From the NCBI GenBank assembly GCA_029933005.1, contig JAOZOY010000019.1:1-42705 (forward strand): 42,705 nt of DNA, read 5' to 3'. The first letter of the stretch is position 1. Each line of letters begins with the position of its first letter. Below are positions 1 to 42,705 of the stretch, one piece after another. This stretch comes from Deltaproteobacteria bacterium. Its GTDB lineage: Bacteria > Desulfobacterota > Desulfobulbia > Desulfobulbales > SURF-16. Below the pieces are notes generated by a model. It searched no databases, had not been told where the DNA came from, and was given only the letters and a program-made list of their open reading frames with translations. The translations under genes were made by a program, and so were the position numbers.

Positions 1-498
1 TAAAATTTTTGATGATTGAATTGAATTTACAAATCCAGGATGATTGTATGGAAATATCAGTTTTGAAGATCTTATGCGAAATGAATATGCGTCCTCCATA
101 CGAAACAAACTGATTGCTGAGGCTTTTTATCTTACCGGTGATATTGAAGGCTATGGAACCGGTTTTATGCGGATCAGAAAAACATTGGATGATTACTCTG
201 AGATTGCCATGACATTTGAGGAAATAGGCGATTTTTCAGAGTCAATTTGCGAGTTGCTGAACCAGTTATCCCCCATGTCGAAAGGCTGTTTTTTCATTTG
301 AAAAGAGATATGGGAAGAGAAGAACTATAGAGACTTGTCGAGGTTAAAGACCGAAAATATTTCTCTGAGACATATTTGACACCTGCTATGAATGCAGGGT
401 TGATAGAGTTTTCCATCCCAGATAAGCCTAAAAGCAGGCTTCAGCAATACCGCTTGACTCAAAGAGGTCGGCAATGGCTGAAAGATCAAAAAGGATAG
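1..498 (+). pseudogene. Decayed 3' part of an AlbA_2-type (Schlafen/RecG-like) regulator gene, copy 1
   Basis: This is a remnant, not an intact gene. One frame (44-301) reads as the central segment typical of AlbA_2 proteins of the COG2865 type, with the motif RNKLIAEAFYLTGDIEGYG. Homology then moves to another frame (around 260-498) that encodes the winged-helix tail, with SETYLTPAMNAGLIEFSIP and then LQQYRLTQRGRQWL, ending at TAG 496-498. An in-frame amber stop at 328-330 interrupts that tail, so at least one frameshift and one stop break the gene. The 5' part lies outside the window. A parallel remnant lies at 3903-4755 and is likewise followed by radical SAM sequence, so the two are probably products of one duplication. 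Family assignment comes from recognised motifs only; I could not align it. Confidence 0.7.
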
Positions 499-508
499 AG
501 AATAGCTT

Positions 509-1501
509 ATGGAAGCTTGTTTAATCGTCACATATCGCTGCAACGCCAAGTGTTATATGTGCAACACCTGGCAGTATCCGAGCAAAAAAAATGAGGAGTA
601 CGGCCCGGAACTGGTTGATAAGTTGCCGACCGGATTGTCCTTTATCAACATTACCGGTGGTGAACCGTTTCTGCGAAAAGATATTGAAGAGATTGTTGAA
701 AAGGCCTTAACAAAAACCAGAAGACTGGTGATCAGTTCCAATGGTTATTTCACTGACAGGGTTGTTAAATTGTTTGAGCGGTTTGGCAATAAAGTTGGAA
801 TACGTATTTCCATTGAAGGGTTGCCGGCCGCCAATGATGAGTTGCGCGGCATCAAGAACGGTTTTGATCATGGTTTGCGTACCCTGACCACTTTGCATGG
901 GATGGGGATAAAGGATATTGGCTTTGGTATGACGGTTTCAGATCGGAATGCCGATGACATGATCGAACTGTATCGATTGGCTGATGCCATGGGTATGGAA
1001 TTTGCCACCGCTACCACCCATAATTCCTTCTATTTCCATACCCGCGACAACCAGTATAAAGATCAGGAAAAGGTGGCCAGAACATTTGAGAATATTGCGG
1101 TAGAATTGCTTAAAACTAACAAACCGAAAAATTGGTTCCGGGCCTATTTTAACATGGGGCTGGCCCGTAAGGCCCGTGGCCAGAAACGGGCTCTTCCGTG
1201 CGAGGTGGGAACAGACATGTTTTTTGTTGATCCGTTTGGTAATGTTATGCCTTGCAATGGCTCCGATGAACCGATGATAATGGGCAACCTGCATAAACAG
1301 AGTTTTGATGAAATCTGGAATAGCCCTGATGCAACGAAAGTGCGAGAGCAAGTAAAAAATTGTCCTAAGCAGTGTTGGATGATCGGTTCCGCTGCCCCTG
1401 CCATGAAAAAACGGATTTCTGTTCCTGCAAAATGGGTCTTAAAAAATAAACTGAAAGTAATGAAAAGTGGCGGAAAAGACGTTTGTCTGGATCCGATATG
1501 A
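509..1501 (+). CDS. Radical SAM protein with SPASM-like C-terminal cysteines
   Basis: A 330-residue radical SAM enzyme. The [4Fe-4S]/SAM motif CxxxCxxC is at C11, C15 and C18, unusually close to the N-terminus, and the GGEP motif is at 50-53. The C-terminal part carries C231 and C249 (in a DPFGNVMPCN context) and C285/C289 (CPKQC), which resembles a SPASM or twitch domain binding an extra iron-sulfur cluster. The start ATG directly follows the AlbA_2 remnant and has only a weak upstream purine run. The stop overlaps the ATG of the glycosyltransferase by ATGA, so the two are translationally coupled. In an EPS locus, modification of a sugar or a small peptide is plausible, but the substrate is unknown. 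A collapsed relic of a paralogue is at 4759-4821. Confidence 0.88.
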   Translation: MEACLIVTYRCNAKCYMCNTWQYPSKKNEEYGPELVDKLPTGLSFINITGGEPFLRKDIEEIVEKALTKTRRLVISSNGYFTDRVVKLFERFGNKVGIRISIEGLPAANDELRGIKNGFDHGLRTLTTLHGMGIKDIGFGMTVSDRNADDMIELYRLADAMGMEFATATTHNSFYFHTRDNQYKDQEKVARTFENIAVELLKTNKPKNWFRAYFNMGLARKARGQKRALPCEVGTDMFFVDPFGNVMPCNGSDEPMIMGNLHKQSFDEIWNSPDATKVREQVKNCPKQCWMIGSAAPAMKKRISVPAKWVLKNKLKVMKSGGKDVCLDPI

Positions 1502-2595
1502 AAATTTTTGTTACAGGCACAAGAGGCATTCCTGATATTCCCGGCGGGGTGGAAACGCATTGTGAGCATCTTTATCCTCTTATTGTTGACAGGGGGCATG
1601 ATGTTCTGCTGGCGACCCGGAGCACTTATGTCACGGATAACAGAGTTTTTTGGAAAGGGGTCAGGCTGATTAAGTGTTTTTCTCCTGGTGCAAAAAGTCT
1701 TGAAGCTATTGTTCATACCTTTATTGCTCTACTGAAGGCCCGTCTGTACAATCCAGATGTAGTTCATATACATGCAGTTGGTCCTGCTTTGTTAACTCCA
1801 TTAGCCAGACTTCTCGGTCTGAAAGTAGTATTCACGAATCATGGCCCTGATTATGACAGACAGAAGTGGGGAAAGCTGGCGAAATTTGCTCTGCGTTTGG
1901 GGGAAAAACTAGGAGGGGTATGGGCTAATGAGATTATTGTTATTTCGGATGTGATTAAAGATATTATCCGTAAGCGCTGCCACAGGGAAAGTAACCTTGT
2001 CTACAATGGAGTACCTGTGCCGGTCTTGAGCAACAATTTTGATTTTTTGGATAAATTTAACATAAAGCCGGGAAAATATCTGTTGGCTGTGGCCCGATTT
2101 GTGCCCGAGAAGGGGTTGACTGATTTGATAAAAGCTTTTCAGGGGTTGGAGTCTGATCTTCAGCTTGTCATTGCCGGGGATGCGGATCATGAAACGGCTT
2201 ACAGCCGGGATTTAAAAAAGAGAGCAGCAAACGATGAACGAATAGTTTTAACAGGCTATATTACAGGTGATGATCTGAATCAGATTTTTAGCCATGCGCG
2301 GCTTTTCGTATTACCTTCTTATCATGAAGGGCTTCCAATTGCGTTACTTGAGGCGATGAGTTATGGCTTGCCGGTTCTTGTGTCTGATATTCCGGCTAAT
2401 AAAGAGATTGATTTGCCAACGGAGCGGTATTTTTGTTGCGGGGACCTTGATGATCTGCGGGACAAAATGAGAAAATTGCTTAAAAGAAGTCTGTCTGACG
2501 TTGAAAAACGTGATTTACGGGATCGAGTAATTACACATTATAATTGGTCCAGGATTGCAGATCAGACGATTGCCGTTTATGAAAAAATAATTTAA
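1498..2595 (+). CDS. GT4-family (GT-B fold) glycosyltransferase
   Basis: A 365-residue cytosolic glycosyltransferase. The N-terminus (MKIFVTGTRGIPDIPGGVE) carries the glycine-rich acceptor-site loop common in GT4 enzymes. The C-terminal Rossmann domain has the EX7E-type motif in HEGLPIALLEAMSYG, used to bind the nucleotide sugar. I chose ATG 1498 because it forms an ATGA overlap with the radical SAM stop; a TTG 15 bases upstream would also be open but lies inside the upstream gene. It probably adds a sugar to a lipid-linked glycan in the EPS pathway of this locus. Donor and acceptor cannot be told from sequence. Confidence 0.88.
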   Translation: MKIFVTGTRGIPDIPGGVETHCEHLYPLIVDRGHDVLLATRSTYVTDNRVFWKGVRLIKCFSPGAKSLEAIVHTFIALLKARLYNPDVVHIHAVGPALLTPLARLLGLKVVFTNHGPDYDRQKWGKLAKFALRLGEKLGGVWANEIIVISDVIKDIIRKRCHRESNLVYNGVPVPVLSNNFDFLDKFNIKPGKYLLAVARFVPEKGLTDLIKAFQGLESDLQLVIAGDADHETAYSRDLKKRAANDERIVLTGYITGDDLNQIFSHARLFVLPSYHEGLPIALLEAMSYGLPVLVSDIPANKEIDLPTERYFCCGDLDDLRDKMRKLLKRSLSDVEKRDLRDRVITHYNWSRIADQTIAVYEKII

Positions 2596-2635
2596 TTACT
2601 TCAATTTTTCATGCCAAACTAATGTTAATCTGTTC

Positions 2636-2804
2636 GTAACCGTTCACCAGCACCTCACGGAGTCTACGCTTACCTCTTCGTCCATTTCGACCTGCTTGAA
2701 TAACACCAGTATGCTTCGCAGGACTAAATGAACGAACCTAAGGTACTGGTAAACGGTTACAAGGACTGTGGCTCCCGTAAATTAGTGGTCTGGTGAACGG
2801 TTAC
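2636..2804 (-). repeat. Dispersed intergenic repeat, copy A (long-core type)
   Basis: The left end GTAACCGTTCACCAGCACCT (2636-2655) pairs with an inverted inner end at 2741-2760 (18 of 20 positions) and again with an outer inverted end finishing at 2804 (GTAACCGTTCACCAG is exact). The two right ends are 44 bp apart. The core, read on the minus strand, contains GAAGCATAC and GGTAAGCGTAGACTC, also found in copies D (27830) and E (35297). It fills most of the 292-bp gap between the glycosyltransferase and the toxin gene; nothing else was recognised there. Confidence 0.8.
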
Positions 2805-2887
2805 ATCTGTTCGAATAGGGCAAAGGGGGGGACAGCCGAATAAGTCTTACGAATCGGCTGGGATTAGCGCAAAGGTGCAAAGGGGGC

Positions 2888-3172
2888 TTACAAACGATTT
2901 GGCCATTTTCGTGATGTGTGATAGACACGTAAAATATGGACTGCCTTATCCTTGACACGATAAGGGACAATGTAGGGCAAACCTGGAATGACCAGCTCTT
3001 TTGTGCCCGGAACACGGCCGGCACGACCGATTCCCTGTTGCTCTTTCAGAAGCGAAACCGCTTTAATGATTTTCACGATAACATCTACAGCCACGGCGGG
3101 GCTATCCTCGGAGATATAGGTCTCAATTGCATCAAGATCAAAGAGTGCCTGCCGAAGCCATCTAACGCGCAA
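2888..3172 (-). CDS. RelE/ParE-family toxin of a type II toxin-antitoxin system
   Basis: A 94-residue protein of the RelE/ParE fold. It starts LRVRWLRQALFDLDAIETY, a typical first strand and helix, and ends in the pattern YIVPYRVKDKAVHILRVYH found in the last strands of ParE/RelE toxins. Members either poison gyrase (ParE) or cleave mRNA on the ribosome (RelE); sequence alone does not decide which. I chose the TTG start at 3172 because GGAGG sits six bases before it and because it overlaps the antitoxin stop, the usual coupling in such operons. A longer ATG-started form (from 3205 or 3223) would add residues that do not fit the family. It is transcribed after its antitoxin on the minus strand. 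Confidence 0.87.
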   Translation of the reverse strand: MRVRWLRQALFDLDAIETYISEDSPAVAVDVIVKIIKAVSLLKEQQGIGRAGRVPGTKELVIPGLPYIVPYRVKDKAVHILRVYHTSRKWPNRL

Positions 3173-3410
3173 CCTTTGCCTCCCACTTGGCAAGAACCTT
3201 GTCATGGTCAACAAAAACCGCATCGGGTCTGTCTGCTTCGGCTAAGGCTTGGGCAATACCATTGATCTGCCATTCATTCACGTCAAGGTACAGTTCCAAT
3301 GCCTCTTCGATGACATAGGATTTTGAACGTCTGGTAGCTTGGGCCAAGGCCTCAAGACGTATTTTTGTAGTCGGTTTGACACGTACTGTCACACTTGCGG
3401 CTTTAAGCAT
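3162..3410 (-). CDS. Ribbon-helix-helix (CopG/ParD-like) antitoxin
   Basis: An 82-residue antitoxin. The N-terminal segment ASVTVRVKPTTKIRLEALA then SYVIEEALELYL is a ribbon-helix-helix DNA-binding domain; the C-terminal half (DEVNxW-like helix and an acidic VFVDHDKVLAKWEAK tail) would wrap the toxin. I prefer ATG 3410 because GGAGGG lies seven bases upstream; an ATG at 3440 lies inside the operator palindrome. The stop overlaps the toxin start. RHH antitoxins normally repress their own operon, and a perfect palindrome of suitable position is present upstream. Confidence 0.87.
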   Translation of the reverse strand: MLKAASVTVRVKPTTKIRLEALAQATRRSKSYVIEEALELYLDVNEWQINGIAQALAEADRPDAVFVDHDKVLAKWEAKVAR

Positions 3411-3425
3411 GAGGGAACCCTCCAT

Positions 3426-3471
3426 GTAATACATTTTCATACAATGTATGAAAATGTATTACAATCGTCAA
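3426..3471 (-). promoter_or_regulatory. Promoter and perfect palindromic operator of the RHH/ParE operon
   Basis: The palindrome has two perfect 17-bp arms, GTAATACATTTTCATAC (3426-3442) and its complement (3446-3462), around a 3-bp spacer. On the minus strand a -35 TTGACG (3471-3466) and a -10 TACATT (3448-3443) are 17 bp apart, so the -10 box lies inside the palindrome. Bound antitoxin would block RNA polymerase directly. The positions are seen; repression is inferred from the family. Confidence 0.72.
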
Positions 3472-3652
3472 GTGCAATGTGACTTTTTTTAATATAAGGG
3501 TGGATGCCATGCAGCGGTGTATTAAATGAAGTTTGGGCTGAGTTTGATAAGGACGCTGAATCGTGTACTCTTGACTTTTTCGGATTGCCAGTCTGCAAAC
3601 TGTTAACTATGTGATGTTAAACGACTTATTTTAAATCGACACAAAATTGTTA

Positions 3653-3837
3653 GTGATTACCACTAATCTTCAGCCAAACAAGAAGTCTCACGATTAACTT
3701 GTTGATATCTTTGAAGTACTTTTTTCCCATAACGTCATTCCCGCGAAGGCGGGAATCCAGAGGGATCGGCTGGACTTCCTAGATTCCCGCCTTCGCGGGA
3801 ATGACGCTGAGATAGGCTGAAGATTAGTGGTAATCAC
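3653..3837. mobile_element. MITE-like element with 23-bp perfect terminal inverted repeats
   Basis: Perfect 23-bp inverted ends (3653-3675 and 3815-3837, starting GTGATTACCACTAATC) bound a 185-bp segment with no coding capacity. The 9-mer AAAATTGTT occurs on both sides (3643-3651 and 3838-3846), one base off the left end, which looks like a target-site duplication. A second perfect inverted repeat of 25 bp (3733-3757 and 3782-3806) is nested inside, built on the widespread CGTCATTCCCGCGAAGGCGG unit. No transposase is present. In the rest of the 3473-3902 gap nothing else was recognised. Confidence 0.75.
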
Positions 3838-3902
3838 AAAATTGTTTATGGAGAGGCGTTAAGCGCCTATTTGTTGGTATTGGCTGCCCTAAGCAGGAAA
3901 AT

Positions 3903-4755
3903 ATGAATATTGCAAAAATAGTAACATTACCTGAGAGCAAAATTCTTGAATTTAAACGAGATATTTCTCCGCTTAAACAAATCATGAAAACTATTGTTGC
4001 TTTTGCCAATACTGCCGGCGGCGTCATAGTTATTGGAAGAGGGGATAATGGGGAAATTGATATTGTTTCACTGGAAGGCAAATCTTTGTTATGCGTCCGT
4101 GTTGCTCACTGGCCCGGGCCGTTTTATTTGAAAAGTGAAGGGGAAGCGCATGGAGTTTATATTCGCTTGGGCTCCTCTACCCGTCAGTCTGGCCCGGAAT
4201 TTATTGCGGAAATAAAGCGTCAGCGGGAAAATAAATCGTTCGATCAGCTTCCATGCCCTGATTATGACATTGAAGCTTTGGATTATCAGTTTATTCAAAA
4301 AGAATTTGGCAAAATGGGAAGAAAGATAAAAGAGCAACAGCTTGTTTCTCTCGGCCTGTTGACTCCCTTTGCCGGCAGAAATGTTGTTACATACGGCGGG
4401 CTTATAAGGATTAAGGATTTCTGTCAGGCGAATGGCTATCCAATTCCGGAGTGGCAGGAAATTGGCCCGGTTTTGCGAGTAATTTTGCACCCTCATCCTG
4501 AAGTAGAAGAGTCTGCCCCCCCGGTTATCCCCCAGTCCGGAAAGTTCTAAGTGTCTGTAAAAACGTCAATTACAGAAAAAATATGCAGGAACAACTAAAT
4601 ATAAAAAATATTTCCTGGAACATTATTTGAAACCAGCTCTGGAGCAAGGTATGTTGGAGATGACGATACTGGAAAAACCAAACAGCCCGTTGCAGCAATA
4701 CCGTTTGACTGAAATTGGACGGCAATGGCTGAGAGTGCAAAAGAATAGAGAATAG
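3903..4755 (+). pseudogene. AlbA_2-type regulator gene, copy 2, with internal deletions and frameshifts
   Basis: The open frame 3903-4550 (215 residues) starts like an AlbA_2 protein: ESKILEFKRDISPLK, then IVAFANTAGGVIVIGRGDNGEI. About 30-40 residues normally present between GDNGEI and SLEGKSLL are missing. After YGGLIRI the frame jumps directly to a C-terminal segment (KDFCQANGYPIPEWQEIG), so the central region present in copy 1 (1-498) is absent. After the stop at 4550, homology goes on in other frames to LKPALEQGMLEMTI and LQQYRLTEIGRQWL, ending at TAG 4753-4755. The shortened product may still be translated, but I judge it a decayed gene. It probably encoded a regulator of the AlbA_2 plus winged-helix class. 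Confidence 0.7.
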
Positions 4756-4758
4756 GTT

Positions 4759-4821
4759 ATGGAAGCATATCTGGAGGTCACCTATTGCTGTAATGCCAAA
4801 TGGGTTCTGAAAATAAACTGA
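4759..4821 (+). pseudogene. Collapsed relic of a radical SAM gene
   Basis: This 20-codon open frame begins MEAYLEVTYCCNAK, matching the first 14 residues of the radical SAM gene at 509 (MEACLIVTYRCNAK), and goes straight on to WVLK, matching that gene's C-terminal AKWVLKNKLK. About 300 codons are missing, with the join at the AAATG shared by both breakpoints. The upstream AlbA_2 tail and the GAATAG-gtt-ATG context are also conserved between the copies. The ATG at 4800, which could be taken as the exosortase start, falls inside this relic. Confidence 0.8.
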
Positions 4822-4832
4822 AAATAAGAAAA

Positions 4833-6377
4833 ATGAGAAAAAAAAGCATGTTTAATGCATCTTCGGGACGAGGCAGGCTCCCCATCTATTTGGCTCTGTT
4901 GATTCTCATTAGTTTGTTTGCTTCGTATTGGCCAATTTTGCAGAAGCTTGCTCTACGATGGAACAGCGGAGATAACAGCTACTGTTATCTCGTTGTCCCG
5001 GTTTTTCTCTATTTATGCTGGGAAAGAAAGGAAGATTTTCGTTTTACGGAGTTCGATTGGTCTGTCTGGGGTCTGTTTCCGGCCCTGCTGTCTGTTGTTA
5101 CCATCATTATCGGAGAACTAGGCTCGGTTGAATCGCTTCTTTATTTAGGTTTATGGGGTTGCGTAATAAGTGTTATCATAACCATGTATGGATTGCGGAG
5201 AAGTCTGGCCCTCTGGTTTCCCCTGCTTATTCTATTATTTATTATACCTCTTCCTCCCTTTATCAATCGTATCCTCACTTTCAAAATGAAGATGGCGGCC
5301 AGTTCTCTGTCCGTGGAAATGCTCCGGGCAACAGGTGTTTCAGTACTGCAGAATGGCAATATACTTGACCTGGGAGTTACAAAGATGCAGGTGGTGGATG
5401 CCTGCAGCGGCTTACGGTATATCGTCTCCATGTTTCTGATGGCCCTGCTCATCGGCCATTTTTTTGTGAGTGGCTGGTGGCGGAAAATATTACTGGTACT
5501 TCTTGTTTACCCGTTGTCCATTATTATTAATGCGGTACGGATTTTTATTACCGGAATTTTGCTTATTCGTGGTTACCAGTCTTTGACCGAAGGAGTTTTT
5601 CATGATGGGGCCGGCCTCATTGCTTTTCTTGTGGCTGGAGGAGTACTTTTTGTCTTTGCCGGGATTATTATGAAGATCGGTACTGTCGGCAAAGTACGTC
5701 TATGGCGTGATCCGGGTGCTTCTCAAGTCTCATCTTTCAGGCCATTGCTGCTTACCGCCTGTTTCTGCATGTTGTTTGCCGGTAGTGGTTGGGGCTTGCA
5801 GAATATGGCTTCCGCATTAACCATCCCCCAGAGAAACAGTTTTGTCTCTTTTCCCATGGAAATTGCAGAATGGCAGGGAAGCAGGAGTTATCTGTCCCAG
5901 GAGATTCTTGATTCGCTCTGGGCCGATGATTACGTTAACGCGACATTCACCCGGAAAGGGTCGCCAAATGTTATCTATCTTCTCATTCCTTATTATGAAT
6001 ACCAGGGAACCCGCCATACTGCCCATGCGCCGCAATCATGTCTGCTTGGAGGAGGCTGGGGGATGACTAGATCAGGCACAACCAGGGTGGCAGTGCCAGA
6101 CCGGGAGATAGATGCAGGTATGATGCTGCTTGAAAAAGATAATCATCGGATGTTGGCCGGTTATTTTTTTCTGCAGCGCGGCCGGGTCATTATCAGCCCT
6201 TGGTGGAATAAGTTCTACCTGATGCTTGATGCTGTGAAAATGCGCAGGACGGATGGGGCCTTAGTACGTATTGAAATGACAGTGGCTGAGGGGCAGGATC
6301 TTGACGAGGCGGAAAAGATGTTGCATGAGTTTATTGCCGGATTGTGGCCGCTGTTGTCTGAATACGTTCCTGATTGA
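4833..6377 (+). CDS. xrtD: Exosortase fused to an EpsI domain (XrtD-like)
   Basis: A polytopic membrane protein of about 514 residues. The N-terminal half has about eight hydrophobic segments and the exosortase signature: Cys191 in VDACSGLRY, Arg236 in NAVRIF, His257 in FHDGAG (counting from ATG 4833). These match the Cys/Arg/His triad that cleaves and reattaches C-terminal sorting signals. After a last membrane segment (near 305-325) comes an EpsI-type domain of about 190 residues, with YEYQGTRHTAHAPQSC as its conserved core. Length and fusion resemble the VPLPA-CTERM-specific XrtD subfamily; that assignment is less certain. The frame is open from ATG 4800, but that codon is in a radical SAM relic; 4833 or 4848 is more natural, and none has a clear ribosome binding site. 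No sorting-signal substrate lies in the window. Confidence 0.85.
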   Translation: MRKKSMFNASSGRGRLPIYLALLILISLFASYWPILQKLALRWNSGDNSYCYLVVPVFLYLCWERKEDFRFTEFDWSVWGLFPALLSVVTIIIGELGSVESLLYLGLWGCVISVIITMYGLRRSLALWFPLLILLFIIPLPPFINRILTFKMKMAASSLSVEMLRATGVSVLQNGNILDLGVTKMQVVDACSGLRYIVSMFLMALLIGHFFVSGWWRKILLVLLVYPLSIIINAVRIFITGILLIRGYQSLTEGVFHDGAGLIAFLVAGGVLFVFAGIIMKIGTVGKVRLWRDPGASQVSSFRPLLLTACFCMLFAGSGWGLQNMASALTIPQRNSFVSFPMEIAEWQGSRSYLSQEILDSLWADDYVNATFTRKGSPNVIYLLIPYYEYQGTRHTAHAPQSCLLGGGWGMTRSGTTRVAVPDREIDAGMMLLEKDNHRMLAGYFFLQRGRVIISPWWNKFYLMLDAVKMRRTDGALVRIEMTVAEGQDLDEAEKMLHEFIAGLWPLLSEYVPD

Positions 6378-6414
6378 TGGGTAAAGAAGCAGAAAAATAT
6401 TGTTTTAGGCTGTG

Positions 6415-6453
6415 GTCTACATTAAGCTGTAATAAATACATTTTTGTGTAGAC
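6415..6453 (+). promoter_or_regulatory. Possible operator of the AbiE-like module
   Basis: The arms GTCTACA (6415-6421) and TGTAGAC (6447-6453) are perfect inverted repeats with a 25-bp spacer, ending ten bases before the antitoxin ATG. AbiEi antitoxins of known systems autorepress through inverted repeats upstream of their start. The repeat is seen; its use as an operator is inferred. No convincing -35/-10 pair was identified. Confidence 0.4.
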
Positions 6454-6463
6454 TAGGAAGAAA

Positions 6464-7012
6464 ATGCAACCCATAAAACAATTGACAGAAACCTTGGCGC
6501 GTCTTGCGAATACGGAACATTTTCTGTTTTCCTTGTCTGACTTAACGGCCATTACTCCAGAGCTTAGCCCGGCAGCCTTCAAGGCCTTGGTCGGCAGAGC
6601 TGTGAAGGCTGGTGTACTCAGGCGTGTTTGCCGTGGGCTTTATCTGTATCCCAGGGTGGAATATCCAGCTGGGCTGCTTTTATATTACGCAGCTGCTCGA
6701 CTGCGCGCTCAGGAATTCAATTACATCAGCCTGGAATCTGTGTTGAGTGATGTGGGTGTGATTTCACAAATACCCATGAGCTGGGTTACTATAATGTCTT
6801 CCGGTCGCAGCAATATTATTGACTGTGGTAATTGGGGTCATATTGAATTTATTCATACTAAAAAAGTGCTGAAGCAAGTGGAGGAACATATACATTATGA
6901 TAGCCGTTGCCGTATGTGGCGTGCTTCCGTCGCCCTGGCTCTTCGGGACATGGCTTTGACCAGGAGAAGCACTGATTTGATTGACATGGAGTTGACCCGT
7001 GAGTTTGTTTGA
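6464..7012 (+). CDS. AbiEi-like antitoxin (type IV toxin-antitoxin system)
   Basis: A 182-residue protein. The N-terminal part (about 1-65) is a winged-helix domain with the typical ending GRAVKAGVLRRVCRGLYLYP; the rest contains the AbiEi segment with YISLESVLSDVGVI and GHIEFIHTKK. AbiEi antitoxins bind DNA to repress the operon and counter a nucleotidyltransferase toxin without forming a stable complex with it. The start ATG has AGGAAG just upstream. The 3' end overlaps the toxin gene by 14 bp. The module sits between the exosortase and the sugar transferase, so it has probably been inserted into the EPS locus. Such pairs often act as abortive-infection phage defence; that role is not shown here. 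Confidence 0.85.
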   Translation: MQPIKQLTETLARLANTEHFLFSLSDLTAITPELSPAAFKALVGRAVKAGVLRRVCRGLYLYPRVEYPAGLLLYYAAARLRAQEFNYISLESVLSDVGVISQIPMSWVTIMSSGRSNIIDCGNWGHIEFIHTKKVLKQVEEHIHYDSRCRMWRASVALALRDMALTRRSTDLIDMELTREFV

Positions 7013-7895
7013 TCGTCTGGTCTCTCAAGCGTTAGTGAATCTGGATGAATTGGCGCCATTGCGAACAGTGGTTGAGAAAGAGCTGTTGCACCATGATATT
7101 CTGCGTGAAATGAGTGGCGCCGGTCTGTTGAAAAAATTGACCTTTATCGGTGGAACATGTCTACGTGCCTGTTATGGCTCGAACCGGCTCAGTGAAAATC
7201 TGGATTTTACAGGGGGGCAGGATTTTAACCGCCGGACACTGGCTAACCTTGGGGATATATTAGTAAAACGGTTACGGGTGAAGTACGATCTTGCAGTGGA
7301 GGTAAGTGAACCGGTGAAAGAATGCGGAAATGTTGATACCTGGAAACTGAAGGTCATTACCCGTCCCGGTCAACAACATCAGCCCACGCAAAGAATTCAT
7401 ATTGATGTTTGCGCTATTCCGAGTTATGACCGACATCCCATGCTCCTGCGCAATCACTATGGCGTGGAAATGGGGACTTCAGGTTTGATTATCCAGGCAC
7501 AGAGTCGTGAGGAAATTTTTGCCGATAAGATAGTAGCTTTTGCTCTCAGGCCGAATCGTATAAAGAATCGAGATTTGTGGGATATTGGCTGGTTAAAACA
7601 GCAAAATATTGAGTTGCCTGTTGAGCTGGTTTGCCGAAAGGCTGTGGATCATTCATGTAAAATCGAAGATTTTGTAAAGTTACTCAATGAGCGTGCCGGG
7701 CAATTAGCTGATGATCCGGGAGTTCGTCAAAATTTTATTCATGAAATGCAGAGATTTTTGCCGGCGCAGATTTCTTCCGCAACAGTTACAGATGAAGGGT
7801 TTTGGTCTTATCTGTCCTCTCTTGTCCGCTCAGAATGTAAAAGCGTCATTCATGTAGCTTCAGGAAACCGGAAAGATAAAGGATTTAAGATGTAA
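6999..7895 (+). CDS. AbiEii-like nucleotidyltransferase toxin
   Basis: A 298-residue member of the AbiEii/AbiGii family. The nucleotidyltransferase signature is at 50-70: GGTCLRACYG followed by SENLDF. In the family the second part is usually SEDLDF, with two aspartates chelating metal; here the first is Asn67, and only Asp69 remains. Further family motifs are present: IHIDVCAIP (near 130), SREEIFADKIVAFALR and KNRDLWDIGWL (about 166-200). The GTG start at 6999 has GGAG seven bases upstream and overlaps the antitoxin end. Family members modify tRNA or other targets with nucleotides to stop growth. The Asp-to-Asn change may weaken or alter activity, or be tolerated in this subgroup. Confidence 0.85.
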   Translation: MSLFDRLVSQALVNLDELAPLRTVVEKELLHHDILREMSGAGLLKKLTFIGGTCLRACYGSNRLSENLDFTGGQDFNRRTLANLGDILVKRLRVKYDLAVEVSEPVKECGNVDTWKLKVITRPGQQHQPTQRIHIDVCAIPSYDRHPMLLRNHYGVEMGTSGLIIQAQSREEIFADKIVAFALRPNRIKNRDLWDIGWLKQQNIELPVELVCRKAVDHSCKIEDFVKLLNERAGQLADDPGVRQNFIHEMQRFLPAQISSATVTDEGFWSYLSSLVRSECKSVIHVASGNRKDKGFKM

Positions 7896-7911
7896 TTTAC
7901 AGCCAAGTTTG

Positions 7912-7965
7912 TTGGGTTTGAGATGCTGGGAAATCAGTAAATAGCCTGTATTTACTCAAACCCAA
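7912..7965. repeat. Inverted repeat in the gap after the AbiE-like module
   Basis: The perfect 11-bp arms TTGGGTTTGAG (7912-7922) and CTCAAACCCAA (7955-7965) flank a 32-bp loop; there is no T-run, so it is not a standard terminator. A related TTTAACCCAACCTACG follows near 7987. A short frame ending at about 8126 (FNRNAQIDFLEWVNRG) could be a gene relic but I do not recognise it. Nothing else was seen in 7896-8154. Confidence 0.4.
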
Positions 7966-8154
7966 TAATTCCGGCGGGTATTAAAATTTAACCCAACCTA
8001 CGAAAAAACATCATTAAATCCATACAATACATTAACCCGGAAAGTTGAGTTGGATTTTAATCGGAATGCACAGATAGACTTCCTTGAATGGGTAAACAGG
8101 GGAGCATCGGCTGAAATTACATTATAAATAACAGTGCAAAATTGAAAAGAAAAA

Positions 8155-9561
8155 ATGTTTAATCAGCAGGTTTATATTCTCAACACATTCCGGATGATTT
8201 TTGATGCGGTAAGCATCATTTTTGCGGGATATAGCGCAAAGTTTATAGTGAAGTACTATGTGTCGGATGTTGCCTGGTTGATGGATGAAAATGTCTTTGT
8301 CGTTTCTATCCTGTTCATCATGTTTGTCAATAATAACGTGATGGGCAGATTGAATATGTACAGCGACCGCAAGTATTCAGGGCTCTCAAAAATCATTTGG
8401 CCCATAGGAAAGGCGGTTCTTGTTGATTTTGCAATTTGTGCCGGGTTTGTTTTTCTTATCCGTCCTCCTGATTATCCCCGTTCCTTCCTTCTCCTTTTTG
8501 CCGGATTTAGCTTTATTTATATGGTCATCGGCAAATTTTTTATCCAAAGTTATATTAAATTTGTTTTAGGACAGGGGTTCAATGTCCGTAGAGTATTGAT
8601 TGTCGGTAATATGACTCGAGGAAAGATTGTGACCCGTCTTCTCGCTTCCCAGGTGAGCTGGGGGCACAAGGTTGTGGGAAGGTTGCAGGTATCGCAGGGG
8701 GAAGGGAATAATGAAGAAACCTTGGGGACACTTGACCAATTACCGGAAGTACTTCGCGAAAAGGCCATTGATGAGGTTGTATTTGCCATTGATGGTGACC
8801 GGACAGTAAATTTGACAAAATATCTGAATTATTGCAAGCAGGTTGGGGTACCGATCCGGATATTGCCGGCGTTATGGAATCCGGAAGAGCATGGGCTGTC
8901 GGTGGATCGTTTGCAGGGGGTGCCTTTTTTTACCATCCAGAGTGCCAGTTTTAATGCTACAGGGCTTCTCTATAAGAGGGTTCTTGATATTGTCGGCGGG
9001 TTGGTTGGCATCATGTTGTTTCTGCTCATGTTTCCCTTTGTTGCTATTGCTATTAAGCTTGATTCGCCCGGGCCGATTATTTTTAAGCAGAAGAGGCTGG
9101 GGCTTAATGGTCGGATTTTCGGTTTGTATAAGTTTCGTTCCATGTATCTGGATGCCGAGCAGCGCAAACAGGAGCTCATGGCTCGTAATGAGATGGATGG
9201 GATGATGTTTAAGTTGAAAGATGACCCCCGTATCACCAAAGTCGGCAAATTTTTGCGCAAAACCTCTCTTGATGAATTTCCGCAGTTTATTAATGTTCTA
9301 AAAGGTGAGATGAGCCTGGTAGGCACCAGGCCTCCTACTTTAGATGAAGTGGAGCAGTATAAGCCATGGCATTTACGGAGAATTTCAGCCAAACCCGGGA
9401 TTACCGGACTCTGGCAGGTTTCCGGTAGAAATAAGATTACCGATTTTGACGAGATTGTTGAGCTTGACTGCCGCTATCTGGACCATTGGCGTTTTTTCGA
9501 TGATATTAAAATTCTCTTTGAAACAATTTTTGTTGTTCTCAAACGAAAAGGCGCGTTGTAA
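8155..9561 (+). CDS. Undecaprenyl-phosphate hexose-1-phosphate transferase (EPS initiating enzyme)
   Basis: A 468-residue polyisoprenyl-phosphate sugar transferase. Four hydrophobic segments occupy about 10-130. A Rossmann-like domain follows (RRVLIVGNMTRGK near 145-157). The C-terminal catalytic domain (about 272-468) starts with KRVLDIVGG, a membrane re-entrant segment and DSPGPIIFKQKRLG, and has the catalytic Asp-Glu pair D373/E374 in SLDEFPQF, then LVGTRPP and KPGITGLWQVSGRN. It transfers a sugar-1-phosphate, usually glucose or galactose, from UDP-sugar to undecaprenyl phosphate at the inner membrane, the first step of EPS repeat-unit assembly. The length fits the WbaP/EpsE-like family. 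The start is preceded only by an A/G-rich stretch. Confidence 0.92.
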   Translation: MFNQQVYILNTFRMIFDAVSIIFAGYSAKFIVKYYVSDVAWLMDENVFVVSILFIMFVNNNVMGRLNMYSDRKYSGLSKIIWPIGKAVLVDFAICAGFVFLIRPPDYPRSFLLLFAGFSFIYMVIGKFFIQSYIKFVLGQGFNVRRVLIVGNMTRGKIVTRLLASQVSWGHKVVGRLQVSQGEGNNEETLGTLDQLPEVLREKAIDEVVFAIDGDRTVNLTKYLNYCKQVGVPIRILPALWNPEEHGLSVDRLQGVPFFTIQSASFNATGLLYKRVLDIVGGLVGIMLFLLMFPFVAIAIKLDSPGPIIFKQKRLGLNGRIFGLYKFRSMYLDAEQRKQELMARNEMDGMMFKLKDDPRITKVGKFLRKTSLDEFPQFINVLKGEMSLVGTRPPTLDEVEQYKPWHLRRISAKPGITGLWQVSGRNKITDFDEIVELDCRYLDHWRFFDDIKILFETIFVVLKRKGAL

Positions 9562-9637
9562 AGTGAAGGATTTCCATCAAACCCGGGATCAGGGACTTAT
9601 AACACGAAAATAATTTTTTTAAAAAAGGCGCCGTCTG

Positions 9638-12049
9638 ATGCTGCAAAATATAAAATTATCCACATTTTTTCCATTATTACTTTGTTTACTGATGCTCTCT
9701 CTGGTCTCCTGTAGTAGTCCGGAAGAGAAGAAAATTTCCTTTTTCACTCAAGGTAAAACCTTCTATGAACAAGGTGATTATGTAAAAGCACGGCTGGAGC
9801 TGAAGAATGCCATCCAGATTGACCTGAAATATGCCGAAGCCTATTATTACCTGGGCCTGGTGGAACTTAAGGATGGTAAGCCGCGTCAGGCCTTTGGTGC
9901 CATGCGTAAGGCAGCGGAACTGCAACCTGACCTTCTGGAGGCCCAACTGGAACTTGGCCGCCTTTTTCTCGCTGCCAGGGCCTTGGAACAGGCCCAGGAA
10001 AAGGCAACATTGCTGTTAAACGAGGATCCGGACAACCAGGAGGCCCAGCTTCTACAGGCTTTAATCTATTTTCGCCGGCAGAATTTTGCCAAGGCACGCC
10101 CCATGTTGGAAGGACTCCTGGCAACAGGATTCAGTAAACCAGAGATTTTTCTTGTCCTGGCCTCCATCTGCGAGGAACAGGGTATGAAGGACAAGACCGA
10201 AGAATTGCTCCGGCAGGGGATTACACTCAACCCGGACAGTACGGCACTCCATTTTGTTCTGGCCAGATTCTACAGTAAGGAAAAACGTCTGGACGATGCG
10301 GCCCAGGTACTGGAAAAGGCCCTCACCATAACTCCGGACAACAAGGCCCTGCGACTTAGCCTTATTACGGTGAAGTATGATTCCGGCCAGGAACAACAGG
10401 CCCTCTTAATGGCAGACGAGATGTTTGCCGGCCACGATGATGACGCCACTCTGCTCATCCTGGTAAATTTTTACCTGACCAAGATTGGTATGGACAAGGC
10501 CGAGAGCCAGCTGAAAGCAGCCATCAAGCGTCTGCCGGACCACTATAAGCTGCGCTTGGGTCTAAGTGAACTTTATCTCAAAAATAATGATGTTGCCAAG
10601 GCCATCACGATCTTGGAAGAAACCATTGCCCGAGGCACTGATTCTGCTGATCCTGGAGTTTTAGAGAGTAAAATCGTCTTGGCCCGTATCTACTTTGCTC
10701 AGAAGAAATTTTCTGAGGCCGAAGTCCTGGTGACCGAGGTGTTTAAAGAAAACCCCAAAAGTACCGACGCCCACCTGTTGCAGGGCTCCCTCTTTCTGCA
10801 GAAGGGCGATGGAGAAAGCGCCATTGCCGAGTTTCGTACCGTGGTCAATGACCGCCCGCAATTTATTCCAGCGCACTTGAAGTTGGCCGAGGCCCATTTT
10901 CTCAACAAGGAGGTTGAGCTTGCCGGTGATATTCTCCGAAAGGCACGCAAAAATTTCCCTGATTCAAAAGAGATCCTCAACGGTCTGGTTCGTTATTACC
11001 TCATCAAGAAAAATCTTTCGGCGGCCCGGCAGGAAATGCAGGACTTTCTGGCCCGGCATGATGCGGATATCCAGGCCCATCTGGACCTGGGTGACATTTA
11101 TGCCTTACAAAATGATATTGTCAGTGCCCGCTCCCAGTATGAGCGGGTCATTGCCGCAAACCCCAATCATCCGACTGCCTATATACGTCTCAGCAGGCTT
11201 CTTTGGAAGGAGGGCAAAAAGGATGAGGCCATTCGTGTGCTGGAAGGGAGCCTTCGCAAGAATCCCGATGCTGATCCTGTCCTGTACACTCTCAGCAAGC
11301 TTTACATAACGCAAAAGCAGTATGGCAAGGCTGAAAAGATCTGCAGGCAACGCCTGAAGAAAAATAAGAAAGATGCCATGGCCTACATGGTTCTCGGTGA
11401 GGTTCAACGGGCCAGCGGAGACAATAATGGAGCTCAGCAATCCTTTGAACAGGCCATTGAAATCAGGCCGCAATGGCTTTTGCCCCACCAGAGTCTGGCC
11501 GCCCTCTACCTGAGTCAGGGTAACTCTGAAGCAGCCATCAACAAATTTGAAGAGGCCCGTCAGGCCAATCCGCAGAATTTAAGCGCCTACCTCTCCCTTG
11601 GCCTGCTTTATGAGCAGACTGGGCAGATTGACAAGGCTATTGCCATCTACCGCCGAGCCATTGCCACCAATGACAGTTTCTGGCCCGCTTATAATAACCT
11701 GGCCTTTTTACTCAGCGAACGGCAAGGTGAGGGTGACCTGCAGGCTGCTTTTGAGTATGGCAACAAGGCCATGGCCCTGAACCCGCATGGGCCTGAAGTG
11801 CTTGATACCATGGCCTGGATTTATTACCACAAGGGCAATATGGAAGAGGCCAGGAAATTAATAGTGGAAGGCCTGAAAAAAATGCCTTCAAGTTCCGTAC
11901 TTAATTACCATTATGCTGTTATGCTGGCCGAAGAAGGCCGCCGGCAGGAGGCCCTGGACCACCTGCACACCAGCCTGGAGAGTGATACCTCCTTTGCAGA
12001 CCGCGACAAGGCGGAGAAGCTCCGCGCTGAGCTGAAGAACATACATTAA
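9638..12049 (+). CDS. prsT: PrsT-type TPR lipoprotein of the exosortase/EPS locus
   Basis: An 803-residue secreted lipoprotein. The signal peptide ends in a lipobox (LVSC), so Cys25 would be lipidated. The rest is about 20 or more tetratricopeptide repeats of about 34 residues, visible as recurring patterns such as AYYYLGLVELKDGKPRQAF and AYLSLGLLYEQTGQIDKAI. Length and position match the PEP-CTERM-system TPR lipoprotein family, presumed to be a periplasmic or outer-membrane scaffold for EPS assembly or export. It is followed 25 bp later by the chain-length gene. Base composition is richer in G and C, with many GGCC/GCCC codon junctions, than the sugar transferase before it. Confidence 0.9.
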   Translation: MLQNIKLSTFFPLLLCLLMLSLVSCSSPEEKKISFFTQGKTFYEQGDYVKARLELKNAIQIDLKYAEAYYYLGLVELKDGKPRQAFGAMRKAAELQPDLLEAQLELGRLFLAARALEQAQEKATLLLNEDPDNQEAQLLQALIYFRRQNFAKARPMLEGLLATGFSKPEIFLVLASICEEQGMKDKTEELLRQGITLNPDSTALHFVLARFYSKEKRLDDAAQVLEKALTITPDNKALRLSLITVKYDSGQEQQALLMADEMFAGHDDDATLLILVNFYLTKIGMDKAESQLKAAIKRLPDHYKLRLGLSELYLKNNDVAKAITILEETIARGTDSADPGVLESKIVLARIYFAQKKFSEAEVLVTEVFKENPKSTDAHLLQGSLFLQKGDGESAIAEFRTVVNDRPQFIPAHLKLAEAHFLNKEVELAGDILRKARKNFPDSKEILNGLVRYYLIKKNLSAARQEMQDFLARHDADIQAHLDLGDIYALQNDIVSARSQYERVIAANPNHPTAYIRLSRLLWKEGKKDEAIRVLEGSLRKNPDADPVLYTLSKLYITQKQYGKAEKICRQRLKKNKKDAMAYMVLGEVQRASGDNNGAQQSFEQAIEIRPQWLLPHQSLAALYLSQGNSEAAINKFEEARQANPQNLSAYLSLGLLYEQTGQIDKAIAIYRRAIATNDSFWPAYNNLAFLLSERQGEGDLQAAFEYGNKAMALNPHGPEVLDTMAWIYYHKGNMEEARKLIVEGLKKMPSSSVLNYHYAVMLAEEGRRQEALDHLHTSLESDTSFADRDKAEKLRAELKNIH

Positions 12050-12074
12050 ATAACAGCCTGTTAAAGGAATTTTT

Positions 12075-13634
12075 ATGGAAGAAAATGAATTGACTCTCGA
12101 AGATTATCTGGCGGCCATTAAACGTCGCAAGTGGGGATTTTTTATCCCGGCTCTACTCATTTTTTCTCTGGCGGTAATCGTGGCCTTTGCCCTGCCGTCC
12201 AGCTATAAATCGACGTCTACAATCCTCATTGAGGAGCAGGAGATCCCCTCTGACCTGGTCATGTCAACTATCACCAGTTATGCAGAACAACGCCTGCAGT
12301 CCATTAATCAGCGCATTATGAGTTCCACCCGGCTGCTGGAGATCATCAATCGTCTTGATATCTACAAGAAGCTGCGCTCCAAAGCCACCATTGAGGAGGT
12401 GGTGGAAAAAATGCGTAATGACATCTCTCTGGAGTATATCAATGCCGAAGTAGTTGATCCCCATAGCGGCAGACCCAGCACGGTTACCATTGCTTTTACT
12501 CTGGCCTATGAAAGCCAGGAAGCTCCGGTCGTCACCCAGAAAGTGAGTAATATCCTTGCTTCCCTTTTTCTGGAGGAGAATTTGAAGGAGAGGAAGCGGC
12601 AGGCCCAGGAGACCTCCGCCTTTCTGGCCGATGAGTTACAAAAGATTGAGAAACGCCTGAACCGTAATGAAAAGGACATTGCCATCTTCAGGGGAGCCAA
12701 CATCAACACCCTGCCCGAGATGACTCAGGTGAATATGCAGGCCCTGAATCTTGTTGAATCAACTATTGCCCGCTTGATTGAACAACTGCGCGCCACCAGG
12801 GAGAGAAAGGGTGAGCTTGAAGCGGATCTGGCTAATCTTTCGCCGAAACTGCAGTTGGAGAATAAAAACCGTATTGAAAATCTGCGCTTGGAACTCAACC
12901 GCCTGCAGACCAACTTTACCGATGACTACCCGGATGTGATCAATGCCAGGCAGGAACTGGCCCGCCTTGAGGCCCAGGCTGCAGATCCGCAGCTGCTCTT
13001 GACGCAAAAGATGCCGGACAACCCGGCCTACATCACCCTCTCCTCCCGCCTGGCCGGGGTAACATCGGAGATCAAATCTATTGAGAACCAGCTGGCCGAA
13101 GCGCGCAAAAAGGAGGAAGAACTGCATAAACGGTTGGAGCTGACTCCCAAGGTGGAGGAGGAATATAACCAGTTCATGGTCCAACGCCGCAATCTGCAGG
13201 CCCAGTACGACACCCTGACCCAGAAGCTCATGGGCGCTAATGTGGCCTATGGCCTGGAGGAGAAACAAAAGGGGGGTAAATTCACCCTCATTGATCCGGC
13301 CCGGCTGCCGGAGAAGCCCTCCAAACCCAATCGGTTGGCCATCATACTCATAGGTTTTGTCCTGGGGGTCGGGGCGGGGATCGGTATCGCCGCCCTGCAG
13401 GAATTCTCCGACCAATCAATCAAGAACAGTGTCAGTCTGCAACTCCAGACCGGTTTTCCTGTCCTGACCACTATCCCGCAGATTATCACCCGGGCAGATA
13501 TCAGCAGACGTAGAAACAGAACCATTATCCTGATTATCATCCTGCTTGGCGCATTTGCGGCAGGCCTTTATGTCTTTCATACCTGGATCATGGATTTGAA
13601 TGTGCTCTGGGCTAAAATCAGCCGAAAAATGTAA
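12075..13634 (+). CDS. Wzz/GNVR polysaccharide chain-length determinant (polysaccharide co-polymerase)
   Basis: A 519-residue inner-membrane protein. The N-terminus EENELTLEDYLAAIKRRKW leads into TM1 (about 20-40). A large periplasmic region rich in coiled coil (about 170-390) contains the tail motif PKVEEEYNQFMVQRRN. A second TM (about 420-440) follows the proline-rich LPEKPSKPNR, and a third hydrophobic segment (about 480-503) lies near the C-terminus. This is the plan of XrtA/EPS-locus chain-length proteins, which set polymer length together with a cytosolic BY-type kinase. It has an AAAGGA ribosome binding site. The kinase-like gene follows. Confidence 0.92.
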   Translation: MEENELTLEDYLAAIKRRKWGFFIPALLIFSLAVIVAFALPSSYKSTSTILIEEQEIPSDLVMSTITSYAEQRLQSINQRIMSSTRLLEIINRLDIYKKLRSKATIEEVVEKMRNDISLEYINAEVVDPHSGRPSTVTIAFTLAYESQEAPVVTQKVSNILASLFLEENLKERKRQAQETSAFLADELQKIEKRLNRNEKDIAIFRGANINTLPEMTQVNMQALNLVESTIARLIEQLRATRERKGELEADLANLSPKLQLENKNRIENLRLELNRLQTNFTDDYPDVINARQELARLEAQAADPQLLLTQKMPDNPAYITLSSRLAGVTSEIKSIENQLAEARKKEEELHKRLELTPKVEEEYNQFMVQRRNLQAQYDTLTQKLMGANVAYGLEEKQKGGKFTLIDPARLPEKPSKPNRLAIILIGFVLGVGAGIGIAALQEFSDQSIKNSVSLQLQTGFPVLTTIPQIITRADISRRRNRTIILIIILLGAFAAGLYVFHTWIMDLNVLWAKISRKM

Positions 13635-13711
13635 TTTTGTAAGTTTACCAGGGGCAAAAAATCGGCTGAAACTCTTACATGGTTTCCGCTAAACCAGCAA
13701 GGAAAAGTGAG

Positions 13712-14521
13712 ATGAAAATTCGTAAGGCATTTGCCAAGGCCAAGGAGAAGAGGGAACAGGGAGAGGACGGTTTTGATCTTACCAGCCCTTCTACCCGGAA
13801 ACCTCCTGAAAGACAAGTTGACCAGCCCACCTGGATCCCGCCGGTCTATGCCCAGTCATCCCATGTCAGTCTGGACAAAGATACCGTTCGAGCCAACCGC
13901 TGTATCTGTATTGACCAGGATCCGCCTGAGCTGGAATCTTACAAGATATTACGGGAAAGACTGCTGCAATGCGGCGAGTCCCAAGGTGGCAAAAATATTA
14001 TTATGGTTACAAGTGCCCGGAAGGGGGAAGGCAAAACCGTTACCGCCATTAACCTGGCTTTTACCTTTGCCAGACAGTTCCATCAGACCTCCCTGCTGGT
14101 GGATTGTGATCTGCGCAAACAGGATATCCATCGCTATCTCGGTTATGAAAGCGACAAAAGCCTGGTGGACTACATTAAACATGGTAAGTCCATGCATGAT
14201 CTTATTGTCTGGCCGGGCATTGATAAACTGACCATTGTCTCTGGCCGGAGTACAATGAGCGGAAGTTCCGAGCTGCTGGGCGCACCCAGGATGAAGAAAC
14301 TGGTAAATGAGATGAAGAACCGCTATGACGACCGCTATGTCATCCTCGATGTACCGGCCGTGCTGGACAGTGCCGATGCTCTTACCTTTGCGCCGCTGGT
14401 TGACTGCATTGTCGTGGTAGTGGAAAAAGGCAGGACATCGATCAAGGAGGTCAAGGATGCCCTGGACATGCTGCCGACAAAAAAAATCGTCGGTTTTGTC
14501 TTGAATGAACGGCAGGGCTGA
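13712..14521 (+). CDS. CpsD/CapB-like ATPase (BY-kinase family, EPS locus)
   Basis: A 269-residue P-loop ATPase. From ATG 13712 the Walker A motif SARKGEGKT is at 101-109 and the Walker A' segment LLVDCDLRK at 128-136; YVILDVPAV is the Walker B-like strand. The family phosphorylates itself and controls assembly with Wzz proteins. BY-kinases normally end in a tyrosine cluster; here the chain stops at VLNERQG with none, so autophosphorylation on a tail is doubtful. I prefer ATG 13712 (AAGGAA upstream, MKIRKAFAKAKEKR typical of the family) over ATG 13679, which has no ribosome binding site. The stop overlaps the next ATG. Confidence 0.85.
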   Translation: MKIRKAFAKAKEKREQGEDGFDLTSPSTRKPPERQVDQPTWIPPVYAQSSHVSLDKDTVRANRCICIDQDPPELESYKILRERLLQCGESQGGKNIIMVTSARKGEGKTVTAINLAFTFARQFHQTSLLVDCDLRKQDIHRYLGYESDKSLVDYIKHGKSMHDLIVWPGIDKLTIVSGRSTMSGSSELLGAPRMKKLVNEMKNRYDDRYVILDVPAVLDSADALTFAPLVDCIVVVVEKGRTSIKEVKDALDMLPTKKIVGFVLNERQG

Positions 14522-15594
14522 TGGCCATGTATGAATCATTTTATGGTTTTCAAAAAAAACCTTTTCAGTTAGTTCCTAATCCTGATTTTCTTTATCTCAG
14601 CCCAAAGCATCGAAATGCTTTGACCTATCTTGAATATGGTATAAAGGAAGGAGCGGGATTTATCCTTCTAACTGGCGAAATCGGCACAGGTAAAACCACC
14701 CTGATCCGCCATCTGTTAAATAAAGTTGAGTCGAAAATTGATGTTGCTGTCATTTTTAACACCAATGTCAATGCCAGCCAGTTACTGAAATTAATTCTGC
14801 AGGAATTTGAACTGGAGCCCGACGCCGATGACAAGACAAAAAATCTCGACATTCTCTATCAATTTCTCATTGAAAAATATGCGGAAAAGCGTCAGGTTCT
14901 GCTGATCATTGACGAGGCGCAGAACCTGGGTAATGATGAACTTGAAGAAACAAGGATGCTCTCTAATCTGCATACGGACGATGCCCCTATGCTGCAGATC
15001 ATGCTTGTTGGCCAGCCGGAGTTGAAGACCAAGATTGAAGCTCCCAACCTGGCCCAGCTTCGGCAACGAATCGTGGTCAATTACCATCTTGTTCCTCTTA
15101 ACAGGAAGGAAATGGAGTTATATATTGACTCGCGACTCACAAAAGCCGGGGGACAATCTAAAATTTTTCAAAGCGCGGCACTAGACGAAATTTTTGAAGC
15201 AACAGGCGGTACACCCAGAACGGTGAATTTGATATGTGATATGGCATTAGTCTATGGCTTTGCCGATGGCCTGCAGCAGATAGATCGGAAGATCATCAAA
15301 GAGGTGATAAGTGATAAGGGCGATTTGATCCTCAGCCGTGAAACAAGTAACATTCTCCCCGGTATAGAGCAAAATAAACAAGACAAGAACACAGCAGAAC
15401 GTGTTACCCTCCTGGAAACAGCTGTACTACAGCTTCAGCAACACGACAATGCGAGCCGGATTTTGGAAAAAGAGTTAATCAGTCTACGCACAAGTCATGA
15501 AAAACTCCTTGTCGAATATGAACAGCTTAAGCAGAAATATAAATTGATGGAAAAGCATAACCTCAAAAAGAAACAAAAAAGACTTTTCTGGTGA
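14521..15594 (+). CDS. ExeA-like AAA ATPase of the exosortase/EPS locus
   Basis: A 357-residue AAA ATPase. MYESFYGFQKKPFQLVPNP is the conserved start of the ExeA-like ATPase family found in exosortase-associated EPS loci. Walker A is GEIGTGKTT (52-60) and Walker B is VLLIIDEAQNL (D131/E132); RQRIVVNYHL and TGGTPRTVNLICD follow, with sensor and lid elements. The last 70 or so residues are charged and predicted coiled coil, ending in a lysine-rich tail. Its exact role in EPS secretion is unknown; a motor or assembly function at the inner membrane is usual speculation. ATG 14521 overlaps the kinase stop (TGATG); ATG 14527 is an alternative. The gene ends the EPS operon and faces the next gene. 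Confidence 0.88.
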   Translation: MAMYESFYGFQKKPFQLVPNPDFLYLSPKHRNALTYLEYGIKEGAGFILLTGEIGTGKTTLIRHLLNKVESKIDVAVIFNTNVNASQLLKLILQEFELEPDADDKTKNLDILYQFLIEKYAEKRQVLLIIDEAQNLGNDELEETRMLSNLHTDDAPMLQIMLVGQPELKTKIEAPNLAQLRQRIVVNYHLVPLNRKEMELYIDSRLTKAGGQSKIFQSAALDEIFEATGGTPRTVNLICDMALVYGFADGLQQIDRKIIKEVISDKGDLILSRETSNILPGIEQNKQDKNTAERVTLLETAVLQLQQHDNASRILEKELISLRTSHEKLLVEYEQLKQKYKLMEKHNLKKKQKRLFW

Positions 15595-15642
15595 ATTTTT
15601 ATTGACGCCTCGGCTCCTCACTTATCTTCCCTCCACGTCGGT

Positions 15643-16263
15643 TTAGTCATTCGGGAGAGCCGTTCCGATGAAACTGAAAACATCCTCCATGGTTTTTTTT
15701 GGCACTTGGCAATGATATTTTTCTTCCAGTCTTCTGACCGCATCGTCAGGAGTTTCAGGGGAAGGATCCATTTGTGCAATGAAACCGCTGATATCTTCAA
15801 TGACTGCCCATGGGTAAATCAACCAGCGCCATTTGATGACTTTCTCAGCATAAAAATCAGGCTGAGTTGAAGCCGTTTTTTTGTGATTTAGAACAGCTGT
15901 TTTGATCTCAGCCGGCTCCAGGCTTTTGAGATACGGAAGGGCAACATCAAAGGTATCTCCGGTGTCGCTGACGTCATCCACCAGCAACACTTTTTTGCCA
16001 TGGATATCGTAGCACAGGGGGATGGCCAGACGGGCTTGTTTCTGTTTTCTGGCACCGGCGATATAATGAACGATCCTGATGCTTGTCAGATTATAAATTC
16101 CCATAAAATCACAGATGATCCTGGCCGGAACATAGCCGCCGCGGGCTATAGCGACGATGATGTCGGGTTTGTAACCGTTTTTATCGATTTTTTGATAGAG
16201 ATGACGTGCAAGCCGGTAAATTCGGTTCCAGGATATCAATTCACAATGAAATTTATCGATCAT
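15643..16263 (-). CDS. Phosphoribosyltransferase-like protein (purine type)
   Basis: A 206-residue type I PRTase. The PRPP-binding loop VLLVDDVSDTGDTF lies at about 92-105, and PDIIVAIARGGYVPARII forms the preceding strand and loop. It resembles the COG2236 group (hypoxanthine/xanthine-guanine PRTase-like), which may salvage purines, but the substrate is not evident. A C-terminal extension (about 165-206, VRRLEEKYHCQVP) is not part of the core fold. It is the only metabolic gene on the minus strand in the window and is convergent with the EPS operon, 48 bp away, where no terminator hairpin was seen. Its promoter must lie in the divergent 394-bp gap before DUF177. Confidence 0.85.
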   Translation of the reverse strand: MIDKFHCELISWNRIYRLARHLYQKIDKNGYKPDIIVAIARGGYVPARIICDFMGIYNLTSIRIVHYIAGARKQKQARLAIPLCYDIHGKKVLLVDDVSDTGDTFDVALPYLKSLEPAEIKTAVLNHKKTASTQPDFYAEKVIKWRWLIYPWAVIEDISGFIAQMDPSPETPDDAVRRLEEKYHCQVPKKTMEDVFSFIGTALPND

Positions 16264-16390
16264 GGATCTGTTCCTTGTAAGTTTCTGTTATTTGGAAAAT
16301 TGTGAAACGCAGAGAAAATCTTATTTTGTTATGAGAGGTCAATTTAAAATGATCTCCTTTACGGTTATTGTTTTTCTTTACCCCAAACGT

Positions 16391-16499
16391 GTAAGTGGTC
16401 AGGGGTACGGTAGATTCGTGCAGGCGCGACTGGCTGCTTTTAGCCCCTCTATGCGGACAGTCGTTACCGTGCGAATATGCAGTGCCCCTGATTACTTAC
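16391..16499 (-). repeat. Dispersed intergenic repeat, copy B (short-core type)
   Basis: The inverted ends are GTAAGTGGTCAGGGG (16391-16405) and the complement of GTAAGTAATCAGGGG (ending 16499). An inner stem CGACTG/CAGTCG (16427-16432, 16458-16463) carries, on the minus strand, the apex ATAG-AGGGG-CTAA shared with copies C and F. It lies in the 394-bp gap between the PRTase and DUF177 genes; the only other thing seen there is the promoter at 16586. Confidence 0.7.
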
Positions 16500-16585
16500 G
16501 TTTTGAGTTTATACCCTGTCCGGCACGGCACTGATAAACATTCACGGATAAAAAATTAAAAAATGATCCAGGCAAAGGAAATGAC

Positions 16586-16613
16586 TTGACAATGAGGCCT
16601 GATTTTTTATAAT
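16586..16613 (+). promoter_or_regulatory. Consensus sigma70-type promoter of the DUF177-rpmF-plsX-fab operon
   Basis: TTGACA (16586-16591) and TATAAT (16608-16613) both match the consensus exactly, with a 16-bp spacer. Transcription would start near 16620, about 38 bp before the DUF177 start. This is the clearest promoter in the window and probably drives the ribosomal protein L32 and fatty-acid genes. Confidence 0.8.
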
Positions 16614-16657
16614 TCTTTGTTTTATTATCGCTAAATTCATGAATTAGACGTGATATT

Positions 16658-17179
16658 TTGATCATCCAATTTGATGATATACCCCCTGACGGGTTGCGAC
16701 TCGTTATTGATGACCTTTCCTGGTTTCCAGAGGAATTTGATAAAAAAGGATCCATTAAGGTCGACATCGAACTGGAGCGTCAGGAAAACAATCTTGTTTT
16801 TCTTTGGGGAGATATTCGAGCGACATTGGTTCTTCAATGTGATCGATGTCTTGAAAAATTTGAATTTCCTTTGTCCGGCAGGTTTAAGGTCGATTTTGAG
16901 CTGGTGAAAAACAGTGAAACAGCTGTCGTGGCAGACGAGCATTTTTGCTCCGCCAGTGAAATGGACACCATTTTGCTTGACAGGCCTGAAATTGACATTG
17001 ATGAAGTGCTGGCGCAGCAGGTCAGGCTTTCTGTTCCTATGAAAAACGTTTGCTCGGATAATTGCAAGGGGATCTGCCCTCAATGCGGTGCAAATCTGAA
17101 CATAGGAGATGACGCATGCCGCTGTCAAGCCGTTTCTGAATCACCTTTTAAGACATTGTCAAAATTGATGAATTCATAA
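16658..17179 (+). CDS. DUF177 / YceD-family protein
   Basis: A 173-residue member of the DUF177 (YceD) family, nearly always encoded just upstream of rpmF. The family pattern is visible: LQCDRCLEKFEFPL in the middle and, near the end, CSDNCKGICPQCGANLN, a cysteine-rich site that may bind zinc. In other organisms it is linked to 23S rRNA accumulation; the mechanism is unsettled. The TTG start is forced: an in-frame TGA lies seven codons upstream and there is no ATG in the conserved N-terminal part. The ribosome binding site is weak. It is first in the operon driven by the promoter at 16586. Confidence 0.87.
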   Translation: MIIQFDDIPPDGLRLVIDDLSWFPEEFDKKGSIKVDIELERQENNLVFLWGDIRATLVLQCDRCLEKFEFPLSGRFKVDFELVKNSETAVVADEHFCSASEMDTILLDRPEIDIDEVLAQQVRLSVPMKNVCSDNCKGICPQCGANLNIGDDACRCQAVSESPFKTLSKLMNS

Positions 17180-17275
17180 AAACTATATTTCGCCAATCTC
17201 TCGTCATTCCGCGCAGGATGACGGAGCAGGGGACTTTTTACGAAGCCATCAAAATTGATAAACTCGTATAAAGTC
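17159..17275. repeat. Repeat remnant between DUF177 and rpmF
   Basis: The sequence TCAAAATTGATGAATTC at 17159 recurs imperfectly at 17249 (TCAAAATTGATAAACTC). A hairpin with arms GACTTTTTACGA (17232-17243) and TCGTATAAAGTC (17264-17275) surrounds the second one. Between them lies a short palindrome, CGTCATTCCgcgcaGGATGACG (about 17202-17223), related to the unit inside the MITE-like element at 3653. It looks like debris of a dispersed repeat within the operon's 153-bp gap. Confidence 0.45.
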
Positions 17276-17332
17276 TTTTTTCACCACAAAATAACAAAAA
17301 ATGATTATCCATAAATACTTGGAGGAAAAATA

Positions 17333-17524
17333 ATGGCCTTACCTAAAAGACGACATTCTCATTCACGAACCAGGAAACGTCGTTCCCATGATGCTTTGCG
17401 GGCACCAGGAGTTGCTACCTGTGGAGAATGCGGTGAACCTAAACTGCCCCACCGACTTTGTTCCAACTGTGGTTCCTATAAGGGCCGGTCTGTAATCAGG
17501 CTGGACGAGGACGATCTGGATTAA
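17333..17524 (+). CDS. rpmF: 50S ribosomal protein L32
   Basis: A 63-residue protein with the L32 start MALPKRRHSHSRTRKRRSHDA and a zinc site formed by C30/C33 and C43/C46 (CGEC and CSNC), so it is the zinc-binding C+ form. It is a structural protein of the large ribosomal subunit. Strong Shine-Dalgarno GGAGG lies ten bases before the ATG. It is followed four bases later by plsX, the common DUF177-rpmF-plsX-fabH order that couples ribosome and membrane synthesis. The C-terminal tail is acidic (LDEDDLD). Confidence 0.97.
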   Translation: MALPKRRHSHSRTRKRRSHDALRAPGVATCGECGEPKLPHRLCSNCGSYKGRSVIRLDEDDLD

Positions 17525-17528
17525 ACAT

Positions 17529-18584
17529 ATGGCTGTTCATGTTGCCCTGGACGCCATGGGAAGTGATCGTGGCCTTGGTGAAATGGTTTCCGGGGCGATA
17601 CTTGCTGTGCAGGAGTCGGATTCTGTTGACATCACTATTCTTGGGGATAAGGAACGGATTCTGGCTGCTCTGTCACGCCATCCCAAGTTCGAAAATATTC
17701 ATATTATTTCCACCACCCAGGTTATCGCAATGGGGGATTCCCCCTTTGAGGCGATTCGCAGGAAAAAGGATTCGTCCATTGTTGTCGCCTTTAAAAAATT
17801 AAAGGAAGGCAAGTTCGATGCGGTGGTCAGTCCCGGCAATTCCGGCGCTGTCCTGGCTGCGGGTTTAAAGTATCTTGGCCGTTTAAAGGGAATTTCCCGG
17901 CCTGGAATTGCCGGTCTCTATCCTACCATGAAAGGTCCGGTTGTGATGATGGATGTGGGTGCGAATGTGGATTGCCGTCCGCAGCATCTTTATCATTTTG
18001 GCATCATGGCTTCAGCCTTTTTCACAGTTATGTTTAACAACACGCTTCCACGAGTGGGACTCCTCAGTATCGGCGAGGAAGGGGGGAAGGGAAACACCCT
18101 GGTCAGAAAAACCCACCAACTCTTGCAAGACAGTTCGCTCCATTTTATCGGCAATATTGAGGGCCGTGATACGTTTCAGGGTGATGTTGACGTGATTGTC
18201 TGTGATGGATTTGTCGGCAATGTCTGCCTGAAGCTGAGTGAAGGTCTGGCAGAGGCTATTTTTTCCATGCTGAAGGATGAAATATCAAAAACGTTTAAGG
18301 CCAAAATGGGCTATCTTCTGGCCCGTGATGCCTTTGCTCAGTTCAGAAAAAGGGTCGATTACGCCGAATATGGCGGTGCGCCCCTGCTGGGGTTGAATGG
18401 TACCGGTATCATCTGTCATGGTCGCTCCAATGCCCTGGCCATCAAAAACGGGCTTTTAGTAGCCGCGGAGTTAATTAGAAATAACGTCAATGACCATATC
18501 CGTCATTTGCTTGATATCTCGCAGAAAACTGGTAATGGATCTGAAGATGGGCGTCCTCTTTCTCAGACTGGAGAGATAGCATGA
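17529..18584 (+). CDS. plsX: Phosphate acyltransferase PlsX
   Basis: A 351-residue peripheral membrane enzyme that converts acyl-ACP and phosphate to acyl-phosphate and ACP, the first step of phosphatidate synthesis by PlsX/PlsY. Family motifs are clear: VALDAMGSDRG at the start, VVSPGNSGAVLAAGL, VMMDVGANVDCRP, and YGGAPLLGLNG. Length is normal for the family, with a short polar C-terminal extension after about residue 330. The ATG follows rpmF by four bases, and the stop overlaps the fabH ATG (ATGA). Confidence 0.97.
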   Translation: MAVHVALDAMGSDRGLGEMVSGAILAVQESDSVDITILGDKERILAALSRHPKFENIHIISTTQVIAMGDSPFEAIRRKKDSSIVVAFKKLKEGKFDAVVSPGNSGAVLAAGLKYLGRLKGISRPGIAGLYPTMKGPVVMMDVGANVDCRPQHLYHFGIMASAFFTVMFNNTLPRVGLLSIGEEGGKGNTLVRKTHQLLQDSSLHFIGNIEGRDTFQGDVDVIVCDGFVGNVCLKLSEGLAEAIFSMLKDEISKTFKAKMGYLLARDAFAQFRKRVDYAEYGGAPLLGLNGTGIICHGRSNALAIKNGLLVAAELIRNNVNDHIRHLLDISQKTGNGSEDGRPLSQTGEIA

Positions 18585-19561
18585 CAAGCAGGGCAATGAT
18601 TATCGGAACCGGTTCCTGTCTGCCCAAGCGGATTCTTTCAAATCAAGAACTGGAAACAATTGTTGATACCACCGACGAATGGATCACCACCAGGACGGGT
18701 ATAAAAAACCGTCATATTAGTCAAAATGGTGAGGAAACGTCTAAACTTGCTGCCGGAGCGGCCCGGCAGGCGCTGAAGATGGCGGGTCTTGTTGCTGCTG
18801 ATCTTGATCAGATTATTGTTGCCACCGTGACTTCTGAAATGACAATGCCATCCTGTGCCTGTCTGGTTCAAAAAGAGTTGGGCGCGACCCGGGCATTTGC
18901 TTATGATGTGAATGCCGCCTGTTCAGGTTTTATTTATGGTCTTGATCTAGCCGAAAAATACATTCTCGCCGACCCGGATTTGAAAATTCTGGTAATTGGC
19001 GCTGAAACGATGTCCACTAGAATAAACTGGCAGGACCGGAACACCTGCGTGTTGTTTGGTGATGGCGCCGGCGCCTGTATTGTGACAGGCAACAACAGCG
19101 GTCGTGGCATGCTGGCCAGTCAGCTCTATGCCGACGGCCGTCTCTTTGATTTATTAAAAATAAACTGTGCCGGCAGCATGAATCCGGATTTGAGTTTTGC
19201 AGATCATGACGGATCTTATATCAAAATGGCGGGGCGGGATGTGTTTAAGTTTGCGGTTCGTTCCATGGAAAAAGCGGTGTCAATGGTCCTTGACAAAACG
19301 AATTTTACGATCTCTGATGTCAAGTTGATCATTCCTCATCAGGCCAATATTCGTATTTTAAAAAGTTTAGCCGATCACCTCGGCACGTCCCTTGAAAAAG
19401 TCTATATTAATCTCGACAAATATGGTAATACATCCGCTGCCAGTGTGCCTATCGCTTTAGATGAGGCAAACAGGGAAGGATGTCTCCAGGAGAATGATCT
19501 GTTATTACTTTGCTGTTTTGGCGGAGGATTTACCTGGGGTGCCATGATGTTCAGGTGGTGA
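18581..19561 (+). CDS. fabH: 3-oxoacyl-ACP synthase III (KAS III)
   Basis: A 326-residue ketoacyl synthase that starts fatty-acid synthesis by condensing acyl-CoA, usually acetyl-CoA, with malonyl-ACP. The catalytic triad is visible: Cys114 in NAACSGF, His253 in IPHQAN and Asn283 in GNTSAAS. DEWITTRTGIKNRH near the N-terminus is also typical. The start overlaps the plsX stop by 4 bp. In many bacteria fabD follows fabH; here an acyl-CoA dehydrogenase does. Confidence 0.97.
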   Translation: MTSRAMIIGTGSCLPKRILSNQELETIVDTTDEWITTRTGIKNRHISQNGEETSKLAAGAARQALKMAGLVAADLDQIIVATVTSEMTMPSCACLVQKELGATRAFAYDVNAACSGFIYGLDLAEKYILADPDLKILVIGAETMSTRINWQDRNTCVLFGDGAGACIVTGNNSGRGMLASQLYADGRLFDLLKINCAGSMNPDLSFADHDGSYIKMAGRDVFKFAVRSMEKAVSMVLDKTNFTISDVKLIIPHQANIRILKSLADHLGTSLEKVYINLDKYGNTSAASVPIALDEANREGCLQENDLLLLCCFGGGFTWGAMMFRW

Positions 19562-19628
19562 TTTGTTTGTGATCATCAATCCGTCGCAGTAAAAACGATT
19601 TTTAATGTATATATAAAGGAAGAGGATT

Positions 19629-20777
19629 GTGGATTATTTCTTAACCGAAGAACAACAGATGATCAAAGACCTCGCGGCCCAGATTAGCGATGAGCTGATC
19701 ATCCCGCAGCGGGCTGAACTTGACAGGACTGAAGAGTATCCCACAGAGATCCTTGACGCTGTCGCCCAGGCTGATCTTTTTGGTATTTATATCCCCGAGG
19801 AATATGGTGGGTTTGGTACCGGATGTTTTGAAATAGTGCTCGCTCTGGAGCAGTTCGGTCGCGGCTGTACCGGTATTGCCACGGCTTTTGCCGCCAGCGC
19901 CCTGGGTGTGTATCCGATTTTGATTTCCGGCAGTCCAGAGTTAAAAGATAAATATCTGTCGGATATTGCCAGTGGCAAGAAACGGGCGGCTTTTGCCCTG
20001 ACCGAGGCCAATGCCGGCAGTGACGCTTCCGGCATCCAGACGACTGCAGTGCTCGATGGCGATGAATGGGTGTTGAATGGTACGAAACAGTGGATCACCA
20101 ATGCGGGTGAGGCTCAGATTTACACGGTAATTGCCATAACGGATAAGAAAAAAGGACCGCGGGGAGCCACCATGTTTGTTGTCGAGGATACGGATCCCGG
20201 CTTTTCGTATGGTCCTAAAGAAAAAAAACTCGGCATTCGTGCTTCTTCTACCAGAGAGCTCATCTTCAAGGATTGCCGTATTCCTAAAGATCGTATTATC
20301 GGTCGTCAGGGCGCCGGTTTTATTACAGTTATGAAAACATTGGATCAGTCCAGGCCGGGTATTGCTATCTTGGGGGTTGGTCTTGGTCAGGCTGCCCTTG
20401 ATGAATCCGTCACCTATGCAAAACAGCGTGTCCAGTTCGGCAAGCCTATTATTTCTTTTCAGGCTATACAGCATATGCTGGCGGATATGGCGATTCAGGT
20501 TGAGGCGGCACGCGCCCTGGTTTATGCCGCCGCTAAACATATCGACGCCCATCCGAAAGATATGTCAAAGGCCTCGTCCATGTGCAAGGTATTTGCAACT
20601 GACATGGCAATGAAAGTCACCGTTGATGCGGTTCAGGTTCTGGCCGGTTATGGATACATGCGTGAATATCCTGTCGAAAAAATGATGCGTGACGCCAAAA
20701 TTTTACAGATTTACGAAGGAACAAACCAAATTCAGCGTAATGTTATAGGCCAGGCGTTAAACAAGGAATATGCGTAA
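19629..20777 (+). CDS. Acyl-CoA dehydrogenase family protein
   Basis: A 382-residue FAD enzyme. The flavin-binding stretch ALTEANAGSDASG, then WITNAG, and the C-terminal catalytic base Glu363 in YEGTNQIQ are those of short/medium-chain acyl-CoA dehydrogenases. Such enzymes oxidise acyl-CoA to enoyl-CoA and pass electrons to Etf, or run backward as reductases when coupled to bifurcating Etf. The GTG start has a good purine-rich site (GGAAGAGG) just upstream. Etf genes follow after a repeat. Placement between fabH and fabG suggests a link to fatty-acid synthesis or to short-chain primer supply. Substrate and direction cannot be read from sequence. The TAA stop lies in the first bases of repeat copy C. 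Confidence 0.93.
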   Translation: MDYFLTEEQQMIKDLAAQISDELIIPQRAELDRTEEYPTEILDAVAQADLFGIYIPEEYGGFGTGCFEIVLALEQFGRGCTGIATAFAASALGVYPILISGSPELKDKYLSDIASGKKRAAFALTEANAGSDASGIQTTAVLDGDEWVLNGTKQWITNAGEAQIYTVIAITDKKKGPRGATMFVVEDTDPGFSYGPKEKKLGIRASSTRELIFKDCRIPKDRIIGRQGAGFITVMKTLDQSRPGIAILGVGLGQAALDESVTYAKQRVQFGKPIISFQAIQHMLADMAIQVEAARALVYAAAKHIDAHPKDMSKASSMCKVFATDMAMKVTVDAVQVLAGYGYMREYPVEKMMRDAKILQIYEGTNQIQRNVIGQALNKEYA

Positions 20778-20916
20778 TCGTCCACCAGCACCTCATCTTC
20801 GCCCGTTTTAACTTTGGCGCATAGAGGAGCTATAGCGCCAAAGCTAAAATGAACAAATTTGAGGCACTGGTAAACGATTACAGACCGAGGTTTGCGTAAT
20901 CTTGCAGAACGGTTAT
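20774..20916 (+). repeat. Dispersed intergenic repeat, copy C (short-core type)
   Basis: The end GTAATCGTCCACCAGCACCT (20774-) pairs with an inverted end finishing at 20881 (19 of 22 positions). Inside, TTTGGCGC/GCGCCAAA (20813-20820, 20835-20842) is capped by ATAG-AGGAG-CTAT plus a bulged A. A degenerate third end (AACGGTTAT) closes near 20916. It sits in the 190-bp gap between the dehydrogenase and etfB, inside a presumed operon, so it would be transcribed. Confidence 0.78.
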
Positions 20917-20967
20917 GAATATGCGTAGTCAGAAGACAGAAGTCAAAATAATGGAAATAAAGCGTAA

Positions 20968-21747
20968 ATGAATATTTTCGTCTGTATCAAGCAGGTTCCG
21001 GATGCCAAGGATGTCCGTCTTGATCCTGAAACAAACACCTTGGCAAGGGAAGGTGTCCAGTCAATCATTAATCCATATGATCGGCATGCCCTGGAAGAAG
21101 CGGTTCGTTTAAAGGAGAAATATTCCGGCACGGTGACGGTGATCAGTATGGGGCCTCCCCAGGCCGAGGTCATTTTGCGGGAAGCGGTTTCCTATGGAGC
21201 AGACCAGGGTATTCTTGTTTCCGACCGGGCCTTTGCCGGCGCCGATACCCTGGCAACAACATATACCATTGCCATGGCGATAAAAAAGAGCGGCACACCC
21301 GATCTGGTCCTGTGCGGGAAACAGGCCATTGATGGAGATACCGCCCAGGTAGGACCAGGGCTGGCGGAACGCCTGAATATGCCCTATGTGACCTGTGTCA
21401 GGAAAATTAATGACTTTGACAACGATACTATCCTGCTTGAAAGAATGATGGATGACGGTTATGACGAACTTGAAGTACGGTTACCTGCACTGCTTACCGT
21501 GATCAAGGAGATTAACACCCCACGTTTACCATCCTTAAAAGGCAAGATGAAGGCAAAAAAAATTGCAATCACCACCCTGTCGGCTGAAGATATTGGTGCC
21601 GATTCCAGCCAACTTGGCCTCACTGGTTCACCGACCTGGGTCGTCAATGTATTTTCTCCTGAATTCAAGGGGAAACGATCAATGATCACAGGCAGCGTGG
21701 ATGAGCAGGTTGCCCGGTTAACTGAAAAATTGACGGAACTTATTTAA
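20968..21747 (+). CDS. etfB: Electron transfer flavoprotein, beta subunit
   Basis: A 259-residue EtfB. The start MNIFVCIKQVPDAKDVRLDP and NPYDRHALEEAVRLKE are typical of the clostridial or delta-type subunits, which include bifurcating members, rather than the mitochondrial type. VISMGPPQAEVILREAVSYGAD, LVLCGKQAIDGDTAQVGPGLAERL and a C-terminal VVNVFSPEFKGKRSM segment follow the family. It would bind the second cofactor (AMP or FAD) and pair with EtfA encoded 8 bp downstream, moving electrons to or from the acyl-CoA dehydrogenase. No strong ribosome binding site precedes the ATG. Confidence 0.95.
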   Translation: MNIFVCIKQVPDAKDVRLDPETNTLAREGVQSIINPYDRHALEEAVRLKEKYSGTVTVISMGPPQAEVILREAVSYGADQGILVSDRAFAGADTLATTYTIAMAIKKSGTPDLVLCGKQAIDGDTAQVGPGLAERLNMPYVTCVRKINDFDNDTILLERMMDDGYDELEVRLPALLTVIKEINTPRLPSLKGKMKAKKIAITTLSAEDIGADSSQLGLTGSPTWVVNVFSPEFKGKRSMITGSVDEQVARLTEKLTELI

Positions 21748-21755
21748 AAAAATTC

Positions 21756-22949
21756 ATGTTATTGATAGATACTGAAGCCTGTATCGGCTGTGGAGTTTGC
21801 GAGGAAAACTGCGCCTTTGACGCTATTCATGTAGTTGATGGTATAGCCGAAGTCAATGATAACTGTACTCTCTGCGGCTCCTGTGTTGATGAATGTGAAG
21901 CCGAGGCACTGCACATTGAGAGAGAAGAGCAGCCGGGACAGGCTGATCTTTCCCAGTGGTCCGGTATCTGGGTTTTTGCTGAATATCGGAACGGCCGTAT
22001 GGCTCCTGTTACTTTTGAATTGCTCGGGGTGGGACGTAAACTGGCGGATCAGCGCCAGGTAAAATTATCAACGGTTTTACTCGGACATCAGCTTCAAGGA
22101 GAAGCGGAGAAATTAATAGCTTATGGCGCTGATGTCGTCTATGTGGCGGATGATCCTGCTCTGGAGCATTTTACCGATGACGCCTACAGCAATGTTCTAA
22201 TTGACCTGATTCGTGAGCATCAGCCCGAAGTTGTGCTGGCCGGGGCTACGGCTATCGGCCGATCTTTTATTCCCCGGGTTGCAACGATCATGAAAACCGG
22301 TCTCACGGCCGACTGTACCGGGCTGGAAATTAATGCTGAGGATGGCTCTCTTTTGCAGACCAGGCCCGCCTTTGGCGGCAATATCATGGCAACTATTGCC
22401 TGTTCTAAATTTCGGCCGCAGATGTCCACTGTCCGTCCCTTGGTCATGAAGGCATTGGATCCTGATGAGACCAGAACAGGAGAGGTGATTACGGTAAAAC
22501 CTTCCTCGGAAAGAATGGCATCGCGTGTCAGGGTTATACGTAATGTAGTTGAGGAAGGGGATCAGGTTAATTTGACTGAAGCCGATATTGTTATTGCCGG
22601 CGGTCGCGGCCTTGAGAGCAAAAAAGGTTTTGCCATGCTTGAGGAACTGGCCGGTTTGCTGGGAGGCGCGGTGGCGGCTTCCAGGGCAGCCGTGGACAGC
22701 GGCTGGGTTTCGTATCCTCACCAGGTTGGCCAGACGGGCAAGACCGTCTGTCCCAAGATTTATATCTGTTGTGGTATTTCCGGAGCTATTCAGCATCTGG
22801 TGGGGATGCAATCTTCAGAAGTTATTATTGCCATTAACAAGGATCCGGATGCTCCAATCTTTGATATTGCCACTTATGGTGTGGTCGGTGATCTTTTTGA
22901 AATTCTGCCCGCATTGATTGATAAACTGAAAGAAGCATCTGGTAAATAG
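21756..22949 (+). CDS. etfA: Electron transfer flavoprotein, alpha subunit, with N-terminal 2[4Fe-4S] ferredoxin domain
   Basis: A 397-residue EtfA. Residues about 1-60 form a bacterial ferredoxin-like domain with two cluster motifs, CIGCGVCEENC and CTLCGSCVDEC. The rest is EtfA: an N-terminal domain (WSGIWVFAEYRNG onward) and the C-terminal FAD domain with SRAAVDSGWV, HQVGQTGKTVCP, CGISGAIQHLVGM and NKDPDAPIFDIATYG. Ferredoxin-fused EtfA subunits are known in anaerobes, for example in caffeyl-CoA reductase-Etf complexes, where bifurcation occurs. The start ATG has a poor ribosome binding site, but it lies right before the first cluster. The stop is one base before fabG. Confidence 0.95.
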   Translation: MLLIDTEACIGCGVCEENCAFDAIHVVDGIAEVNDNCTLCGSCVDECEAEALHIEREEQPGQADLSQWSGIWVFAEYRNGRMAPVTFELLGVGRKLADQRQVKLSTVLLGHQLQGEAEKLIAYGADVVYVADDPALEHFTDDAYSNVLIDLIREHQPEVVLAGATAIGRSFIPRVATIMKTGLTADCTGLEINAEDGSLLQTRPAFGGNIMATIACSKFRPQMSTVRPLVMKALDPDETRTGEVITVKPSSERMASRVRVIRNVVEEGDQVNLTEADIVIAGGRGLESKKGFAMLEELAGLLGGAVAASRAAVDSGWVSYPHQVGQTGKTVCPKIYICCGISGAIQHLVGMQSSEVIIAINKDPDAPIFDIATYGVVGDLFEILPALIDKLKEASGK

Positions 22950-22950
22950 A

Positions 22951-23697
<747 letters not shown>

Positions 23698-23819
23698 GTT
23701 CGGAAGACAGGCATCAGTAGATATAGTTACGTATTTTTAAGGAATTAAATTTATTTGAGTTTTTAGATAGCAAAAACTTTGAAATTTAAAATTTTTATAA
23801 TCAGCTAAGGAGAAAAATT

Positions 23820-24053
23820 ATGGCAGTAGAAGACAAACTTATTGATATTATTGCGGAACAACTCAGTGTGGACAAAGGCAAGGTTGTTGCTTCCGCTTCT
23901 TTTGTTGACGACCTTGGCGCTGATTCTCTGGATCTTGTTGAGTTGATCATGGCCATGGAAGAGTCTTTTGATATTGAAATTCCTGACGAGGATGCCGAAA
24001 AAATTATGACCGTTCAGGATGCTATCGCATATGTAGATAAAATTAAAGGATAA
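23820..24053 (+). CDS. acpP: Acyl carrier protein
   Basis: A 77-residue acidic ACP. Ser36 in the motif ADSLDLVEL is the site of 4'-phosphopantetheine attachment, and the length and four-helix pattern are standard. It carries growing acyl chains for FabH/FabG/FabF. A strong AAGGAG site lies seven bases before the ATG. About 120 bp of A/T-rich DNA before it may hold an additional promoter, though I could not identify boxes. Confidence 0.97.
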
Positions 24054-24290
24054 CAAGCCACGCTGAAAGTTTCCGGCTGTAAGTAGCGTCAATAAATTCA
24101 TGGTTGATGAGATCGGGCTGCACAATTTTCAGAGAGGCACGGAGAAAAACTCTATGCCCCTGCAAGAGACTTTTATATAAAAATATCAAACCCCTGGTTT
24201 TAATCATTGCGCCCTTGATGACGCTTCCTTCCGTTGTTCGAAACGGAGTGAGGCGTTTTCTGGCAATAGGGTAACGTTAAGAGGCAGCAA

Positions 24291-25538
24291 GTGAAAAGAA
24301 GAGTCGTGGTAACAGGTGTTGGCCTTGTAACCCCTTTGGGAACCGGTGTGGACAAGACGTGGGAAGGTTTGTGTGCCGGCAAAAGCGGTATTGGGCCAAT
24401 TACCAGATTTGACGTCAGTGATTACGCCGTGAAAATTGCCGCTGAGGTTAAAGATTTTCAGATAGATGATTTTATAGAAAAAAAATTGGCCAAGCATCTT
24501 GAATTTTTTGTTCAATATGCCATTGCCGCGGCAGATATGGCCTTGAAGGATGCCGATTTTTCCATAACCGAGGAAAATGGCACCAGGGTCGGGGTCATTA
24601 CCGGTTGTGGCCTGGGAGGGCTTCCTGCCATTGAAAAATATGCCGATGTTGTGCGGGAACGTGGCCCCAGGCGCATTACCCCCTTCTTTATCCCCATGGT
24701 CATCCCAAATATGGGCGCCGGTCATATTTCCATTGTGAACAAAGCAAAAGGCCCGAATATGTCGTTAACGACTGCCTGCGCCGCCGGTACCCACGCAGTA
24801 GGGGAAGCCTACAGGTTGATCAGTGATGGAAAATGTGATGCGGCTATAACCGGTGGCAGTGAATCCACCATCTGTCCTCTGGCTGTTGCGGGTTTTTCCT
24901 CCATGAAAGCCTTGTCAAAAAGAAATGATGAACCTGAAAAGGCTTCCCGTCCTTTTGACAAAGATCGTGATGGTTTTGTTATTGCCGAAGGTGCCGGCAT
25001 GTTGATTTTGGAAGAGCTGGAAAACGCCAGGGCACGAGGAGCAAAAATATATGCGGAAATGGCCGGATATGGTTTGTCCGGCGATGGTTATCATATGGCT
25101 GCCCCGCCGGAAGACGGTAACGGTGCTGTGCGTTGTATGCAGATGGCGCTTGATGATGCCGGCATGAAACCTGCCGATATCGATTACATTAATGCCCATG
25201 GCACCTCTACTCCGTTGAATGATGTGGTGGAAACCAGAGCGATCAAACAGGTCTTTCAAGAGCATGCCTCAAAACTTGCAATCAGTTCCACTAAATCCAT
25301 GACCGGCCATATGCTGGGAGGCGCCGGCGGAATTGAGGCGGTGTTTACGGCATTATCGCTTTATCACCAGTTGATTCCTCCTACTGCAAATCTGGAAAAT
25401 CCGGATCTGGAGTGCGATCTGGACTATGTGCCGGGCACAGCCAGAGAAAGTAATATCCAGGCGGCCATGTCCAACTCTTTTGGTTTTGGCGGGACAAATG
25501 CGGTGGTTATCATGAAACGCTACGGAGATTCAAAGTGA
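24291..25538 (+). CDS. fabF: 3-oxoacyl-ACP synthase II (KAS II)
   Basis: A 415-residue elongating ketoacyl-ACP synthase. The catalytic residues are Cys163 (TTACAAGTH), His303 (NAHGTST) and His340 (KSMTGHMLGGAGG), at exactly the positions usual for FabF. The GTG start has GAGG six bases upstream. The 237-bp gap before it holds no gene I recognise. The stop overlaps the rpiB GTG (GTGA). Confidence 0.97.
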   Translation: MKRRVVVTGVGLVTPLGTGVDKTWEGLCAGKSGIGPITRFDVSDYAVKIAAEVKDFQIDDFIEKKLAKHLEFFVQYAIAAADMALKDADFSITEENGTRVGVITGCGLGGLPAIEKYADVVRERGPRRITPFFIPMVIPNMGAGHISIVNKAKGPNMSLTTACAAGTHAVGEAYRLISDGKCDAAITGGSESTICPLAVAGFSSMKALSKRNDEPEKASRPFDKDRDGFVIAEGAGMLILEELENARARGAKIYAEMAGYGLSGDGYHMAAPPEDGNGAVRCMQMALDDAGMKPADIDYINAHGTSTPLNDVVETRAIKQVFQEHASKLAISSTKSMTGHMLGGAGGIEAVFTALSLYHQLIPPTANLENPDLECDLDYVPGTARESNIQAAMSNSFGFGGTNAVVIMKRYGDSK

Positions 25539-25966
25539 AAATTGCAATTGGCTGTGACCACGGCGGCCTCACTTTAAAAAATGATATTCTTGATTTCTTG
25601 GCCGCAAGTGACCTTCAAGTGATGGATCAGGGAACTTTTTCCTCTGATTCCGTTGATTATCCAATTTTTGCTAAAAAAGTGTGTGACCTTGTAGCAAGTG
25701 GTGCATGTGACCGTGGGATTTTGATTTGCGGAACGGGCATTGGAATGTCCATGGCCGCAAATCGAAATGAACTCATCAGGGCAGCACTTTGCCATGAGAT
25801 TTTTACTGCCAGGATGAGCCGTGAACATAATGATGCAAACGTGCTCTGCCTTGGGGCCAGGGTCATTGGTTCCGGATTGGCGTTGGAAATGATCCGAGTC
25901 TGGCTTGAGACCAAATTCGGCGATGATCGACATCTCAGGCGCATTAAGATGTTTTCAAAAATTTAA
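25535..25966 (+). CDS. rpiB: Ribose-5-phosphate isomerase B
   Basis: A 143-residue RpiB/LacAB-family isomerase that interconverts ribose-5-phosphate and ribulose-5-phosphate. The start MKIAIGCDHGG holds Asp8-His9 of the phosphate/sugar site; Cys65 in ILICGTGIGMS is the catalytic base position, and NDANVLCLGAR is conserved. The GTG start overlaps the fabF stop. It likely supplies pentose phosphates for the riboflavin and nucleotide genes farther on, but the order rpiB-glyA-deaminase-nrdR-rib may simply be a conserved operon. Confidence 0.95.
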   Translation: MKIAIGCDHGGLTLKNDILDFLAASDLQVMDQGTFSSDSVDYPIFAKKVCDLVASGACDRGILICGTGIGMSMAANRNELIRAALCHEIFTARMSREHNDANVLCLGARVIGSGLALEMIRVWLETKFGDDRHLRRIKMFSKI

Positions 25967-25975
25967 ACACCAGTC

Positions 25976-26054
25976 CTGAAGGCTGATATGCGAGAGCAGC
26001 GAGACATCGAGGAACGCCCATTTTTTCCTAAGTTTATCCTCGAAAAGTCTTCAG
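25976..26054. repeat. Structured inverted repeat upstream of glyA
   Basis: Outer arms CTGAAG (25976-25981) and CTTCAG (26049-26054) enclose inner arms TCGAGGA (26007-26013) and TCCTCGA (26037-26043). It has no T-run after the stem and does not match the glycine riboswitch. It could be a dispersed repeat or a leader structure of glyA, whose start is 66 bp downstream. Confidence 0.4.
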
Positions 26055-26120
26055 CTTACGAAATTATAAAAATTGACTTATGAAGTTTTATTCCACTTTA
26101 GTGGGTTAGGGTGATTCGTA

Positions 26121-27377
26121 GTGTCTTCTTTAAAACAGATTGATCCTGAGGTCTATCATTCCATTCAAAATGAGCTGGAAAGACAAACCAATCAGCTTGA
26201 ATTAATAGCATCGGAGAATATTGTCAGCACGGCGGTGCTTGAGGCGCAGGGATCAATTTTTACCAACAAATATGCCGAGGGGTATCCAAGCAAGCGTTAT
26301 TATGGTGGATGTGAATATGCCGATGAGGTCGAAGCACTTGCAATTGCCAGGGCAAAGGAGCTGTTTCAGGCCGAATATGCCAATGTCCAGGCCCATTCCG
26401 GCAGCCAGGCCAACATGGCGGTCTACTTTGCTATTCTAAATCCGGGCGATAAGGTTCTTGGTATGGATCTGGCTCATGGCGGCCATTTGACCCATGGCGC
26501 CAAGGTGAGCTTTTCCGGCCAGTTGTATGATTTTTCCCACTATAGAGTTGACAGGGAGAATGAACAGATTGACATGGCCGAGGTGGAGCGGATTGCTCTG
26601 GAACAGCGGCCGAAATTGATTATTGCCGGCGCCAGCGCCTATCCTCGCCTGATTGATTTCGAAGGCTTTCGCCGTATTGCCGATCAGGTTGGGGCCTTTT
26701 TGATGGTGGATATGGCTCATATCGCTGGTCTGGTGGCCGGTGGAGTTCATCCGTCACCGATTCCCTGGGCGGATTTTGTTACCACGACCACACATAAAAC
26801 CCTGCGCGGGCCAAGGGGCGGCCTGATTCTTGCCAAAGAAGAATTTGCCAAAAAATTAAACAGCAAGATTTTTCCAGGAATCCAGGGTGGACCGCTTGTT
26901 CATGTCATCGCAGCAAAGGCCGTGGCCTTTAAAGAGGCCATGAATGAACGTTTTAAACTTTACCAGCAGCAGGTTGTCAGCAACGCCCGGGTCCTGAGCC
27001 AGAGGCTTTTTGAGCACGGTTTTCGAATAGTATCAGGTGGTACGGATAATCATCTTCTCCTTGTCGATCTCTCTCCGAAAAACATTACCGGTAAGGACGC
27101 GGAATGGGCACTCGAAGAGGCCGGCCTGACGGTAAATAAAAATGCCATTCCCTTTGACCGGCAGAGCCGTTTTATTACAAGTGGCATCCGTATCGGCACC
27201 CCGTCGGTGACCACCCGCGGTTTACGTGAAGAAGAAATGGGACAAATTGGTGACTGGATCAACCGTGTTATTATCAACCGTGATAACAAGGAAGAGTTAG
27301 CCGCAATCCGTCTTGAGGTTCGTCTGCTTTGTGATGAATTCCCCATTTATCCGGATCTTGAAAGGGATAATGGTTGA
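26121..27377 (+). CDS. glyA: Serine hydroxymethyltransferase
   Basis: A 418-residue PLP enzyme that converts serine and tetrahydrofolate to glycine and 5,10-methylene-THF. The PLP lysine is Lys226 in [38 protein letters not shown] and the D197-M-A-H200 motif are all conserved. Length is normal. The GTG start has GGTGA six bases upstream. The 3' end nearly abuts the deaminase gene. Methylene-THF production fits the neighbouring nucleotide genes. Confidence 0.97.
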
Positions 27378-27379
27378 TA

Positions 27380-27829
27380 ATGAAAAAATTTGATCGTCCT
27401 TCCTGGTCTGAATATTTCATGTCCATCACGGAACTGGTGTCGCAGCGCTCTACATGTATACGGCGCAAGGTGGGAGCGATACTGGTTCGGGATAAGAGGA
27501 TTATAGCAACCGGCTATAACGGGGCTCCATCCGGTATCAGACATTGTCTGGAAGTGGGTTGTCTGCGTGAACAGCAGGGTATCCCATCCGGAGAACGACA
27601 TGAACTCTGCCGGGGATTGCACGCCGAACAAAACAGCATCATCCAAGCCGCTCTCCATGGCGTAAGCATTGGGGGCGCAACCCTTTACTGCTCTAATATG
27701 CCTTGTTCAATCTGCAGTAAAATGTTGATCAACTCCAGAATTGTCGAGATTTTTTTTAAAGAAGGTTATGCTGATCCTCTTGCTTCGGAAATGTTAACCG
27801 AGGCAGGGATTCCTTATCATCAGATTTAA
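27380..27829 (+). CDS. dCMP deaminase family protein (ComEB-like)
   Basis: A 149-residue zinc deaminase. The zinc site is formed by HAEQN (proton-shuttling Glu) and PCSIC; the N-terminal [22 protein letters not shown] and GYNGAPSG are typical of dCMP deaminases and ComEB proteins. It would produce dUMP for thymidylate synthesis, consistent with glyA just upstream and nrdR downstream. I chose ATG 27380 over a TTG at 27374 that overlaps the glyA stop. A long insert with Cys residues ([22 protein letters not shown]) before HAE likely binds a second zinc, as in many members. Repeat copy D begins at the base after the stop. Confidence 0.92.
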
Positions 27830-28013
27830 GTAACCGTTCATCGGGGTCTACAGGATTACGAAAACCACGATCTGTAATCGTTTACCAGTGCCATAGATTC
27901 GGAGCTTTGTTCTTCGCTTACCTTGGACTTCGAAGCATACTTGTGCTATTCGAGAAGGGCAGGTAAGCGTAGACTCTGAAATGGGCAAAGATGGTGTGCT
28001 CCCGAACAGTTAC
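27830..28013 (+). repeat. Dispersed intergenic repeat, copy D (long-core type)
   Basis: End motifs are GTAACCGTTCATCGGGG (27830), GTAATCGTTTACCAGTGCC (27874, 44 bp later) and, inverted, the complement of GTAACTGTTCGGGAGCAC ending at 28013. The core shares CTTCGAAGCATACTTGTG, ATTCGAGAAG and AGGTAAGCGTAGACTC with copy E (35297) and with the complement of copy A. CGCTTACCT/AGGTAAGCG can pair within the core. It ends 12 bp before the nrdR ATG, so it may affect nrdR expression. Confidence 0.8.
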
Positions 28014-28025
28014 GATTTAATTATT

Positions 28026-28487
28026 ATGAAATGTCCCTATTGCGGCCACCTGGAAAGCAAGGTGGTCGATTCCCGCCTGAACAAGGAATCCACCACAACG
28101 CGAAGGCGTAGATTGTGTTGTGCTTGCAGTCGTCGTTTTACCACCTATGAGCGATTGGAAGTAACAATGCCCATGCTCATTAAAAAAGACGGTCGCCGTG
28201 AGAGCTGGGATCGTACCAAAGTTGTTGAAGGGTTGAAAAAGGCCTGTGAAAAACGACCTGTCAGCATAACCGAGATTGATGATTTTGTTGATTCCCTGGA
28301 GCGCGAATTACAGGATATGGGAGAAAGGGAAATTCCTGTCCGACTTGTCGGTGCCAGGGTCATGGAAGGTTTGAGGATAATGGATGAGGTTGCTTATGTC
28401 CGCTTTGCCTCGGTCTACCGGCAATTTAAGGATTTGAATGAATTTATGGATGAGCTGAAGGGTTTGTTGAGTAAAAAGGAGCAGTAG
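28026..28487 (+). CDS. nrdR: Transcriptional repressor NrdR
   Basis: A 153-residue ATP-cone regulator that represses ribonucleotide reductase genes in response to dATP/ATP. The zinc ribbon has C3/C6 (CPYC) and C31/C34 (CCAC), followed by [10 protein letters not shown]; the ATP-cone domain (about 49-139) includes [22 protein letters not shown] and [16 protein letters not shown] 28026 gives the canonical start MKCPYCGH; the frame is open further upstream but that part is repeat copy D. It is followed by ribD, the common nrdR-ribD order. Confidence 0.96.
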
Positions 28488-28488
28488 G

Positions 28489-29610
28489 GTGGCTGATCCG
28501 GATCGTCAATTTATGAAAATGGCCATCAGGGAGGCCAGAAAAGGATTGGGCCGCACCTCACCGAACCCCATTGTTGGCGCAGTGATAGTAAAAAATGGTC
28601 GAATCGTCGGCAAGGGCTACCATAAAAAGGCAGGAACTCCTCATGCAGAAATTCATGCTCTGCGTGACGCTGGAAAAAATGCCAGTGGTGCGACCATCTA
28701 TGTAACCTTGGAGCCATGTAACCATACTGGTCGTACTCCTCCCTGCACTAGAGCGATTGTCGAAAGCTCTATCAAGAGGGTTGTGGTTGGCATGATCGAC
28801 CCAAATCCTCTGGTCGCCGGTTCAGGTTGTCGTTTTTTGGTGGAACAGGGGCTTGATGTCGTTTCCGGGATACTTGAAGATGAGTGCCGTGCCATTAACC
28901 GGCCTTTTATCAAACACATTACCATGGGTCATCCCTGGGTGATCATGAAAGCCGGTTGCAGCCTGGACGGACGACTTGCTGTCCGTTCGGGACAGAGTGG
29001 CTGGATCACCGGTGAAAAATCCAGACATGAGGTCCATCGTATTCGTGATCAGGTCGATGCTATCCTGGTAGGGATTGGCACAGCTTTGCAGGATGATCCG
29101 TCCCTGACAACAAGGCTGACGGCCCGAAAAGGACATGATCCTCTTCGTGTTGTTATCGACACCCGACTTCGATTGTCGACAACGGCAAAGATGATCAACC
29201 AGGATTCCGATGCTGAAACCTGGGTTTTTTGCGGTCCGCAAAGGAATGAACGTCAAGTCGATGCACTTGAAAAAATTGGAGTTCGAGTCTGGCCGGTAAC
29301 CGTTACACCCGCCGGGCAGGTGAATTTGCACGATGTCCTTGATGTCCTCGGTCGAGAGCAGAAAAATTCCTTGCTGGTGGAAGGGGGAGGCCGGATACAT
29401 GGTTCATTTTTACGAGAAAAACTGGTTGATCAGGTCAAACTTTTTCTGGCGCCTGTTTTCCTGGGCGCTGACGGAATTGCTCTGGTTGATGAACTTGCCC
29501 TGGATCGTGTCCAGGACGGCCCGCGTTTCAAAATTAACCGTACCAGAAGATTTGGTGATGATGTTTTAGTTGAAGGACTGTTTCATTTTACAATGAAGAA
29601 AGGAAAATAG
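28489..29610 (+). CDS. ribD: Bifunctional riboflavin deaminase/reductase RibD
   Basis: A 373-residue enzyme for the second and third steps of riboflavin synthesis. The deaminase domain (about 1-145) has its zinc site at His52, Glu54, Cys77 and Cys86 (PHAEIHAL, EPCNHTGRTPPC). The reductase domain follows from about 150 (VIMKAGCSLDGRLAVRSGQSGWITG) with DAILVGIGTALQDDPSLT and EGGGRIHGSFL. The GTG start comes one base after the nrdR stop. Riboflavin genes ribE, ribBA and ribH follow. Confidence 0.96.
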   Translation: MADPDRQFMKMAIREARKGLGRTSPNPIVGAVIVKNGRIVGKGYHKKAGTPHAEIHALRDAGKNASGATIYVTLEPCNHTGRTPPCTRAIVESSIKRVVVGMIDPNPLVAGSGCRFLVEQGLDVVSGILEDECRAINRPFIKHITMGHPWVIMKAGCSLDGRLAVRSGQSGWITGEKSRHEVHRIRDQVDAILVGIGTALQDDPSLTTRLTARKGHDPLRVVIDTRLRLSTTAKMINQDSDAETWVFCGPQRNERQVDALEKIGVRVWPVTVTPAGQVNLHDVLDVLGREQKNSLLVEGGGRIHGSFLREKLVDQVKLFLAPVFLGADGIALVDELALDRVQDGPRFKINRTRRFGDDVLVEGLFHFTMKKGK

Positions 29611-29641
29611 AAGGAATTAAAGGTAGAAGGTAAAATTAGAT

Positions 29642-30301
29642 ATGTTTACCGGTATTATTCAGGGAAAAGGGAAGTTAATCGAAAAACGTCCGTCAGGTGG
29701 TGGCATGGTCTTCGGGATTGAGACGAATTTTGATCTAACTGATCCTGAAGAAGGTGAATCCATTGCCTGTAACGGCGTCTGTCTGACGGCAAGAAAAATC
29801 AGCAATCGCAGATTTCTGGCTGATGTCTCTCCGGAAAGTCTATCACGTACAAACCTTGGCAATCTGGCCTCCGGCAGCACATTGAACCTGGAAAGAGCCC
29901 TGCGGCTCAGTGATCGTCTCGGCGGTCATCTCGTCAGCGGGCATGTGGATGCCACGACAACCGTCCTTTCACGAAAACCGGAAGGAGATTTTGTCCGTTT
30001 TTCCTTTGCGGTCCCGCCGGGTTTGGGGCGCTATATTATTGAAAAAGGATCTATTACCATTGACGGTATCAGTTTGACTGTTAACCATTGTGATGATCGC
30101 ACCTTTTCCGTGTCGATTATTCCTCATTCTCTTGAGATTACCAGCCTTGGCAGTGTGCATCATGGAGATATCGTCAATATTGAGGTAGATTTGATCGGTA
30201 AATATGTTGAGAAGCTTCTTGCGGTTGAAAACGGTGAAGCTCAGCCCAAAGAATCTAAGATCAATCCAGCCTTTCTGGCGAAACATGGTTTTTGGAAATA
30301 A
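29642..30301 (+). CDS. ribE: Riboflavin synthase, alpha chain
   Basis: A 219-residue lumazine-binding protein that dismutates two 6,7-dimethyl-8-ribityllumazine molecules to riboflavin. It starts MFTGIIQGKGKL, and two homologous barrels are visible: NGVCLTARKI and SESLSRTNL-like in the first, DGISLTVNH and IPHSLEITSL in the second, with GGHLVSGHVD between them. Length is normal. It lies 31 bp after ribD. Confidence 0.95.
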   Translation: MFTGIIQGKGKLIEKRPSGGGMVFGIETNFDLTDPEEGESIACNGVCLTARKISNRRFLADVSPESLSRTNLGNLASGSTLNLERALRLSDRLGGHLVSGHVDATTTVLSRKPEGDFVRFSFAVPPGLGRYIIEKGSITIDGISLTVNHCDDRTFSVSIIPHSLEITSLGSVHHGDIVNIEVDLIGKYVEKLLAVENGEAQPKESKINPAFLAKHGFWK

Positions 30302-30371
30302 AAATTTGCTTAAAAACAGGTCGACTAAAAAAGTCGGCAAAACGATATAACAATGTAATTTGGTGAACACT

Positions 30372-31580
30372 ATGGCTGTAAGCACAATTGAAGAGGTTGT
30401 AGAAGATATCAGGGCCGGCAAGATGATCATTCTTGTCGATGACGAGGATCGGGAAAATGAAGGTGATCTTTATATGGCCGCCCAGATGTCCACGCCCGAC
30501 GCCATCAATTTCATGGCGACCCATGGCAGGGGATTAATCTGCCTGACTCTGACTCCGGATCATCTTGATAAATTGAAACTGCCTATGATGGTGCGTGATA
30601 ATCAGTCACCTTATGAAACAGCCTTTACTGTCAGCATTGAGGCCCGTCATGGTGTGACAACCGGAATTTCGGCGGCTGACCGGGCAAAAACGGTTCAGGT
30701 TGCAGTGGCGCCTGATGTCAAGCCCGAGGATCTGGTCAGCCCTGGACATATTTTCCCCCTCAGAGCGCGACGCGGCGGAGTACTTGTCCGTACCGGTCAG
30801 ACCGAGGGGTCGGTTGATATTTCCCGCCTGGCCGGATTGATACCGGCCGGAGTGATCTGCGAGATCATGAAGGATGACGGTACAATGGCCCGGATGCCGG
30901 ATTTGGAGATTTTTGCCAAAGAGCATGATCTGAAGATTGCCACCATTGCCGATTTGGTTGCCTACCGCCTGAAAAAGGATACCCTCGTTCATCGGGCAGC
31001 CGAAACATCTTTGCCAACCCGCTTTGGCGGTGAATTTAAAGTCATTGCTTATCGAAATGATGTTGATGATCTTGAACATGTAGCCTTGGTCAAGGGCAAA
31101 TTCGAGGCAGACGAGGAGGTTCTGGTCCGGGTTCATTCCGAATGTCTCACTGGTGATGTTTTTGGTTCCATGCGTTGTGACTGCGGCGGGCAGCTACAGG
31201 CCGCCATGCATATGGTGAAAAAAGCCGGCAAAGGAGTCATTTTGTACATGCATCAGGAGGGTAGGGGGATTGGTTTGATCAACAAACTGAAGGCCTATGC
31301 CCTGCAGGACAAAGGACTTGACACGGTCGAGGCTAATTTGAAACTTGGTTTTAAGGCTGATTTGCGTGATTACGGCATCGGTGCCCAGATTCTTCGCGAC
31401 ATTGGTGTGCGAAAAATGAAATTAATGACCAATAATCCCAAAAAAATTATCGGTCTTGAGGGCTATGGTCTGGAGGTCGTGGGCAGGGTGCCGATCGAGA
31501 TGAATCCGGTACCGGAAAATCTAGGTTATCTTCGCTGCAAAAAGGACAAGATGGGCCATATGCTTGACTTAGATAGATAG
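30372..31580 (+). CDS. ribBA: Bifunctional DHBP synthase / GTP cyclohydrolase II
   Basis: A 402-residue fusion for the two entry steps of riboflavin synthesis. The N-terminal DHBP synthase domain (about 1-202) has [14 protein letters not shown] and [19 protein letters not shown]. The C-terminal GTP cyclohydrolase II domain (about 205-400) has the zinc cysteines in [20 protein letters not shown] and the [10 protein letters not shown] loop. I chose ATG 30372 (GGTGA six bases upstream); TTG 30360 and GTG 30363 are alternatives. A weak hairpin GACT...AGTC lies in the 70-bp gap before it. No FMN riboswitch was seen here or before ribD. Confidence 0.95.
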
Positions 31581-31707
31581 AGTGTTTTAGGATCATTGAT
31601 GACGTTGCCGCCGACTGAGCAGATAAATACGGCCGAAAAAATAAAGATGAAAAAAATACGCGATCTCGATTTTGCAGTTAGAAATTTGAAAATATAAGGA
31701 GCATGTC

Positions 31708-32172
31708 ATGGCGAAATTTTATAATGGTGATTTGCAGGGCGAAGGGAAGAAAATTGGCATTGTTCTGGCCCGTTTTAATTCATTTATTGCCGAACGTCTG
31801 CTGGATGGAGCAATGGATACCCTGATTCGTTCTGGTGTTTCCGACGACGACATTGAAGTTGCCCGTGTACCTGGAGCATATGAAATTCCATTGGTCTCAT
31901 TAAAAATGGCCAGATCCGGCAAGTATGATGCGATAATTTCTCTGGGTATAGTCATTCGAGGTGCTACGCCTCATTTTGATTTTGTCGCCAATGAGTCGGC
32001 CAAGGGTATAGCCCAGGCCAGCATGGACACCGGAGTCCCCATTCTTTTTGGCGTCTTGACCACGGATACTATTGAACAGGCCATCGAGCGTGCCGGTTCC
32101 AAGGCCGGCAACAAGGGGTCCGACTGTGCCGCCGCCGCCATCGAGATGGTGAATCTTCTCGATCAGATTTGA
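31708..32172 (+). CDS. ribH: 6,7-dimethyl-8-ribityllumazine synthase
   Basis: A 154-residue protein, the penultimate enzyme of riboflavin synthesis, usually a 60-mer or pentamer. Conserved segments: [50 protein letters not shown] and [18 protein letters not shown] clean AAGGAG site precedes the ATG. The 127-bp gap before it holds no gene I recognise. Its stop overlaps the nusB start by one base (TGATG). Confidence 0.96.
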
Positions 32173-32576
32173 TGGGAGTTCGACGCAAGGCCAGAGAACT
32201 CGCACTGCAATGTCTTTATCAGATTGAGCAATGCGATGATCAAGATCTTGATATTCAGCAGATGCGGGAGCATTTTGAAGTCAGCAAAAAGGCTGTTGAC
32301 TATGGTCAGGAATTGATCAGTGGTATAAAGGCCAATTTGTCTGAAATTGATGAACTCATCAGTCAGCACGCCGTGAATTGGCGGCTTGACCGAATGTCCG
32401 TCATTGATCGAAATCTTCTGCGAATCGCTGTTTTTGAGCTTGTTTTTTCAGACGATGTTCCTGCAAGCGTTGCCATTAACGAGGCCATTGAGATTGCCAA
32501 ACGCTTCAGCACTCCTGACTCGGGATCATTTTTGAATGGGATCCTTGATTCAATCAGAAAGTCCTGTCGGAGCTAA
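32172..32576 (+). CDS. nusB: Transcription antitermination factor NusB
   Basis: A 134-residue all-helical RNA-binding protein of rRNA antitermination complexes. RRKARELALQCLYQIEQCD at the start and SVAINEAIEIAKRFSTPDSGSFLNGILDSI near the end are diagnostic. I chose ATG 32172 over the TTG three bases before it. Overlap with ribH gives the widespread ribH-nusB order. Confidence 0.95.
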   Translation: MGVRRKARELALQCLYQIEQCDDQDLDIQQMREHFEVSKKAVDYGQELISGIKANLSEIDELISQHAVNWRLDRMSVIDRNLLRIAVFELVFSDDVPASVAINEAIEIAKRFSTPDSGSFLNGILDSIRKSCRS

Positions 32577-32633
32577 TAACTTTCTAGTTTGGCGTTGAAT
32601 GGCATCATCATTTTTAGCTGGATCAGGTTTTAC

Positions 32634-34769
32634 ATGGCAAAATCCGTAAAACGGAATAAACCGTCTCTGGGTCAGGAAATGGTGGCAGTGTTGATGGTTG
32701 TCACCGGCCTTTTTTTGTTGCTCAGCTTGATCAGTTTTTCACTGCCTGTCGGTCACGGCCAGATCGACGCTGCAAACTGGGGTGGCGCAGTGGGACATTT
32801 TTTGGCAACTGTCCTGATGAGTTTTCTGGGGATTGCGTCAATCTGGCTTCCCCTGTTACTGCTTTTTTTTTCGATCGGTATTTTTTCTTTCCAGCCTTCC
32901 CTGCAAAGACTTCCTTTTATTTGCTCCGGCTGCTCCGGTATTTTGATTTCCACCAGCTCCCTGCTGGCGTCATTTGGCGAAAATTTCATTTCTCTTTTCG
33001 GTAAATCGTTTCCTCTGGGCGGTCAGCTTGGCAATTTTCTCTATCGCTTTATGGCAAGCTGGTTCGGTGGAGTCGGCGCGGTTCTTTTTTTTCTGGCCCT
33101 TTTCCTCTGTTCCCTGATGGCGGCTGTTCGTTTTTCACCCTATTTCTGGGGAAGAAGAATGGTTACCGGTTGTGGGGTATTGAGTGAAAAAATGAAAAAA
33201 AACAGGGCAATAAAAAGACAGCATACGACAACTGGCGCCGATCAGAATGTAAAAAGTCTTCCTTTAAAAAAGGGAACTGATGAATCCCTTTTGATTCCAG
33301 ATGTTCATGTTCCGATAAAGCCGAATAATGAAATTGAAGAGGATTTCCAGCCGGTATCGGTATCCAGCGGAGAATACCAGGTCCCGTCGTTGACGCTGCT
33401 GGATAAATCTAAGACTGTTGATTTTACGATTGACCGGGATCATTATCTTGAAGTCAGTAAACAGCTTGAACTCAAGTTGGGCGATTTTGGTGTAAAGGGA
33501 AAAGTGACCGGTATTTCTCCGGGACCGGTGATCACAACGTATGAGTTTGCCCCGGCACCGGGGGTAAAAATTACGAAGGTTGTCTCCCTGGTTGATGACT
33601 TGACCATGGGATTAAAAAAAGAAAGCGTCAGGATTGCCGGTTCCATTCCGGGAAAGGCTGCCCTGGGAATTGAGATTCCAAACCTGGAAAGGCAGATTGT
33701 TTCTCTTCGTGATATTCTGGCCAGTGAAAAATTTATAGGGGCCAAGTCCAAGTTGACTATGGGTTTGGGAACGGATGTGGTCGGTAATCCCATATTGGCT
33801 GATCTCACTCGGATGCCTCATCTGCTTATAGCCGGAGCAACCGGGGCCGGCAAGAGTGTCGCGATTAACTGCATCATCTGTTCCATCCTTCTCAAGTCGA
33901 CGCCGGATGAGGTTCGGCTTCTTCTGATTGATCCCAAACGGATAGAATTGTCAACCTATGAGGAGATTCCCCATCTTCTCCATCCAGTTGTTGTTGATCC
34001 TAAAATGGCAAGCCGAGCCCTGCAGTGGGCAGTTCGTGAGATGGAGAGACGTTATGAGTTGATGGAAGAGCTACGCGTCAAGAGTTTTTATTCATATAAT
34101 GAAATAGCGGATGAAAAATTTCCCTTAATTGTCATTATCATCGATGAGCTTGCCGACTTGATGATGGTTTCTTCCAGTGAGGTTGAGACCTCGGTGGCCC
34201 GTCTGGCCCAGATGGCCCGTGCAGCCGGAATGCATCTCATCCTTGCCACTCAGCGACCTTCGGTTGACGTCCTCACCGGACTCATTAAGGCCAATTTTCC
34301 CACCAGAATGTCTTTTAAGGTTTCCTCAAAGATTGACTCACGAACAATTCTTGATTCTGCAGGAGCGGAACATCTTCTCGGTGCTGGTGATATGCTTTTT
34401 CTGCCGCCGGGCTCGGCAAGGCTGCAACGTATTCATGGAGCCTTTATTTCGGAAAAGGAAACGAAACGAATTGTTCAATTTCTCAAAGAGCAGGGCTCTG
34501 CCAGTTATGATGAATCCGTCATGAAAATTGTGGAAGAATCCAGCCAGGAAGGCAGTGAATCTTCGGACGAAGATTATGATGAAAAATATGATGAGGCCGT
34601 GGCTCTGGTTTGTGAGTTGGGGCAGGCATCCATATCTATGGTACAAAGAAGGTTTCGGGTTGGCTATAACCGGGCGGCCAGAATGATTGAAACCATGGAG
34701 CACGAGGGAATTGTCGGCCCGGCTGACGGATCAAAGCCCAGAGAGGTGTTGGTAAAAAAATCGTATTAA
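32634..34769 (+). CDS. ftsK: DNA translocase FtsK/SpoIIIE
   Basis: A 711-residue septal DNA pump that clears chromosome termini at division. Four or five hydrophobic segments lie in about 10-175, a short linker follows (about 180-250), then the motor: alpha domain from FTIDRDHYLEVSKQLE, Walker A GATGAGKS, Walker B-like VIIIDELADLM, and QRPSVDVLTG. The C-terminal winged-helix gamma domain (YDEAVALVCELGQASISMVQRRF) reads KOPS sites. The short linker is nearer to SpoIIIE-type proteins than to E. coli FtsK. ATG 32634 is preferred (AGG seven bases upstream); a TTG at 32589 would add 15 residues. Confidence 0.95.
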   Translation: MAKSVKRNKPSLGQEMVAVLMVVTGLFLLLSLISFSLPVGHGQIDAANWGGAVGHFLATVLMSFLGIASIWLPLLLLFFSIGIFSFQPSLQRLPFICSGCSGILISTSSLLASFGENFISLFGKSFPLGGQLGNFLYRFMASWFGGVGAVLFFLALFLCSLMAAVRFSPYFWGRRMVTGCGVLSEKMKKNRAIKRQHTTTGADQNVKSLPLKKGTDESLLIPDVHVPIKPNNEIEEDFQPVSVSSGEYQVPSLTLLDKSKTVDFTIDRDHYLEVSKQLELKLGDFGVKGKVTGISPGPVITTYEFAPAPGVKITKVVSLVDDLTMGLKKESVRIAGSIPGKAALGIEIPNLERQIVSLRDILASEKFIGAKSKLTMGLGTDVVGNPILADLTRMPHLLIAGATGAGKSVAINCIICSILLKSTPDEVRLLLIDPKRIELSTYEEIPHLLHPVVVDPKMASRALQWAVREMERRYELMEELRVKSFYSYNEIADEKFPLIVIIIDELADLMMVSSSEVETSVARLAQMARAAGMHLILATQRPSVDVLTGLIKANFPTRMSFKVSSKIDSRTILDSAGAEHLLGAGDMLFLPPGSARLQRIHGAFISEKETKRIVQFLKEQGSASYDESVMKIVEESSQEGSESSDEDYDEKYDEAVALVCELGQASISMVQRRFRVGYNRAARMIETMEHEGIVGPADGSKPREVLVKKSY

Positions 34770-34879
34770 GCCCTAAAATCATTTGAAAATATTTTGTTTA
34801 GCCATAATTTTTTTAACATAGTCTAATGGTTTTTGCAGAGACCTTATCCTTTTTTTATATTCCGGCCTTATGCTGTTAG

Positions 34880-35035
34880 TCATAAATTTTCAATTGCACT
34901 GGTTGTAATTTATGATATTCCAAAATTGAATGGTATTTGGAAGTCTTTTTGGTTTTTATCGGCTGATTTTAGAAATAATAACGTTTTTTCAGGCATATAC
35001 TTCATTTGAAGGATATGCCTTTTTTTATTTTTTCA
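34880..35035 (+). ncRNA. Candidate structured transcript or 3' UTR after ftsK
   Basis: An inverted repeat TCATAAATT (34880-34888) / AATTTATGA (34907-34915) is followed by the strong terminator at 34991. It could be a small RNA or just the ftsK 3' untranslated region. No family match was recognised, and no -35/-10 pair was convincing. The rest of the 34770-35566 gap is A/T-rich with repeat copy E; no gene was seen. Confidence 0.25.
34991..35035 (+). terminator. Rho-independent terminator after ftsK
   Basis: The arms AGGCATAT (34991-34998) and ATATGCCT (35013-35020) form a perfect 8-bp stem with a 14-base loop, directly followed by a long T-run (about TTTTTTTATTTTTT). It lies 222 bp after the ftsK stop and ends the long nrdR-rib-nusB-ftsK transcription unit, separating it from the signalling cluster. 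Confidence 0.85.
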
Positions 35036-35296
35036 GGATAAATAGCAATGTTGTCAAGAAACGACTGATATAATTTGACATTAAGCAAAGAATCATAAAA
35101 AATAAAATTAGCAAACAAAGAATAGTAGGCCGTAATCGGTTAGAAATTTGCATACACTGTATATTTTAGAGAAATTAATAATTATCAGTTTTGCAAATAA
35201 ATAAAGGCAGTAACAGTTCAGCAGGGACTCATTTTTTGTTCAAATTGATGGTTCCGGTACACTACTGGAGTCGTGTTCCCTTTACATGAATTTACC

Positions 35297-35466
35297 GTAA
35301 CTATTCAGGTGGGGCCACCAAATTGGCTTAACCACCGTTTCGTAACTGTTTAGGAGTGCTCCATATTGGTTTATTTGGGACTTCGAAGCATACTTGTGTT
35401 ATTCGAGAAGGCCAGGTAAGCGTAGACTCCGAAATGGGACAATATGGGGTGCTCCTGAATAGTTAC
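35297..35466 (+). repeat. Dispersed intergenic repeat, copy E (long-core type)
   Basis: End motifs are GTAACTATTCAGGTGGGG (35297), GTAACTGTTTAGGAGTGCTC (35342, 45 bp later) and, inverted, the complement of GTAACTATTCAGGAGCACC ending at 35466. The core from about 35378 is nearly identical to copy D over about 60 bp (CTTCGAAGCATACTTGTG through GTAAGCGTAGACTC). It lies 100 bp before the ParA-like gene. Confidence 0.8.
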
Positions 35467-35566
35467 AATTCACCTTATATAACTTATTGTAACGAATGTT
35501 GACACCAGTGCCTTAGTTTCAACACTTTTCAAATTTAATAATGCGGATTGATCCGGAGTGATGAGA

Positions 35567-36490
35567 ATGGTTTTAATTTGCCCACATTGCAATAAAAAAC
35601 ACACGGTTGATGAGAAAAAAATCCCTGGAAACGTAAAAAAAGCACGTTGCAAATTTTGTGGTCAGACCTTTCTTTTGAAAAATTTTTTGAATGAATCCGG
35701 GAAAAAAGAAGATCTTCAACCTAAGCAAACCGGCCCCAGAAAAATAGCAGTTTCCTTAAGTAAAGGAGGCGTCGGCAAGACGACAACATCCGTCAACCTG
35801 GCCGCCGGTCTTGCTCTGGCCGGCTTTAAGGTATTGCTTGTTGATACGGATACCCAGGGCCAGGACAGTTTTGTCCTGGGGGTGAAGCCACAATTCGGCC
35901 TGACTGAACTTGTCACCGGCGAGCTCACTCCTGAAGAAACAATCATCGAGGCTCGGAAAAAATTATGGCTATTGGCTGGAGGAAAATCTCTGGCTGGACT
36001 TAAACGGATTATTGACCGTAAGGATTTCGGTTCGGAGACAACTCTGGCTGAAACTCTAATGCCCATTGAAAATCAATATGATTTTATCATTATTGATACA
36101 TCGCCTGGATGGGATCCGATTACAGTGAATGTCCTTTTTTATGTTACCGAGGTTTTAACGCCGGTTTCGCTTGAGGTGATGACCCTCCAGGGTCTTGTTG
36201 AATTTTTAAAGGCCTTGTCGGCGATTCAGAAATATCGCAGAGAGCTGGCGTTGAAATATATTGTCCCGACTTTTCAAGACAACAGGGTAAAAAAGACAGC
36301 CGGCATTTTAGGGAAACTGGAGTCCCTGTATGGACCGGTTCTCTGCAAGCCTATTCGTTATAATACCCGGCTGTCTGAAGCGCCTGCCCATGGCCAGACG
36401 ATTTATGAGTTTGCCCCTGGTTCTCCAGGTGCCCATGATTATCGGGATCTGGTCAGGAGGATTTCCGGGAACAGTAAGCTTTTTACCTGA
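35567..36490 (+). CDS. ParA/Soj-like ATPase with N-terminal MJ0042-type zinc ribbon
   Basis: A 308-residue protein. Residues about 1-35 form a zinc ribbon with CPHC and CKFC, like the MJ0042 domain. The rest is a ParA/MinD-type ATPase: deviant Walker A KGGVGKTTT (about 66-74, with the signature lysine), DTDTQGQDS, FIIIDTSPGWDPIT, and RYNTRLSEAPAHGQTIYEF, which is typical of chromosomal Soj proteins. Such ATPases position plasmids, chromosomes, chemotaxis arrays or other cargo on the nucleoid. No ParB gene is adjacent, so cargo positioning is more likely than partition. I chose ATG 35567 (GGAG eight bases upstream). It is first in a nine-gene same-strand cluster; its neighbour at 37074 also carries a zinc ribbon. 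Confidence 0.88.
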   Translation: MVLICPHCNKKHTVDEKKIPGNVKKARCKFCGQTFLLKNFLNESGKKEDLQPKQTGPRKIAVSLSKGGVGKTTTSVNLAAGLALAGFKVLLVDTDTQGQDSFVLGVKPQFGLTELVTGELTPEETIIEARKKLWLLAGGKSLAGLKRIIDRKDFGSETTLAETLMPIENQYDFIIIDTSPGWDPITVNVLFYVTEVLTPVSLEVMTLQGLVEFLKALSAIQKYRRELALKYIVPTFQDNRVKKTAGILGKLESLYGPVLCKPIRYNTRLSEAPAHGQTIYEFAPGSPGAHDYRDLVRRISGNSKLFT

Positions 36491-36578
36491 TATTTTATAA
36501 AAAATAAGGCAAATCCGTGACTCAATATACAATAGTCAAATGTCAAAAAAAGAATATGACCTGGAGGAATAAAAAATC

Positions 36579-37046
36579 ATGGCTGTTCTGACCGGTGATA
36601 TTGCAACTCTGGTTTGTAAACCCCATATTGATCCCGATATGGGTGAGATGGTGTTGAACGGTAGAATGCTGCAATTCTTGATGAAACTTGACGGCAGCAA
36701 GGACCTCGGTTCCATGGCTGAAATGTTGGGGTTGGATCTTAATACAGCAAAAGAAATATCCGCCAGACTTCTGGATCTTAAATTGATCAGCATTACCGAT
36801 GACAGCGAGCCTATGCTGCCCGGAATTTTCTTTGAGTTCATAACGGAAAGGCTTGCCATAATAGCCGGTCCCATTGCCCAGCTTATGGTGGATGATGCCA
36901 TCCAGGAACTGGGAGGAGAAAAACAGAAAATTCCCAAGAATAAGGCGATTGAACTCATCGATATTTTTTCCCGGCAAATTTTAGATGATGAACAGCGGGC
37001 TGTATTTATTCAAGTTGTGATGAAAAAATTAAACGAGATCAATTGA
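36579..37046 (+). CDS. Small protein of unknown function in the signalling cluster
   Basis: A 155-residue cytosolic protein that I do not recognise with confidence. The N-terminal third (about 20-70) looks like a winged-helix or DNA-binding-like helical domain (MLQFLMKLDGSKDLGSMAEML, then NTAKEISARLLDLKLIS). The second part (about 85-155) is helical: ITERLAIIAGPIAQLMVDDA followed by PKNKAIELIDIFSRQILDDE. Similar helical tails occur in deltaproteobacterial signalling proteins next to roadblock and PATAN domains, from memory only. GGAGG precedes the start by about ten bases. It is encoded between the ParA-like ATPase and the HAMP sensor. Confidence 0.75.
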   Translation: MAVLTGDIATLVCKPHIDPDMGEMVLNGRMLQFLMKLDGSKDLGSMAEMLGLDLNTAKEISARLLDLKLISITDDSEPMLPGIFFEFITERLAIIAGPIAQLMVDDAIQELGGEKQKIPKNKAIELIDIFSRQILDDEQRAVFIQVVMKKLNEIN

Positions 37047-37073
37047 TCATCGTATCCGTAAAATGGAGGACTT

Positions 37074-38114
37074 ATGATCATTTTTTGTGAAGAATGCAGT
37101 AAAAAATATAACATTGATGAAAGCAAAATTGTCGGTGAGAAGGGGCGTTGCAAGTGCCGAAACTGCGGCCACATCATGGAAATTTCCAAACCGAAGTCCG
37201 CACCTGAAAGCGTCTCCGAAGACCGTGCTTCTGTTGAAATGAACCAAAAGTCCAAACCCGCATCTGAATCGTCAGAAAATGTGACGGATGAGAAAGGGGA
37301 GGCAGCTGTGCAGCAGACTGAACAGACCCAAAAATCATTCAGTTTGCAGGGCTTAAGTCTTAATAAAAAACTTTTGATCAATTTTACCGGATTCATGGTC
37401 ACTTTAGGAGGTTTATTGATCTACATGTATATGGAGTTTGTTCCTGGTCTGCTGATGGAGCAAATCGATTTACGGACTTACACTGTTTCTCAGGCGTTTA
37501 AGGCTGCTATTGCCCAGCCTCTCCTGTTGAAAAATTATCTCCAGGTTAACAAAATAACCGATGAAATTTCTCGTCTGCCCGGAGTGGCCTATGTGGCGGT
37601 TGTCAATTCAAAGGGCATTGTTGTTGCCGGAATGCTTGGCGAAAAAAATCGTTTTTCCCCGGATTTTGTCGATCAGGTTAAGAAAAAAGGCTTTCCACGT
37701 GAAATAGTGTCTCAAAATCAGTTGAAAGGCACGACGACGCACCAATCCGGAAATCTGATGGCCGGAGGTCAGAATATTTATGATGTGGCTGTTCAAATGA
37801 ATGAAACCGGCGGAGAAGTCCATGTCGGCCTTTTTTTAGAAGATATCAGCAAAAAGGATATTATGGATATTGTCCCCCTTCTGATCGCTCTGGGAACATT
37901 GCTGATCATTGGAGCATTAAGTTTTCTGCATCTGGCAAATTCGATATCAAAACCGATTCGGGAGCTTGCTGAAGCCTCACAACGCATCAGTCTGGGCGAA
38001 CTTGACTTGCCAATAAAAATTAAAGGAAGCGGAGAAATTGTTGAACTGGCTTCGGCTCTGGAAAGAATGCGTTTTTCAATTAAGTCAGCCATGGAAAGAT
38101 TGAGGCGGAGGTAA
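37074..38114 (+). CDS. Membrane sensor with zinc ribbon, periplasmic loop and HAMP domain, no output domain
   Basis: A 346-residue inner-membrane protein. A cytosolic MJ0042-like zinc ribbon opens it (CEEC at 5-8 and CRNC at about 28-31), then a charged low-complexity linker (about 38-95), TM1 (about 104-122, LLINFTGFMVTLGGLLIYMYM), a periplasmic domain of about 145 residues resembling a single Cache/PAS-like sensor, TM2 (about 262-285, IVPLLIALGTLLIIGALSFLHL) and a HAMP domain (about 286-340, ISKPIRELAEASQRISLGELDL). It ends right after HAMP, with no kinase, cyclase or MCP part. A strong GGAGG site precedes the ATG. The signal must pass to a partner protein, perhaps the ATPase with the same ribbon. 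Confidence 0.82.
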   Translation: MIIFCEECSKKYNIDESKIVGEKGRCKCRNCGHIMEISKPKSAPESVSEDRASVEMNQKSKPASESSENVTDEKGEAAVQQTEQTQKSFSLQGLSLNKKLLINFTGFMVTLGGLLIYMYMEFVPGLLMEQIDLRTYTVSQAFKAAIAQPLLLKNYLQVNKITDEISRLPGVAYVAVVNSKGIVVAGMLGEKNRFSPDFVDQVKKKGFPREIVSQNQLKGTTTHQSGNLMAGGQNIYDVAVQMNETGGEVHVGLFLEDISKKDIMDIVPLLIALGTLLIIGALSFLHLANSISKPIRELAEASQRISLGELDLPIKIKGSGEIVELASALERMRFSIKSAMERLRRR

Positions 38115-38118
38115 TTTT

Positions 38119-38937
38119 ATGAAGCAGATAGTGCTGTTGATTTTTTTACTCTCATTTTTCCCTCAATCAGTATTTGGGGAAACATGGCATCTTTCCATGC
38201 TGCCTCGCTATGATGCCGACGAAATCAGCAAACGTATTACTCCCCTGGCGGCATATCTATCCCAAGAGCTTGGTATCAATGTTGAACCGCTGCTGATGAG
38301 TAACTTCAGTGAATATACCAGCCGCGTAAAAAGAGGTGATGTGGAAATCGGGTTTCAGAATCCCTACGTTTATACCCAGGTTGCCGAGGGACATGAGGCA
38401 GTGGCTATGGCCGTAAAGGGGGAAAACGGTGATCGATTTCGCGGCGTCATCATTGTTCGGAATGACAGTAACATAGACAGCCTTGATGATCTGAAGGGGA
38501 AAAATGTCGCTATTGTCGGGTTTTCTTCGGCAGGGGGATACCTGTCACAGAAATTAACCTTGATGCGTCATGGTATCGACGTTGACAAGGAGTGCCGATT
38601 GTCGGAAGCCGTGGAAAACAAACATGAGAATGTCCTGCTCTCGGTTTTTATCGGTGATGTTGACGCGGGATTTATCCGAGAATCAGCCTTATCCCAAGCT
38701 GAAAGTTTTGTGCCTGTCTCTCAGATTCGAATTGTGAATGAGTCGGCCTGGCTTGCCAACTGGGCTCTTTCAGTCAAGCGATCTTTGCCGGAGCAGCAGA
38801 AGAATATCATTCAAAAAATTGTAACGGAGTTACAGGAAGATGATGCGGTATTGAAGGCATTGAAAATTAAAAGCTTCAGATCCGCAACCGATTCTGAATA
38901 TGATTCGGTTCGTGTGGCGGCGGGTATGGAAAGGTAA
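38119..38937 (+). CDS. PhnD-like periplasmic substrate-binding protein
   Basis: A 272-residue secreted binding protein. The signal peptide is MKQIVLLIFLLSFFPQSVFG. The mature part follows the phosphate/phosphonate-binding (PhnD/TctC-like) pattern: LPRYDADEISKRITPLAAYL, RGDVEIGFQNPYVYTQV, LDDLKGKNVAIVGFSSAGGYL and VDAGFIRESAL. No ABC transporter genes lie nearby, so it more likely feeds a sensor than a transporter. The start follows the HAMP gene by 4 bp, with GGAGG overlapping its end, so co-expression and interaction with the periplasmic loop of that sensor are plausible. Confidence 0.85.
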   Translation: MKQIVLLIFLLSFFPQSVFGETWHLSMLPRYDADEISKRITPLAAYLSQELGINVEPLLMSNFSEYTSRVKRGDVEIGFQNPYVYTQVAEGHEAVAMAVKGENGDRFRGVIIVRNDSNIDSLDDLKGKNVAIVGFSSAGGYLSQKLTLMRHGIDVDKECRLSEAVENKHENVLLSVFIGDVDAGFIRESALSQAESFVPVSQIRIVNESAWLANWALSVKRSLPEQQKNIIQKIVTELQEDDAVLKALKIKSFRSATDSEYDSVRVAAGMER

Positions 38938-38954
38938 AACATAAAAAAATAAAC

Positions 38955-39926
38955 ATGATTATTACTCCAAAAGAAAAACCAGTTCTTTCCGGATTGAACA
39001 GTTATTACCTGAAAATTGAAAAGTTGATTGAGCATTTTCAGGGTCAAATAGGCACTGGTGCCATTTTTTTCCGATCTCCAACTGCTCAGGCAGTTATTTT
39101 TTTTGATCAGGACAATATTCTCAATGTCTATTTTCAAAATAAAACAAAATCCCCGCAGGGGAAAGAAGCGCTCAATACACTGTCCAAGGCAGCCTATAAT
39201 TTTATCGTAGAAATCTATGAGCTGGATCCGGATAGAATTCATTTCTGGGCCAATATGCCGGCTGCCCGCCAAATTCATCAGGGTCTCAGTACGGAGTTTG
39301 TAGATTTTGACGTTCTATTTAAAAAAATGACTGGGGAAAAGTTTACCGGTTTTTTTGATGTCAAGCTGAATCAGGATCTGGGTGAAGGACTTCTCTTTTT
39401 TGATGGTGGTGAGTTGATAGGAGGTTCGTATCATCTGGCGGAACTAACTGATAGTGATCCCCACGAACAGCAGCTCAGATTGATTCACCACATCAAAAAG
39501 GAAGGAGCGATTTTTCATATTTCAACCCTTGTTTTAAAAAAAGAAGAGATAAATTTTGCCTATAAAGAGGCTTCTCAGGCGAGTTCATTTGATCTCCTCC
39601 AGGCTTTAGGCGAAATGCTGAACACCTTTGAAGGCATTGTTAAAAAAGAGAAAGCGTATAATTTTAATGTGTTATTGAAACAGAAACTTGTCGATAAGGC
39701 TCTTAAATATGATTTTCTTGATCCATTCGCAGCCGAGTTTTTTTATGAAGACGGCAAGGTGATTTTTACAGGCCGGGAGGAACCCAAGGTTGTGGCAAAA
39801 GGAGTAATAGAAGCCGTTCTTGAACTGGCGGACGACCTGGATAAAAGAGAACATCTTCTGCAAAGATTACATATCTGGAGAAAAAAATATGGAAATCGTT
39901 TTTCTGAGCTGGGACTTAGAGTGTAA
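38955..39926 (+). CDS. Protein with two PATAN (DUF4388)-like modules
   Basis: A 323-residue cytosolic protein without signal peptide or TM. Two stretches share the PATAN/DUF4388 rhythm of a short strand, a loop and an apolar G-rich return: TGAIFFRSPTAQAVIFFDQDN (about 34-54) and FTGFFDVKLNQDLGEGLLFFDGGELIGGSYH (about 129-160, split by several residues). PATAN domains are found in PatA-like regulators and mediate protein contacts. The C-terminal third (about 230-323) is helical with charged residues and unassigned. It sits between the PhnD-like protein and the response regulator. Function unknown; scaffold or adaptor is the best guess. Confidence 0.72.
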   Translation: MIITPKEKPVLSGLNSYYLKIEKLIEHFQGQIGTGAIFFRSPTAQAVIFFDQDNILNVYFQNKTKSPQGKEALNTLSKAAYNFIVEIYELDPDRIHFWANMPAARQIHQGLSTEFVDFDVLFKKMTGEKFTGFFDVKLNQDLGEGLLFFDGGELIGGSYHLAELTDSDPHEQQLRLIHHIKKEGAIFHISTLVLKKEEINFAYKEASQASSFDLLQALGEMLNTFEGIVKKEKAYNFNVLLKQKLVDKALKYDFLDPFAAEFFYEDGKVIFTGREEPKVVAKGVIEAVLELADDLDKREHLLQRLHIWRKKYGNRFSELGLRV

Positions 39927-39968
39927 CGCTTTTACAGTAATGAGGGTATTCAGCCGGATTGGGATGCA

Positions 39969-41003
39969 ATGAAAAAGATTCTTTTTGTCGATGATGACAG
40001 AGAAGTCCGTCGTTTTTTTCAAAACGAGCTGGAACATTTTAATCTCCCTTTCTCGGCTCTAGTTGCCGAGGATGGTGTCAAAGCAATAGAAATTCTGCAA
40101 AAAGAATTTATTTCCGTTGTTGTCACTGACTTGAAGATGCCAAGAATGGATGGCCTGGCTCTGTTAAATGCCATAACCCGTGATTACCCCGATATTTCCG
40201 TCATCATTATAACTGGTTATGCCACTGAAAAAATTAAAAAAATGGTTCTGCAAAGCGGGGCGGCCGCTTTTATTGAAAAGCCATTTAAGATTGAGAGGTT
40301 GATCGGCCCTATTAATGCGATTCTAAAAAATGAATCTGATGGTGGAACCTTGCATGGGGTGACGCCCGGCATGTTTTTGCAACTCGTTGAGATGGAGGAA
40401 AAAACATGCACTGTCCGACTGACTGACGGGAATACAGGTGAACAGGGAGTGCTTTTCTTTGACCAGGGTCTTTTACTCGATGCAAGAACTTCTAAACAGC
40501 ATGGTAAAGATGCTGCCTATGAAATTTTTGCCTGGGATAATGTTTCCGTTGGCATTCAGAATATCTGTTTTCAAAAGCAGGACAGAATCAAAAGTGATTT
40601 ACAGGCAATTCTTCTAGAGTCAATGCGCAGAAAGGATGAACAGGACCAGAATGAAAATCAAGTCATCTGGCTGGACAGTGAAGACGAAAAACCCGCTGTG
40701 ATGGAAATCAACCTTTCAAATGATGTGGATTATCTCTCGGTAGAGGATGTGCAAAAGATGTTGAGAGAAGAAATCGTCCAGGAGTGTTTACCTGAAAAAA
40801 TTATTGCAGACAGTTCCTGGGATAATTTTTTGTTTTACGGTACACGGTTGAGTAAATGTTTGGGAGGGGGCAAGTTGAAAGTGGGATTTATCGATAATGG
40901 TTCATCTGGAAATACTATTTTACTTCGTGGCCGGGAGACAATCGTTGTGTCCATAAGTTCCGCCTGTCCACGCGATAAAATTATGGATCTTCTCAGTCGG
41001 TAA
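39969..41003 (+). CDS. Response regulator with PATAN (DUF4388)-like domain
   Basis: A 344-residue protein. The CheY-like receiver (about 1-120) has all key residues: Asp8/Asp9, the phospho-acceptor Asp54 in VVVTDLKMPRMDG, Thr82 (IIITGYAT) and Lys104 (IEKPFK). A PATAN-like domain follows (about 126-240; GTLHGVTPGMFLQLVEMEEK and LFFDQGLLLDARTS). The C-terminal part (about 250-344) is unassigned. No histidine kinase gene is in the cluster, so the phosphodonor must be elsewhere. It probably relays a phosphorylation state to the roadblock/GTPase genes that follow. Confidence 0.88.
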   Translation: MKKILFVDDDREVRRFFQNELEHFNLPFSALVAEDGVKAIEILQKEFISVVVTDLKMPRMDGLALLNAITRDYPDISVIIITGYATEKIKKMVLQSGAAAFIEKPFKIERLIGPINAILKNESDGGTLHGVTPGMFLQLVEMEEKTCTVRLTDGNTGEQGVLFFDQGLLLDARTSKQHGKDAAYEIFAWDNVSVGIQNICFQKQDRIKSDLQAILLESMRRKDEQDQNENQVIWLDSEDEKPAVMEINLSNDVDYLSVEDVQKMLREEIVQECLPEKIIADSSWDNFLFYGTRLSKCLGGGKLKVGFIDNGSSGNTILLRGRETIVVSISSACPRDKIMDLLSR

Positions 41004-41005
41004 AT

Positions 41006-41359
41006 ATGAAGCAGCTTTTTAAAGATATTATAGCCATTGACGGCGTGAAAGGGATTTTACTGTTTTCCACTGAGGGACGGCTTCATTTTCATGAATTGAA
41101 CTATCCTTTTCATGAAAATCCGACCCGACAGGATTGGTCTTTTTTGACTTCAATGATGAAAGATGTTCGGGAAGCTGATCTCATTTATGAAAACAGCCGT
41201 TTTTATCTTCGATCAACAACTGCCGGTTATCTTCTGGTCGTGATGGAGAGAGCAACACCCATCTCTCTCGTAAGGCTGTCGTGCGACATGGCCATACCTG
41301 CCTTAAAAAAACAGGCAGTGGCGCCAAAGGGTATTATGCGGTTCTTCAAACGCAAATAA
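41006..41359 (+). CDS. Small roadblock-like protein
   Basis: A 117-residue protein. GVKGILLFSTEGRLHFHELN and YLLVVMERATPISLVRLSCDMAIPAL follow the roadblock/LC7 beta-strand and helix order found in MglB-like partners. The C-terminus is basic (RFFKRK). It starts two bases after the response regulator stop. Family assignment is moderate because the central part is divergent. Confidence 0.7.
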   Translation: MKQLFKDIIAIDGVKGILLFSTEGRLHFHELNYPFHENPTRQDWSFLTSMMKDVREADLIYENSRFYLRSTTAGYLLVVMERATPISLVRLSCDMAIPALKKQAVAPKGIMRFFKRK

Positions 41360-41416
41360 GGGACGGGAATTAAATAAATTGGCGTAATTTATTTCAAGTA
41401 CGTACCTAAGGAGAAT

Positions 41417-41812
41417 ATGGTCATGAATTATGGCATAGATCAAGATAGATTAGTCTCAATAGACAACATTATAAAAGAGGATCTGATTGAAATAGGCGTT
41501 GACTACGCCATCATGATCGACACAGCCGGAAATACCATCGCAAAATGCGACAGTGGGGGGCAGGATTATGATGTAGCATCTCTCGCGGCCTTGGCTGCCG
41601 GGAATTATGCCACGGTGGATGCCATGGCGAAGATTGTCGGTGAGCAGGAATTTTCTCTTCTTTTTCATAAAGGAAAAAATATAAGCATTCATTTCAGTAC
41701 AATTAATGAAGAATTCTTGCTTATCATTTTATTTGGCAAGGAGGTATCACTCGGTTTTTTACGTCTGAAGGTGGCCGAGACTATTGAAAAGATAAGAGGG
41801 CTCTGGAAATAA
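41417..41812 (+). CDS. Roadblock/LC7-domain protein (MglB-like)
   Basis: A 131-residue protein. The roadblock/LC7 pattern is clear: YAIMIDTAGNTIAKCDSGG, then VASLAALAAGNYATVDAMAKIVGE, then SLLFHKGKNISIHF and FLLIILFG. Such proteins bind and activate MglA-type GTPases. AAGGAG lies four bases before ATG 41417 and ten before ATG 41423, which would give a two-residue shorter protein. It directly precedes the GTPase gene, the usual pairing. Confidence 0.87.
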   Translation: MVMNYGIDQDRLVSIDNIIKEDLIEIGVDYAIMIDTAGNTIAKCDSGGQDYDVASLAALAAGNYATVDAMAKIVGEQEFSLLFHKGKNISIHFSTINEEFLLIILFGKEVSLGFLRLKVAETIEKIRGLWK

Positions 41813-41849
41813 TTTATTTTTTTAAATCAGATACGAGAAGGGGAACGAG

Positions 41850-42455
41850 TTGGCATTTATTAATATGAAAACCCGAGAAGTTCAGGTCAAGATAGTCTAT
41901 TACGGTCCTGGCCGTGGCGGTAAGACCACGAATCTGGAATTTATCAATGATAAGTTTCGGGAGCGGATCAAGTCTAAAATGGTCAGTATCAAGACCCATG
42001 GCGACCGGACTCTTTTTTTCGATTTTTTGCCTTTTGATATCGGTAAAATTAAGGGATACGATATTAAGATTCAGATGTATACGGTTCCCGGCCAGGTAAA
42101 ATATAACGCCACCCGTAAACTCGTCCTTAAGGGGGTGGATGGACTTGTCTTTGTCGCCGATGCCATGGCGGAACGGAGAAAACACAATCTACTTTCCCTG
42201 AAACAGCTGCAGGAAAATTTGACTGCATACAAGAAGAACATTTTTAAAATTCCGCTGGTTTTGCAATATAACAAATTTGATTTGAAAGATCAGAATATTC
42301 CTCTTTTGTCCCTTGCAACAATAGAACAGGATCTGAATGGAAAATTAAAAGTTCCTTCCTTTGCCGCCAGTGCTTTAACAGGAGAAAATGTTGTTCCGAC
42401 TTTAAAAAAGATTATTTCCGTCACTATGGCGGCGATACAGAAGGAATTGCGATAG
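41850..42455 (+). CDS. MglA-type small Ras-like GTPase
   Basis: A 201-residue GTPase of the bacterial MglA/Arf-like family. MAFINMKTREVQVKIVYYGP then GPGRGGKTT (G1, about 19-27) is typical; the G3-like PGQVKYNATRKLVL, the G4-like NKFDLKD and the G5-like SAL follow. MglA proteins set cell polarity and gliding or twitching direction in Myxococcus. The TTG start is supported by GGGG eight bases upstream; an ATG at residue 6 would lose conserved sequence. It is last in the cluster. Confidence 0.92.
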   Translation: MAFINMKTREVQVKIVYYGPGRGGKTTNLEFINDKFRERIKSKMVSIKTHGDRTLFFDFLPFDIGKIKGYDIKIQMYTVPGQVKYNATRKLVLKGVDGLVFVADAMAERRKHNLLSLKQLQENLTAYKKNIFKIPLVLQYNKFDLKDQNIPLLSLATIEQDLNGKLKVPSFAASALTGENVVPTLKKIISVTMAAIQKELR

Positions 42456-42491
42456 TGACTGTCCGTAAATCCACTTTATACCTGAATAAAG

Positions 42492-42599
42492 GTAAACGAT
42501 CACAGGCACCGAATCTTACCGCGATCAGGGCGTCTGACATAGAGGGGCTATAGTCACCCGCCCTGCTTACGGTAATCTCCGGCACCTGTAAACGCTTAT
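42492..42599 (+). repeat. Dispersed intergenic repeat, copy F (short-core type)
   Basis: The ends GTAAACGATCACAGGCACCG and the complement of ATAAGCGTTTACAGGTGCCG are imperfect inverted repeats. Inside, CAGGGCG/CGCCCTG (42526-42532, 42559-42565) and GAC/GTC are capped by ATAG-AGGGG-CTAT plus a bulged A (42539-42552), the apex also seen in copies B and C. It lies after the GTPase gene. Confidence 0.75.
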
Positions 42600-42697
42600 A
42601 GAATAAGGAGTTACCTGAAAGCTTGGTGATTTTACCCCGTGATTGGTTACGAATAAAGATATTTTTTTAAAAGTGGTTGTTTAGAAGAACGCGAAAC

Positions 42698-42705
42698 AGG
42701 AGGTT
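42698..42705 (+). promoter_or_regulatory. Shine-Dalgarno sequence of a gene starting beyond the window
   Basis: AGGAGGTT at the very end of the window is a full anti-16S match and probably belongs to a plus-strand gene whose start lies just outside. Confidence 0.5.

Follow-up and report, generated by a model that had tools for sequence, protein, structure and literature searches.

A candidate MglA-centered sensory operon in Desulfobacterota that may control type IV pili

Introduction

Most knowledge of how signals reach the small GTPase MglA comes from Myxococcus with its chemosensory system. A cluster of genes for a receptor, a periplasmic binding protein, PATAN proteins and an MglA-type GTPase raises the question of what such a locus might sense and what its GTPase might control. 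The cluster lies near one end of a 42,705-nucleotide stretch of DNA from a Deltaproteobacteria bacterium, which is called the window here. The original prediction held that a periplasmic ligand is sensed and converted, through HAMP and receiver domains, into positioning controlled by the GTPase and by ParA. This scheme fits the evidence presented below, and sequence comparisons point to the type IV pilus as the most likely positioned target, although the part assigned to ParA is weaker.

Gene content and boundaries

The cluster had been described as nine genes on the same strand with gaps of at most about 90 bp. All nine ORFs are present, beginning at 35558 or 35567 and ending at 42455 (Table 1), and their gaps range from 2 to 88 bp (88, 27, 4, 17, 42, 2, 57 and 37 bp, in gene order). 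Genes 2, 5 and 7 lack a confident Pfam match of their own. Gene 1 is preceded by an intergenic stretch and, beyond it, an ORF recognized as FtsK-like by reading only. A MITE-like element occupies positions 35297-35466, between this ORF and gene 1; it carries 13-bp perfect inverted ends (GTAACTATTCAGG) and has approximately 45 matching places in the genome.

Table 1. Features of the operon, in window coordinates unless a contig is named.
Feature	Position	Strand	Description
Gene 1	35558..36490	+	Zinc-ribbon ParA-like ATPase; start likely 35567
Gene 2	36579..37046	+	Winged-helix-like protein with a conserved C-terminal domain
Gene 3	37074..38114	+	Receptor: zinc ribbon, TM, periplasmic domain, TM, HAMP; ends with the HAMP
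Gene 4	38119..38937	+	PhnD-like periplasmic binding protein; N-terminus resembles a signal peptide
Gene 5	38955..39926	+	PATAN-family protein; the operon's most diagnostic member
Gene 6	39969..41003	+	Response regulator, receiver plus PATAN (DUF4388)
Gene 7	41006..41359	+	Divergent protein of predicted roadblock fold; basic C-terminal tail
Gene 8	41417..41812	+	MglB (roadblock/LC7)
Gene 9	41850..42455	+	MglA small GTPase; TTG start
Gene 10	C127:12545-10767	-	GTG start 5 bp beyond the window end
Site resembling a ribosome-binding site of gene 10	42698-42703	+	AGGAGG, 6 nt before the GTG start

The nine genes are real, but the proposed nine-gene extent missed a tenth gene that appears to lie past the contig end. 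The window is an entire contig (C91) that ends in a dispersed repeat with about 45 matching places in the genome, and its last 55 bp (42651-42705) are identical to the last 55 bp of contig C127. Moreover, C127 encodes a homolog (45%) of the product encoded next after mglA in two sister genomes (L038, L039). We infer that C91 continues into C127, a join on which the assembly is silent. The operon seems to end after gene 10, because the next ORF downstream on C127 is on the opposite strand. Besides the MITE-like element, a second dispersed repeat family, also with approximately 45 matching places in the genome, is represented at 42485-42657 between mglA and gene 10, and this copy is probably the cause of the contig break.

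The domain of gene 10 is modeled as five helices (pLDDT 93.7), and a fold search returned no significant relative in the PDB. An HPt identity was considered and rejected: the fold search yielded nothing beyond non-significant CheA-P1 matches (E of at least 0.2), and a profile comparison with HPt, a weak test because two of its seven HPt rows had the wrong orientation, gave a probability of 0.4%. In two loci, from Desulfobulbus elongatus and Candidatus Electronema (L128, L133), gene 10 is enlarged to 919-1343 amino acids and contains repeats of a domain along with long acidic linkers.

MglA, MglB and a second roadblock protein

The predicted MglA identity of gene 9 is well founded. The protein is a Ras-like GTPase by Pfam and matches M. 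xanthus MglA at 3.7e-52, and R53, T78 and Q82, whose roles are taken from the literature, are invariant in the MglA alignment. With MglA as its best match, these residues conserved and a cognate mglB adjoining, gene 9 is a likely Group 1-like MglA.

Gene 8 matches Robl_LC7 (6.8e-8) and M. xanthus MglB (1e-14). Gene 7 has no Pfam match, and its profile comparison with MglB is weak (14.5%). However, its AlphaFold model (pLDDT 83.7) has Thermus MglB (1j3w) as the top Foldseek match, with an E value of 5e-6. The proposal of two roadblock-like proteins thus holds because the gene 7 model best matches MglB, with gene 7 being a second roadblock protein by predicted fold. In seven other loci (L073, L074, L075, L076, L079, L080, L085), a second mglB-like gene is located right after mglA and ahead of gene 10.

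Conservation across Desulfobacterota

A scan with the MglA alignment left 80 loci. Nearly all are labeled Desulfobacterota or Deltaproteobacteria, including Desulfonema and cable bacteria; a few are labeled only as Proteobacteria or Pseudomonadota and one as Chlorobiaceae. In all 77 testable loci gene 10 lies after mglA, directly in 74 and behind a second mglB in three, and mglB precedes mglA in 76 of the 77. These and the other neighbor counts describe sampled or top-scoring loci rather than phylum frequencies. Some were made with a basic ORF caller, which may overlook genes under a longer overlapping ORF; those around mglA were redone on six frames.

The core across Desulfobacterota is mglB-mglA-gene 10, often accompanied by PATAN proteins and the HAMP-terminated receptor. 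Most of the MglA loci hold the three-gene core only, and the extended set is found in 14 of the 45 loci that have at least 9 kb downstream; nine of those 14 also carry a PilB-like ATPase. The set is found clustered again in many genomes, far beyond chance, and the ten-gene run is conserved among relatives that are sulfate reducers.

Receptor and ligand-binding proteins

Gene 3 was predicted to be a HAMP sensor, and Pfam confirms both its zinc ribbon (Zn_ribbon_4) and its HAMP domain, along with a weak sCache match. A comparison of 50 homologs by hydropathy and length, rather than by domain scans of each protein, finds two hydrophobic segments, of which the second lies close to the HAMP region at the C-terminus, and a zinc ribbon in 34. 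A Pfam scan detected no kinase domain in gene 3 or in any of the nine proteins.

Gene 4 bears out the PhnD-like assignment (PF12974, 4.6e-55). Its nearest solved structures are PtxB and then ArrX/AioX, and AioX is a sensing protein (PMC5908839). The neighbors of gene 4 are genes 3 and 5, with none of the permease or ATPase genes of a phosphonate/phosphite ABC transporter beside it. In addition, the operon PhnD copies carry NP and SAGG motifs where PtxB, in its alignment with gene 4, has GP and STSS. Because of these differences, we do not claim phosphonate or phosphite as the ligand.

The PhnD-like gene is a variable but recurrent member of the operon. It is found in the cluster in the window and in L037, L040, L042, L202, L205, L207 and L112, with two copies each in L040 and L042, and is absent from L038, L039 and L049. 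A TRAP DctP protein is encoded after gene 5 in L043 and L193, and genes of DctP size, recognized by size only, occupy this place in L044-L047. The recurrence of PhnD-like genes beside the receptor or PATAN genes in several lineages, and of a TRAP protein in another lineage, supports a putative role in ligand sensing. At approximately 10115-10370 of L041, between the receptor and gene 5, is a degraded PhnD-like remnant broken by frame changes; no such remnant was found in L039.

The zinc-ribbon ParA

Gene 1 matches ParA/AAA_31 (7.8e-36) and Zn_ribbon_4 (1.7e-11) by Pfam, which confirms the ParA and zinc-ribbon components of the predicted positioning system. None of the nine operon proteins matches ParB, whose gene would lie beside parA in a plasmid or chromosome ParABS system. 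Orthologs that are 95% and 72% identical occupy the same position in three genomes of the window's family, and the four operon copies form one group in a tree (support 97/99). ParA relatives were found in 20 of 395 genomes, with some of the matches confined to the ATPase part. Ten of their neighborhoods were fetched: the other operon genes showed up in none of them, and several have PilZ-domain, CheC-like or PilB genes nearby. Therefore, the zinc-ribbon ParA seems to have been added in the window's family and to be separate from the core. We rejected ParA as a core part, since its family also occurs without the operon and is linked to it only in the window's family, and the ParA part of the original prediction is weaker. 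In L236 and L237, a zinc-ribbon ParA gene shares its stretch of DNA with genes for a PilB-like ATPase and a CheC-like protein; the matching PilB locus of the window's genome (L186) shows no ParA.

The occurrence of ParA alone in other genomes, together with the three loci that lack PhnD, could indicate a loose assembly in which an MglA core sits among unrelated neighbors, with PhnD as a stray uptake protein and ParA as an independent gene. We consider this very improbable, however, given that genes 2, 3, 5, 6 and 7 travel with mglBA in many genomes, that the receptor repeatedly has a PhnD-like gene next to it and gene 5 a DctP gene after it, and that the operon PhnD copies share a signature absent from PtxB.

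Links to type IV pili

The ATPase encoded in the operons of relatives has TPR, MshEN and T2SSE domains. PilB is its best NCBIfam model, though below the cut-off, and GspE is close behind. In L203, L207 and L209, the operon runs on into PilM, with PilN confirmed in L207 and L209, and PilO and PilP in L207. The L207 locus encodes, on one strand, the receptor, the PhnD-like protein, the receiver-PATAN protein, gene 5, MglB, MglA and a 425-amino-acid protein, followed by a histidine kinase, a sigma-54 regulator, PilM, PilN, PilO and PilP. By position alone, the kinase and regulator might correspond to PilS and PilR. Another locus (L211) has genes 2, 3 and 5 and a gene-10-like protein, and after these PilM-PilN-PilO with a secretin; no mglA was called at this locus.

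No pilus gene adjoins the operon in the window; such neighbors are present in L203, L207, L209 and L211. The window's genome encodes PilM on another contig, with four following ORFs that are pilNOPQ-like by size and order, as well as PilB-type ATPases and two PilT-like ATPases. It has no close match to the operon PilB, the best scoring 436 bits versus about 1150.

Because relatives carry an operon PilB-like ATPase or run into pilM-pilN-pilO, we prefer a pilus-control reading, and we judge it reasonably probable that the ten genes form a sensory operon that sets the GTPase state of MglA and so controls type IV pili. MglA-GTP is known to bind and act on the TPR protein SgmX, which localizes PilB (PMC7519303), and the PATAN regulator PixE is thought to bind PilB1 (PMC7690835).

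An MglA polarity module could instead have another cargo, for instance the gliding machinery, enzymes of the envelope or chemoreceptors; the positioning ATPase in the window's lineage would then be the zinc-ribbon ParA. The window carries ParA in its operon, as do three other family members, and has no PilB-like gene, and many relatives hold only mglB-mglA-gene 10. Nevertheless, pilus genes are recurrent neighbors in several families, and elsewhere the ParA family is often near PilZ-domain or PilB genes, which points to pili or c-di-GMP. A non-pilus cargo is thus unlikely in our estimation.

PATAN proteins and gene 2

Gene 6 bears out the predicted PATAN response regulator, with matches to Response_reg (3.6e-25) and DUF4388 (5.4e-11), the latter at 43.0 bits against a curated cut-off of 25. 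It is the only DUF4388 match in the window's genome. Gene 5, predicted to be PATAN-like, can be placed in the family through its homologs, 12 of 17 of which match DUF4388 (E of 0.01 or lower), but the window protein itself has no match over the curated cut-off. At an E value of 1e-8, gene 5 was found in 48 of the 395 genomes sampled from the phylum, the weakest being partial matches. Three other loci carry PAS proteins ahead of gene 6 within the operon, each with a HisKA region and no HATPase match (L088:13402-14436, L081:5911-7023, L092:7527-8282).

Gene 2 invites a reading as gene regulation, in which it would be a DNA-binding winged-helix protein controlled by the receptor or PATAN proteins and the GTPase would be a switch on the way. 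Most gene 2 homologs (20 of 29) match the winged-helix model HTH_47, a histidine kinase and a sigma-54 regulator follow the operon in one lineage, and a role in regulating transcription was proposed for Group 3 MglA systems (PMC4316618). Conversely, the window copy falls below the curated cut-off, and the fusion of gene 2 behind an N-terminal DUF4388/PATAN domain in L043 and L053 suggests protein contact. No dedicated target promoter was found; scans for sigma-54 and sigma-70 patterns gave no more matches than chance. These considerations leave gene regulation as a quite unlikely main function, though a winged helix in gene 2 would also fit a transcriptional output.

Proposed mechanism

From the gene content, fold assignments, neighborhood conservation and pilus link in relatives, we infer a signal path of five steps that ends in control of the pilus. 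First, the PhnD-like protein would bind a periplasmic ligand and touch the gene 3 receptor. Second, since this receptor carries no kinase or other output domain, its HAMP would act by contact, probably on the gene 2 and gene 5 proteins. Third, the receiver-PATAN protein of gene 6 could add a phosphorylation input from an unlinked histidine kinase. Fourth, these inputs would act on MglB and gene 7, shifting MglA between its GTP and GDP forms. Fifth, MglA, with the always-adjacent gene 10, might act on the motor or the position of the type IV pilus. A stricter version would be a bacterial route from ligand to small GTPase: a receptor with neither kinase nor cyclase, fed by its periplasmic binding protein, would relay the signal by way of PATAN and roadblock proteins directly to the Ras-like GTPase, and this in turn would drive the type IV pilus motor. 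This version is tentative and on balance doubtful.

Comparison with known systems

Among the closest known systems is the M. xanthus pathway of MglA/MglB, SgmX and PilB, which shares an MglA with R53/T78/Q82, an adjoining MglB and an output through a TPR protein and PilB. It differs in that TPR and PilB-like domains are joined in one protein in the relatives studied here, and in that the present genes stand in an operon of their own, which includes a receptor, PATAN proteins, a second roadblock protein and gene 10. Genes for Frz, RomR or SgmX were not recognized in the operon.

PATAN genes adjoining mglA/mglB were reported earlier, as occasional neighbors (Makarova 2006, cited in Wuichet and Sogaard-Andersen 2014, PMC4316618). 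The text of the latter paper mentions neither ParA nor phosphonate, and its passages on PATAN neighborhoods name no pilus ATPase or HAMP-terminated receptor. In cyanobacteria, PixE, PixG and LsiR are likewise receiver and PATAN regulators tied to the pilus motor PilB1, but their input is light or chemotaxis-like, and the passages on them describe no MglA operon. The AioX/ArrX-AioS-AioR systems resemble the locus in pairing a PhnD-like sensing protein with a membrane partner. However, AioS is a histidine kinase, whereas gene 3 stops at its HAMP and lacks the kinase domain of an AioX-type partner. Actinobacterial conservons (Cvn) also combine MglB, a protein of unknown function and MglA in one operon with a membrane receptor, but the window operon has no histidine-kinase-like CvnA.

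Our literature search, which covered a minority of subscription papers, found no paper containing both DUF4388 and MglA and, among the titles listed, no description of such an operon. The original statement that no system of this composition was known to be described seems to hold for the whole set, but the composition is not wholly unprecedented because PATAN-MglA-MglB neighborhoods were reported before. The pathway as a whole looks undescribed, with parts of known kinds.

The operon gathers a receptor, relay candidates, a GTPase, its regulator and, in relatives, a pilus motor, so one system offers the entire chain from receptor to motor for testing. As a line of evidence separate from Myxococcus, the TPR-PilB fusion also suggests TPR contacts as the route by which MglA reaches the motor. 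Finally, gene 10 emerges as a conserved mglA partner across Desulfobacterota, cable bacteria and Desulfonema among them.
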